NCBI GenBank assembly: GCA_012520595.1
Contig: JAAYNZ010000020.1
Coordinates: forward strand, 1-53,703
Reading direction: 5' to 3'
DNA length: 53,703 nucleotides
From: Candidatus Epulonipiscium sp.
GTDB taxonomy: Bacteria; Bacillota; Clostridia; Lachnospirales; JAAYNZ01
In this document: positions 1-53,703 of the stretch, piece after piece
Layout: every line of letters begins with the position of its first letter
Numbering within the stretch: position 1 is the stretch's first letter
Translations under genes and position numbers: made by a program
Notes under the pieces: generated by a model
The model's database searches: none
The model's input: the letters and a program-made list of their open reading frames with translations, nothing else
What the model was told of the DNA's origin: nothing

Positions 1-2
1 AT

Positions 3-260
3 CGAGATGTGACCATCGGAAGTATCAATTCTTCCATTGTACATCCTAGAGAGGTTTTTAAAGAAGCTATTCAGCGAAGTGCGGCACATATTATTCTTCT
101 TCACAACCATCCAAGTGGAGATCCGTCTCCTAGCCGGGAAGATGTACAAGTCACAAAACGAATTATTGAAGCTGGAGAATTATTAGGAATTCCTGTTTTA
201 GATCATATTATTATAGGAAATGGAAATTACATTAGTTTAAAAGAAAAAGATCTATGTTAA
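3..260 (+). CDS. radC: DNA repair protein RadC (JAB/MPN domain), 3' part only; 5' end outside the window
   Basis: Frame open from window edge; [20 protein letters not shown] and [14 protein letters not shown] motif; followed by mreBCD. Confidence 0.93.
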
Positions 261-283
261 AAAAAACAACATAGATCTTTTCT
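245..283 (+). terminator. Intrinsic terminator overlapping the radC stop codon
   Basis: AAAAGATCTATGTT ... AACATAGATCTTTT perfect inverted repeat followed by T-rich tract. Confidence 0.7.
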
Positions 284-628
284 TGTAGTAAAAGACTTTT
301 TTTAGGCGATTTCGTATTTTAATGTTGAAAAGTAGACTAAAAAAGAGTATTATGTTACTAGTAGTCATTTTAACATAGAATACTTATGTAATATTATGAA
401 GTTAGTATAAGTTTCATTTAAAAGATGGGTATAGGAAGAACAGGTAGGTTATATTTTTAGTTTAAGGGATTCCTATTTTTTATTTTTATAAACGTATTAG
501 AATGCTTCTGTATCGGGTAGAATAGAATATGATTACCTATGTTTAAATAAAAAGAAAAAGATATACGAAAAATCGAATAATTTGATAAAGATATTGCTGG
601 ATTTGTAATTCAAGGAAGGAGAACAAAT

Positions 629-1657
629 ATGTTATTTTCGAAAGATATGGGTATTGATTTGGGTACAGCCAATACATTGGTTTTTATAAAGGGAAAAGGA
701 ATTATTGTTAACGAACCTTCAGTTGTTGCAGTAGATACAAGAATAAAACAAGTATTAGCTGTTGGTGATGAAGCAAAACAAATGATAGGTCGAACACCAG
801 GTAATATTGTAGCAATGCGTCCTATGAAAGATGGGGTCATTGCTGATTTTGAAACTACAGAGGCAATGTTACGATATTTTATTAATAAAGCTTATAAAAA
901 AGGCTTTTTTAATGGGAAACCAAGAGTGGTAGTTTGTGTTCCATCAGGAGTGACAGAAGTAGAAAAACGAGCTGTTATTGAAGCGACCATTAATGCTGGA
1001 GCTAGAGAAAGAGATGCTTATTTAGTAGAAGAACCCATGGCAGCAGCGATAGGGGCAGGATTACCTGTAGCAGAGCCTACAGGGAGTATGGTTGTAGACA
1101 TTGGTGGTGGAACCAGTGAAGTTGCTGTTATTTCTTTAGGTGGAGTCGTCACAAGCAAATCTTTACGTATTGCCGGAGATGAGTTAGATGAATATATCGT
1201 AAACTATATAAAAAAAGAATACAGTTTAATGATTGGAGAACGAACAGCAGAAGAAATTAAATTGACCATTGGTTCTGCATATCCTATCCATCCAGAAGAA
1301 AAGAAACAAATTCGAGGAAGAGATTTAATTAGTGGACTACCTAAAACCATTGAAGTTACATCACAAGAGATTTTGCATGCTTTGCAAGAACCAGTGAATG
1401 CCATTGTAGATGCCATTAAGTTTACATTAGAAAAAACCCCCCCTGAACTGGCGGCAGATATTATGGAGACGGGTATTATGCTTACAGGTGGAGGAGCCCT
1501 TTTAAAAGGGTTGGATCAACTAATTAATCAAGAAACAGGAATGCCTGTTCATATTGCAGAAGAACCTTTAAACTGTGTAGTTTTAGGAACAGGATTGGTG
1601 TTAGAACATATTGATACCCTTAAAAGCGTATTGATTTCACCTCGAAAATTAAGGTAA
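629..1657 (+). CDS. mreB: Rod shape-determining protein MreB
   Basis: [30 protein letters not shown] actin-like phosphate-1 motif, [27 protein letters not shown]. Confidence 0.97.
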
Positions 1658-1675
1658 TGAACAACGAAATAAGGG

Positions 1676-2554
1676 GTGAAAGCATTGAAATTTAAGAATG
1701 TATCGATTCCTAGAAAATATATTTTAATAATAGTAACCATTGTAACAATGGTTACTATTATTGTAACTTTGCCCAATCGAAAGCAGGTTACGGCATTAGA
1801 AAAGGGGTTAGGGTATATCGTTATTCCTGGCCAAAAAATATTAATTAAGATTCAACATTGGGCTAATGAAAAAATAGCTTTTGTGTTTAATACCTATGAA
1901 ATACAAGAACAAAATAAAAAGTTATTAGCTGAAGTTGATGAATTACGGTATGAAAATAAAATTTTACAACAATATAAAAAAGATAATGAAAATCTTCGAA
2001 GTTTATTAGAGTTGGATCAAAAATACCCAGATTATCCCAAAGTAGGTGCTCAAGTCATAGGAAAAAATCCAGGTAATTGGTTTGATGTCTTCTTAATTGA
2101 TAAAGGAACCAATCATAATTTGGATATTGATATGGTTGTCATGGCAGATAGTGGCTTAGTAGGGCGGATTATTGAGGTAGGGCCTAATTATTCAAAAGTG
2201 TTATCGATTATCGATGATACAAGTTCAGTAAGTGCTCAAGTGTTACGTACGAATGAAGTAGGGGTTGTGCGTGGAGATAAGATATTAATGAATGATGGAT
2301 TATGTAAAGTACAGCATATTACCATGGAAGCACAGATGATTCAAGGAGATGAAATGGTTACTTCACATTTAGGAGATATTTATCCACCAGGAATTTTAAT
2401 CGGGACGATAAAAGAAATTAAAACAGAAAGTCACGGATTAACAAAGTATGCTTTATTAGAGCCTGCTGTAGATTTTCAGCATTTAGAAGAGGTCTTAGTC
2501 ATTAATCAAGTTTGGAAGGAGAAAAAACCTAATTTGAAGGAGTCTGCAAAGTGA
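1676..2554 (+). CDS. mreC: Rod shape-determining protein MreC (start may be TTG at 1685)
   Basis: N-terminal TM, coiled coil, beta-domain; position between mreB and mreD. Confidence 0.93.
   Translation: MKALKFKNVSIPRKYILIIVTIVTMVTIIVTLPNRKQVTALEKGLGYIVIPGQKILIKIQHWANEKIAFVFNTYEIQEQNKKLLAEVDELRYENKILQQYKKDNENLRSLLELDQKYPDYPKVGAQVIGKNPGNWFDVFLIDKGTNHNLDIDMVVMADSGLVGRIIEVGPNYSKVLSIIDDTSSVSAQVLRTNEVGVVRGDKILMNDGLCKVQHITMEAQMIQGDEMVTSHLGDIYPPGILIGTIKEIKTESHGLTKYALLEPAVDFQHLEEVLVINQVWKEKKPNLKESAK
1726..1762. repeat. Perfect palindrome, 18-bp arms with 1-nt centre, inside mreC
   Basis: AATAATAGTAACCATTGT-A-ACAATGGTTACTATTATT read directly from the sequence. Confidence 0.95.
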
Positions 2555-3066
2555 GAATACTGGTTATTAGTTTGCTATTATTATCGTACTTAATTTTACA
2601 GCCCACGTATATACAGTACTTACGAATTATGGGAGTTGTTCCAAATTTGGCAGTAATGATTATCGTTTCTTTTGCTTTATTAAGAGGTAGCGTAGAAGGA
2701 GCTATCATTGGATTTAGTATTGGCTTACTTCAAGATGTTTTTTTTGGTAGGGGCATAGGGTTTCAAGCTTTGATAGGCATGTTTATTGGATATGTATGTG
2801 GGATTCCAAGTCAAAAGTATTATAGAGAAAATTATATACTCCCTTTTTTTCTGATTATTGTTAGTACTTTTGCACAAGGTATGTGTACTTATGTTTTTAC
2901 TTTTTTAATTCGAGGACGGACGAATTTTTTGTTTTTTTTCAACCGCATTATTATTCCAGAAGTAGTGTATACAGCGGCATTGTCCTTATTAATTTATCGA
3001 TTGATTTATGGAATTAATGAAAAAATAGAGGCAAGGGAGCGGTTGCGGCGCAAGCATTTTAGTTGA
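2551..3066 (+). CDS. mreD: Rod shape-determining protein MreD
   Basis: Small polytopic membrane protein overlapping mreC stop; gene order. Confidence 0.9.
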   Translation: MRILVISLLLLSYLILQPTYIQYLRIMGVVPNLAVMIIVSFALLRGSVEGAIIGFSIGLLQDVFFGRGIGFQALIGMFIGYVCGIPSQKYYRENYILPFFLIIVSTFAQGMCTYVFTFLIRGRTNFLFFFNRIIIPEVVYTAALSLLIYRLIYGINEKIEARERLRRKHFS

Positions 3067-5630
3067 AAGGCTTTGAGGTGTTTAGAAAAATGAAGCGATT
3101 ATTAGAAGGCATATGGCGGGTCATAACCCATCGATTATTTTTATTTAGTATAGTAATGATATTGTTATTGTCTCGACTGATTGTACATTTATTTCAGCTT
3201 CAGATTGTAGAAGGGGAACAACATGAAGAAGAGTTAAGGGCAAGTATTTTAAGAGAAATTTCCATTCCTGCTCCTCGGGGAATGATTTTTGATCGATATG
3301 GACGACCTTTAGCAATGAATAAAGTTGCTTTTTCAATTAAAATTGATGATAGTATTGAAGTTACTAATCAAGATGAGATTTTATTACAAATTATTGAATT
3401 ACTAGAAAAGAATCAAGAACAATACATGGACGAATTTCCTATTACTATCGATGAAAAAGGAAATCTAGAGTTTATTGTTAATGAACAAGGAGAAATACGT
3501 TTTAAAGAAGAAATTTTTGGAAAGAAAAAAATAAACTTTACAGATGAACAGAAAAATATGAATGCAGAAGATGTTTTTCAGTACATGAGGAAAAAATTTG
3601 ATATTGATGAAAAATATACTGATTTTGATGCAAGAAAAATTATGGTATTAAAATATCCCTTATATCAAAGACGGTATCGACAATATCAACCGGTAACAGT
3701 AGCGATAGATGTTAGTGAAAAAACAGTAGCTCTGTTGGAAGAGAGGCATTCAGACTTTCCAGGACTTTATATCGATGTAGAACCATTACGTTATTATCCA
3801 GAAGGTGACCTGTTTAGTCATATTATAGGATATATTGGGAAAATTACAGATACCCAATTAGAAGAACTACAAGACAAAGGGTACACCCCTTTTGATATCG
3901 TAGGAAGAACAGGAATTGAAAAAGAAATGGAGATTTATCTTCAAGGGCAAGATGGCAAAATGATGGTTGAAGTAGATAAAGTAGGAAGGCGAATGAATGT
4001 ATTAAAAACAGAAGACGCAATTCCAGGAAACAAGATTTTTTTAACCATTGATCGTAATTTTCAACAAGCAACTCGAGATATTTTGGTTGATAAGTTGTCT
4101 GATATTTTAGTTTCTAGAATAGGTACTTACAGCACAAAAGAACGCTCTTATAATTTAGAAGATATTATGATTAGTATGGTTAAACATCATACCATTTCCA
4201 TTGCTAAGATATTAAGTGCAGATGAAAGTGCAACTGTACAAAAGAAAATTGCAACTCAATTCTCTAATCAATTTGAAGATCCTCAAAAAATGTTAAAAGC
4301 AGATATAGAGATTCTTCAGGAAGCTTTTATAACAATGATTAAAGATAGAAAGATATCCTATAAAGAATTACTATTGGTCTTATGGGAGCAAGGGGTTATT
4401 ACGGGAGATGACTCCTTTTTGGCAGATATTCAAAAAGGGCGTATATCGCCTTTACAGGTTATCAAACAAAAAATTCAACAAGGTGAAATTACTCCTCAAC
4501 AAGTAGGTTTAGATCCTAGCACAGGTTCTGTTGTTGTTATGAATATTCATACAGGAGAAATTTTATCCATGGTGAGTTATCCTAGTTATGATAACAATCA
4601 ATTGGTAAATCATTTTAATACAGAGTACTGGAATGATCTTTTAAACGATCCTACTACACCTTTGTTTCATCGTGCTACTATGGAAAGAAAAGCGCCAGGT
4701 TCCACCTTTAAAATGATTACAGCCATGGCAGGATTAGAAGAAAAGGTGGTAGGAGTTAGAGAAGCGATTTTAGATAAGGGAGTCTTTACAGATGCAGGTC
4801 ATCCACCTGCTCGGTGTTGGATTTATAACTCTTATCATAGTACGCATGGTCATGTTAATCTTGCAGATGCTTTAGAGGTATCCTGTAACTATTATTTTTA
4901 TGAAGTAGCATACCGTATGGGATGGACAGGGAAGGGACGTAGTGCTTTAAAGGGTATTAATACACTCAATGAATATGCTAAAAAGTTTGGATTGGATCAG
5001 CGTTCAGGCATAGAGATTGATGAAACGACTCCTATGTTATCTTCCCCAGATAATAAACGGATACAATTACAACGTTGGCAGCCAACAGCAGAAGAAGGAG
5101 AGTTACGATGGTATGATGGGGATACTATTCGTACAGGGATTGGTCAAGGATGGAATAACTTTGCACCTATTCATATGACGCGTTACATTGCTACTTTGGC
5201 CAATGGAGGTACTTTGTATAAAAGCTATTTGATTAATAAAATTGAAACACCAGATGGGGAATTATATGATAAGAAAGAACCTTTCATTCAAATGAAGTCT
5301 GATTTCGATTCTAAAAATTTAAAATCAATTTATGAAGGTATGCATCGGGTGACAAAAGGAAATCGGGGAACCGTACGAGGCGTTTTTGGTGAATTTCCTA
5401 TTCCTGTAGCAGGAAAGACAGGAACTGCACAAGAAGATCCCAAGCGAGATAGTCATGCTTGGTTTGTGGGTTTTGCTCCTTATGACAATCCGGAAATAGC
5501 TATTTCTGTACTCTTGCCCTTTGGGGAACGATCCGATTATCCAGCTGAAATTTTCAGGGATATTGTAGCTGCTTATTTTGAATTAGATGTTGAACATGAT
5601 AAGATGAATCTTGATAATACATTATATTAG
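3063..5630 (+). CDS. mrdA: Class B penicillin-binding protein (PBP2/MrdA type); likely start ATG 3090
   Basis: Transpeptidase motifs STFK (APGSTFKMITA), SCN (EVSCNYYF), KTG (AGKTGTAQ); N-terminal TM and dimerisation domain. Confidence 0.93.
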   Translation: MKGFEVFRKMKRLLEGIWRVITHRLFLFSIVMILLLSRLIVHLFQLQIVEGEQHEEELRASILREISIPAPRGMIFDRYGRPLAMNKVAFSIKIDDSIEVTNQDEILLQIIELLEKNQEQYMDEFPITIDEKGNLEFIVNEQGEIRFKEEIFGKKKINFTDEQKNMNAEDVFQYMRKKFDIDEKYTDFDARKIMVLKYPLYQRRYRQYQPVTVAIDVSEKTVALLEERHSDFPGLYIDVEPLRYYPEGDLFSHIIGYIGKITDTQLEELQDKGYTPFDIVGRTGIEKEMEIYLQGQDGKMMVEVDKVGRRMNVLKTEDAIPGNKIFLTIDRNFQQATRDILVDKLSDILVSRIGTYSTKERSYNLEDIMISMVKHHTISIAKILSADESATVQKKIATQFSNQFEDPQKMLKADIEILQEAFITMIKDRKISYKELLLVLWEQGVITGDDSFLADIQKGRISPLQVIKQKIQQGEITPQQVGLDPSTGSVVVMNIHTGEILSMVSYPSYDNNQLVNHFNTEYWNDLLNDPTTPLFHRATMERKAPGSTFKMITAMAGLEEKVVGVREAILDKGVFTDAGHPPARCWIYNSYHSTHGHVNLADALEVSCNYYFYEVAYRMGWTGKGRSALKGINTLNEYAKKFGLDQRSGIEIDETTPMLSSPDNKRIQLQRWQPTAEEGELRWYDGDTIRTGIGQGWNNFAPIHMTRYIATLANGGTLYKSYLINKIETPDGELYDKKEPFIQMKSDFDSKNLKSIYEGMHRVTKGNRGTVRGVFGEFPIPVAGKTGTAQEDPKRDSHAWFVGFAPYDNPEIAISVLLPFGERSDYPAEIFRDIVAAYFELDVEHDKMNLDNTLY

Positions 5631-5660
5631 AAAGATAGAAATACACTGGGTGGGAAAATA

Positions 5661-6341
5661 ATGAATCATGATAATTATGTAATCTTTAAAGGAACAAAAG
5701 ATGGATTAATGATTTTGTTAAGTGAGGAATTGGATTTTACAACTTTAAAAAAGCATTTCGAAAAAAAAGTAATCGATGCAAGTCGATTCTTTCATGGTGC
5801 TAAAGTTGCTTTAACATTTCAAGGACGAAGATTATCAGAAGAAGAACAACAAGAACTCATTGAAATTTTATCTGAAAAATCCAAGTTAGACATTTCTTTT
5901 GTTTATGACTCTGAAGATCGTAAGATAGAAATGTCTTCTGTAAAATCAAATACAGAGGCAAACTTAGAGCAATGGGAAGAAGGTAGGGTTGGGTTTTATA
6001 AAGGAACCATTCGTTCAGGCCAACAAATTGAGTTTTCAGGAAGTGTGGTTATTGTTGGAGATGTAAATCCTGGAGGACAAGTGATTGCAGAAGGTAGTAT
6101 TATCGTTTTAGGCGGATTAAAAGGAATGGTACATGCTGGAAGCAAAGGAAATCAAGCAGTTTTTGTAGCTGCTTTATCGATGACTCCTATGCAGTTACGG
6201 ATTGGTAATATTATTAGTCGTTCTCCCGATGAAGAGCAGAATAAAAGTTCAAGTACACCCATCGCACAAATTGCATATATTCATCAAGAAAGAATTTGCA
6301 TTGAACCAATGGATGGAAAAATGAAAAATTTGTTTTTTTAA
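5661..6341 (+). CDS. minC: Septum site-determining protein MinC
   Basis: C-terminal beta-helix repeats (GDVNPGGQVIAEGSIIVLGGLKGMVHAG); upstream of minD. Confidence 0.92.
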   Translation: MNHDNYVIFKGTKDGLMILLSEELDFTTLKKHFEKKVIDASRFFHGAKVALTFQGRRLSEEEQQELIEILSEKSKLDISFVYDSEDRKIEMSSVKSNTEANLEQWEEGRVGFYKGTIRSGQQIEFSGSVVIVGDVNPGGQVIAEGSIIVLGGLKGMVHAGSKGNQAVFVAALSMTPMQLRIGNIISRSPDEEQNKSSSTPIAQIAYIHQERICIEPMDGKMKNLFF

Positions 6342-6579
6342 CAGTTTAAATGTCAAATGAGGTGTGAATTTGAAACAAATTGTAAAAATAAAATAGATGC
6401 AATTTTATTCGTTATTTGGTAATATAATAGTAGAACTTATTATTAAGTTTTAAAGAATAGGATTATTTCCTGCTTTAAAAGTTGCAGAATAAGTTATCTA
6501 TGTACGAACTTGTAACTTTAATTTTGCATATTCATACAATCATCGTAAAAGATAAAAGTAGATGCAAGGGGGAAAATAC

Positions 6580-7377
6580 ATGAGCGAAGTAATCGTTATT
6601 ACATCAGGCAAGGGAGGAGTAGGGAAAACAACAACAACAGCAAACCTTGGGACAGGGCTTGCTTTAGAAGGAAAAAGAGTGGCATTAATTGATGCAGATA
6701 TTGGACTTAGGAACTTAGACGTGGTTATGGGTTTGGAAAATAGAATTGTATATGATTTAGTTGATGTAGTAGAGGGACATTGTCGAGTAAAGCAAGCATT
6801 AATCAAAGACAAACGATATTCAGGAATGTTTTTACTACCAGCTGCTCAAACACGAGATAAAAATGCCATTAATCCGGAACAAATGCAAAAACTATGTGAT
6901 ACGCTAAAAGAAGATTTTGATTATATATTAATTGACTGTCCAGCAGGTATTGAACAAGGTTTTAAAAATGCTATTGCAGGGGCTGACCGAGCTGTTGTAG
7001 TTACCACACCCGAAGTATCAGCTGTTCGAGATGCAGATCGAATTATTGGGCTTTTAGAAGCCAGTGAGTTAAGAAACCCTAAACTAATCGTAAATCGTGT
7101 TAAAGGTGATATGGTTAAACGAGGGGATATGATGGCTATTGAGGATGTAATGGAAATTCTAGCAGTCGATATTATAGGGGTTGTTCCTGATGATGATCAT
7201 ATTGTTATTTCTACGAATCGTGGAGAACCTGTTGTTACGGATTTACATTCTTTAGCAGGACAAGCCTATCGCAACATTACAAAAAGAATTATGGGAGAGG
7301 AAGTTCCTTTGCTTAACTTAGAAGGCGATCAAGGTTTTATGCAACGTTTAAAGAAACTATTTGGATTAGGTGTATAA
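6580..7377 (+). CDS. minD: Septum site-determining protein MinD
   Basis: Deviant Walker A SGKGGVGKTTTTANLG; C-terminal amphipathic helix GFMQRLKKLFGLGV; SD AAGGGGG. Confidence 0.97.
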   Translation: MSEVIVITSGKGGVGKTTTTANLGTGLALEGKRVALIDADIGLRNLDVVMGLENRIVYDLVDVVEGHCRVKQALIKDKRYSGMFLLPAAQTRDKNAINPEQMQKLCDTLKEDFDYILIDCPAGIEQGFKNAIAGADRAVVVTTPEVSAVRDADRIIGLLEASELRNPKLIVNRVKGDMVKRGDMMAIEDVMEILAVDIIGVVPDDDHIVISTNRGEPVVTDLHSLAGQAYRNITKRIMGEEVPLLNLEGDQGFMQRLKKLFGLGV

Positions 7378-7391
7378 AGGGGGAATGCAGA

Positions 7392-7673
7392 ATGGATTTA
7401 TTTAATATCTTAGGTAGAAAGCAAACTTCCAGTTCTGTGGCAAAAGATCGATTAAAATTATTGTTAATCCATGATCGGGCCAACTGTTCTTCAGAAATTT
7501 TAGAAATGCTTAAAAGTGATATCATACAAGTTATTTCTAATTATATGGAAATTGATAAGGAAGGTTTAGACATTCAAATTAGTCAAACTCGCTCAGAGGA
7601 TTCAAATGGTGTTGTTCCTGTTTTATATGCCAATATTCCTATTAAAAATATGCGTAAAGTGAGTAATTCATAG
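7392..7673 (+). CDS. minE: Cell division topological specificity factor MinE
   Basis: KDRLKLLLIHDRANCSSEILEMLKSDIIQVISNYMEID anti-MinCD region. Confidence 0.95.
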   Translation: MDLFNILGRKQTSSSVAKDRLKLLLIHDRANCSSEILEMLKSDIIQVISNYMEIDKEGLDIQISQTRSEDSNGVVPVLYANIPIKNMRKVSNS

Positions 7674-7684
7674 AATATACAATA

Positions 7685-7714
7685 AAAGCAGGGTTAAAAA
7701 CCTGCTTTCCTTTT
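7685..7714 (+). terminator. Terminator-like hairpin between minE and rodA
   Basis: AAAGCAGG gttaaaaa CCTGCTTT then ccttttgttt. Confidence 0.6.
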
Positions 7715-7739
7715 GTTTAATACAGAAAGAAGGTGTCCG

Positions 7740-8879
7740 ATGTTCCAAAAAAAACAATTGAAATACTTTGATATTTGGATTATCATAATAATGATAGCAC
7801 TTGTCATTATAGGGATTATTGCCATAGGAAGTGCGACTCATGTAAATAATCCTGATATAGAACCTTATTATGTAAATAAACAAATTACAGGATTTATAAT
7901 GGGATTTGTTTTAATGTTGATAATCGCTTTTATTGATTATCGATTTATAGGACATTTTTATCCATTGCTTTATATTATCGTTATTGGACTTTTAGTAGCT
8001 GTATTAACTTTAGGGAAAGAAGTGAGTGGTGCTGTTCGGTGGTTAGAATTTGGGCCGATAACTATACAGCCTTCCGAATTTGGTAAAATTATAATGATTC
8101 TTGTTCTTGCAAAAGTAATGGACAAATTTCAAAAACATATCAATCATATTGGGGTTGTACTCTTTGTATTTTTGTTAGTAGGACTTCCGATTTTATTGAT
8201 CCAAAAACAGCCAGATTTATCGACTAGCTTGGTTTTGCTTTTTATAGTAGCAGCCCAATTTTACGTGGCTAAAATGAGCTATGGCTATATTATTACAGGG
8301 GCAGGACTAGGAACACTAGGATTGCTTTTTGTTTGGTGGGGAGCTCATCAGCCAGGTCAAGTTTTTTTAAGAAAGTTCTTAAAGAATCATCAAGTAAATC
8401 GGATTATGTCTTTTATTGACCCACAAACCTATGCTATGTCTGGAGCTTATCAAACCCAGCAGTCGATTCGAGCCATTGGTTCGGGACAATTACAAGGAAA
8501 AGGATTATATCAAGGCACATTAAATCAATTTCAATATTTATTAGAAGCTCGCACCGATTTTATTTTTGCAGTAATTGGAGAAGAATTTGGGTTTATTGGT
8601 TGTGTTACAGTCATTATTTTAATTTCTTTATTGCTTTTTCGATGTTTATGGCTTGCGAAAGATGTTCCTGATTTATATGGTCAACTCATTATCGTTGGAG
8701 TAGCCGCAATGATTTTTTTCCAAAGCTTTGTTCATATTGGGGTCACTACAGGTTTTTTGCCCAATACGGGTATTCCTCTTCCCTTTATTAGTTATGGACT
8801 TAGTGCCTTGTGGAGTAACATGATAGGTATCGGTTTAGTACTTAATGTAGGGATGGCAAGAAGAAAAACTTATTATTAG
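7740..8879 (+). CDS. rodA: SEDS family peptidoglycan polymerase RodA
   Basis: Polytopic; [28 protein letters not shown]-type C-terminus; adjacent to min/mre genes; SD AGAAGGTG before ATG 7740. Confidence 0.93.
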
Positions 8880-8892
8880 GAGGTTGTTTTAT

Positions 8893-9288
8893 ATGAATAT
8901 TGGCTTAATCGCCCATGATACCAAAAAGAAATTGATGCAAAATTTTACTATTGCATATCGTCATATTTTAAGTAAACACGAGCTATATGCTACAGGAACA
9001 ACGGGGCGACTCGTAGAAGAAGTGACAAATTTAAATGTTCATAAATATTTAGCAGGTCATTTAGGTGGAGAACAACAACTAGGAGCCCAAATTGCTCATA
9101 ATCAAATGGATTTAGTGATTTTTTTAAGAGATCCCCTATCTCCTAAGCTGCATGAACCAGATGTAAATGCTTTAATGAGATTATGTGATATTCATAATAT
9201 TCCTTTAGCGACTAACTTAGCCACTGCAGAATTGTTGATTAAGGCATTAGAACGAGGCGATTTAGAATGGAGAAATATTGTGAGATAA
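8893..9288 (+). CDS. mgsA: Methylglyoxal synthase
   Basis: [70 protein letters not shown]. Confidence 0.97.
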
Positions 9289-9293
9289 AAATG

Positions 9294-9335
9294 AAAGAAG
9301 TTTCTTTGTATTAAAAAAGAAACTTCTTTTATTTT
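9294..9335 (+). terminator. Intrinsic terminator downstream of mgsA
   Basis: AAAGAAGTTTCTTT ... AAAGAAACTTCTTT followed by T-rich tract. Confidence 0.75.
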
Positions 9336-9421
9336 TGGAATAAGAAATTCATATACAACTCTTTCCCTACATAAGATATAGTAATAAAGGATGGATATGG
9401 ATACACAAAGGGGAGAAGGAT

Positions 9422-9862
9422 ATGAATTATAGAAAAAAACCAACACGAAGACAACCTATTAATAAAAGATCTCGATATAATCAAGAGAAAACAAAAAAAG
9501 AAAAAATCTTGCTTATTTTTTACAAACAGATAGTGATTAGTGTATGTATTTTTATTTGTTTTGTTGGGCTTAAAGTTTTACCATTTGTAGTAACAAAAAA
9601 TTGGATAAAGAATATTAATGAGAGCATATCCTATCAAGTGGAATGGCAACAAGTATATTATATGGCAACCCAATTACCGGCTTTTAAAACTTGGGTAGAA
9701 GAACAATGGACAAAAGAGAAGACGATTGAAGGTTCTGAGGATACTATAGAAGATCTAAAGGAAGAAAGCCCATTGGAACCAGAGCAAGAACAGGATATCA
9801 ATATTTTAGATGAGATAGAACAAAATCCGATAAAAGAGCAAGAAGGGTTATTGGGAAAGTAG
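9422..9862 (+). CDS. SpoIVFA-like protein, N-terminal frame (one TM plus acidic linker), ending at TAG directly after GGGAAAG
   Basis: Basic N-terminus, TM segment (IVISVCIFICFVGLKVLPFVV), Glu-rich linker; immediately upstream of a -1-frame M23 domain and spoIVFB. Confidence 0.75.
   Translation: MNYRKKPTRRQPINKRSRYNQEKTKKEKILLIFYKQIVISVCIFICFVGLKVLPFVVTKNWIKNINESISYQVEWQQVYYMATQLPAFKTWVEEQWTKEKTIEGSEDTIEDLKEESPLEPEQEQDINILDEIEQNPIKEQEGLLGK
9853..9859 (+). promoter_or_regulatory. Candidate -1 ribosomal frameshift slippery heptamer G GGA AAG
   Basis: X XXY YYZ phased to the zero frame, TAG as next codon, -1 frame open into the M23 domain. Confidence 0.5.
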
Positions 9863-10269
9863 ATTGGATTAATCCTGTTTATGGAATCATTACAGATAGA
9901 TTTGGAGAGAGAGAAAACCCCATATTAAAAAAGAAAGAATTTCATACAGGAATCGATATCGGAGCACCTTTAGGAACACCCATTATGGCTGTGCAAGCTG
10001 GAAAGATCAAAGAAGTAAAAAAATCTGCTACGTATGGTCATGTAGTTGTGTACGATACTATCGATGGGTATACTATTTTATATGCCCATTGTCAGGAAAT
10101 TTTTATTCAAGAAGAAGAGGAAATTCAACAAGGACAAATTATTGCTGCTATTGGGGATACAGGGTTAGCCACAGGGCCCCATTTGCACTATGAAATTGTT
10201 AAAGATGGAATTTTAATCGATCCCATACAATATGTATCTTTACCTTTTATTCGATCTTTAGAACCATAG
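9859..10269 (+). CDS. M23 (LytM) peptidase domain, C-terminal frame of the SpoIVFA-like protein; no obvious start codon of its own before the conserved region
   Basis: -1 frame translation VDWINPVYGIITDRFGERENPILKKKEFHTGIDIGAPLGTPIMAVQAG...GPHLHYEIVKDGILIDPIQY; HxxxD and HLH zinc motifs; ORF-track start at 9985 lies inside the domain. Confidence 0.85.
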   Translation, partial: VDWINPVYGIITDRFGERENPILKKKEFHTGIDIGAPLGTPIMAVQAGKIKEVKKSATYGHVVVYDTIDGYTILYAHCQEIFIQEEEEIQQGQIIAAIGDTGLATGPHLHYEIVKDGILIDPIQYVSLPFIRSLEP

Positions 10270-10284
10270 AGAAAGAGGTTATCT

Positions 10285-11154
10285 ATGTTTAAAATTCGTT
10301 TTCATCCATTAGTAATCATTTTATTTATGGTTTCAATTGCTCTAAATAAAGTAGGGCAATTTTTTATTCTATTTTTCGTGATTACTGTTCATGAATTTTC
10401 TCATATTTTAGCAAGCAAAAAAGGGAAGGTCAAATGCATAAAATGGAGTTTCCTTCCTGTTGGTCAAGCTGCTTTTATTGAAGATTTAGTATTGCAGCCT
10501 CCTTGGAAACAAACCATTATTTTATTAGCAGGTCCTATGAGTAATTTCATTATAGCTGCAATAGGGCATTTGTTTATAATGATAGACCATCCTTATGTTC
10601 AATTTTTCCTTATATCTAATATAGCGATTGGGATTTTTAATTTATTACCCATTTATCCTTTAGATGGGGGTAAAATTCTATATGGATGGTTGGCTCATTA
10701 TAGGGGCAATTTACAGGCTATGAAACAAATGTTATATCTTAGTCGAAAGTGGATAGAATTGCTAAAGGTTTTTGGTATAATACAAATAATTTTATATCCA
10801 TTTAATAGTAGTTTGCTTTTTATTTGTTTTTATCTTAACTATATAAATAAAAAACAGCAACTTTTTGGAACTTATGAATTATATAAAATGATGTGGATAA
10901 AACAGAAATATATAGATAAAACAGAAATGTGTAATTTTGTATATTGTCGCAGGACGCATGTAGAAACCTCATTTGCAAAAATTTTACAGACATTTTCGAC
11001 TTCACGCTATGATGTGTTTTTAGTTCAAACAAAAACAATTCAGCAACCTCAAATTATTTTTGAAAAAGAATTATTCGCTTATATATTAAAATATGGTATG
11101 GAGGGAACCATTGAAGATTATTTGGAGTTTCAAAAGAACCAAGCAAAATGTTGA
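10285..11154 (+). CDS. spoIVFB: Stage IV sporulation protein SpoIVFB-like site-2 (M50) metalloprotease
   Basis: HEFSH (HExxH) in TM context and LLPIYPLDGGKILYG (LDGG) motif; upstream of rng/rplU. Confidence 0.88.
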   Translation: MFKIRFHPLVIILFMVSIALNKVGQFFILFFVITVHEFSHILASKKGKVKCIKWSFLPVGQAAFIEDLVLQPPWKQTIILLAGPMSNFIIAAIGHLFIMIDHPYVQFFLISNIAIGIFNLLPIYPLDGGKILYGWLAHYRGNLQAMKQMLYLSRKWIELLKVFGIIQIILYPFNSSLLFICFYLNYINKKQQLFGTYELYKMMWIKQKYIDKTEMCNFVYCRRTHVETSFAKILQTFSTSRYDVFLVQTKTIQQPQIIFEKELFAYILKYGMEGTIEDYLEFQKNQAKC

Positions 11155-11219
11155 TATTGCATTTAAAGTAGGATATGATAAAAAAGAATATAGTAAATAC
11201 AAATGGAGGAAATACAAAT

Positions 11220-13064
11220 ATGAATAGAAGAGTACCGGATGAAATTTTGTTGCAAGTAGAAAAACCGGGACGTTACATTGGTAATGAAATCAATATGGTT
11301 CGTAAAAAAAAGGAACATATTGATATTCGATTTGCTTTTTGTTTTCCAGATGTTTATGAGATAGGAATGTCCCATTTGGGAATGCAGATATTATATCATT
11401 TTTTAAATAAGCGAGAAGATACTTATTGTGAGCGAGTGTTTGCACCTTGGATTGACTTAGAAAAACACATGCGAAAGCATAAAATCCCTTTGTTTGCTTT
11501 AGAAACCCAAGATCCGATTCAGAATTTTGATTTTGTAGGATTTACACTTCAATATGAAATGAGTTATACCAATCTTTTAAATATGTTAGATTTAGCGGGA
11601 ATTCCTTTATATAGTGAACAACGGAAGGAAGAAGATCCCATTATTTGTGCTGGAGGACCTTGTGCTTATAATCCTGAACCTTTAGCAGACTTTATTGACT
11701 TTTTTTACATTGGCGAAGGGGAAGTGATGTTAAATCAAATATTAGATTTATACAAGAAAAACAAACAAAACGGAGGAACACGACATCAGTTTTTGGAAAA
11801 ATTATTGTCAGTAGAAGGAGTTTATGTTCCAAAATTTTATAAAGTAAGTTATAAAGAAACAGGGGAGATCGCTTCTTTTATTCCTCTTCATCCAAAAGCA
11901 AAGACAAAAATTACGAAACAAGTAGTAGAACAATTTGATAAAAATCATTATCCTAGTAAACCATTGGTTCCTCTGCTCCAAACAGTTCATGACCGAGTGG
12001 TCTTAGAGGTTTTTCGTGGATGCCTTCGTGGATGTCGATTTTGCCAAGCGGGAATGGTTTACCGACCTGTTCGTGAAAAACAAGTCGATCAATTACTAGA
12101 ACAAGCTGATCAGCTTTTAAAAGCTACTGGACATGAAGAAATTTCTTTGTCTTCTTTAAGTACCAGTGATTATTCCGAAATAAAACAATTAATGACTGCA
12201 TTAGTTCATCGATATAGTACAAAAGGAATTAATATTTCTTTACCATCCATGCGTATCGATGCTTTTTCTCTTGAATTAATGAAAAAATTACAAGACATCC
12301 GTAAGAGCAGCTTAACCTTTGCACCAGAAGCTGGAACCCAACGACTTCGAAATGTTATTAATAAAGGATTAACAGAAGAAGATATTTTAGAAGGATCTAA
12401 ATTAGCTTTTGAAGGTGGTTGGGAACGAGTTAAGTTATACTTTATGATGGGTTTACCTACGGAAACAGAAGAAGATTTACAAGGTATTGCTATTTTAGGA
12501 CATGAGATTGTGGAAACTTTTTATCAAGTACCCAAAGAACAGCGAGGAAGAAACATAAAAGTAGTTATTAGCACTTCTTGTTTTGTTCCTAAACCTTTTA
12601 CTCCTTTTCAATGGGAAGCCCAAAATACTTATGAGGAGTTTATGGAAAAACAACGTTTATTAAAAACAAAGATTACAAAAAGACAAGTTCAATATCAGTA
12701 TCATGATGCAAAACTCAGTGTATTAGAAGGTGTAATTGCTCGAGGAGACCGAAAGGTTGGACAAGTGATTTATGAGGCTTGGAAACAAGGATGTGTTTTT
12801 GATGGGTGGTCCGAACAATTTCATTATGAAAAGTGGCAAGAAGCCTTTAAAATAACAGGAATCAATCCTGATTTTTATGCTCACCGAAAAAGAAATCTAG
12901 ATGAAATTTTACCTTGGGATCATATTTCAATCGGTGTTACTAAAGGATTTTTAAAGAAAGAATATGAAAAAGCTCTTCAAGAGCAAACGACTTCTCATTG
13001 TCGTCTTCAATGTGAACATTGTGGAGCCATGATTTTCAAAGGAGGAGTTTGCTATGAAATATAG
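11220..13064 (+). CDS. B12-binding/radical SAM protein of the TIGR03960 type
   Basis: FRGCLRGCRFCQAG (CxxxCxxC) motif, cobalamin-binding-like N-terminus, C-terminal CxxxCxxC; SD GGAGG before ATG. Confidence 0.88.
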   Translation: MNRRVPDEILLQVEKPGRYIGNEINMVRKKKEHIDIRFAFCFPDVYEIGMSHLGMQILYHFLNKREDTYCERVFAPWIDLEKHMRKHKIPLFALETQDPIQNFDFVGFTLQYEMSYTNLLNMLDLAGIPLYSEQRKEEDPIICAGGPCAYNPEPLADFIDFFYIGEGEVMLNQILDLYKKNKQNGGTRHQFLEKLLSVEGVYVPKFYKVSYKETGEIASFIPLHPKAKTKITKQVVEQFDKNHYPSKPLVPLLQTVHDRVVLEVFRGCLRGCRFCQAGMVYRPVREKQVDQLLEQADQLLKATGHEEISLSSLSTSDYSEIKQLMTALVHRYSTKGINISLPSMRIDAFSLELMKKLQDIRKSSLTFAPEAGTQRLRNVINKGLTEEDILEGSKLAFEGGWERVKLYFMMGLPTETEEDLQGIAILGHEIVETFYQVPKEQRGRNIKVVISTSCFVPKPFTPFQWEAQNTYEEFMEKQRLLKTKITKRQVQYQYHDAKLSVLEGVIARGDRKVGQVIYEAWKQGCVFDGWSEQFHYEKWQEAFKITGINPDFYAHRKRNLDEILPWDHISIGVTKGFLKKEYEKALQEQTTSHCRLQCEHCGAMIFKGGVCYEI

Positions 13065-13749
13065 GTTGAAATTTAAAAAAGAGGATGAAATAAAATTTAT
13101 TGGACATTTAGATTTGATGCGTGTTTTTCAAAAAGCAATTCGAAGAGCCCAGATACCCATTGCTTATTCAGAAGGTTTTAATCCCCATCAATTAGTTACT
13201 TTTCCCTTGCCCCTTACCTTAGGAGCCACCAGTGAAGGAGAGTATATGGAATTACAATTAACAAAGGAGATGAATATAGAAATTCTTTGTGAGCAATTAA
13301 ATCAACAATTGCCTTTGGGTTTAATCATCTTAGATGGACTTCCTTTGTTGGATACATCAACGAAAGGAATGACCATTGTCCAAGGAGCCCAATATGAACT
13401 GAGGTACCCCATTCTATTAGCTCAATCTTTGAATTGGCAAAGTAAAATTCATGAATTTCTCAATCAGACCCAAATTATGATTAAAAAACAAACGAAAACT
13501 AAAACTCAAATGGTGAATATTCGAGAGGGAATTTATTGCATGGATGGGTGGAATGCAGGACAAAGGTTAGTTTTAGATCTTTTCCTAGCTGCAGGGAGTC
13601 GGCAAAATATTCGACCCGAATGGGTTATGGAGAGTTTTTTGCAATTTTGTGGACTGCCTTTTTCAGCTTCCCAATTACAAATTCATCGAAAAGATCTTTT
13701 TGCCCTAAAAAATAAAGAGTGGGTCTCATTACAACATTTTATAGATTGA
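13054..13749 (+). CDS. Radical SAM-linked protein, TIGR03936/DUF2344 type
   Basis: YRLKFKKEDEIKFIGHLDLMRVFQKAIRRAQIPIAYSEGFNPHQL; overlaps the upstream rSAM gene. Confidence 0.9.
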   Translation: MKYRLKFKKEDEIKFIGHLDLMRVFQKAIRRAQIPIAYSEGFNPHQLVTFPLPLTLGATSEGEYMELQLTKEMNIEILCEQLNQQLPLGLIILDGLPLLDTSTKGMTIVQGAQYELRYPILLAQSLNWQSKIHEFLNQTQIMIKKQTKTKTQMVNIREGIYCMDGWNAGQRLVLDLFLAAGSRQNIRPEWVMESFLQFCGLPFSASQLQIHRKDLFALKNKEWVSLQHFID

Positions 13750-13777
13750 CGGATGTAAGGAAAATGAAGGAGGACCT

Positions 13778-15214
13778 ATGAAAGAAATAATTGTAGAAGT
13801 AGGCATGCAGTATACAAGAACTGCTTTAGTGGAAGACAAAGAATTAGTTGAATTTTACGTAGAAGAAAACAAACAACAATCGGTAGTGGGCAATATTTAT
13901 AAAGGTTTAATACAGAAAGTGATTCCTGGTTTAGGAGCTGCATTTATTGATGTTGGAGAAGAAAAAAATGCTTATTTATCATTAGCAGAACAGCCCCCTG
14001 TATTTTGGGATTCTGGGATTTCTCCTTCTACTTTAAAAGGAGGACAAGGGGTTACGGTACAAGCCATTAAGGAAGGAACAGAGGTAAAAGGAATTACTGT
14101 TACTACTCATATAAGCCTTCCAGGCAAGTTTTTTGTGTTACTTTCAGATCGTGGAGATATTCATGTTTCAAAAAAAATAAAAGAAGAATCAGAAAGACAA
14201 CGACTTATCCAAATTGCTCAAAAATATAAAAAAGAAAATCACGGTGTAATTATTCGCACAGAAGCGAAAGAAAGAACAGAAGAAGAACTTCGCAGAGACT
14301 ATTTATCTCTACAAAAAAAGTGGGAGGATATTTTAAAAAGGCAAGCCTATGCAATGCCAAAGACTCTGATTCATCAGGAATTTTCATCAGGATTGAAGAA
14401 TGCAAGGGAATTTTTCACAGAAGAAGTTGATGCTTATAAAATAAATAACCAGAAACTATATGAACAAGTAAGAGATTTTGTTTCCAAGTTTTCTCCGCCT
14501 TTAGTTCACAAAGTGCAGTATACAGAAAAAGATTTATTCAGGGAGTATGGACTAGAATTAAAAGTGATAAAAGCATTAAAGCCAAAGGTATGGTTAAAAA
14601 GTGGAGGAACTTTATTTATTGAAGAGACAGAGGCATTGACAGTGATTGATGTGAATTCAGGAAAATTTATTGGTAAAAAAAATGTAGAAGATACTATTGT
14701 TCAAACAAACCTAGAAGCCGTAGAAGAAATTGCAAAACAAGTGCGATTAAGAAATCTTAGTGGTATTATTATTATCGATTTTATTGATATGGAGAAAAAA
14801 ATTCATCAGGAGCATATTTTTAATGCTTTAAAAAAAGCTTTTGAAAAGGATCGAGTGCCTACTTATGTTTTAGGAATGACAAGTTTAGGATTGGTTGAAA
14901 TGACTCGCAAAAAAATGAGAAATTCTCTTCAACTTCAATTGTTACAGCCTTGTTCTCATTGTTATGGTGGAAAGCAGTATGGAAAAGCCTTTCTAATTCC
15001 TAAAATTGAAAAAGAAATTCTATCTATTATTAATAATACTTCAGCAAAAGAAATTCTATTAGAAGGTTCAGAAGAAATAATTCATGCTTTTGAGCCTTAT
15101 AAGAAAAAATTTCTAAAACCACTGCAGTTTCAGAAAAATCCTTATGTATCTTCCTTGGGATATAAAGTTTCTCCTCTTTTTTCTTTTAATGAAGATAAAA
15201 TGATTGACAAATAG
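13778..15214 (+). CDS. rng: Ribonuclease E/G family protein (RNase G)
   Basis: S1-like N-terminus (GNIYKGLIQKVIPGLGAAFIDVGEEKNAYL), LTVIDVNSGKFIGKKN, GIIIIDFIDM, CSHCYGGK. Confidence 0.95.
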   Translation: MKEIIVEVGMQYTRTALVEDKELVEFYVEENKQQSVVGNIYKGLIQKVIPGLGAAFIDVGEEKNAYLSLAEQPPVFWDSGISPSTLKGGQGVTVQAIKEGTEVKGITVTTHISLPGKFFVLLSDRGDIHVSKKIKEESERQRLIQIAQKYKKENHGVIIRTEAKERTEEELRRDYLSLQKKWEDILKRQAYAMPKTLIHQEFSSGLKNAREFFTEEVDAYKINNQKLYEQVRDFVSKFSPPLVHKVQYTEKDLFREYGLELKVIKALKPKVWLKSGGTLFIEETEALTVIDVNSGKFIGKKNVEDTIVQTNLEAVEEIAKQVRLRNLSGIIIIDFIDMEKKIHQEHIFNALKKAFEKDRVPTYVLGMTSLGLVEMTRKKMRNSLQLQLLQPCSHCYGGKQYGKAFLIPKIEKEILSIINNTSAKEILLEGSEEIIHAFEPYKKKFLKPLQFQKNPYVSSLGYKVSPLFSFNEDKMIDK

Positions 15215-15235
15215 ATAACTCTATGGTAGTATAAT

Positions 15236-15320
15236 TCAGTGTGTAACTTCCGCACGAAGAGGTAAGAAACAAAATAGAATTTTGTACCATATTCGGCGAG
15301 ATTGGATAGAGGAGGTGCCT
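15236..15320 (+). promoter_or_regulatory. Probable ribosomal protein L21 leader
   Basis: TTGACA (15204) at the rng 3' end, TAGTAT -10 (15227), then CCGCAC...GGAGGTGC leader immediately before rplU. Confidence 0.6.
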
Positions 15321-15322
15321 GC

Positions 15323-15634
15323 ATGTACGCAATTATTGAGACAGGTGGCAAACAGTATAAAGTGCAAGAAGGAGATATTCTAAAAATAGAAAAATTAGGA
15401 ATGGCTCCTGGAGAAGCAGTTGTTTTTGATAAAGTAATTGCTCTTTCTAAAGATGGCACATTAGCAGTTGGTAGTCCTTATGTAAATAATACAACCGTTT
15501 CAGCTTCTGTAGTAAACGAAGGAAAAAATAAAAAAATTATCGTTTACAAGTATAAAGCAAAAAAAGGATACCATAAAAAGCAAGGTCATAGACAACCTTA
15601 CACTGAAGTAAAAATTGAAAAAATTAATGGATAA
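15323..15634 (+). CDS. rplU: 50S ribosomal protein L21
   Basis: [25 protein letters not shown] ... [25 protein letters not shown]. Confidence 0.98.
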
Positions 15635-15636
15635 TC

Positions 15637-15987
15637 ATGATTAGCATAACTATTTTTCGCAGGAAAAAAAATCAGATTTGTGGGTTCCAAGTAAAAGGGC
15701 ATGCAGAATATGGCCCTTATGGAAAAGATATTCTTTGCTCTGCAGTGACGGCATTGGTGTTTAATACGATTAATTCCATTGAAGCACTAACCTTAGAACC
15801 TATTGAATATGAATATAAGTCCGAGGGAGGATTTATACGTTGTCATTTTTTAAATGCTAGTAAATCAGATCTTGGACAAGATGCAAAATTATTAGTTGAA
15901 TCAATGCTTTTAGGATTATCTCATATTCAAAAAGATTATGGTAATGAGTATATACAAATTATAGATGAGGAGGTGGAATTATGTTAA
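15637..15987 (+). CDS. prp: Ribosomal-processing cysteine protease Prp (YsxB)
   Basis: [20 protein letters not shown] motif with catalytic His/Cys; between rplU and rpmA. Confidence 0.95.
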
Positions 15988-16271
15988 GTATGAACCTTCA
16001 GTTTTTTGCATCTAAAAAAGGGGTTGGTTCTAGTAAGAATGGACGTGACTCCGAATCAAAACGTTTAGGTGCAAAAAGAGCAGATGGACAATTTGTAAAA
16101 GCAGGTAACATTCTTTATCGACAACGAGGAACGAAAATTCATCCTGGTATGAATGTAGGACGAGGTGGAGATGACACCTTATTTGCTTTAGTCGACGGAG
16201 TCGTAAAATTCGAACGAAAAGGCAAAAAAAGAAAACAAGTTTCTGTATATCCTGAAGCAATTGCACAATAA
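15981..16271 (+). CDS. rpmA: 50S ribosomal protein L27 with N-terminal cleavable extension
   Basis: [34 protein letters not shown]. Confidence 0.98.
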
Positions 16272-16282
16272 TAAGTATAGAG

Positions 16283-16320
16283 AAGCAGGTTTCCAATCGT
16301 ATGTGGGGGCCTGCTTTTAA
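16283..16320 (+). terminator. Terminator-like hairpin downstream of rpmA
   Basis: AAGCAGG ... CCTGCTT followed by TTAAAA. Confidence 0.5.
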
Positions 16321-16338
16321 AATACAAAAAAGAGGTGA

Positions 16339-17625
<1,287 letters not shown>

Positions 17626-17676
17626 TCATCATTTTTTATTTTATATTAAATTGATATTAACATAAGGAGGTTTTCT

Positions 17677-17967
17677 ATGATTACAAGTAAACAAAGGGCT
17701 TATTTGAGGGGACTAGCTAATACCATAGAACCTATTTTCCAAGTAGGGAAATATGGGGTAACACCTGAATTAACTTCAGCCATTGATGAAGCTTTAGAGG
17801 CAAGAGAATTAATTAAGATACACATTTTACAAAACTGTATGGAAGATCCTAAAGACATTTGCCAAAAGCTTTCAGAACGAACTCATTCAGAGCCAGTACA
17901 AGTTATTGGGAAAAAGATTGTATTATATCGACCTTCAAAAGAAAAATCAAAAATTCAACTTCCCTAA
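17677..17967 (+). CDS. yhbY: YhbY-family RNA-binding (CRM) protein
   Basis: LTSKQRAYLRGLAN...VGKYGVTPEL, IGKKIVLYRPS. Confidence 0.95.
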   Translation: MITSKQRAYLRGLANTIEPIFQVGKYGVTPELTSAIDEALEARELIKIHILQNCMEDPKDICQKLSERTHSEPVQVIGKKIVLYRPSKEKSKIQLP

Positions 17968-17978
17968 ATAGGAGGGTT

Positions 17979-18005
17979 GGCGACATAAAAGTCGCCTTTT
18001 TATTT
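17979..18005 (+). terminator. Intrinsic terminator after yhbY
   Basis: GGCGAC ataaaa GTCGCC TTTTTATTT. Confidence 0.85.
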
Positions 18006-18076
18006 CTTTTTTTCATAGAGTAGTATATAATAAATGAGGTATACCTTTACAGAATGTTTTTAAAAGGAGTTTATTT

Positions 18077-18712
18077 ATGCGTAATCTCATGCTTAAAGAT
18101 AAAAAATTAGAAAGATTAGCCATTATGGGGGGGACTTTTGATCCGATTCATTATGGGCATTTAGTAACGGCAGAAGCAGTACGACATCAATTTCAAATCA
18201 ATAAAGTATTGTTTGTACCAACAGGACATCCACCACATAAACCTTTTTTTGATGTAAGCCATACGGAACATCGCTATCTTATGACAGTGTTAGCTACAGT
18301 GACAAATCCCTACTTTGATGTATCACGAATAGAAATTGATCGCAAAGGAATTACTTATACCATCGATACAATTCAGCATTTAAAAAAAATATATGGTTCC
18401 AATACGGAATTATACTTTATTACAGGTGCTGATGCTATCCATGAAATTTTAACTTGGAAAGATCCAGAAGAAGTTCTTCGGCTTTGTACTTTTATAGCTG
18501 CCACTCGACCTGAATATCATAAAAAAGATTTATTAAAAAAGATTGAACAACTTCGTCAACAGTATGGATCAAAAATAGATTTTTTAGAAGTACCCTCTTT
18601 GGCCATTTCCTCATCAGATATTCGAAAAAGGGTACAAGAAAATCGTCCTATCAAGTATCTTTTACCTGAGCCTGTAGAAAATTATATTTTTAAGTTTGGA
18701 TTATATCAATAA
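18077..18712 (+). CDS. nadD: Nicotinate-nucleotide adenylyltransferase
   Basis: [22 protein letters not shown] motif. Confidence 0.97.
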
Positions 18713-18744
18713 ATAACTTATTATTTTAGGAAAAAGGTGATCGA

Positions 18745-19317
18745 ATGTTATCCTATGAAACCATGGTTGAGAAATTACGTTCGTCTCTTTCACCCAAACG
18801 CTTCATACATACCTTACATGTTGTAGACACCGCATTGGAGTTAGCTGATTTTTATCACGAAGACAGGGAAAAGACCAAAATTGCAGCATTACTACATGAT
18901 TGTGCAAAAGACTACCCTTATTTGTTAAAAGTACAATTATGTAAGGAGTTTCATATTGTTTTAGATCCTATTACGCAGAAAAATCCAGAATTAATTCACA
19001 GCTTTTTAGGAGCAGAAATCGCAAAAAGAGAATATAAAGTAGAAGACGGATACATACTGAATTCCATTCGATACCATACTACAGGTAGAGCCAATATGAC
19101 TTTGCTGGAAAAGATTGTATTTTTAGCTGACTACATGGAACCCACTCGCCTCCTTTTTCCTGGTTTAGAAGAAGTCAGAGCCCTCGCCTATGTTCATTTA
19201 GATAAAGCCATTTATCAAGCTTTGTTGTTAACCATAGCATATATTAAGGAACAAGGATTCCTTCTGCATCCATTAACACAAGAGGCAGTGGATGATTTAA
19301 AAGCAAAGTTCCTATAA
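18745..19317 (+). CDS. yqeK: HD-domain Ap4A hydrolase-type protein YqeK
   Basis: HTLHVVDTALELA, LLHDCAKD HD motif; between nadD and rsfS. Confidence 0.95.
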   Translation: MLSYETMVEKLRSSLSPKRFIHTLHVVDTALELADFYHEDREKTKIAALLHDCAKDYPYLLKVQLCKEFHIVLDPITQKNPELIHSFLGAEIAKREYKVEDGYILNSIRYHTTGRANMTLLEKIVFLADYMEPTRLLFPGLEEVRALAYVHLDKAIYQALLLTIAYIKEQGFLLHPLTQEAVDDLKAKFL

Positions 19318-19332
19318 GAAAGGAGAAAATTA

Positions 19333-19692
19333 ATGATTATTTCAGAACAAGGGAAAGAAATGTTAAGAGTTGTATATCATGCATTAGATGAAAAACAAGG
19401 AGAAGATATTCGTATTCTTGATATCCATGGTATTTCTATACTGGCAGATTATTTTGTTATTACCCATGGGAATAATCAGAATCATGTCCAAGCTTTAGCG
19501 GAGCATGTAATAGAATCTTTAGCAGAAGCCGGGTATAGACTACTACGAAGAGAAGGGGAGGCGACCTCTTCTTGGATATTATTAGATTATGGTCATATAA
19601 TGATTCATGTTTTTGGGAAAGAAGAAAGAAACTTTTATGATTTGGAACGAATCTGGAGTGATGGAAAAGAAATTACTGCCAGTCATTTTTAA
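19333..19692 (+). CDS. rsfS: Ribosomal silencing factor RsfS
   Basis: ADYFVITHGNNQNHVQALAEHV; SSWILLDYGHIMIHVF; YDLERIWSD. Confidence 0.97.
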   Translation: MIISEQGKEMLRVVYHALDEKQGEDIRILDIHGISILADYFVITHGNNQNHVQALAEHVIESLAEAGYRLLRREGEATSSWILLDYGHIMIHVFGKEERNFYDLERIWSDGKEITASHF

Positions 19693-19714
19693 CTATAAAA
19701 TAGAAGGACATAAT

Positions 19715-19741
19715 AAAACAACTGTCAATGACAGTTGTTTT
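19715..19741. terminator. Bidirectional terminator between convergent rsfS and dacF
   Basis: AAAACAACTGTC aat GACAGTTGTTTT perfect inverted repeat. Confidence 0.8.
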
Positions 19742-21047
19742 AGCGTTTATGAATGGGTCTATAAGCATATAAAACAGATAAGATAGAAAATAATCCGCCC
19801 AACAATAAAAAAATAGCCAAAACCATAAGAATGATTTTTTTAATGTTAAAAGAAGGAGTAGAAGAGAACTCTTTTTCGGGAGTCATTCCAATTGATCTTT
19901 CTTCTATGGATAAATCATAATCTTTTTGAGAAATAATATTTGCCTTAGCAATAGGCTGGTTGTTATAAGAAAATATAATATATCCCAGTAATTCATGTTT
20001 TTTCACTGATGATTGTATTTCATAAGGCAAGATAGTCATTTTTTGAATTTCTTCTCGTTTTGCACTTTTAGGTAAAACAGTATAAACATCATTTTCTAAC
20101 GTGGTTTTAACCACATCAAAAGATTTTAGTGGAATAGAAGGAGAAGGAGTATTTTTTTTAGCTAATGGTATAAGAGAAAAGTGGTCAAAACCATAGTTTA
20201 GAAGTTCCGTAGTTTCTTCGTACATCTGTGGTTTCTCAGATTTTAAAATAACGCAGATCAGTTCCATTCCATCTTTTACAGCATAGGTTACTAAGGTATG
20301 TCTTGCTTGATCAGTATATCCCGTCTTTCCACCCAAACAACCTTCATAGAGATATTTTGTTTTTCGGTTAGGCAGCATATAGTGCTGATTATGTAGATAC
20401 CGAATATCATTTTTATTAGTAGGAGGAATCTCATATCGAGGGGTTTGAATAATCTCCCTAAATTTTGGGTTTTTAAAAGCTTCCTTAGCAATTAAAGCCA
20501 TATCATAAGCAGTAGTATAGTGCTGTTCATCATGAAGGCCATGAGGATTAACAAAATGAGTCTGATAGGCTTCTAAGGCTTGAGCTTTTTGGTTCATTAA
20601 TTTTGTAAAATCCTCAACGGATCCACTAATGAATTCGGCAATTCCATTAGATACTTCATTTGCTGATTGAAGCATCATACCATATAGAGCTTGTTCTAAA
20701 GTGATTTGTTCTTCTGGTACCATCCATAAATGACTACTATTTCTTTCAATACTAAAAACAGCCTCTTCTGAAAAGGTAACGATTCCATCTAAATCGCCAT
20801 ATTCTAAGGCTAGGTATGCAGTCATAATTTTAGTAATGCTAGCTGGAAAGTATTGCTGATGGATATTTTTTTCATAGATTACTTTTCCTGTTTTTGCTTC
20901 CATCACAATTGCACTCTCTGATAGAATCGTAGGAGGTGTAACATCAGAAGGTACAACGTTAGAAAAATTCAATTCATATGCAAAAATAGTAATATTCATC
21001 ATAAAAATTAAAAAAATACTCATAAACAATCTACCAATGGATTTCAT
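19740..21047 (-). CDS. dacF: D-alanyl-D-alanine carboxypeptidase (DacF/PBP5-like)
   Basis: SITKIMTAYLALE (SxxK), SANEVSNG (SxN), GGKTGYT (KTG); signal peptide; SD AGAGGAG before ATG 21047. Confidence 0.93.
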   Translation of the reverse strand: MKSIGRLFMSIFLIFMMNITIFAYELNFSNVVPSDVTPPTILSESAIVMEAKTGKVIYEKNIHQQYFPASITKIMTAYLALEYGDLDGIVTFSEEAVFSIERNSSHLWMVPEEQITLEQALYGMMLQSANEVSNGIAEFISGSVEDFTKLMNQKAQALEAYQTHFVNPHGLHDEQHYTTAYDMALIAKEAFKNPKFREIIQTPRYEIPPTNKNDIRYLHNQHYMLPNRKTKYLYEGCLGGKTGYTDQARHTLVTYAVKDGMELICVILKSEKPQMYEETTELLNYGFDHFSLIPLAKKNTPSPSIPLKSFDVVKTTLENDVYTVLPKSAKREEIQKMTILPYEIQSSVKKHELLGYIIFSYNNQPIAKANIISQKDYDLSIEERSIGMTPEKEFSSTPSFNIKKIILMVLAIFLLLGGLFSILSVLYAYRPIHKR

Positions 21048-21189
21048 GTGCTTACTCCTCTCTTTTATCACTCTTAAGTATAGCAGAAAATGTATGAAAG
21101 AAAAAGTATGTTTTTTAGAAAAACAAAGGATTTTAAGTAATTATGGCGAATAATTTAAATAGAGAAAAACAAGCTAGGGAGGATCGAAA

Positions 21190-21837
21190 ATGAAGGGGAA
21201 AAAAATATATTTGCCAGTCCTAGTAGGATTTATTATGTTTGTCACAGGCATCATTTATGTAAAATATTCTGTATCTCGTCCTACTTCTATACAAGTAACC
21301 CATAATTCGACGAATACTCCCCTTTTTGAAGAAGAAATCGAAGATACATCGGTACAAAAGACCACATCTATTGAAAGTGAAGAAGAAATGGTATACGTTG
21401 TCCATATTGCAGGAGCTGTTCATAAACCAAATGTCTATACACTGCCATCTGGCAGCCGAGTTTATGAGGTCATTGAGTTGGCAGGAGGAGCAACGGAAGA
21501 TGCGGATCTTGCCGCAATCAATTTAGCTATGAAGATTAAAGACGAACAAAAAATTTATATTCCTAGGATTGGTGAAACATTTGACAAAACTGAAAAAGAG
21601 AATAATAATAGTATTAGCATGCAGCTTGAAGAAGAAAATATGCATAAAATTAACATTAATACAGCAAGTGGGAAAGAGTTAGAGGAATTACCAGGAATTG
21701 GGCCAGTAACAGCAGAGAGTATTATCCAGTACCGAGAGGAAAATGGAAGATTCCAAAAGATTGAAGATATACAAAAGGTTTCAAGGATTGGTCCTAAAAC
21801 CTTCGAAAAAATAAAAATGAAGATTACAGTAGATTAG
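21190..21837 (+). CDS. comEA: ComEA-family DNA-binding protein (SLBB plus helix-hairpin-helix)
   Basis: VVHIAGAVHKPNVYTLPSGSRVYEVIELAGGAT; INTASGKELEELPGIGPVTAESIIQYREENGRF. Confidence 0.92.
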   Translation: MKGKKIYLPVLVGFIMFVTGIIYVKYSVSRPTSIQVTHNSTNTPLFEEEIEDTSVQKTTSIESEEEMVYVVHIAGAVHKPNVYTLPSGSRVYEVIELAGGATEDADLAAINLAMKIKDEQKIYIPRIGETFDKTEKENNNSISMQLEEENMHKININTASGKELEELPGIGPVTAESIIQYREENGRFQKIEDIQKVSRIGPKTFEKIKMKITVD

Positions 21838-21847
21838 GAGGATGATT

Positions 21848-22534
21848 ATGGCTTATCATGCACTAGTTGTGGATGATGAAAAATTAATTGTAAAGGGAAT
21901 TCGATTTAGTTTAGAACAAGACAACATGAAAGTGGATGTAGCATATGATGGAGAAGAGGCTTTACAATTGGCAAAAGCCAATCCATATGATATTATTATT
22001 TTGGATGTAATGTTGCCTAAGTTAGATGGATTAAATGTATGTCAACAAATTAGGGAGTTTTCCAACGTTCCTATTATTATGTTGACGGCTAAAGGAGAAG
22101 ATATGGATAAAATCATGGGACTTGAGTATGGAGCCGATGATTATATGACGAAGCCTTTTAATATTTTAGAATTAAAGGCACGAATTAAAGCAGTACTTAG
22201 AAGAATGCAGTCGAAAAACCAAGGGAAAAAACGGGATGTTCTTGAATTAGAAGATTTAAAATTAGATTTTAATGGTAGACGCGTTTATATTCAAGGAGAA
22301 GAAGTAAATTTGACAGCAAAGGAATTTGACTTATTGGAATTATTTATCAGCAATCCAGGAAAGGTATATAGTAGAGAAATGTTACTAAATACCATATGGG
22401 GCTATGACTATCCAGGGGATGTACGGACAGTAGATGTACATGTTCGAAGATTAAGAGAAAAAATAGAAAAAAACCCCAGTGAACCAACTTATATTTATAC
22501 AAAATGGGGAGTGGGTTATTATTTTAAGGATTAA
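21848..22534 (+). CDS. OmpR/PhoB-family response regulator
   Basis: Receiver DD/D/T/K residues; winged helix YSREMLLNTIWGYDYPGDVRTVDVHVRRLREKI. Confidence 0.95.
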   Translation: MAYHALVVDDEKLIVKGIRFSLEQDNMKVDVAYDGEEALQLAKANPYDIIILDVMLPKLDGLNVCQQIREFSNVPIIMLTAKGEDMDKIMGLEYGADDYMTKPFNILELKARIKAVLRRMQSKNQGKKRDVLELEDLKLDFNGRRVYIQGEEVNLTAKEFDLLELFISNPGKVYSREMLLNTIWGYDYPGDVRTVDVHVRRLREKIEKNPSEPTYIYTKWGVGYYFKD

Positions 22535-23954
22535 TTTTAAGTGGATACACAGTTTACGTTGGAAATTATTGATTACGTATATGATGATTAGTTTTTTGCC
22601 TCTTATGTTTTTTTCTTTAGGTATTTATAATACATTAGAAAAGCATTATATTCAAGAACGAAAAGCGGAATTACAACGTCAAGCCAATATTACGGCAGGA
22701 CACATTGTTGTAACCGGTTATTTAAAAGATTCTACCATAGAACAAAAAAGATTGTTTCACTCTGATATTCAACAAACGAGTAAGGAAATAGGAGCTCGAA
22801 TTATTGTTGTTGACTCAAAAGGAATTGTAAAAAATGATTCAAATAAAGTCGATATTGGAAAGACAATTTTACAAAAAGAGGTTCTTGCTGCTTTGCAAGG
22901 ATCAGATGTTGCTTACAAGCAACCAGGAAGCAATATTATTCATGCTGTTGCTTCGATTAAAGATGATAAAACCCAAGAAATTATTGGAGCTATTATTATT
23001 TCCGCCTCCATTGAAGATATTTATGTATCTTTAAAATCCGTACAAAAACAATTATATATTTTAGTTGTATTAACCACATTAGTTGTAGGTCTCTTTAGTT
23101 TTTATGTATCAGGCGTTCTGATTCGACCGCTAAAAGAGTTGGTACAGGTCATGAAAAAAGTAACAGAAGGACATTTGGACCAGCAAATTCAAGTAAAAGG
23201 AAAAGATGAAATTGCAGAACTTAGTTTAGCTTTTAATCATATGAGTGAACGTTTACTAGAAGTAGATAACTCAAGGCAGGAGTTTGTTGCCAATGTATCT
23301 CATGAATTAAAAACACCATTAAGCTCGATAAAAGTATTAAGTGAATCACTTTTGCTTCAAGAAAATGTTCCAGAAGAAATGTATAAAGAGTTTTTAAGTG
23401 ACATTACTTCAGAAGTAGATAGAGAAACAGAGATCATTAATGATTTATTGGCTTTAGTGAAATTGGATCGTAAAGATATGGCATTATCTTTTGAGAGTAC
23501 ATACTTGAACGAGATGATCCAAAGTATTTTAAAACGGCTTCATCCGTTAGCTCAACAAAGAAACATTGATCTAATCTATGATAGCCGACGAGATGTTTAT
23601 GCAAAAGTAGATGCAATGAAATTAACCTTAGCAATCTCAAATCTAATTGAAAATGGTATAAAATACAATGAAGAAAATGGAACAGTAACGGTTATTTTAG
23701 ATGCTGACCACCAAAATGCTTTTATTACGGTGCAGGATACTGGAATTGGAATTCCAGTTGAAGAACAAAAGAAAATTTTTGAACGTTTTTACCGAGTGGA
23801 TAAAACAAGAGACCGAATGACAGGGGGAACGGGATTAGGTTTATCCATTACCCATCGTACCATATTGTTGCATCAAGGAAGTATTAAACTTATTAGTGAA
23901 GAAGGAGAAGGGGCTACTTTTATCATTCGTATCCCATTACACCAAAATTCATAG
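22479..23954 (+). CDS. Sensor histidine kinase with HAMP domain (true start probably internal to the listed ORF)
   Basis: VSHELKTPLSSIKVLSESLL H-box, NLIENGIKYN N-box, GTGLGLSI G-box; two TMs and extracytoplasmic sensor. Confidence 0.95.
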   Translation: MNQLIFIQNGEWVIILRINFKWIHSLRWKLLITYMMISFLPLMFFSLGIYNTLEKHYIQERKAELQRQANITAGHIVVTGYLKDSTIEQKRLFHSDIQQTSKEIGARIIVVDSKGIVKNDSNKVDIGKTILQKEVLAALQGSDVAYKQPGSNIIHAVASIKDDKTQEIIGAIIISASIEDIYVSLKSVQKQLYILVVLTTLVVGLFSFYVSGVLIRPLKELVQVMKKVTEGHLDQQIQVKGKDEIAELSLAFNHMSERLLEVDNSRQEFVANVSHELKTPLSSIKVLSESLLLQENVPEEMYKEFLSDITSEVDRETEIINDLLALVKLDRKDMALSFESTYLNEMIQSILKRLHPLAQQRNIDLIYDSRRDVYAKVDAMKLTLAISNLIENGIKYNEENGTVTVILDADHQNAFITVQDTGIGIPVEEQKKIFERFYRVDKTRDRMTGGTGLGLSITHRTILLHQGSIKLISEEGEGATFIIRIPLHQNS

Positions 23955-23983
23955 ATTTGTAACACTTTATTTGTAACATTGTA

Positions 23984-25003
23984 ATGGTTATGGGGTATAA
24001 TAATTTTTACGGGGGTGATTTTTTGGGGTATTTTAAAAAACCATATCAATGGCTTTTAGGCATTGGAACGGTTGTGCTTATACTCGTATTTCTATTTTTT
24101 GCTCGTAGTATTGACTTTTCAAATAACCAATCCATGTCCAAAAAAACAGTAGAACTCCAAAGCAATACCATTCAGTTATATTTTGTTAGCCAAGATCAAT
24201 CCAAATTAGTGGGAGAAAATGTGGCTATTACAAAAGAACAAGAGGAAGACATTATTCTTCAGGTGCTAGAGGCATTAAAACAGGGCCCTCAGACTCCAGG
24301 ATTATTTCCAAGTATTCCTAAAAATATAGAGTTTATCGATACTCAATTTGATGAAGAGGAACATATGGTGGAGCTTAACCTTTCCTCTGCTTATTTTGAT
24401 TTAAAAGCAATGGATGAAGTATTTTTTCGAGCATCTGTGGTAAAAACCTTAACAGAACTACCTTTTGTACAGAAAATACAGTTTTTTGTAGAAGAAAAGC
24501 CTTTGTTAGGAACAGATGGGAAACCTTTAGGTCCCATTTCAGCAGAGGACATTATTTTGGAAAAAGTAAATCCCTTAAATACAGAATACAAAGAAATACA
24601 ACTCTATTTTTCGAATCAAGATGCAACAGCCTTAGTAGTAGAAAATAGAACCATTGCTATTAATCCAAACGAACCTTTGGAAAAATATGTGATGGAACAA
24701 TTAATTGCCGGACCTCAAATACAGAATCTACATAAAACAATTCCACCAGAAACAAAAATTAAAGGGATTCAAACCAGTGATGGTATTTGTTATGTGGATT
24801 TAAGCACAGAATTTAGAACAAAACATTGGGGAGGTTCAACAGGAGAAATTTTTACAATTTACTCTATCGTAAACTCTTTAACAGAACTACCACACATACA
24901 AAAAGTTCAGTTTTTAATTGAAGGAGAAAAGCAAGAAACTTTTAAAGGCCATGTAGATTTCAGTAATCCGTTTGAAAGAAATCTAGATTTTATCCAACAA
25001 TAA
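23984..25003 (+). CDS. Membrane-anchored protein with two GerMN (spore germination/maturation) domains
   Basis: Two tandem similar segments: IQLYFVSQDQSKLVGENVAI...KQGPQTPGLFPSIPKNIE and IQLYFSNQDATALVVENRTI...IAGPQIQNLHKTIPPETK. Confidence 0.85.
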   Translation: MVMGYNNFYGGDFLGYFKKPYQWLLGIGTVVLILVFLFFARSIDFSNNQSMSKKTVELQSNTIQLYFVSQDQSKLVGENVAITKEQEEDIILQVLEALKQGPQTPGLFPSIPKNIEFIDTQFDEEEHMVELNLSSAYFDLKAMDEVFFRASVVKTLTELPFVQKIQFFVEEKPLLGTDGKPLGPISAEDIILEKVNPLNTEYKEIQLYFSNQDATALVVENRTIAINPNEPLEKYVMEQLIAGPQIQNLHKTIPPETKIKGIQTSDGICYVDLSTEFRTKHWGGSTGEIFTIYSIVNSLTELPHIQKVQFLIEGEKQETFKGHVDFSNPFERNLDFIQQ

Positions 25004-25014
25004 AATAAAAAAAT

Positions 25015-25056
25015 AAAATACATACAATCATGCCTCATGTTTGTATGTATTTTTTA
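25015..25056 (+). terminator. Intrinsic terminator after the GerMN gene
   Basis: AAAATACATACAA ... TTGTATGTATTTT T-tract. Confidence 0.75.
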
Positions 25057-25297
25057 CACTTATAGATATCCAAGCCCATAATTTGATTTTGCAAGATCCT
25101 ATCCATGGGTTCACGCTCTGATTGTACCTCTCGTTGCTCAAAATATAAAAGAAGGAAGCAACAGGGGATAAAAGTTGCGTATTCGCTGATAGTATGTACT
25201 TGCTTTGTAATTAGGGAATTTTCAATTATGAGTGTGTATCTATATAGCACGATTAGGATAAAATAAAGTGGGTTTAGAAAAAATGGGGTGGAGATCC

Positions 25298-27712
25298 ATG
25301 AAACGACCTTTGGTATGGGGGACCTGTTTGTATATCGCAGGAATTGTTTTTGGAAAAATAACAGATTCTTTATTGCTGTTTATCTTTTTTTGTTCCTTAC
25401 TGTTAGCATTTACTTGTTGGTGTACAATAAAATATAAATGGCTTGGATTTTATCTTTTTTTATGTTTCTTTTTTTTAGGTTTTTCTCGTATGTATGGAAT
25501 GAAAGCAAAGGATATGGATGCTTATTTTCATACATTTTCAGCTTATTTAGAAGAGAATCCAATAGAGGGTACTGTAAAAAGTATTCAGTACAATAAACAA
25601 AAAAAATTTTCAAAAGCTTTGATTAAAGTAAAATGGGAAAATTTTCAAGGATTCCAAGAGAAAGAAAAACTTTTATTTAAGAAAATTCCTGCTATTCATA
25701 TCCAACTTTATACAGAAGAACCAGTAGAGTTACAAATACAAGATCAAATTTGGTTTAAAGGTCAATTAAAGAAGTTAGAAGGACCAAGAAATCCAGGTGA
25801 TTTTGATCAAAAACAGTACGGAAAAATTCAAGGTTTTGATTTTATTTGTTATGGGACCATCGAAAAACGTAATCCTACTACCTCTTTTCATTTTTACTCA
25901 TGGTTACAGCAAGGAAATCAAAAGTTTCAACAGGTTTATGATAGGATTTTACCATCTACACAAGCCGCTGTTATAAAAGCAATGCTGCTAGGAGAGCGAC
26001 AAGAATTAGAAATGGAGACGAAAGATTTATATAAAAAAGCTGGCATTTCCCATATATTAGCCATTTCAGGACTTCATATTTCCATTATAGGCTTATTGAT
26101 CTTTCGTGGATTGCAATGGTTTCGAATTTCGAAACCTATAGGAGCAGGGATTACAATATGTTTACTTATATTTTACTGCCTATTTGTGGGAAACAGTGTA
26201 TCTACTATGCGAGCAGTTATAATGATGAGTTGTATTTTGGGAGGTTATCTATTTCTTCGTACCCCAGATACCTTTACTTCATTAGCCTTTTCAGCTCTTG
26301 TATTATTATTTAAGCAGCCTTTTTATTTATGGGATGTAGGATTTCAGTTATCTTATGGAGCAGTCCTTGGCTTGCTTGTTTTTTCTCCCTTAATAGCAAA
26401 AGCTTATTTTATACCTTCCTGGTTGCGTTCTTCTATGGGAGCTAGTATAGCAGCTAGCCTAGCTACTTTTCCTATGGTAGCCTATCATTTTTATTACATT
26501 CCTTTATATGGGATCTTGTTAAATGTTCTGATTGTTCCTTTTCTTGTATTACTTATCTTTTTTGGTATGATAGCTGGTATTTTTGGCATTTTTTCAGTGA
26601 TGATAGGACAATTTATGGTAGGAATTGTTTATTATATTCTTTTATTTTATGAAGCATTGGCTCGTTTTACAACCCAATTACCCAAAGGGTATTTGCTGGT
26701 AGGTTCGCCTTCTTTCTATTTTCTTTTTTTATATTATATCCTCTTTTTTGTATCAGCTTGGCATTTTTCTAAGGCATTACCAAAGAGAAAAGTAAGCCAT
26801 AAAAGGTACCTTTATTTTTTAGGAATAACAAGTGTTTTTTTCATGTTTTATCTTTTATTTCCTAAGCCATTAGAAATCGTTTTTTTAGATGTTGGACAAG
26901 GCGATTGTACAATTATTCATACATCCACGAATCAGCATTTTATTATTGATGGTGGAGGTTTTTTATTTCATGAAGAAGGACAAGCCAATACAGGAAAAAC
27001 CATTATTTATCCTTATTTAGAATACAAAGGAATACATAAAATAGATGGGATTTTTTTGACCCATCCCCATGGTGATCATATAATAGGATTAATAGAGTTA
27101 GTAGAACTTATACCCATAGACCAATTTTTTGTACCACAAGCTTCTTTAGAAAATCATCCTCTATACCTTCAACTTCTTCATAAAACAAGACAAAATCAGA
27201 TCCCTATTTACCATATAGAAGAGGGGCATCATTTACAAGTCGGAGATATTGGTTTTGATTGTTTATTTGCAGGTTATGGGAATCAGCTATATGAAGAAGA
27301 CAATTGGAACACTACTTCATTGGTTTTATATTTAAAATATAAACAAATATCTTTTTTATTTACTGGAGATATTGAAGCTTCAGAAGAAGAATATTTAACA
27401 CAGAAATATTCAGCTTTATTAAGAGATGTAACGTTTTTAAAAGTGCCTCATCATGGTTCTCTTACTTCTTCAACAGAGTTGTTTTTGAATACAATAAAAC
27501 CCGCAGCAGCTGTGATTAGTAGCGGAAAGAATTCATATGGGCACCCTCACCCAATGGTTTTGCAGCGATATCAAGAAAAAGGTATTCCCATTTATTTGAC
27601 ACAAACAGAAGGAACTGTTATTTGTAAAACCTTTGGAAAGCAAACAAAAGCATATTCGGTTTTAGGAAAGAGAAAGGAACGATTATATGGAAAGGCTCAA
27701 AGAGGATCTTAA
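25298..27712 (+). CDS. comEC: DNA internalization competence protein ComEC/Rec2 with C-terminal MBL domain
   Basis: ISGLHISIIGLLIF, FLDVGQGDCTIIHT, THPHGDHIIGL; SD GGGGTGGAG before ATG 25298. Confidence 0.95.
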   Translation: MKRPLVWGTCLYIAGIVFGKITDSLLLFIFFCSLLLAFTCWCTIKYKWLGFYLFLCFFFLGFSRMYGMKAKDMDAYFHTFSAYLEENPIEGTVKSIQYNKQKKFSKALIKVKWENFQGFQEKEKLLFKKIPAIHIQLYTEEPVELQIQDQIWFKGQLKKLEGPRNPGDFDQKQYGKIQGFDFICYGTIEKRNPTTSFHFYSWLQQGNQKFQQVYDRILPSTQAAVIKAMLLGERQELEMETKDLYKKAGISHILAISGLHISIIGLLIFRGLQWFRISKPIGAGITICLLIFYCLFVGNSVSTMRAVIMMSCILGGYLFLRTPDTFTSLAFSALVLLFKQPFYLWDVGFQLSYGAVLGLLVFSPLIAKAYFIPSWLRSSMGASIAASLATFPMVAYHFYYIPLYGILLNVLIVPFLVLLIFFGMIAGIFGIFSVMIGQFMVGIVYYILLFYEALARFTTQLPKGYLLVGSPSFYFLFLYYILFFVSAWHFSKALPKRKVSHKRYLYFLGITSVFFMFYLLFPKPLEIVFLDVGQGDCTIIHTSTNQHFIIDGGGFLFHEEGQANTGKTIIYPYLEYKGIHKIDGIFLTHPHGDHIIGLIELVELIPIDQFFVPQASLENHPLYLQLLHKTRQNQIPIYHIEEGHHLQVGDIGFDCLFAGYGNQLYEEDNWNTTSLVLYLKYKQISFLFTGDIEASEEEYLTQKYSALLRDVTFLKVPHHGSLTSSTELFLNTIKPAAAVISSGKNSYGHPHPMVLQRYQEKGIPIYLTQTEGTVICKTFGKQTKAYSVLGKRKERLYGKAQRGS

Positions 27713-28676
27713 AACAGGACAGTTTCAAAAGCTATATTTGTTTTATGGAGAAGAAGAATATTTAAAAAAACACTATTTGCAAGAAATTTCAAAAAAAATC
27801 ATTCCAACGGGTCAAGAACTTATGAATATAAGTATATTTGAAGGAAATCAAGTTTCCCCTCAGCAAATCATAGAAGCTGTAGAGACTCTTCCTTTTTTGG
27901 TAGAAAAAAGATTGGTTATTGTTAAAAATAGTGAATTATTTAAAGGAGGAAGGGCAGATGATACTCAAAAAATAGTTGACTTTTTCTCCTTGATTCCTTC
28001 CACTTGCTGCTTATTATTTATTGAATCAGAGATTGATCGTAGAAATAAAGGATTTAAAGCCCTTCAGAAATGGGGACGTAGTGTTACTTTTTCTTATTTA
28101 CAGGAAAAAGATTTAGTTACTTGGATTAAAAAAGCATTCAAGAGAAACAGGAAAAACATTGATACACAAACTACATTATATTTGTTAAGAATCGTTGGAT
28201 CTGACATGGAAAGATTAGAAGGGGAAATTGAAAAGATCATTTCTTATGTTATAGGAGAAGAAATACAAAAAAAGGATATTGATGCAATTTGTATTCCTTC
28301 TTTAGAAGTTAGGATTTTTGAATTGGTAAAAGCCTTAGGGAATAAACAAAGCCAAAAAGCGTTAGAAATTTACTCGAATTTAATTTTGATAAAAGAATCC
28401 CCTCATATGATTTTAGCTATGATTACCCGACAATTTCGGCTTATCCTACAAGTTAAATATTTGCAGGAACAAGGAATGTCCCAAAGTCAAATTGGAGCAA
28501 GATTAGGACTAAGAAATTTTATTGTAAGGGATTGTTTACAACAAGGAAAAGGATTTTCTATGAACACACTAAAACAAGCTCTTCATGAAAGTTTAGAAAC
28601 GGACGTGAATATAAAAACAGGAATCGTAGATGGAGTCTTGGGGGTAGAGATGTTACTGATTAAGTATTCCCATTAA
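27687..28676 (+). CDS. holA: DNA polymerase III delta subunit
   Basis: LYLFYGEEEYLKKHYLQEISKKI; downstream of comEC and upstream of rpsT. Confidence 0.92.
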   Translation: MERLKEDLKTGQFQKLYLFYGEEEYLKKHYLQEISKKIIPTGQELMNISIFEGNQVSPQQIIEAVETLPFLVEKRLVIVKNSELFKGGRADDTQKIVDFFSLIPSTCCLLFIESEIDRRNKGFKALQKWGRSVTFSYLQEKDLVTWIKKAFKRNRKNIDTQTTLYLLRIVGSDMERLEGEIEKIISYVIGEEIQKKDIDAICIPSLEVRIFELVKALGNKQSQKALEIYSNLILIKESPHMILAMITRQFRLILQVKYLQEQGMSQSQIGARLGLRNFIVRDCLQQGKGFSMNTLKQALHESLETDVNIKTGIVDGVLGVEMLLIKYSH

Positions 28677-28702
28677 CTTATATTTTTTAGAATAAGAGAA
28701 AT

Positions 28703-28752
28703 AAAAAGCATAAAAATTGCTCTTTTTTAAAAGAGCAAATTTTATGCTTTTT
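28703..28752. terminator. Bidirectional terminator between convergent holA and rpsT
   Basis: AAAAAGCATAAAAATTGCTCTTTT / AAGAGCAAATTTTATGCTTTTT. Confidence 0.85.
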
Positions 28753-28753
28753 A

Positions 28754-29029
28754 TTATTGTGCCATGGAATTTACCATTTTTGTTAACTGAGAAACCTTAC
28801 GCGCTGCGTTATTTTTATGGAAAATCCCTTTTGTAGCTGCTTTATTAATTTTAGAAACCGCATTTTTTAAGTTTGTTTCTGCTAATGTTTGATTTCCTTC
28901 ATTTACAGCTGCTAATACTTTTTTAGTAGCAGTTTTAACTTGGGATTTTATCATTTTATTTCTTAAAGTTTTCTTAGAAATAATTTTAATTCTTTTTTGT
29001 GCAGATTTAATATTTGCCACAACGCTCAC
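28754..29029 (-). CDS. rpsT: 30S ribosomal protein S20
   Basis: MSVVANIKSAQKRIKIISKKTLRNKMIKSQVKTATKK. Confidence 0.97.
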   Translation of the reverse strand: MSVVANIKSAQKRIKIISKKTLRNKMIKSQVKTATKKVLAAVNEGNQTLAETNLKNAVSKINKAATKGIFHKNNAARKVSQLTKMVNSMAQ

Positions 29030-29184
29030 CTCCTTATTGCGTGGTGTTTTTTAAAAACGTACCGAAACAAAATACATATAAAATAACATGCCTTATTATT
29101 CTAATCGAAAGTTGTCTTAAAGTCAATGCATATATGAAAAAATAGTGGAGAAAATATAAAGAGACAAAAAACAGGAGGGATTTT

Positions 29185-30174
29185 ATGACTTTTTTTCAAA
29201 CAAGAACCGATTTGGCCATTGAAGCTCGGGAGATGATACAAAAAGAAGACCAGACTGGGGAAATTCCAGGAGTAAAAGTAGAGATGGAGCAAAAGGAAGA
29301 CTTAAAATTGAAAATAACAAAAGTAAAAATCATGGATAATAAAGGGGCAGAAGTAATGGGAAAACCAATAGGAACTTATGTTACCATTGAAAGCCCATTT
29401 CTAAAAGAAAATGATATGGATACTCATGAAGATTTTATTCGAATTGTAGGAAAAGAATTAATTCGTTTAAAAGAATTATCAGAAGAAGATGTTATTTTAG
29501 TCGTGGGTTTAGGAAACTGGAATGTAACCCCAGATGCTCTAGGTCCTAAAGTGGTTTCTCAATTAGTAGTTACAAGGCATTTAATGGAATATATGCCTGA
29601 ACAAATCGATGAATCACTTCGTTCTGTTAGTGCTATATCACCAGGGGTTTTAGGAATTACAGGGATTGAGACAGGAGAAATTATTCAGGGCATTGTGGAT
29701 AAGATCGCTCCAGATGTAGTCATTGCTATTGATGCTTTAGCAGCTAGAAAAGCTAGTCGAGTCAATACAGCTATTCAAATGTCTGATACAGGCGTTCATC
29801 CTGGATCAGGTGTAGGAAATAAACGAATGGGTCTCAATAAAGAAACCTTAGGTGTTCCAGTTATTGCAGTTGGAGTTCCTACAGTGATTGATGCCGCTAC
29901 TTTAGTCAATGATACAATGGATCAATTATTAGATACTATGAAAGCAGAGGCAATGAAGGAAGGTCCTTTTTATGAAATGCTACAAAATGTAAACAAAGAA
30001 GAAAAATATCAGTTAATTCGAGAAATATTAGCTCCTTATGTAGGCAATCTTTTTGTAACTCCAAAAGATATTGATGCAACCATTGATCGGCTGGCTCATC
30101 TGATTGCTCAAGGAATCAATATGGCTTTACATCCAGGCTTAGATACAAAAGATATAGGTCGATATATCAATTAA
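29185..30174 (+). CDS. gpr: GPR germination endopeptidase (SASP protease)
   Basis: RTDLAIEAREM, VVGLGNWNVTPDALGPKVVSQLVVTRHL, VIAIDALAARKASRVNTAIQMSDTGVHPGSGVGNKR. Confidence 0.97.
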   Translation: MTFFQTRTDLAIEAREMIQKEDQTGEIPGVKVEMEQKEDLKLKITKVKIMDNKGAEVMGKPIGTYVTIESPFLKENDMDTHEDFIRIVGKELIRLKELSEEDVILVVGLGNWNVTPDALGPKVVSQLVVTRHLMEYMPEQIDESLRSVSAISPGVLGITGIETGEIIQGIVDKIAPDVVIAIDALAARKASRVNTAIQMSDTGVHPGSGVGNKRMGLNKETLGVPVIAVGVPTVIDAATLVNDTMDQLLDTMKAEAMKEGPFYEMLQNVNKEEKYQLIREILAPYVGNLFVTPKDIDATIDRLAHLIAQGINMALHPGLDTKDIGRYIN

Positions 30175-30296
30175 GGACTAGTTATTATTTTAATCATAAT
30201 GTACTCCTCTTTATAATATGCTATAAAAGAAGAAAATTTTCATAAATTTCTATTGAAGGTTTTTACACAGCATGGATAAAGAGAGGTGCAGTAAAG

Positions 30297-31577
30297 ATGC
30301 GGATTCACACCATTGAAGGAAAAAAAGTAATACAAGGTTTCATATGGGTTTTGATTTGTGCAATATTGTTCTATGTGGTTTATCGAATTTTTATTACATC
30401 TTATTTGTCACCCCCCTCCTATGTTTCAATGAGTGCCATTCCAAAGGAGGGGAAAATTCCTCTTCATGTATACCAACGTTGGCTAGGAGAAAGTGTACCA
30501 CATATGGATAAGGCAAAAACATTTTCAAAGGATCATTTTTCTATCTTTCTTTTGCAGTGGGTGACTCATTTAAATTTTAATAATAAGACGACTTTGTTGG
30601 ATGGGGTGATCCCTTATATTTCTTATGTAAATCAACAGCAGATGAAAGAAATTTCCTTAGTAGAAGTATATCCACGGTTAAAAAGTAAAAAGAAAAATCC
30701 TCAGGATTCACAGGAAGAAATCTTTGATGAATCCATTGATTTTTTTAAAAAAGAGGATTCTACAACTTCACTCCCATCCCATTTGCCATTGACTATAACA
30801 GAAGAAAATCTTAAAGATATGAATTTTTTATTGAAGAATCTTTATAACATAGAAGGGAATATGCCACTAACAATTAATGATTTCCCTACTCAAACTTTTT
30901 TAATGAAAGATTTAAAATTGCAGCCAGCTAGGTCAGAAGAACCTAAAATTTTGATTTTTCACACTCACTCTCAAGAAGCTTTCAAGGATAGTCGTCCAGG
31001 AAAAGTGGAAGATACAGTAGTAGGATTAGGACAAACATTAACAGATATTCTTAGAAATCAATATGGAGTAGGAGTCATTCATGATACAGGAATGTATGAT
31101 GTAGTAAATGGCCGGGAGTATCGAACAAACTCCTATGAAAGAGCAGAAAAACCGATTTTAGATCTTCTCAAAAAACACCCAAGTGTTGAAGTTGTCATTG
31201 ATCTCCATCGTGATGGAGTTCTTGATCATGTTCGACTAGAAACGAATATCCAAGGGAAACCCACTGCTAAAATTATGTTTGTAAATGGAATTTGTAAAAT
31301 TGCATCTGATGGAAAAATGCGGTCTTTGGATTATTTACCTAATCCTTATCTAGAAGATAATATGGCTTTCAGTCTTCAAATGCAACTCAAGGCCAATGAA
31401 CTTTATCCTGGATTAACTCGTAAAATTTATATTAAGCCCTATCGTTATAGTCTACATATGAAACCCAAATCTCTTTTAATCGAAGTAGGAGCCCAAACAA
31501 ATACGGTAGAAGAAGCTTATAATGCCATGGAACCTTTGGCTCACATTTTAATGACTGTTCTTAGAGAAGAAGGTTAG
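30297..31577 (+). CDS. spoIIP: Stage II sporulation protein P (spore engulfment hydrolase)
   Basis: ILIFHTHSQEAF, VVIDLHRDGV, LLIEVGAQTNTVEEAYNAM; downstream of gpr. Confidence 0.95.
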   Translation: MRIHTIEGKKVIQGFIWVLICAILFYVVYRIFITSYLSPPSYVSMSAIPKEGKIPLHVYQRWLGESVPHMDKAKTFSKDHFSIFLLQWVTHLNFNNKTTLLDGVIPYISYVNQQQMKEISLVEVYPRLKSKKKNPQDSQEEIFDESIDFFKKEDSTTSLPSHLPLTITEENLKDMNFLLKNLYNIEGNMPLTINDFPTQTFLMKDLKLQPARSEEPKILIFHTHSQEAFKDSRPGKVEDTVVGLGQTLTDILRNQYGVGVIHDTGMYDVVNGREYRTNSYERAEKPILDLLKKHPSVEVVIDLHRDGVLDHVRLETNIQGKPTAKIMFVNGICKIASDGKMRSLDYLPNPYLEDNMAFSLQMQLKANELYPGLTRKIYIKPYRYSLHMKPKSLLIEVGAQTNTVEEAYNAMEPLAHILMTVLREEG

Positions 31578-31690
31578 GCTTGAGGATTCCTCCGCCCTAT
31601 GCTATAATATCCATCAGCACAATGGATTATAAGTTTAAAGGTATAGATTTTTTAAAATATCTATACTAAGACGAAGGAGGAATTCCGTCA

Positions 31691-33499
31691 ATGTCTTCAA
31701 GCAGACAAGATCATATTAGAAATTTTTGCATTATCGCACATATTGATCATGGAAAATCCACCCTTGCCGATCGAATTATCCAAACAACAGGATTGCTTAC
31801 TGAAAGAGAAATGCAAGAGCAGATTCTAGATAATATGGATTTAGAACGGGAGAGAGGGATTACAATTAAATCCCAATGTGTTCGTTTAATTTACAAGGCA
31901 AAAAATGGTGAAGAATATATTTTCAATTTAATTGACACTCCAGGTCATGTGGATTTTAATTATGAAGTATCCCGTAGTTTAGCAGCTTGTGAAGGTGCTA
32001 TTTTAGTTGTGGATGCAGCCCAAGGAATTGAAGCACAAACATTGGCAAATGTATACTTAGCATTAGAACATAATTTAGAAATTTTACCTGTTATCAATAA
32101 AATTGATTTGCCTAGTGCAAACCCAGATATGGTAAAAAAAGAGATAGAAGATATTATTGGTCTACCAGCCATGGATGCTCCTTTGATTTCAGCCAAAATA
32201 GGATTAAATATAGAAGAAGTTTTGGAGAAAATTGTAGAGGTAATTCCCTCCCCTCAAGGAGATCGTGAAGCTCCTCTGAAAGCGCTTGTTTTTGATTCGG
32301 TTTATGATGCTTATCGTGGAGTCATTGTATTTTGTCGTATTAAAGAAGGTAGCATTAAAAAAGGGATGAATGTCCGTATGATGGCTACAGGAAAAGAGTT
32401 TGAAGTAGTCGAAGTAGGTTTTTTTGGAGCTGGTCAATTCATTCCTACTGATGAACTTACTCCAGGTACAGTAGGGTATTTTACTGCCAGTATCAAAAAC
32501 TTAAAGGATACGCGAGTAGGAGATACAGTAACAAATGTCAACAATCCTACCCAAGAACCTTTACCAGGATATAAAAAGGTAAACCCCATGGTATATTGCG
32601 GGATGTATCCAGCTGATGGAGCCAAGTACGAGGATTTAAAAGAATCATTAGAAAAGTTACAATTGAATGATGCGGCTCTTTATTTTGAACCAGAAACGTC
32701 AGCAGCTTTAGGATTTGGATTTCGTTGTGGATTTTTAGGCTTATTACATTTAGAAATTATTCAAGAAAGATTAGAAAGAGAATATAATATTGATTTAGTT
32801 ACAACAGCTCCTAGTGTTATTTATAAAGTATATAAGACAAATGAAGAAATGATTCTTTTATCCAATCCTACGGAATTACCTTCACCAGCTGAAATTGATT
32901 ATATGGAAGAACCCATTGTAAAAGCGGAAATAATGGTTCCTACTGATTACATAGGAGCCATTATGGAGCTGTGCCAAGAACGTAGAGGGGTTTATATTAG
33001 TATGCAATATTTAGATGAAACTCGAGCTTTATTAACATACGAGTTGCCCTTAAATGAAATTATTTATGATTTTTTTGATGCGTTAAAATCCAGAACACGA
33101 GGATATGCCTCTTTTGATTATGAATTAATTGGTTATCAACAATCCGATTTAGTTAAATTAGACATTATGATTAATCGCGAAGTAGTAGATGCTCTTTCTT
33201 TTATTGTTCATGAATCAAAAGCTTATGAACGAGGACGTAAAATTGCTGAAAAATTAAAAGATGAAATTCCAAGACATTTATTTGAAATTCCTATTCAAGC
33301 TGCTATTGGTCAGAAAGTCATAGCCAGAGAAACCATTCGAGCTCTTCGAAAAGATGTATTAGCCAAATGTTATGGAGGAGATATTAGTCGAAAGCGGAAA
33401 TTATTAGAAAAGCAAAAAGAAGGTAAGAAAAGAATGCGTCAAGTAGGTAATGTTGAAGTACCTCAATCAGCTTTTATGAGTGTTTTAAAATTGGAGTAA
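31691..33499 (+). CDS. lepA: Elongation factor 4 (LepA)
   Basis: [69 protein letters not shown]. Confidence 0.98.
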
Positions 33500-33506
33500 A
33501 ATAACA

Positions 33507-34649
33507 ATGAAAAAAACGATCGGTTTATATATTCATATTCCTTTTTGTAAATCCAAATGTTATTACTGTGATTTTTTATCTAAACCCAATCAGGAAGATT
33601 ATTTTCAAGCCTATGTTCGAGCCTTAGAGAAGGAAATGTTAGCTTATCATAAACTGCTTTCTGATTATGTAGTAACAAGCATTTTTATTGGAGGAGGCAC
33701 GCCGACGATTCTTCCAATCGAATTATTACAAAAAATAGGGATTCGGTTAGGCGAACTTTTTTTTATCGATCCTAAGGCTGAATTTACTATTGAATCCAAT
33801 CCAGGAACACTTTCTTTTGAAGCATTAAGTGGATTAAAAAAAACAGGAGTAAATCGGTTAAGTATTGGTTTACAAGCTTTTCAAAATAGACTATTAAAAA
33901 AATTAGGACGAGCCCATACCCTAGAACAGTTTTTACAAAATTATGAAAATGCTTTAAAGGTTGGTTTTGACAATATTAATATTGATTTAATGTTTGGATT
34001 GCCAGAACAAGAAACACGAGATTGGGAAGAGTCTTTATTAAAAGTGATTCAATTAGATCCACCTCATCTTTCTTGTTATAGTTTGATTTTAGAAGAAGGT
34101 ACTCCTTTTTTTAGGATGTGGGATCAAGGTCATCTCCTGTTACCCACGGAAGACGATACACTCCAGATGTATCGAAAGTGTATTCAGATGCTAACAGATG
34201 CAGGCTATGAACATTATGAAATTTCTAATTTTGCAAAGCCTCAAAGAAAATGTAAACATAATCTAAGATATTGGAATTGTGATGAATATGTGGGATTGGG
34301 AGTAGGAGCTCATTCTTATTTTCAAGGAATTCGATACCATAACCAAGAAAATCTAGCTCAATATATAAAAGAAAGCTACTGTCTTCAAAAATTGCAAAAA
34401 GATCCACAAGCTATACATGCTAAAGAAGCTTATGAGGAATATATGTTTTTAGGTTTACGTTTGATTCAAGGAGTATCAAAGGAAGAATTTTATCATCGTT
34501 TTCAACGATCAATGGAAGAAGTATATGGATCTGTCTTGCAAAAATTAGTCAAACTAGGATTGTTAAAAGAAGAAGAAAACAACGTTAAATTGACAAAACG
34601 GGGGCTAGAAGTAGGTAATGTAGTTTTTGAACAATTTTTATTGGAATAA
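33507..34649 (+). CDS. hemW: Oxygen-independent coproporphyrinogen III oxidase-like heme chaperone HemW
   Basis: LYIHIPFCKSKCYYCDFLS (CxxxCxxC); lepA-hemW-hrcA order. Confidence 0.95.
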   Translation: MKKTIGLYIHIPFCKSKCYYCDFLSKPNQEDYFQAYVRALEKEMLAYHKLLSDYVVTSIFIGGGTPTILPIELLQKIGIRLGELFFIDPKAEFTIESNPGTLSFEALSGLKKTGVNRLSIGLQAFQNRLLKKLGRAHTLEQFLQNYENALKVGFDNINIDLMFGLPEQETRDWEESLLKVIQLDPPHLSCYSLILEEGTPFFRMWDQGHLLLPTEDDTLQMYRKCIQMLTDAGYEHYEISNFAKPQRKCKHNLRYWNCDEYVGLGVGAHSYFQGIRYHNQENLAQYIKESYCLQKLQKDPQAIHAKEAYEEYMFLGLRLIQGVSKEEFYHRFQRSMEEVYGSVLQKLVKLGLLKEEENNVKLTKRGLEVGNVVFEQFLLE

Positions 34650-34664
34650 ATATAAAAATATCAC

Positions 34665-34693
34665 TTGACAAATAAAAGATAGAGTGATACTTT
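34665..34693 (+). promoter_or_regulatory. Probable sigma-A promoter for hrcA operon
   Basis: TTGACA at 34665-34670 with candidate -10 (TACTTT, or GATACT at shorter spacing) just before CIRCE. Confidence 0.5.
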
Positions 34694-34704
34694 TATGTCA
34701 GATG

Positions 34705-34731
34705 TTAGCACTCACAACGCTAGAGTGCTAA
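34705..34731 (+). promoter_or_regulatory. CIRCE element (HrcA operator)
   Basis: TTAGCACTC-acaacgcta-GAGTGCTAA, exact 9-9-9 consensus, upstream of hrcA. Confidence 0.98.
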
Positions 34732-34753
34732 CAATAATAAAGGAAGGGATAGT

Positions 34754-35800
34754 ATGGATTTAAATGAAAGGAAATTAAAGATTTTACATGCGATTATTTG
34801 TGACTATTTAGAAACAGCAGAACCAGTAGGCTCGCGAACCATTTCTAAAAAATACAACTTGGGAGTTAGTTCTGCCACTATCAGGAATGAAATGTCTGAT
34901 TTAGAAGAATTAGGGTTTATTATACAACCTCATACTTCTGCTGGGCGTATTCCTTCTGATAAAGGATATCGTTTATATGTAGAACAGTTAATGGAATATC
35001 CCGTAGTGGAAATGTATCAAATACAGTTAGTTAAACAAATCATCGTAGAAAAAATTGATAAAATTGAATCCATGCTTCAAGAAATTAACAAGTTATTATC
35101 AATGATAACTAATTATACAACTCTTATTTCTTCGCCAAGGCTTCATAAAACAAAGTTAAAACATATGCAGTTAATTCCTTTAGATGAACGTTCCATTATC
35201 TTAGTAACAGTAACAGATGGAAATATTGTTCGCAATCATATTTTAAATATTACAACACCTATTCCGTCTCAAACTTTATTAAGGCTTTCAAACATGTTAA
35301 ATCAACGTTTACAGGGATTAACTCTAGAACAAATTAATTTGCCTTTGATACAAAGTTTAAAGCAACAGATGGGGAGTCATGGCCTTTTACTAAACGATGT
35401 ATTAGATGTCATTGCAGAAACCATTCAATTTGTAGATGAACCCGAAATTTATATGAGTGGAGCTATTAATATTTTAGATTTTCCAGAGTTTAATGATGTA
35501 TTGAAAGCTAAAAATTTATTTCATGCCTTAGAAGAAAAAGATCTTCTTGTGACCATATTATCCCCAAAACCTTTCAAACAACAAGAACAAAATATTCAAA
35601 TCACCATTGGCAATGAAAACATTGCAGAAGAGATGAAAGATTGTAGTGTTGTTACTACAAACTATCGAATTGGTGACCAGACAGTAGGAACCATAGGAGT
35701 TTTAGGCCCTACTCGTATGGATTATGGACGTGTTGTTTCCACTCTTTCTCATTTGGTGGAATATATGGATCATATCATAAAAGATTTAATGGATGGATAA
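34754..35800 (+). CDS. hrcA: Heat-inducible transcription repressor HrcA
   Basis: DLNERKLKILHAIICDYLETAEPVGSRTISKKYNLGVSSATIRNEMSDLEELGFI. Confidence 0.98.
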   Translation: MDLNERKLKILHAIICDYLETAEPVGSRTISKKYNLGVSSATIRNEMSDLEELGFIIQPHTSAGRIPSDKGYRLYVEQLMEYPVVEMYQIQLVKQIIVEKIDKIESMLQEINKLLSMITNYTTLISSPRLHKTKLKHMQLIPLDERSIILVTVTDGNIVRNHILNITTPIPSQTLLRLSNMLNQRLQGLTLEQINLPLIQSLKQQMGSHGLLLNDVLDVIAETIQFVDEPEIYMSGAINILDFPEFNDVLKAKNLFHALEEKDLLVTILSPKPFKQQEQNIQITIGNENIAEEMKDCSVVTTNYRIGDQTVGTIGVLGPTRMDYGRVVSTLSHLVEYMDHIIKDLMDG

Positions 35801-36416
35801 AAAGATAAAACAAGAGAAAGGGGTCAAGCCAGTGAGTAAAGATGAAACCCTAAAAAAAGAAACCAAAAAAGAAGAAAAAATAGTAGAAATGGATTCGCAA
35901 ACGACAGAAGTGGAAGTAGAATCCATGGAAGAAGCAGTAGATGATATTGATGCAGAAGTTCTTAAAAAAAGGCTAAAAGAACAGGAAGAGAAAAATCAAG
36001 AGTACTTCGATCGTTTACAGCGAACTATGGCAGAATTTGATAATTTTAGAAAGCGCACTGTAAAAGAAAAATCCAATATGTATGATATGGGTGTAAAAGA
36101 TACAGTAGAAAAAATCTTACCTATTATTGATAATTTTGAAAGAGCTCTTTTGAATACAAAAGAGGGAGAAGAAATAAATGATGGTTTTGTACAAGGAGTA
36201 GAAATGATTTATAAGCAATTTAAAAATATATTAGACGAAATGGGTGTAAAGGAAATAGAAGCAATTGGAAAACCTTTTGACCCTAATTTTCATAATGCTG
36301 TTACTCATGTACAAGATGAAAAGTATAAAGAAAATGAAGTTATTGAGGAATTTCAAAAAGGATATTTATACCAGGATCAAGTCATTCGATATAGTATGGT
36401 AACTGTTGCTAATTAG
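35793..36416 (+). CDS. grpE: Nucleotide exchange factor GrpE
   Basis: DRLQRTMAEFDNFRKRTVKEK; hrcA-grpE-dnaK order. Confidence 0.96.
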   Translation: MDKKIKQEKGVKPVSKDETLKKETKKEEKIVEMDSQTTEVEVESMEEAVDDIDAEVLKKRLKEQEEKNQEYFDRLQRTMAEFDNFRKRTVKEKSNMYDMGVKDTVEKILPIIDNFERALLNTKEGEEINDGFVQGVEMIYKQFKNILDEMGVKEIEAIGKPFDPNFHNAVTHVQDEKYKENEVIEEFQKGYLYQDQVIRYSMVTVAN

Positions 36417-36459
36417 TATTTCTATTGAATATAAAGAGTGTTGATTTTATTGAAAATAA

Positions 36460-38319
<1,860 letters not shown>

Positions 38320-38335
38320 TGAATTGATTTAAAAG

Positions 38336-38364
38336 AGCCAAAGATAAAAGTCTTTGGCTTTTTC
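38336..38364 (+). terminator. Terminator-like hairpin between dnaK and dnaJ
   Basis: AGCCAAAGA taaaag TCTTTGGCT TTTT. Confidence 0.75.
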
Positions 38365-38466
38365 AAAGTATAATGATATAATAATAAACGTTATGAATAT
38401 TGATATTTACAATAAAAGCATCCATATATATCCTTATTTATATTGTGTAAGTGGAAGGTGAAAAAA

Positions 38467-39615
38467 ATGGCAGCAAAAAGAGATTATTATGAAATATTAG
38501 GTGTGGATCGAACTGCTTCAGAAGCAGAGATAAAAAAAGCATACCGAAAACTAGCCAAACAATACCATCCGGATATGAATCCGGATAATGAAGATGCAGA
38601 ACAAAAGTTTAAAGAAGCTACAGAAGCTTATGAAGTTTTAAGTGATACAGAAAAAAGATCACAATATGATCAATTTGGTCATGCCGCTTTTAATGGAGCA
38701 GGACCTGGAGGATTTAGTGGTGGATTTACTGATTTTGATATGGGAGACATCTTTGGAAGTATGTTTGGTGATATTTTTGGTGGAGGAATGAACCAACGGC
38801 AACGAACAGGACCAATGCAAGGAGCAGATGTACGTACTTCAATTAACATTGATTTTCATGAAGCTGCCTTTGGTGTTGATAAAGAAATTGAAATTGTAGT
38901 AGGAGAAAACTGTACCACTTGTCATGGAACAGGTGCAAAACCAGGTACACAGCCACAAACATGTAAACATTGTAACGGAACGGGACAAGTACGATACAAT
39001 CAAAACACCCTTTTTGGAAGTATGACCAGTATTCGAACATGTGATGTATGTCAGGGTGAGGGAAAGATTATTGCAGATCCTTGCAATACCTGTCATGGAA
39101 AAGGAATCGTAAAAAACAAAAAGAAAATTCAAGTAAATATTCCAGCAGGGATTGATCATGGACAAAGCATTCGTTTACAAGGGAAAGGAGAACCAGGCCA
39201 ACGTGGAGGTCCCTATGGTGATTTATTGATTACCATTTTAGTAAAACCTCATCCTATTTTTGAAAGGCAAGGGTATGATATTTATTGTAAGATTCCTATT
39301 ACCTTTGTACAAGCTGCTCTAGGTGGTAAGTTGCAAGTTCCTACATTAGATGGAAAAGTGGAATATAGCATTAAGGAAGGAACCCAAACAGGAACTACTT
39401 TTCGTTTAAAAGGCAAAGGTGTGCCTTATCTTAGAAATCCCAAGATGCGTGGAGATCAATATGTTACAGTAACCATTGATGTTCCAACAAGGTTAAACGA
39501 AGAACAAAGAAAAAAATTAGAAGAATTTGCCCAAATTAGTGGAGATGAAGTACATTCTCAGAGAAAAGGTTTTTTTGAAAAAGTAAAAGATGCTTTCGGA
39601 GAAGCTTTAAGCTAA
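38467..39615 (+). CDS. dnaJ: Chaperone DnaJ
   Basis: J-domain with HPD, Gly/Phe-rich linker, four CxxCxGxG zinc motifs. Confidence 0.98.
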
Positions 39616-39645
39616 TCGTATAGGTTAAATAAAGGAGGGATTAAA

Positions 39646-40590
39646 TTGCAGTGGATTGAAATAAAAATCATAACAAGAACAGAAGCTGTTGAAGCTATTT
39701 CTTATATGTTGACGGAATTAGGGATAAAAGGAGTTCGCATTGATGATCCTAAAGATATTTTAATGCAAGAAAAAGATGAGTGTGCATGGGATTATGTTGA
39801 TGAAGCCCTCCTACAATCAAAAGATCCAGATGTGGTAGAAATTTTTTGCTATCTTTCAGAAGAAGATTATTATTTACAACGCATTGAAGAAATTAAAAGT
39901 CGTTTGGCTATGATTGCACAATTTATTCCTATTGGAGAAGGAACAGTAACCCTTCAAAAGGTAAAAGAAGAAGAATGGGCCAATGCTTGGAAACAATATT
40001 ACAAACCTTTTCGAGCAGCCAAGCAAATTGTCATTGAGCCTACGTGGGAAAAGGCTACTTTTGTACAAGAAGGCGACCAGGTCATTAAACTTGACCCAGG
40101 TATGGCTTTTGGCACGGGAACTCATGAGACAACTTCTTTATGCATCCAATCATTAGAAAAGTATGTGACTCCAAATGATACAATTTTGGACATTGGATGT
40201 GGTAGCGGAATTTTAGGAATTGTAGCAGGAAAGTTAGGAGCTAAAAAAGTAATTGGTGTAGATATTGATCCTAATGCCATCAAGGTGGCAAAAGAAAATG
40301 TTCAGATTAATCAAGTAGACGAGATTGTAGAGATTCGACAAGGAGACTTGTTAGAAGTAGTAGAAGAAAAAACAGATTGTATTGTAGCCAATATTATTGC
40401 CGATGTCATTATCAAACTAGTAGAATCTGTTCCACAGGTTCTTCGACCAAAAGGATTTTTTATTGCTTCCGGCATTATTATGGAACGTTTAGAAGAAGTA
40501 AAACAGGCCATTGAAAAAAGTTCCTTTGATCTTGTAGAAGTATTGACGAAGGGAGACTGGGCTGCTGTTGTTGCTCGAAAGAAAGAGTGA
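39646..40590 (+). CDS. prmA: Ribosomal protein L11 methyltransferase
   Basis: LDPGMAFGTGTHETTSLCIQSLE, LDIGCGSGILGIVAGKLGAKKVIGVDID. Confidence 0.97.
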   Translation: MQWIEIKIITRTEAVEAISYMLTELGIKGVRIDDPKDILMQEKDECAWDYVDEALLQSKDPDVVEIFCYLSEEDYYLQRIEEIKSRLAMIAQFIPIGEGTVTLQKVKEEEWANAWKQYYKPFRAAKQIVIEPTWEKATFVQEGDQVIKLDPGMAFGTGTHETTSLCIQSLEKYVTPNDTILDIGCGSGILGIVAGKLGAKKVIGVDIDPNAIKVAKENVQINQVDEIVEIRQGDLLEVVEEKTDCIVANIIADVIIKLVESVPQVLRPKGFFIASGIIMERLEEVKQAIEKSSFDLVEVLTKGDWAAVVARKKE

Positions 40591-40594
40591 GAGT

Positions 40595-41335
40595 ATGGCT
40601 AAATTTTTTGTAGATCCAAAACAAATTCAAAATGAGTCCATTCAAATCCAAAACTCTCAAGATATCATACACATTAAAAATGTTCTACGCTTAGGAAAAA
40701 AAGATAAACTTTGGATTAGTGATGGACAACAAATGGAATATGAGTGTATAATAGAGGATATAGAACAAAATGAAATCCATGTAAAGATTCTAAATAGATA
40801 TAGGAGCGACAGTGAACCTGCTATACATGTCACTTTGTTTCAAGGTTTGCCAAAGTCAGATAAATTGGAATGGATTATACAAAAAGCTGTAGAATTGGGT
40901 GTTCATCAAATAGTACCCATGATTACAGAAAGGACCGTTGTTAAAATAAGTGATCCGCAAAAAATAAAGAAGAAATGGGAACGTTGGAATAAGATAGGAG
41001 AATCAGCTGCCAAACAATCAGGGCGTGGTAAGATACCATCCATTTCTTTGCCTGTTTCATATCAAGAAGCATTGCGGTTAGGAAAAGAATTAGACCATGC
41101 AATTATCCCCTATGAAAAAGAAGAAAATGAAACATTAAAGCATATTCTCCCAGTCCCTTTACAACAGTCCATTGGTATATTTATTGGACCAGAAGGCGGT
41201 TTTACATTTGAAGAAATTCAAAGAGCCAAAGAACAAAACATTGTACCTATTACGCTAGGCAAACGGATTTTACGTACAGAAACGGCAGGATTAGCAGTTT
41301 TGTCGATCATTATGTATGAGGCTGGGGAGGTATAA
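40595..41335 (+). CDS. rsmE: 16S rRNA m3U1498 methyltransferase RsmE
   Basis: FQGLPKSDKLEWIIQKAVELGV; FIGPEGGFTFEEI; TLGKRILRTETAGLAVLSII. Confidence 0.96.
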   Translation: MAKFFVDPKQIQNESIQIQNSQDIIHIKNVLRLGKKDKLWISDGQQMEYECIIEDIEQNEIHVKILNRYRSDSEPAIHVTLFQGLPKSDKLEWIIQKAVELGVHQIVPMITERTVVKISDPQKIKKKWERWNKIGESAAKQSGRGKIPSISLPVSYQEALRLGKELDHAIIPYEKEENETLKHILPVPLQQSIGIFIGPEGGFTFEEIQRAKEQNIVPITLGKRILRTETAGLAVLSIIMYEAGEV

Positions 41336-41338
41336 AAT

Positions 41339-41707
41339 ATGACAAATATAAAAATCCTAATTGTTGACGATGCTATTTTTATGCGAACTGTTTTAAAAAA
41401 AATGCTTGTGGAAGAAAATTTAACAGTTGTTGGAGAAGCCAATAGTGGTTTAGAAGCCATTGAAATGGCAAAAAAATTACAACCAGATTTAATTACCCTT
41501 GATATTACAATGCCTGAAATGGATGGAATTACAGCTATTGAAGAAATTCTCAAGGTGAGTCCTCATTCAAAAATCATTATGTGTTCAGCCATGGGACAAC
41601 AAGCCATGGTGATTGATGCCATTAAGCGAGGGGCTAAGGATTTTATTGTAAAACCTTTTGAAAAATCCAGGGTTTTACAAGCAATTCAGAATGTTATGAG
41701 AGAGTAA
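41339..41707 (+). CDS. CheY-like single-domain response regulator
   Basis: ILIVDDAIFMRTVLKKML, LDITMPEMDGI, CSAMGQ, VKPF. Confidence 0.94.
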   Translation: MTNIKILIVDDAIFMRTVLKKMLVEENLTVVGEANSGLEAIEMAKKLQPDLITLDITMPEMDGITAIEEILKVSPHSKIIMCSAMGQQAMVIDAIKRGAKDFIVKPFEKSRVLQAIQNVMRE

Positions 41708-41710
41708 GAT

Positions 41711-41745
41711 TTAAACTGGTGGGGAAGCCTGCCAGTTTTCCTTTT
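41711..41745 (+). terminator. Terminator-like hairpin after the CheY-like gene
   Basis: AAACTGG ... CCAGTTTT followed by CCTTTT. Confidence 0.6.
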
Positions 41746-41785
41746 GTAAAGAGTATGATCATTAACGATAAACAGAGGTGAGCTT

Positions 41786-42976
41786 GTGAAAGAGATTTAT
41801 TTAGATTACGCAGCGACAACACCGCCTTCTTCTGAATCCGTTCAAAGTATGCTTAAAGTACTAGAAAAAGATTACGGAAATCCCTCTTCCTTGCATCGAA
41901 AAGGTATGAAAGCAGAAGAATATATAAAAAGAACAAGTGATGAGATCGCTAAGCATTTAAAAGTAACACCAGAAGAATTGTATTATACTTCAGGAGGAAC
42001 CGAATCAAATAATCTAGGAATTTTAGGAGTGGCTACTAGTTATAAAAGAACAGGTAAACATGTAATTACAACGAAGATTGAACATTCTTCTGTACAAGGT
42101 CCCTTCCAAAAGCTAGAAGAAAAAGGTTATGAAGTGACCTATGTGCCTGTTGATTCCCAAGGCTATGTAGATATAGAGTTTTTAAGACAATCCATTCGCC
42201 CAGATACCATTTTAGTGAGTATAATGCATGTGAATAATGAGATAGGCACCATTCAACCCATTGAACAAATTGGTCATTTGATCAAAGAAGTCAATCCTTT
42301 AGCTCTGTTTCATGTAGATGGAGTTCAATCCTTTGGAAAATTTCCTATTTATCCAAAACGATGGAAGATTGATTTATTGAGTATTAGTGGTCATAAAATT
42401 TATGCTCCCAAAGGAATCGGTGTCTTGTATGTGGCTAAGAACACAAAAATAGAGCCTCTTTTCTATGGTGGAAATCAACAAAACGGACTACGTTCGGGAA
42501 CAGAAAATGTTCCAGGTATTGTGGCTCTTTATCCAGCAGTTAAAAATGCTTATGAAAACTTGCAGGAGCATACTGCCTACTTATATCAACTAAAAAAACT
42601 TTTGGTAACAGAGCTAACATCCCAACTGGAAAATACATTTTTACAGGGACCTTCAGTAGAAGAGGGAGCTCCTCATATCTTAAATATACGCTTTCAAGAT
42701 GTAAGAGGAGAAGTACTAGTCCATGCTTTAGAAGATAAGAAAATTTATATTTCTACTGGTTCCGCTTGTTCTTCTCGCAAATCCAATAAAAGCATGACTC
42801 TGCAAGCCATAGGATTATCTGATGAGCAAATCATGTCTTCTGTAAGAATTAGTTTATCACCTTGCACAACAAAAGAAGACATACAAAAGTGTGTTTACGA
42901 AATGAAACAAATAGTACCTATGCTACGGAAATTTGTTCCAGGAGGAAAAAAGAATGAAAAAATTATTTTTAATTAA
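41786..42976 (+). CDS. Cysteine desulfurase (NifS/IscS family, dedicated partner of ThiI)
   Basis: YLDYAATTPPS, SGGTESNN, SISGHKIYAPKGIGVLYV, STGSACSSRKSNKS; overlaps thiI. Confidence 0.94.
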   Translation: MKEIYLDYAATTPPSSESVQSMLKVLEKDYGNPSSLHRKGMKAEEYIKRTSDEIAKHLKVTPEELYYTSGGTESNNLGILGVATSYKRTGKHVITTKIEHSSVQGPFQKLEEKGYEVTYVPVDSQGYVDIEFLRQSIRPDTILVSIMHVNNEIGTIQPIEQIGHLIKEVNPLALFHVDGVQSFGKFPIYPKRWKIDLLSISGHKIYAPKGIGVLYVAKNTKIEPLFYGGNQQNGLRSGTENVPGIVALYPAVKNAYENLQEHTAYLYQLKKLLVTELTSQLENTFLQGPSVEEGAPHILNIRFQDVRGEVLVHALEDKKIYISTGSACSSRKSNKSMTLQAIGLSDEQIMSSVRISLSPCTTKEDIQKCVYEMKQIVPMLRKFVPGGKKNEKIIFN

Positions 42977-44129
42977 ATATGGTGAAATTGCTATCAAAGG
43001 GAAAAACCGATATTTATTTGAAGATGCTTTACTACGAAACATTCGAAAAAGCATTCAAGATATTGGCTCTTTTAAATTGGTTAAGGAACAAGGTAGGATT
43101 ATCGTTGAACCTAGAGATGATAACTACGATGAAGAGGAAGTTAAAGAGCGATTAACAAGAGTATTTGGCATTGTAGGGATTTGCCCTGTTATTAAAGTAG
43201 ATAGCCTTGATTTTGAAGAAATTCAGAAAAATGTTTTGCTTTATATGCAAGAAACTTATCAAGATCAAAAGTTGACGTTTAAAGTAGAAGCCCGACGTTC
43301 CAATAAATCCTATCCCTTAAATTCACCAGAGATAGCAAGGGAAGTTGGAGCCTATCTACTGGAGCATATGCCTACTCTTTCTGTTGATGTACATCATCCC
43401 CAAGTACGAGTGTGGATTGAATTAAGGAATTCGGTTTATATTTATTCCAAAGTGATCCCAGGTTTAGGAGGAATGCCTGTAGGTACCAATGGAAAAGCAA
43501 TGCTACTACTATCAGGAGGAATAGACAGTCCTGTTGCTGGTTGGATGATTGCTAAAAGAGGGGTCAAGTTAGAAGGCGTTTATTTTCACAGTCATCCTTA
43601 TACGAGTGATCGAGCCAAAGAAAAAGTCATTGAATTGGGACGAAAATTAGCAGTTTACACAGGGGAATTTACACTTCATGTCGTTCCTTTTACAACTATC
43701 CAAATGGAAATTTATGAAAAATGTCCCCATGTACAACTTACTATTATTATGAGAAGAATCATGATGAGAATTGCAGAGGAAATAGCTAAAAAACAAAAGG
43801 CTTTTGGATTAATAACGGGAGAAAGTATTGGACAAGTAGCCAGTCAAACCATTCAAAGTTTAAGTGTGACCAATGCAGTTTGTACCTTACCTGTTTTTCG
43901 TCCACTAATTGGTTTTGATAAGCAAGAGATTATTACCATTGCAGAAAAAATTGATACCTATGAGACATCCATTCTCCCTTATGAAGATTGTTGTACTATT
44001 TTTGTTGCAAAACATCCTCAAACAAAGCCTAAATTGGAAAATATTGAGCAGTCAGAAAAACTTTTAGAACAAATGGATGTAATGATAAAAGAAGCTATTG
44101 AAAAAACAGAGGTTATTCGGGTTTCATAA
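42954..44129 (+). CDS. thiI: tRNA 4-thiouridine synthetase ThiI
   Basis: LIKYGEIAIKGKNRYLFE, THUMP domain, LLLSGGIDSPVAGWMIAKRG PP-loop; no rhodanese domain. Confidence 0.97.
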   Translation: MKKLFLIKYGEIAIKGKNRYLFEDALLRNIRKSIQDIGSFKLVKEQGRIIVEPRDDNYDEEEVKERLTRVFGIVGICPVIKVDSLDFEEIQKNVLLYMQETYQDQKLTFKVEARRSNKSYPLNSPEIAREVGAYLLEHMPTLSVDVHHPQVRVWIELRNSVYIYSKVIPGLGGMPVGTNGKAMLLLSGGIDSPVAGWMIAKRGVKLEGVYFHSHPYTSDRAKEKVIELGRKLAVYTGEFTLHVVPFTTIQMEIYEKCPHVQLTIIMRRIMMRIAEEIAKKQKAFGLITGESIGQVASQTIQSLSVTNAVCTLPVFRPLIGFDKQEIITIAEKIDTYETSILPYEDCCTIFVAKHPQTKPKLENIEQSEKLLEQMDVMIKEAIEKTEVIRVS

Positions 44130-44130
44130 A

Positions 44131-44162
44131 AATAAAATCCACTGTTTACAGTGGATTTTATT
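44131..44162. terminator. Bidirectional terminator between convergent thiI and the HPr-like gene
   Basis: AATAAAATCCACTGT tt ACAGTGGATTTTATT. Confidence 0.85.
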
Positions 44163-44182
44163 ACACGAAATGGTTAAAAAAC

Positions 44183-44416
44183 TTATTCAACAATAAAAGA
44201 TTGAATATCTGCAATTACTTGATCTGCTTCAGCATCATCATGAATATCTAATCGAATGGGTTTACTTAAGTCTAAGCTAAAAATTCCCATAATAGATTTT
44301 GCATCAATAACATATCTACCTGATACCAAATCAAAATCAGTATCATATTTACTAATGGTATTGACAAAGTTTTTAACTTTATCGATGGAACTTAAAGAAA
44401 TGTTTACAGATTTCAT
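44183..44416 (-). CDS. HPr-family (Crh-like) protein lacking the phosphorylatable His15
   Basis: SKYDTDFDLVSGRYVIDAKSIMGIFSLDLSKP aligns to the HPr Ser46 region; HARP His15 motif absent; SD AAGGGGG. Confidence 0.8.
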   Translation of the reverse strand: MKSVNISLSSIDKVKNFVNTISKYDTDFDLVSGRYVIDAKSIMGIFSLDLSKPIRLDIHDDAEADQVIADIQSFIVE

Positions 44417-44650
44417 GATATAACCCCCTTACGCATTAAATGATGTTCTTACATGTCTATAGTACCGTTTAGGGTAATTTTTGTCAATGAGTATTTTAGC
44501 CAAAAAAATCATGTGCAAATGTTAGATTATCCCTAAAGTAAAGAGAATTTTTTCTATTTATTGTTTTTTAATGTAATTTTTTATATAATCAATTTATAAA
44601 GCAAAGTTTACTTTCTTTATTCAAATACACCGATGGAGGAGGTATTAAAG

Positions 44651-45724
44651 GTGAAACGAAATTTATGCTTGATCTTATGTATTCTATTTTTTATTGTTGG
44701 TTGTAGTAAAAATAAGGTCAATTCGTCCACTCCTATGGTGCCAAGTACAGAATGTAGGACAGAAGTAAAAGGTTTAGTTTTAAAATATGTATTGATTGAT
44801 ACTGCTTATGAAATATACCAAGTAAATGCACAAAAAATAGATGTTTTTTCAGAACAGGAATATGCAAGTATAGGAAAAGATACACACGATCATTATTTAT
44901 GGTTGATAGATACTTATGAACAGTTTGATGAGGAGATGAAAATAGAATTACATGCTATTTTTGAGTCGATTCACCCTTGGGCATTGATGAATCAAACTAC
45001 ACCATTGAAAGATCATGCAAACGTAGAGGAAATCATTGGATGTTTACATGGATCTAACCAACTAAGATTAAATAAAAAGTTAAAAAAATCAATCTCTACA
45101 TTTTTTCCTTATTTTTATTATGGTTTTTTACAAGACTACCTAGAAATTAACCAAGAAACATTTGATCAATATGCAGAAGAAATTAATCAGCAATTAAATC
45201 AACATAATGCCAATATTATTGAGTTTATGGAAAAAATTTCAGGATTGAAATTTAAGACCAGATACAAACCTATTTTTTATTATACGCTACGACCTATTGG
45301 AGCCATGGGTTTTAACAATGGGAATAAAAAAATTTCTACACTTCAGAGGACGTGTAGAGATGATGCAATACTTTTTAGTACTCCCTTTCATGAATTTTCT
45401 CATGAGCTTTTTCAGCAATTTACAAAAAGTAAAGAATTTAAAAACATAGGAAAACAACTAAAACAAATTGAAACTTTTGAAGCAGATTGGATAAATGGAA
45501 TGCAAGACAGCTATAGTTGGCTCGCATGGTGTGAAGAAAATTTAGTAGAAGGATTTGCAAAATATTTACGATATAAATATTATGGGACTTCTTCCATAGA
45601 AGGAATTTATACTTATGATGAAGATTTTTTCAATTATTTAAAAGATCTAAACTTTGATGCCAGTGATCAATCCCTTAAAGAAGCTAGTATTTTATTTTAT
45701 ACAAAGATTATTGAAGAACAGTAA
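44651..45724 (+). CDS. Putative lipoprotein with gluzincin-like HExxH...E metalloprotease signature
   Basis: Lipobox FFIVGC-SK; FHEFSHELFQQF then EENLVEGFAKYLRYKYYG; SD GGAGGAGG before GTG 44651. Confidence 0.65.
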   Translation: MKRNLCLILCILFFIVGCSKNKVNSSTPMVPSTECRTEVKGLVLKYVLIDTAYEIYQVNAQKIDVFSEQEYASIGKDTHDHYLWLIDTYEQFDEEMKIELHAIFESIHPWALMNQTTPLKDHANVEEIIGCLHGSNQLRLNKKLKKSISTFFPYFYYGFLQDYLEINQETFDQYAEEINQQLNQHNANIIEFMEKISGLKFKTRYKPIFYYTLRPIGAMGFNNGNKKISTLQRTCRDDAILFSTPFHEFSHELFQQFTKSKEFKNIGKQLKQIETFEADWINGMQDSYSWLAWCEENLVEGFAKYLRYKYYGTSSIEGIYTYDEDFFNYLKDLNFDASDQSLKEASILFYTKIIEEQ

Positions 45725-45753
45725 AAGGATAAGAGATTAATTGAGGTGCTAGA

Positions 45754-47103
45754 ATGAAAATAGTAAATCATGAAAATTTAAATGGACTTCAAAATAAAAA
45801 AATCATAGCTGGATTTACTCTTGGATGTAAAGTAAACCAGTATGAAACCGAAGCCATTATGGAGCTTTTTAAAAATAGAGGATATGAAATTGGTTTTTTT
45901 GAAGACTATGCCGATATTTATCTTATCAATACATGCACTGTAACAAATGTAGGAGATAAAAAATCGAGGCAAATGATTCGTAGGGTCCACAAGAAAAATC
46001 CGAATGCTACCATTATTGTTGTGGGTTGTTATGCTCAAGTTGCTCCAAAAGAAGTAGCAATGATCGAAGGAGTTGATATGGTACTAGGAACCCACCAAAG
46101 AAATCAAATTGTTGATTTATACGAAGAATATACAAAACTACAAGAACCCATTATTCAGGTGGATAACATCATGAAAGTCAGAGAATTTGAAGAAATGAGC
46201 ATTTCAACTTTACAAGAAAAAACTCGAGCCTACCTAAAAATTCAAGAAGGTTGTGATCGTTTTTGCTCTTATTGTATTATTCCCTATACAAGAGGGCCTG
46301 TACGAAGTCGTTCTCCAGAAAATATCATAAAAGAAATTAAAACATTAGTAGCCAATGGATACAAAGAAATTGTATTAACAGGTATTCATGTAGGATCCTA
46401 TGGAAAAGATATTAAAAATATTGATTTAAATGAATTGCTTAAAAATATTCATTCTATTCAAGAGCTAGAACGTATTCGCTTTAGTTCTATTGAGCCAACA
46501 TTTGTTACGGATGCTTTTATTCAAACCATACAAAGATTGCCAAAAGTATGTCGCCATTTTCATTTATCTTTACAAAGTGGTTCGAACCGAACTTTAAAGA
46601 GAATGAATCGTAAATATACAAAAGAAATGTATCAAGAAAAAGCAGAAATACTACGTAAAGCTTTCATAGATGTGGCATTGACAACAGATGTAATTGTTGG
46701 ATTCCCTGGAGAAACCAGGGAAGACTTTGAGGAAAGTTATAAGTTTGTAGAACAGATCCAATTTAGCAAAATCCATGTTTTTCCTTATTCCCCCAAAAAA
46801 GGAACACCAGCTGCTCAATACCCAGATCAACTTTCCAATAAAATCAAAGAAGAGCGAAGTAAACAAATGATTCAGTTAGGAGAAAAATTAGAAAGCCAGT
46901 TTTTAAAGAAACATTTAAATACCATTCAAAAAGTTCTTTTTGAAACGAGAGTTAGTGAAGGCAATCAATATGAAGGTCATACTTCCAACTATATGAAGGT
47001 CCAAGCTTACTCATCTCGATCCTTAGAAAATGAAACCCAGCTGGTTAGAATCATTGATCATCGAAAAGATCATCTTATTGGTGAAATACTTGACAATCAA
47101 TAA
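45754..47103 (+). CDS. mtaB: tRNA t6A37 methylthiotransferase MtaB
   Basis: GCKVNQYETEAI, INTCTVTN, CDRFCSYCIIPYTRGPVRSRS (CxxxCxxC); TRAM-like C-terminus. Confidence 0.95.
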   Translation: MKIVNHENLNGLQNKKIIAGFTLGCKVNQYETEAIMELFKNRGYEIGFFEDYADIYLINTCTVTNVGDKKSRQMIRRVHKKNPNATIIVVGCYAQVAPKEVAMIEGVDMVLGTHQRNQIVDLYEEYTKLQEPIIQVDNIMKVREFEEMSISTLQEKTRAYLKIQEGCDRFCSYCIIPYTRGPVRSRSPENIIKEIKTLVANGYKEIVLTGIHVGSYGKDIKNIDLNELLKNIHSIQELERIRFSSIEPTFVTDAFIQTIQRLPKVCRHFHLSLQSGSNRTLKRMNRKYTKEMYQEKAEILRKAFIDVALTTDVIVGFPGETREDFEESYKFVEQIQFSKIHVFPYSPKKGTPAAQYPDQLSNKIKEERSKQMIQLGEKLESQFLKKHLNTIQKVLFETRVSEGNQYEGHTSNYMKVQAYSSRSLENETQLVRIIDHRKDHLIGEILDNQ

Positions 47104-47182
47104 AACTGTTTCATTTGCATAAACAAAAAATCTATATTATGATTATAAATAGAAATGATTTTGTAGTAGGAGAGTGAAAATC

Positions 47183-47452
47183 ATGAATTCTTTTAACAAA
47201 ACGGTTCATTTTAATGTTAAAAAAGAAGAAATGAATGAAGCACAGAATATTTTATTAAGTGTATATGAAGCTTTGGTAGAAAAAGGATATAACCCTATTA
47301 ATCAAATTGTTGGCTATATTTTGTCTGGAGATCCGACATATATTACTAGCTATAACAATGCTCGAAGTAAAATTAGGAAATTAGAAAGAGATGAATTGTT
47401 AGAAGAATTGGTTAAAAGTTATTTAAAAGATCATCACCAAGATAATAAATAA
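47183..47452 (+). CDS. ireB: IreB family regulatory phosphoprotein (UPF0297)
   Basis: [52 protein letters not shown]. Confidence 0.96.
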
Positions 47453-47549
47453 ATAATAAAAACTGGATCATATTATTTTAAAAGATTGTACTGAATGAAT
47501 GACATGTATATAATAGAAAAGATTGTATAAACTAGAAAGGGGGAAAAGA

Positions 47550-47972
47550 TTGAGAATATTAGGTTTAGATTTTGGAGAAAAAACCTTAGGTGTTGCCATT
47601 AGTGATCCTTTTGGTTGGACAGCACAAGGAGTGGAAACCATCCATCGTAAAGGAGAAGAGGAGATAGAGGGAACGCTAAAGCGTTTACAAGAAATTATAA
47701 ATGACTATCAAGTAGAAGAAATAGTACTAGGTTTGCCAAAAAATATGAACAACACGTTGGGGCCTAGGGCTGAGAAAACTCTTTTATTTAAAGAACAATT
47801 ACAAAATAAATTTTCTTTACCTGTTCATGTTTGGGATGAAAGATTAAGTACAGTAGCAGCTAATCGAAGTCTTTTAGAAGCAGATATTAGTAGAAAAAAA
47901 AGAAAAAAAGTCATTGATAAAATGGCCGCTACTTATATTTTGCAAGGTTATTTGGATCACTTATCTAATTAA
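47550..47972 (+). CDS. ruvX: Holliday junction resolvase-like YqgF/RuvX
   Basis: [50 protein letters not shown] start. Confidence 0.95.
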
Positions 47973-48040
47973 GTAAAAGACATAGAATTAATAAAATATC
48001 TTGATTGAACTCACTAAATAAACTAAAAGAGGTGTATAAA

Positions 48041-48325
48041 ATGGAACATGAAGAATTTGAAAGTATTTATTTCACAATGGAAGATACAGAAGAAGAAATA
48101 GAATTTATTATTTTAGATCATGTAACTTGGAATAAAGAAAATTATATTTTAGTCATTGAAGCAGATAAATTAGATGATGAAGAAGCCGATGCTATGATTT
48201 TAAAGGAAAAAGAAAGCGATACTGAAGATGTTGTTTATGAAATTATTGAAGATGAAAATGAAATGTACCAAGTAGCTGAAAAATTTAGAGAATTGGCAGA
48301 AGAATATGATCTTGACGTAGAATAA
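48041..48325 (+). CDS. DUF1292 family protein
   Basis: Short acidic protein between ruvX and fur; ...EDVVYEIIEDENEMYQVAEKFREL. Confidence 0.88.
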   Translation: MEHEEFESIYFTMEDTEEEIEFIILDHVTWNKENYILVIEADKLDDEEADAMILKEKESDTEDVVYEIIEDENEMYQVAEKFRELAEEYDLDVE

Positions 48326-48470
48326 AATGCATTTATTAAAATGATTCTTACTATCAATTGACAAAAACCTAAGAAGCCTATATAATATCCTTAGAAAAGT
48401 AAGTTGTTAGATTTACAAATGATAAAGTAATTGATTTTATCAAAGGAATTCTAACGGATTGGGGGCTTCT

Positions 48471-48923
48471 ATGAATATTAATAACACATTTAAAGACATG
48501 CTAAAAGAAAAAGGATACAAACTTACTACACAGCGTCGGGCAGTCTTAGATGTACTTCAAAATCATATAGGAGATCATTTAACAACAGAAGAAATTTATC
48601 AATATGTTAAGCTCCAATGTCCAGAAATTGGGCTTGCCACAGTTTATCGAACAGTACAATTATTAGAAGAGTTAAAGATTATTGATCGGCTTACTTTTGA
48701 TGATGGTTGTAATCGATATGAATTAGGAACTTTTGGAGAAGATCATCATCATCATCATTTGATTTGCGATTTTTGCGGACAAATTTTTGAAGTGGAAGAA
48801 GATTTAATGGATGCAATAGAGATACAGGTGGAAAAAAAGTATAAGTTTCAAGTTACAAATCATAAAGTGAAATTTTACGGAATTTGTCATCAGTGTCATG
48901 CGAAAAAACATCCTACTTCTTAG
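48471..48923 (+). CDS. Fur family transcriptional regulator (subtype not resolved)
   Basis: TTQRRAVLDVLQ, GLATVYRTVQLLEEL, DHHHHHLICDFCG and CHQCH metal sites. Confidence 0.94.
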   Translation: MNINNTFKDMLKEKGYKLTTQRRAVLDVLQNHIGDHLTTEEIYQYVKLQCPEIGLATVYRTVQLLEELKIIDRLTFDDGCNRYELGTFGEDHHHHHLICDFCGQIFEVEEDLMDAIEIQVEKKYKFQVTNHKVKFYGICHQCHAKKHPTS

Positions 48924-48934
48924 GATGTTTTTTT
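48903..48934 (+). terminator. Intrinsic terminator overlapping the fur 3' end
   Basis: AAAAAACATCCT acttctt AGGATGTTTTTTT. Confidence 0.85.
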
Positions 48935-48997
48935 ATGTCCAATTAAAGATTGACTTCATATTGAAATAGCATCATTTAAATGGTATAATCTTACATA

Positions 48998-49357
48998 TTA
49001 CCATTGAGGTCTTGTTCGAGATTTAAAGTGATAGTCCCTTCCACTGTTGTTATCCCAATATCCTAATCCATTATGGAAGGCCATATGAAGGACTTGATTT
49101 TCAACAAGAGGAAGTGTAATTTCCATGTCTTGATCTTGAGAAGAAATTAAGGGAATATCTTGAATATCATTCCATACATTACTATCATTTCCATATCCGA
49201 TTCGAGCATAAATTTCAGATTCGCCAGACTGTGTGAGAAGTCCCTTATATTTCACAGTTAACTGATTACCAATAGGAGTATTGCAAGGAGAAAATGCAAC
49301 CCCGTTTTGAATATAACCCTTTTTGTTTTCTTGAAAGAGAGAAGATAGAGAATCCAT
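48998..49357 (-). CDS. Stand-alone starch-type carbohydrate-binding module (CBM25/CBM53-like)
   Basis: Aromatic beta-sandwich pattern: LTVKYKGLLTQSGESEIYARIGYGNDSNVWNDIQDIP...MAFHNGLGYWDNNSGRDYHF. Confidence 0.7.
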   Translation of the reverse strand: MDSLSSLFQENKKGYIQNGVAFSPCNTPIGNQLTVKYKGLLTQSGESEIYARIGYGNDSNVWNDIQDIPLISSQDQDMEITLPLVENQVLHMAFHNGLGYWDNNSGRDYHFKSRTRPQW

Positions 49358-49532
49358 TTGCCAATCTCCTTTCCAATATTTTAAAAAAATTTGGATAAAA
49401 TAAAGATATATTTATTATTAGAGAAATAATTATAAATATACATGGTATCCTTTTCTGCAAAAGGATATAGAAATCCATAACGGAATGAAAGTAACTTCAC
49501 TTAAATAAAATAAAAACTAGAAAAAACTTTTC

Positions 49533-49566
49533 AATGTCTGTAGAGGAAAAAACAGACATTTTTAAA
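49533..49566 (+). terminator. Terminator-like hairpin in the rnj upstream region
   Basis: AATGTCTGT agaggaaaaa ACAGACATT TTT. Confidence 0.6.
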
Positions 49567-49640
49567 AGTATAGAGGATGGTTTATGTTAAATAATCAAAA
49601 GGAAAGAAAGATAAGAAAGAAAAATAACGGAGGTGTCATT

Positions 49641-51302
49641 TTGGCAGCAAAGAAAGGAAAACTGAAAATCATTCCACTAGGAGGCTTGGATCAGATTGGC
49701 AAAAATATTACAGCCTTTGAATACAACAATGATATTGTTGTTGTTGATTGTGGAATAGCCTTCCCAGAGGATGACATGTTAGGAGTGGATTTAGTCATTC
49801 CTGATGTTACGTATCTTAAGCGAAACCAAGATCGAGTAAAGGGAATTGTTTTGACACATGGACATGAAGACCATATTGGAGCTTTGCCTTATGTTCTTCG
49901 AGAATTAAATGTACCCATTTATGGTACTCGCTTGACGATCGGATTAGTTGAAAATAAGTTAAAAGAACATAATATGCTTAATACTGTATCTAGAAATTGT
50001 ATTGTACCCGGTCAAATGATCCAATTAGGTGTTTTTAAAGTAGAATTTATTCGAACTAACCACAGTATTGCAGATGCTGTTGCTTTAGCTATCCATACTC
50101 CTGTAGGAGTTGTAATTCATTCTGGAGACTTTAAAATTGATTATACACCGATTTACGGAGACATGATCGATTTGCAAAGATTTGCTGAATTAGGCAAAAA
50201 AGGAGTATTAGCTTTTCTTTGTGATAGCACCAATGCAGAAAGAAAAGGATATACTATGTCAGAAAGAACAGTAGGAAAAGTATTTGAAGATGTTTTTTCT
50301 CAATCGATAAATCAACGTATTATGGTAGCAACTTTTGCTTCGAATGTAGATCGATTGCAACAAATTTTTGATGCCGCTTATAAATACAAAAGAAAAGTAG
50401 CTGTAGTTGGTAGAAGTATGGTAAATGTAGTAAAAACAGCTACTGAATTAGGGTATCTTATGATTCCTAATCGTACTTTAATTGAATTAGCAGAAATTAA
50501 TCGCTATTCGGATGATCAGTTGGTGATTATTACAACTGGAAGCCAGGGGGAGCCTATGGCTGCATTATCTAGGATGGCTTCTTCAGAGCATCGGCAAGTA
50601 GATATTAGACCAGGAGATAAGATTATTTTGAGCTCCACTCCCATACCTGGGAATGAAAAAACAGTATCTCGAGTGATTAATGAACTGTTTAGAAAAGGGG
50701 CTGAAGTTATTTTTGAAGATACTCATGTATCTGGACATGCTTGTCAAGAAGAATTAAAAATCCTTCATAGTTTAATTAAACCTAAGTTTTTTATTCCTGT
50801 TCATGGAGAATATCGGCATTTAAAGAAACACGCTGAATTGGCTCAGCAACTGGGCATGGATTCAAAAAATATTTTTCTCTTATCTGTGGGAAATATTTTA
50901 GAACTTAGTAAGGATGAAGGAAAAGTTACAGGCAATGTACCAGCTGGTCAAGTATTAGTTGATGGTTTAGGAGTAGGCGATGTAGGCAATATTGTTCTTC
51001 GTGATCGTAAACATTTATCACAAGATGGTTTATTGGTTGTTGTTGTTACTCTTCAAAGACAGTCAAATATTGTATTATCTGGGCCTGATATTATTTCACG
51101 AGGTTTTGTATATGTACGTGAAGCTGAAAATTTAATGGAAAATGCAAAAAAAGTTGTACAAGAAGCTTTAGAAAAATGTCAAGACAGTAATATTACAGAG
51201 TGGGCTTCTATTAAGAATATTATCAAAGAAGCATTACGAGAGTTTTTATGGCAAAAAACAAAAAGAAGTCCTATGATTTTACCTATTATTATGGAAGTAT
51301 AA
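49641..51302 (+). CDS. rnj: Ribonuclease J (TTG start; track ORF begins at 49584)
   Basis: IIPLGGLDQIGKNITAFEY, LTHGHEDHIGALPYVL, FIRTNHSIADAVALAIHTPVG, beta-CASP motifs; SD GGAGGTG. Confidence 0.96.
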   Translation: MAAKKGKLKIIPLGGLDQIGKNITAFEYNNDIVVVDCGIAFPEDDMLGVDLVIPDVTYLKRNQDRVKGIVLTHGHEDHIGALPYVLRELNVPIYGTRLTIGLVENKLKEHNMLNTVSRNCIVPGQMIQLGVFKVEFIRTNHSIADAVALAIHTPVGVVIHSGDFKIDYTPIYGDMIDLQRFAELGKKGVLAFLCDSTNAERKGYTMSERTVGKVFEDVFSQSINQRIMVATFASNVDRLQQIFDAAYKYKRKVAVVGRSMVNVVKTATELGYLMIPNRTLIELAEINRYSDDQLVIITTGSQGEPMAALSRMASSEHRQVDIRPGDKIILSSTPIPGNEKTVSRVINELFRKGAEVIFEDTHVSGHACQEELKILHSLIKPKFFIPVHGEYRHLKKHAELAQQLGMDSKNIFLLSVGNILELSKDEGKVTGNVPAGQVLVDGLGVGDVGNIVLRDRKHLSQDGLLVVVVTLQRQSNIVLSGPDIISRGFVYVREAENLMENAKKVVQEALEKCQDSNITEWASIKNIIKEALREFLWQKTKRSPMILPIIMEV

Positions 51303-51309
51303 AGGAATT

Positions 51310-51346
51310 AAAATACACACGCCAAAGTTGGTGTGTGTATTTTTTG
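51310..51346 (+). terminator. Intrinsic terminator after rnj
   Basis: AAAATACACAC ... GTGTGTATTTTTT. Confidence 0.8.
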
Positions 51347-51447
51347 TGAACCTGCAATAAAACAATTGAAGTATGGCATAAAAATGGGTATAATACCAAT
51401 AGGACCGTGGATACATCTTCATAGAAAGGAAGAAGGGATCTAAAGCA

Positions 51448-52518
51448 ATGAATAAAAAACAAATCTCATTCCTTAGTAAAGGAGTAATAAAATTAGGATT
51501 TTGGTTCGCAAGCTTAGTTTTAATATATGTTATTGGAAAAAAAGCCTTTTTATATACGTATAACATCACCAGGCAACCAGCTGCAGAAAATCGAATTGCT
51601 AAAGAAGTAGAGGTTCAGATTCCTAAGGGATCAACCACCAAAGAGATTGCTGATCTTTTACAAGAAAAAGGATTAATTACAAATAGTTTATGGTTCCGAA
51701 TAGAGAGCCGCATGAACAATTATGATAGTCATTTCAGATACGGAACTTTTACTCTTAACACCACCATGGATCAAGAAGAAATCATGAAAATCTTACAAAC
51801 AGGTGGAGAACAAGAAAAGGGGATTAAACTTACGATTCCAGAGGGATTTACAACCCAAGATATAGCCAAAAGAGTAGAAAGTTTAGGATTAGCAAAAGCA
51901 AGTGATTTTTTAGAATCCATTACGGATGCAGAGGAATATGGATATGATTTTATTTATCAAATTCCTAAACGTAATCATCGTTTAGAAGGATATCTCTTTC
52001 CTGCTACTTACGAAATTCGAGAAGGAGCTACTCCAAAAGAAATTGTTAGTAAAATGTTAAAGAAATTTGAACAAGTGTATACTTCTGAATATCAACAAAG
52101 GGCTGAAGAATTAGGGTATACTATGGATCAGATTATTACGATTGCTTCTATCATTGAAAAAGAAGCACGACTAGATGAAGAAAGAGCGAAAATGGCAGGT
52201 GTTATTTATAATCGGTTAAATCAAAATATGAAATTGCAAATGTGTTCTACTGTAATGTTTGTTCTTGGAAAACCAAAGGCACGGTTGTTATATAAAGACT
52301 TAGAGATTGAATCACCTTACAATACCTATCTATATGAAGATTTGCCGCCCGGTCCCATTGCCAATCCAGGAGAAGCATCGATTCGAGCAGCTTTATATCC
52401 AGAAGAGCACGACTATTTATATTTTGTAGTTGAAAATGAAGAAACGGGACAGCATCATTTTTCAAAAACAGGGGAAGAACACGAACGTGCCAAACAGAAG
52501 TATAATCAAAAATTTTAA
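51448..52518 (+). CDS. mltG: Endolytic transglycosylase MltG
   Basis: RLEGYLFPATYEI, IIEKEA, VIYNRL, SPYNTYLYEDLPPGPIANPGEASIRAAL. Confidence 0.96.
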   Translation: MNKKQISFLSKGVIKLGFWFASLVLIYVIGKKAFLYTYNITRQPAAENRIAKEVEVQIPKGSTTKEIADLLQEKGLITNSLWFRIESRMNNYDSHFRYGTFTLNTTMDQEEIMKILQTGGEQEKGIKLTIPEGFTTQDIAKRVESLGLAKASDFLESITDAEEYGYDFIYQIPKRNHRLEGYLFPATYEIREGATPKEIVSKMLKKFEQVYTSEYQQRAEELGYTMDQIITIASIIEKEARLDEERAKMAGVIYNRLNQNMKLQMCSTVMFVLGKPKARLLYKDLEIESPYNTYLYEDLPPGPIANPGEASIRAALYPEEHDYLYFVVENEETGQHHFSKTGEEHERAKQKYNQKF

Positions 52519-52546
52519 AGACTAAAGAGAGATCTTTAGTCTTTTG
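52517..52546 (+). terminator. Intrinsic terminator after mltG
   Basis: AAAGACTAAAGA gaga TCTTTAGTCTTT T. Confidence 0.8.
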
Positions 52547-52594
52547 ATTGTTTTTTCCATTAATGTAGTATTGAATTATTAAGGAGTCGATAAA

Positions 52595-53272
52595 ATGAGT
52601 GAGATTACTCAAGATTATATTGTTGATTTTCTTTCAACGATTCAACCTTCCTCTAATTCATTCATTACCGCTTTAGAGAAAGAAGCCCATCGGAAAGAAA
52701 TTCCTATTATATCCTTTGAGGTAAAGGCATTACTAGAAGTTTTGCTCTCCCTTCACAAACCAACAAAGATTTTAGAAATCGGAACGGCCATAGGATATTC
52801 ATCAATTTTAATGAGCCAGTATCTTCCACAGGATGGAAAGATCATTACCATTGATCGATATCCTTATATGATCCAACAAGCAAAAGAGAACATTTTCAAG
52901 GCCCGATTAGATTCTAAAATCACTTTACTAGAAGGGGATGCAGAGGAAATCTTGCCTACCTTAGAGCCATATTTTGATATGATTTTTTTAGATGCAGCAA
53001 AAGGACAGTATCATGCTTTTCTTCCTTATTGCTTGCGTTTATTACGCCCAGGAGGATTATTGATCGCTGATAATGTGTTGCATAAAGGAATGATTGCAAA
53101 ATCCAGATATAATATTCCACGTAGACAACGAACCATTCATAAACGGTTACGAAGTTTTCTATGGGATATTCACCATCATCCCATACTTCAAACCAGTGTT
53201 TTACCTATCGGTGATGGTGTAGCGCTTTGCTATAAAAAAACAGAAGAGGAGACAAAAAATGAAAAACTATAA
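52595..53272 (+). CDS. O-methyltransferase (class I SAM-dependent, COG4122 type; TrmR-like)
   Basis: ILEIGTAIGYSSILMSQYLP, DMIFLDAAKGQYHAFLPYCLRLLRPGGLLIADNVL. Confidence 0.9.
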   Translation: MSEITQDYIVDFLSTIQPSSNSFITALEKEAHRKEIPIISFEVKALLEVLLSLHKPTKILEIGTAIGYSSILMSQYLPQDGKIITIDRYPYMIQQAKENIFKARLDSKITLLEGDAEEILPTLEPYFDMIFLDAAKGQYHAFLPYCLRLLRPGGLLIADNVLHKGMIAKSRYNIPRRQRTIHKRLRSFLWDIHHHPILQTSVLPIGDGVALCYKKTEEETKNEKL

Positions 53273-53703
53273 AAAACCTGAATTACTAGCTCCAGCAGGT
53301 GGTTTAGAAACATTAAAAATAGCTGTTTTATATGGGGCAGATGCAGTTTACTTAGGAGGATTTCAATATGGCTTACGAGCTAATGCAAAAAACTTTACTC
53401 AAGAACAAATGAGAGAAGGAATTCAATTTGCTCATGCTCATGGTGTAAAAGTATATATTACCGGTAATATTATTCCTCATAATATTCATTTAAAAGGAAT
53501 GGCTGAATATTTTAAAGCCATTCGAGATGCAGGGGCAGATGGCCTTATTGTAGCAGATCCTGGTGTTTTTATGATTGCTAAAGAAACGGTGCCTGACCTT
53601 CCTTTGCATATAAGTACCCAAGCTAACAATACCAACTATCAAAGTGCCCGCTTTTGGTATGAGCAGGGAGCAGAACGGATTGTTGTGGCCAGAGAGCTTT
53701 CAT
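53259..53703 (+). CDS. U32 family peptidase, N-terminal part; truncated by window end
   Basis: KPELLAPAGGLETLKIAVLYGADAVYLGG... translated from the sequence; overlaps the O-MTase stop. Confidence 0.92.
   Translation, partial: MKNYKKPELLAPAGGLETLKIAVLYGADAVYLGGFQYGLRANAKNFTQEQMREGIQFAHAHGVKVYITGNIIPHNIHLKGMAEYFKAIRDAGADGLIVADPGVFMIAKETVPDLPLHISTQANNTNYQSARFWYEQGAERIVVARELS

Follow-up and report, generated by a model that had tools for sequence, protein, structure and literature searches.

To our knowledge, conserved bacterial chromosomal frameshift genes are few outside mobile elements, prfB and dnaX. The -1 shift of lambda gpG-gpGT occurs on G GGA AAG and yields a stop-ended short product together with a C-terminally extended fusion; the gene described here carries the same heptamer, and the scheme that we propose for it is the same. 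Whereas lambda gpG-gpGT is a phage tail-assembly chaperone, the gene here is chromosomal and its extension is a LytM domain. The predicted protein also resembles a known sporulation factor. In Bacillus, SpoIVFA anchors and inhibits SpoIVFB; like SpoIIQ, it combines a transmembrane (TM) anchor with a LytM domain, and its gene lies right before spoIVFB, as is the case here. The LytM active sites of SpoIVFA and SpoIIQ are degenerate, and clostridia have been reported to be without a SpoIVFA orthologue (PMC3533761). In contrast to those degenerate sites, the zinc ligands are intact here, and the gene is split.

The window, by which we mean the whole stretch of 53,703 nucleotides analysed, comes from Candidatus Epulonipiscium sp. 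and belongs to a draft assembly of 230 contigs. The split gene and its surroundings comprise the following features.

9410..9419, + strand: ribosome binding site GGGGAGAAGG of the zero-frame ORF, by direct sequence reading
9422..9862, + strand: zero-frame ORF of 146 aa, with ATG 9422 and TAG 9860-9862 in one frame
9814..10269, + strand: open -1 frame with the M23/LytM domain and no start codon ahead of the domain
9840..9847, + strand: SD-like AAGAAGGG, 5' of the slip site, a possible stimulator that the sister species lacks
9853..9859, + strand: slippery heptamer G GGA AAG, phased X XXY YYZ to the zero frame
9860..9862, + strand: zero-frame stop TAG, immediately 3' of the slippery heptamer
10285..11154, + strand: SpoIVFB-like M50 intramembrane protease, uninterrupted (PF02163)

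The zero-frame ORF encodes a basic N-terminus, a single TM segment and an acidic linker, and has no Pfam or NCBIfam match. Its 3' end is TTA TTG GGA AAG TAG, and re-reading bore out what an earlier note on this DNA had described, namely a frame running from 9422 to the stop at 9860-9862, ending in TTG GGA AAG TAG (9851-9862), with the heptamer at 9853-9859 in the phase required for a -1 slip. The same note had the -1 frame open at GTA 9859. The M23 domain does lie in that frame, which extends to 10269, but the frame opens at 9814, bounded 5' by TGA 9811-9813, so that the two frames overlap by 49 nt; GTA 9859 would be the first codon read after a slip. The domain matches PF01551 at ~9940-10224 (102 bits, E 1.9e-29; cut-off 28.7 bits) and has its HxxxD and HxH zinc ligands, as had been noted. 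The -1 frame was also said to have no sensible start of its own, and it contains no ATG, GTG or TTG from its opening to 12 codons inside the domain. The identification of the next gene as a SpoIVFB-like M50 protease holds by its PF02163 match, and an M50 gene occupies the same position in many relatives. A terminator-like hairpin with a T-rich tail (9291-9335) separates the split gene from a methylglyoxal-synthase-like gene upstream, and because of it the split gene is probably transcribed from a start of its own. A similar hairpin is found in the sister species.

The split recurs throughout the order to which this bacterium belongs. In congener G001, the one other species of the genus compared, the M23 half is 73% identical, and the split falls at the same codons (TTG GGG AAG TAG), again with M23 in -1. 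Of the 392 genomes searched in the order, 91 contain a close M23 match. These and a few weaker ones were parsed, a split locus being a TM-bearing ORF that overlaps or abuts an M23 ORF in a different frame; long-ORF M23 matches that lack an adjacent M50 gene (e.g., L013, L016-L018, L020) represent different M23 proteins and were set aside. The split is present in 84 genomes from 34 genera and 11 families, made up of the window, its sister and 82 further genomes, with the M23 half in -1 in 49 and in +1 in 35; several of these loci are on single-contig assemblies. The earlier note had held that its proposal would fall if close relatives all had one uninterrupted ORF and no slippery site, whereas an intact single ORF was found within the order in genus g30 only (family f11; L010, L098-L100, L104, L111, L115). 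Outside the order but within the class, 17 loci have a single ORF of 249-341 aa immediately before the M50 gene, the latter being recognised by its HExxH motif; those whose sequence was read have the same TM-linker-M23 layout. No short M23 frame occurs among the matches outside the order. The single distant match in Sporosarcina (L039) is probably spoIIQ, judging by its neighbours, murA and a spoIID-like gene.

In a tree of M23 domains, a single group (SH-aLRT 86) unites all split genes with those of g30 and excludes the intact outgroup. The tree requires at least six changes among four labels, a count from a short alignment that does not fix the number of origins. The intact g30 copies group with the +1 genus g11, and therefore the frame may have been repaired in g30. 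Across 12 pairs, dN/dS ranges from 0.08 to 0.40 in the first half and from 0.03 to 0.19 in the M23 half; between the window and its sister the values are 0.27 for the zero-frame half and 0.15 for the M23 half. Purifying selection acts on both halves. The zinc ligands HxxxD and HxH are retained in all 84 M23 domains of split loci.

The junctions themselves carry distinctive motifs. Of the 35 loci with a +1 split, 34 have CCC as their last zero-frame codon, although CCC accounts for 20% of the remaining proline codons in these ORFs, and 34 have TAG as their zero-frame stop, compared with 4 of 35 M23 frames of the same loci that end in TAG. In the -1 group, an X XXY YYZ heptamer, mostly A AAA AAG or A AAA AAA, is in phase in 30 of 49 loci, and the other two phases give 13 and 8. 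The pattern is also seen by genus: seven of eight +1 genera are all CCC, and in-phase heptamers occur in 16 of 26 -1 genera versus 6 and 8 out of phase. The p-values attached to these motifs count related rows as independent and are thus overstated. Ribosomes are already known to slip on all of these motif classes. In E. coli, C_CCA_AAG, G_GGA_AAG and A_AAA_AAG rank highest in efficiency among -1 heptamers (PMC4066793), and CCC_UGA serves +1 shifts in Listeria phages, in which relatives differ in shift direction (PMC5009743).

Comparison of the junction in relatives, which the earlier note had suggested as a check, gave a divided answer: the split and the zero-frame stop recur in 84 genomes, but the exact GGGAAAG is not kept. 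The congener has GGGGAAG, an imperfect heptamer (G GGG AAG), and the motif class changes between lineages, so that a strictly conserved GGGAAAG heptamer is rejected; in this respect the gene differs from the lambda gpG-gpGT comparison case. Within f24, g39, g41 and f17, slip motifs are invariant while their flanks drift, as with TTG GGG GAG in family f24, AAA AAA TAG in genus g39 and CCG GGG TRA in genus g41. At the f24 junction (L004, L006, L040-L042, L044, L045, L047), the nine bases TTGGGGGAG do not vary, and a -1 slip there would use G GGG. In g39 (L061, L063, L069, L071, L077, L079, L081, L095), CTTGGGGCA lies ~30 nt after the slip site and is nearly invariant as DNA, possibly reflecting a coding or stimulatory constraint. 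The overlap is without an X XXY YYZ heptamer in 19 of 49 -1 loci, 13 of which have an in-phase GGGG or AAAA, and no recognised slippery motif is present in the overlap in genus g94, L107 and L109. In g94 (L082, L083, L087, L096), M23 is in -1, and three of the four loci end in GAA TAG CCG.

Possible stimulators are less uniform. An SD-like sequence just 5' of the slip site is commoner than expected at +1 sites (median 23rd percentile within the same ORF). The duplex energy of AAGAAGGG in the window is at the 9th percentile of its ORF, and alignment with the sister finds no such element there. No stable RNA structure was found downstream in the window (z 0.41) or in the +1 group (mean z 0.09), and the -1 group has a slight tendency only (mean z -0.64). 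No conserved downstream structure emerged that could serve as a general stimulator.

We propose, with high confidence, that this gene is expressed by programmed ribosomal frameshifting and has been conserved as such across a bacterial order, because the split is order-wide, the slippery motifs are phased, both halves are under selection and fused homologues exist elsewhere. The same observations strongly support the earlier note, which had put forward programmed frameshifting from the window alone. The TM/linker half would be translated first, and most ribosomes would presumably stop at TAG; where termination wins, a 146-aa anchor-only product would result. A fraction would slip -1 on G GGA AAG, with tRNA-Gly and tRNA-Lys re-pairing with GGG AAA, and would thereby enter the LytM frame and complete a fusion of ~282 aa. 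In relatives, the same outcome would be reached by a -1 slip on A AAA AAR or G GGG or by a +1 slip on CCC UAG. By inference, ribosomes do slip here in vivo, and the fusion would be a LytM protein that is anchored in the membrane, takes part in spore development and carries its domain outside the membrane. Bacteria with the split gene thus very probably make a membrane-anchored cell-wall-enzyme protein through programmed frameshifting, and the gene family is best read as indifferent to the direction of the shift. Because the zinc ligands are intact, the LytM domain may be an active hydrolase, unlike those of Bacillus SpoIVFA and SpoIIQ. More tentatively, the order may have kept the gene interrupted since its common ancestor while swapping -1 and +1 sites instead of restoring a single frame, with the ratio or conditional production of the anchor-only and LytM-bearing proteins as the trait under selection during spore development; sensitivity to release factor 1 is conceivable because UAG is almost invariant at the +1 sites.

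An error in sequencing or assembly, or a recent indel that turned the gene into a pseudogene in this strain, would be compatible with the draft state of the window assembly and with the fact that changing one base would bring the frames together. However, the homologous place is also split in the congener and in 82 further genomes, several single-contig assemblies among them, both halves are under purifying selection, and zinc ligands are kept in 84 of 84 M23 domains. The sister species and the 82 further genomes rule out error or decay, to which we assign next to no probability; the loss of one base from the run, which the earlier note had offered as a simple alternative, is likewise rejected by the split in the sister and in several single-contig assemblies. 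Transcriptional slippage on a homopolymer run, by which some mRNA would acquire an altered base number, could draw on the runs of at least 7 A at the junction in some relatives, and is extremely unlikely as an account of the family: according to Antonov et al. 2013, such slippage usually needs poly-A over 7 (PMC3711429), whereas neither the window GGGAAAG nor the f24 TTGGGGGAG nor the CCCTAG sites contain a run that long, and the phase of the motif matters.

Alternatively, the locus could encode two proteins, with the M23 half started by translational coupling (re-initiation) at the zero-frame stop. Many loci have some ATG, GTG or TTG in the M23 frame close to the junction; 33 of 84 loci, those of the window and its sister among them, nevertheless have no start codon there. 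Moreover, a LytM domain that lacked its TM anchor would remain cytoplasmic, the homologues in other orders are fused, and an in-phase CCC or AAAAAAR would be needless. We therefore consider re-initiation very unlikely in general. In two loci of genus g41 (L112, L116), a GTG overlaps the zero-frame TGA (GTGA), which favours the two-protein reading there and makes re-initiation possible; close relatives are without it.

What the programmed frameshift would serve is a separate matter. Lying directly before a spoIVFB-like gene and encoding a TM anchor and a LytM domain, the split gene has the SpoIVFA layout, and the NCBIfam matches of intact L010 and the two window halves include no SpoIVFA family model. 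In the model of the earlier note, SpoIVFB activity and sigma-K timing would depend on how much product carries LytM relative to product that lacks it. This model gains from the SpoIVFB synteny in the window and many relatives, from the established anchoring and inhibition of SpoIVFB by SpoIVFA in Bacillus, and from the presence of SpoIVA in 30 of 30 genomes examined, which is consistent with sporulation but not proof of it. Yet SpoIVFB gave no match in 14 of the 30 genomes examined, all split; sensitivity was limited, and a contig end truncates G148. Since the split persists in f24 and several f17 genomes that have no SpoIVFB match, the link to SpoIVFB has little force as a general account. 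The proposal is further weakened by the 84 of 84 intact zinc ligands and by the missing SpoIVFA model match, and we now regard it as unlikely. Because of that missing match and the reported lack of a clostridial orthologue (PMC3533761), which also counts against the ratio model, we file the gene only as a 'SpoIVFA-position LytM protein'.

Importantly, this gene is split in 84 species of one order, in both directions and with recognisable motifs, at a sporulation locus that has been described as without a SpoIVFA orthologue in clostridia. Gene callers likely output a truncated TM protein and an M23 fragment or pseudogene, thereby missing the real product. In the literature searched, which took in the main text of Antonov et al. 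2013, no earlier report of the gene as a frameshift case was found. That text has no M23 or peptidase entry; it describes a GeneTack 'Spore germination protein' cluster, also spore-related but a different protein, for which frameshifting was seen experimentally in E. coli at up to 13% (PMC3711429). The Listeria phages PSA, A118 and A500 shift +1 on CCC_UGA, a proline CCC followed by a stop as here, and there too relatives differ in shift direction for one protein (PMC5009743); those are phage structural genes, whereas here the site is mostly CCC_UAG and lies in the order's own gene. Like the split gene, prfB (+1) and dnaX (-1) are conserved chromosomal frameshift genes, although unrelated ones: prfB has an SD-like sequence near its site, as the +1 loci here do more often than expected, and dnaX uses A AAA AAG, as do some of the -1 loci here. 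Each of them shifts in one direction as a rule, whereas -1 and +1 alternate between lineages in the present gene. The proposed mechanism itself is a known one; what is unusual is its order-wide persistence and its switching of direction in a cellular gene.
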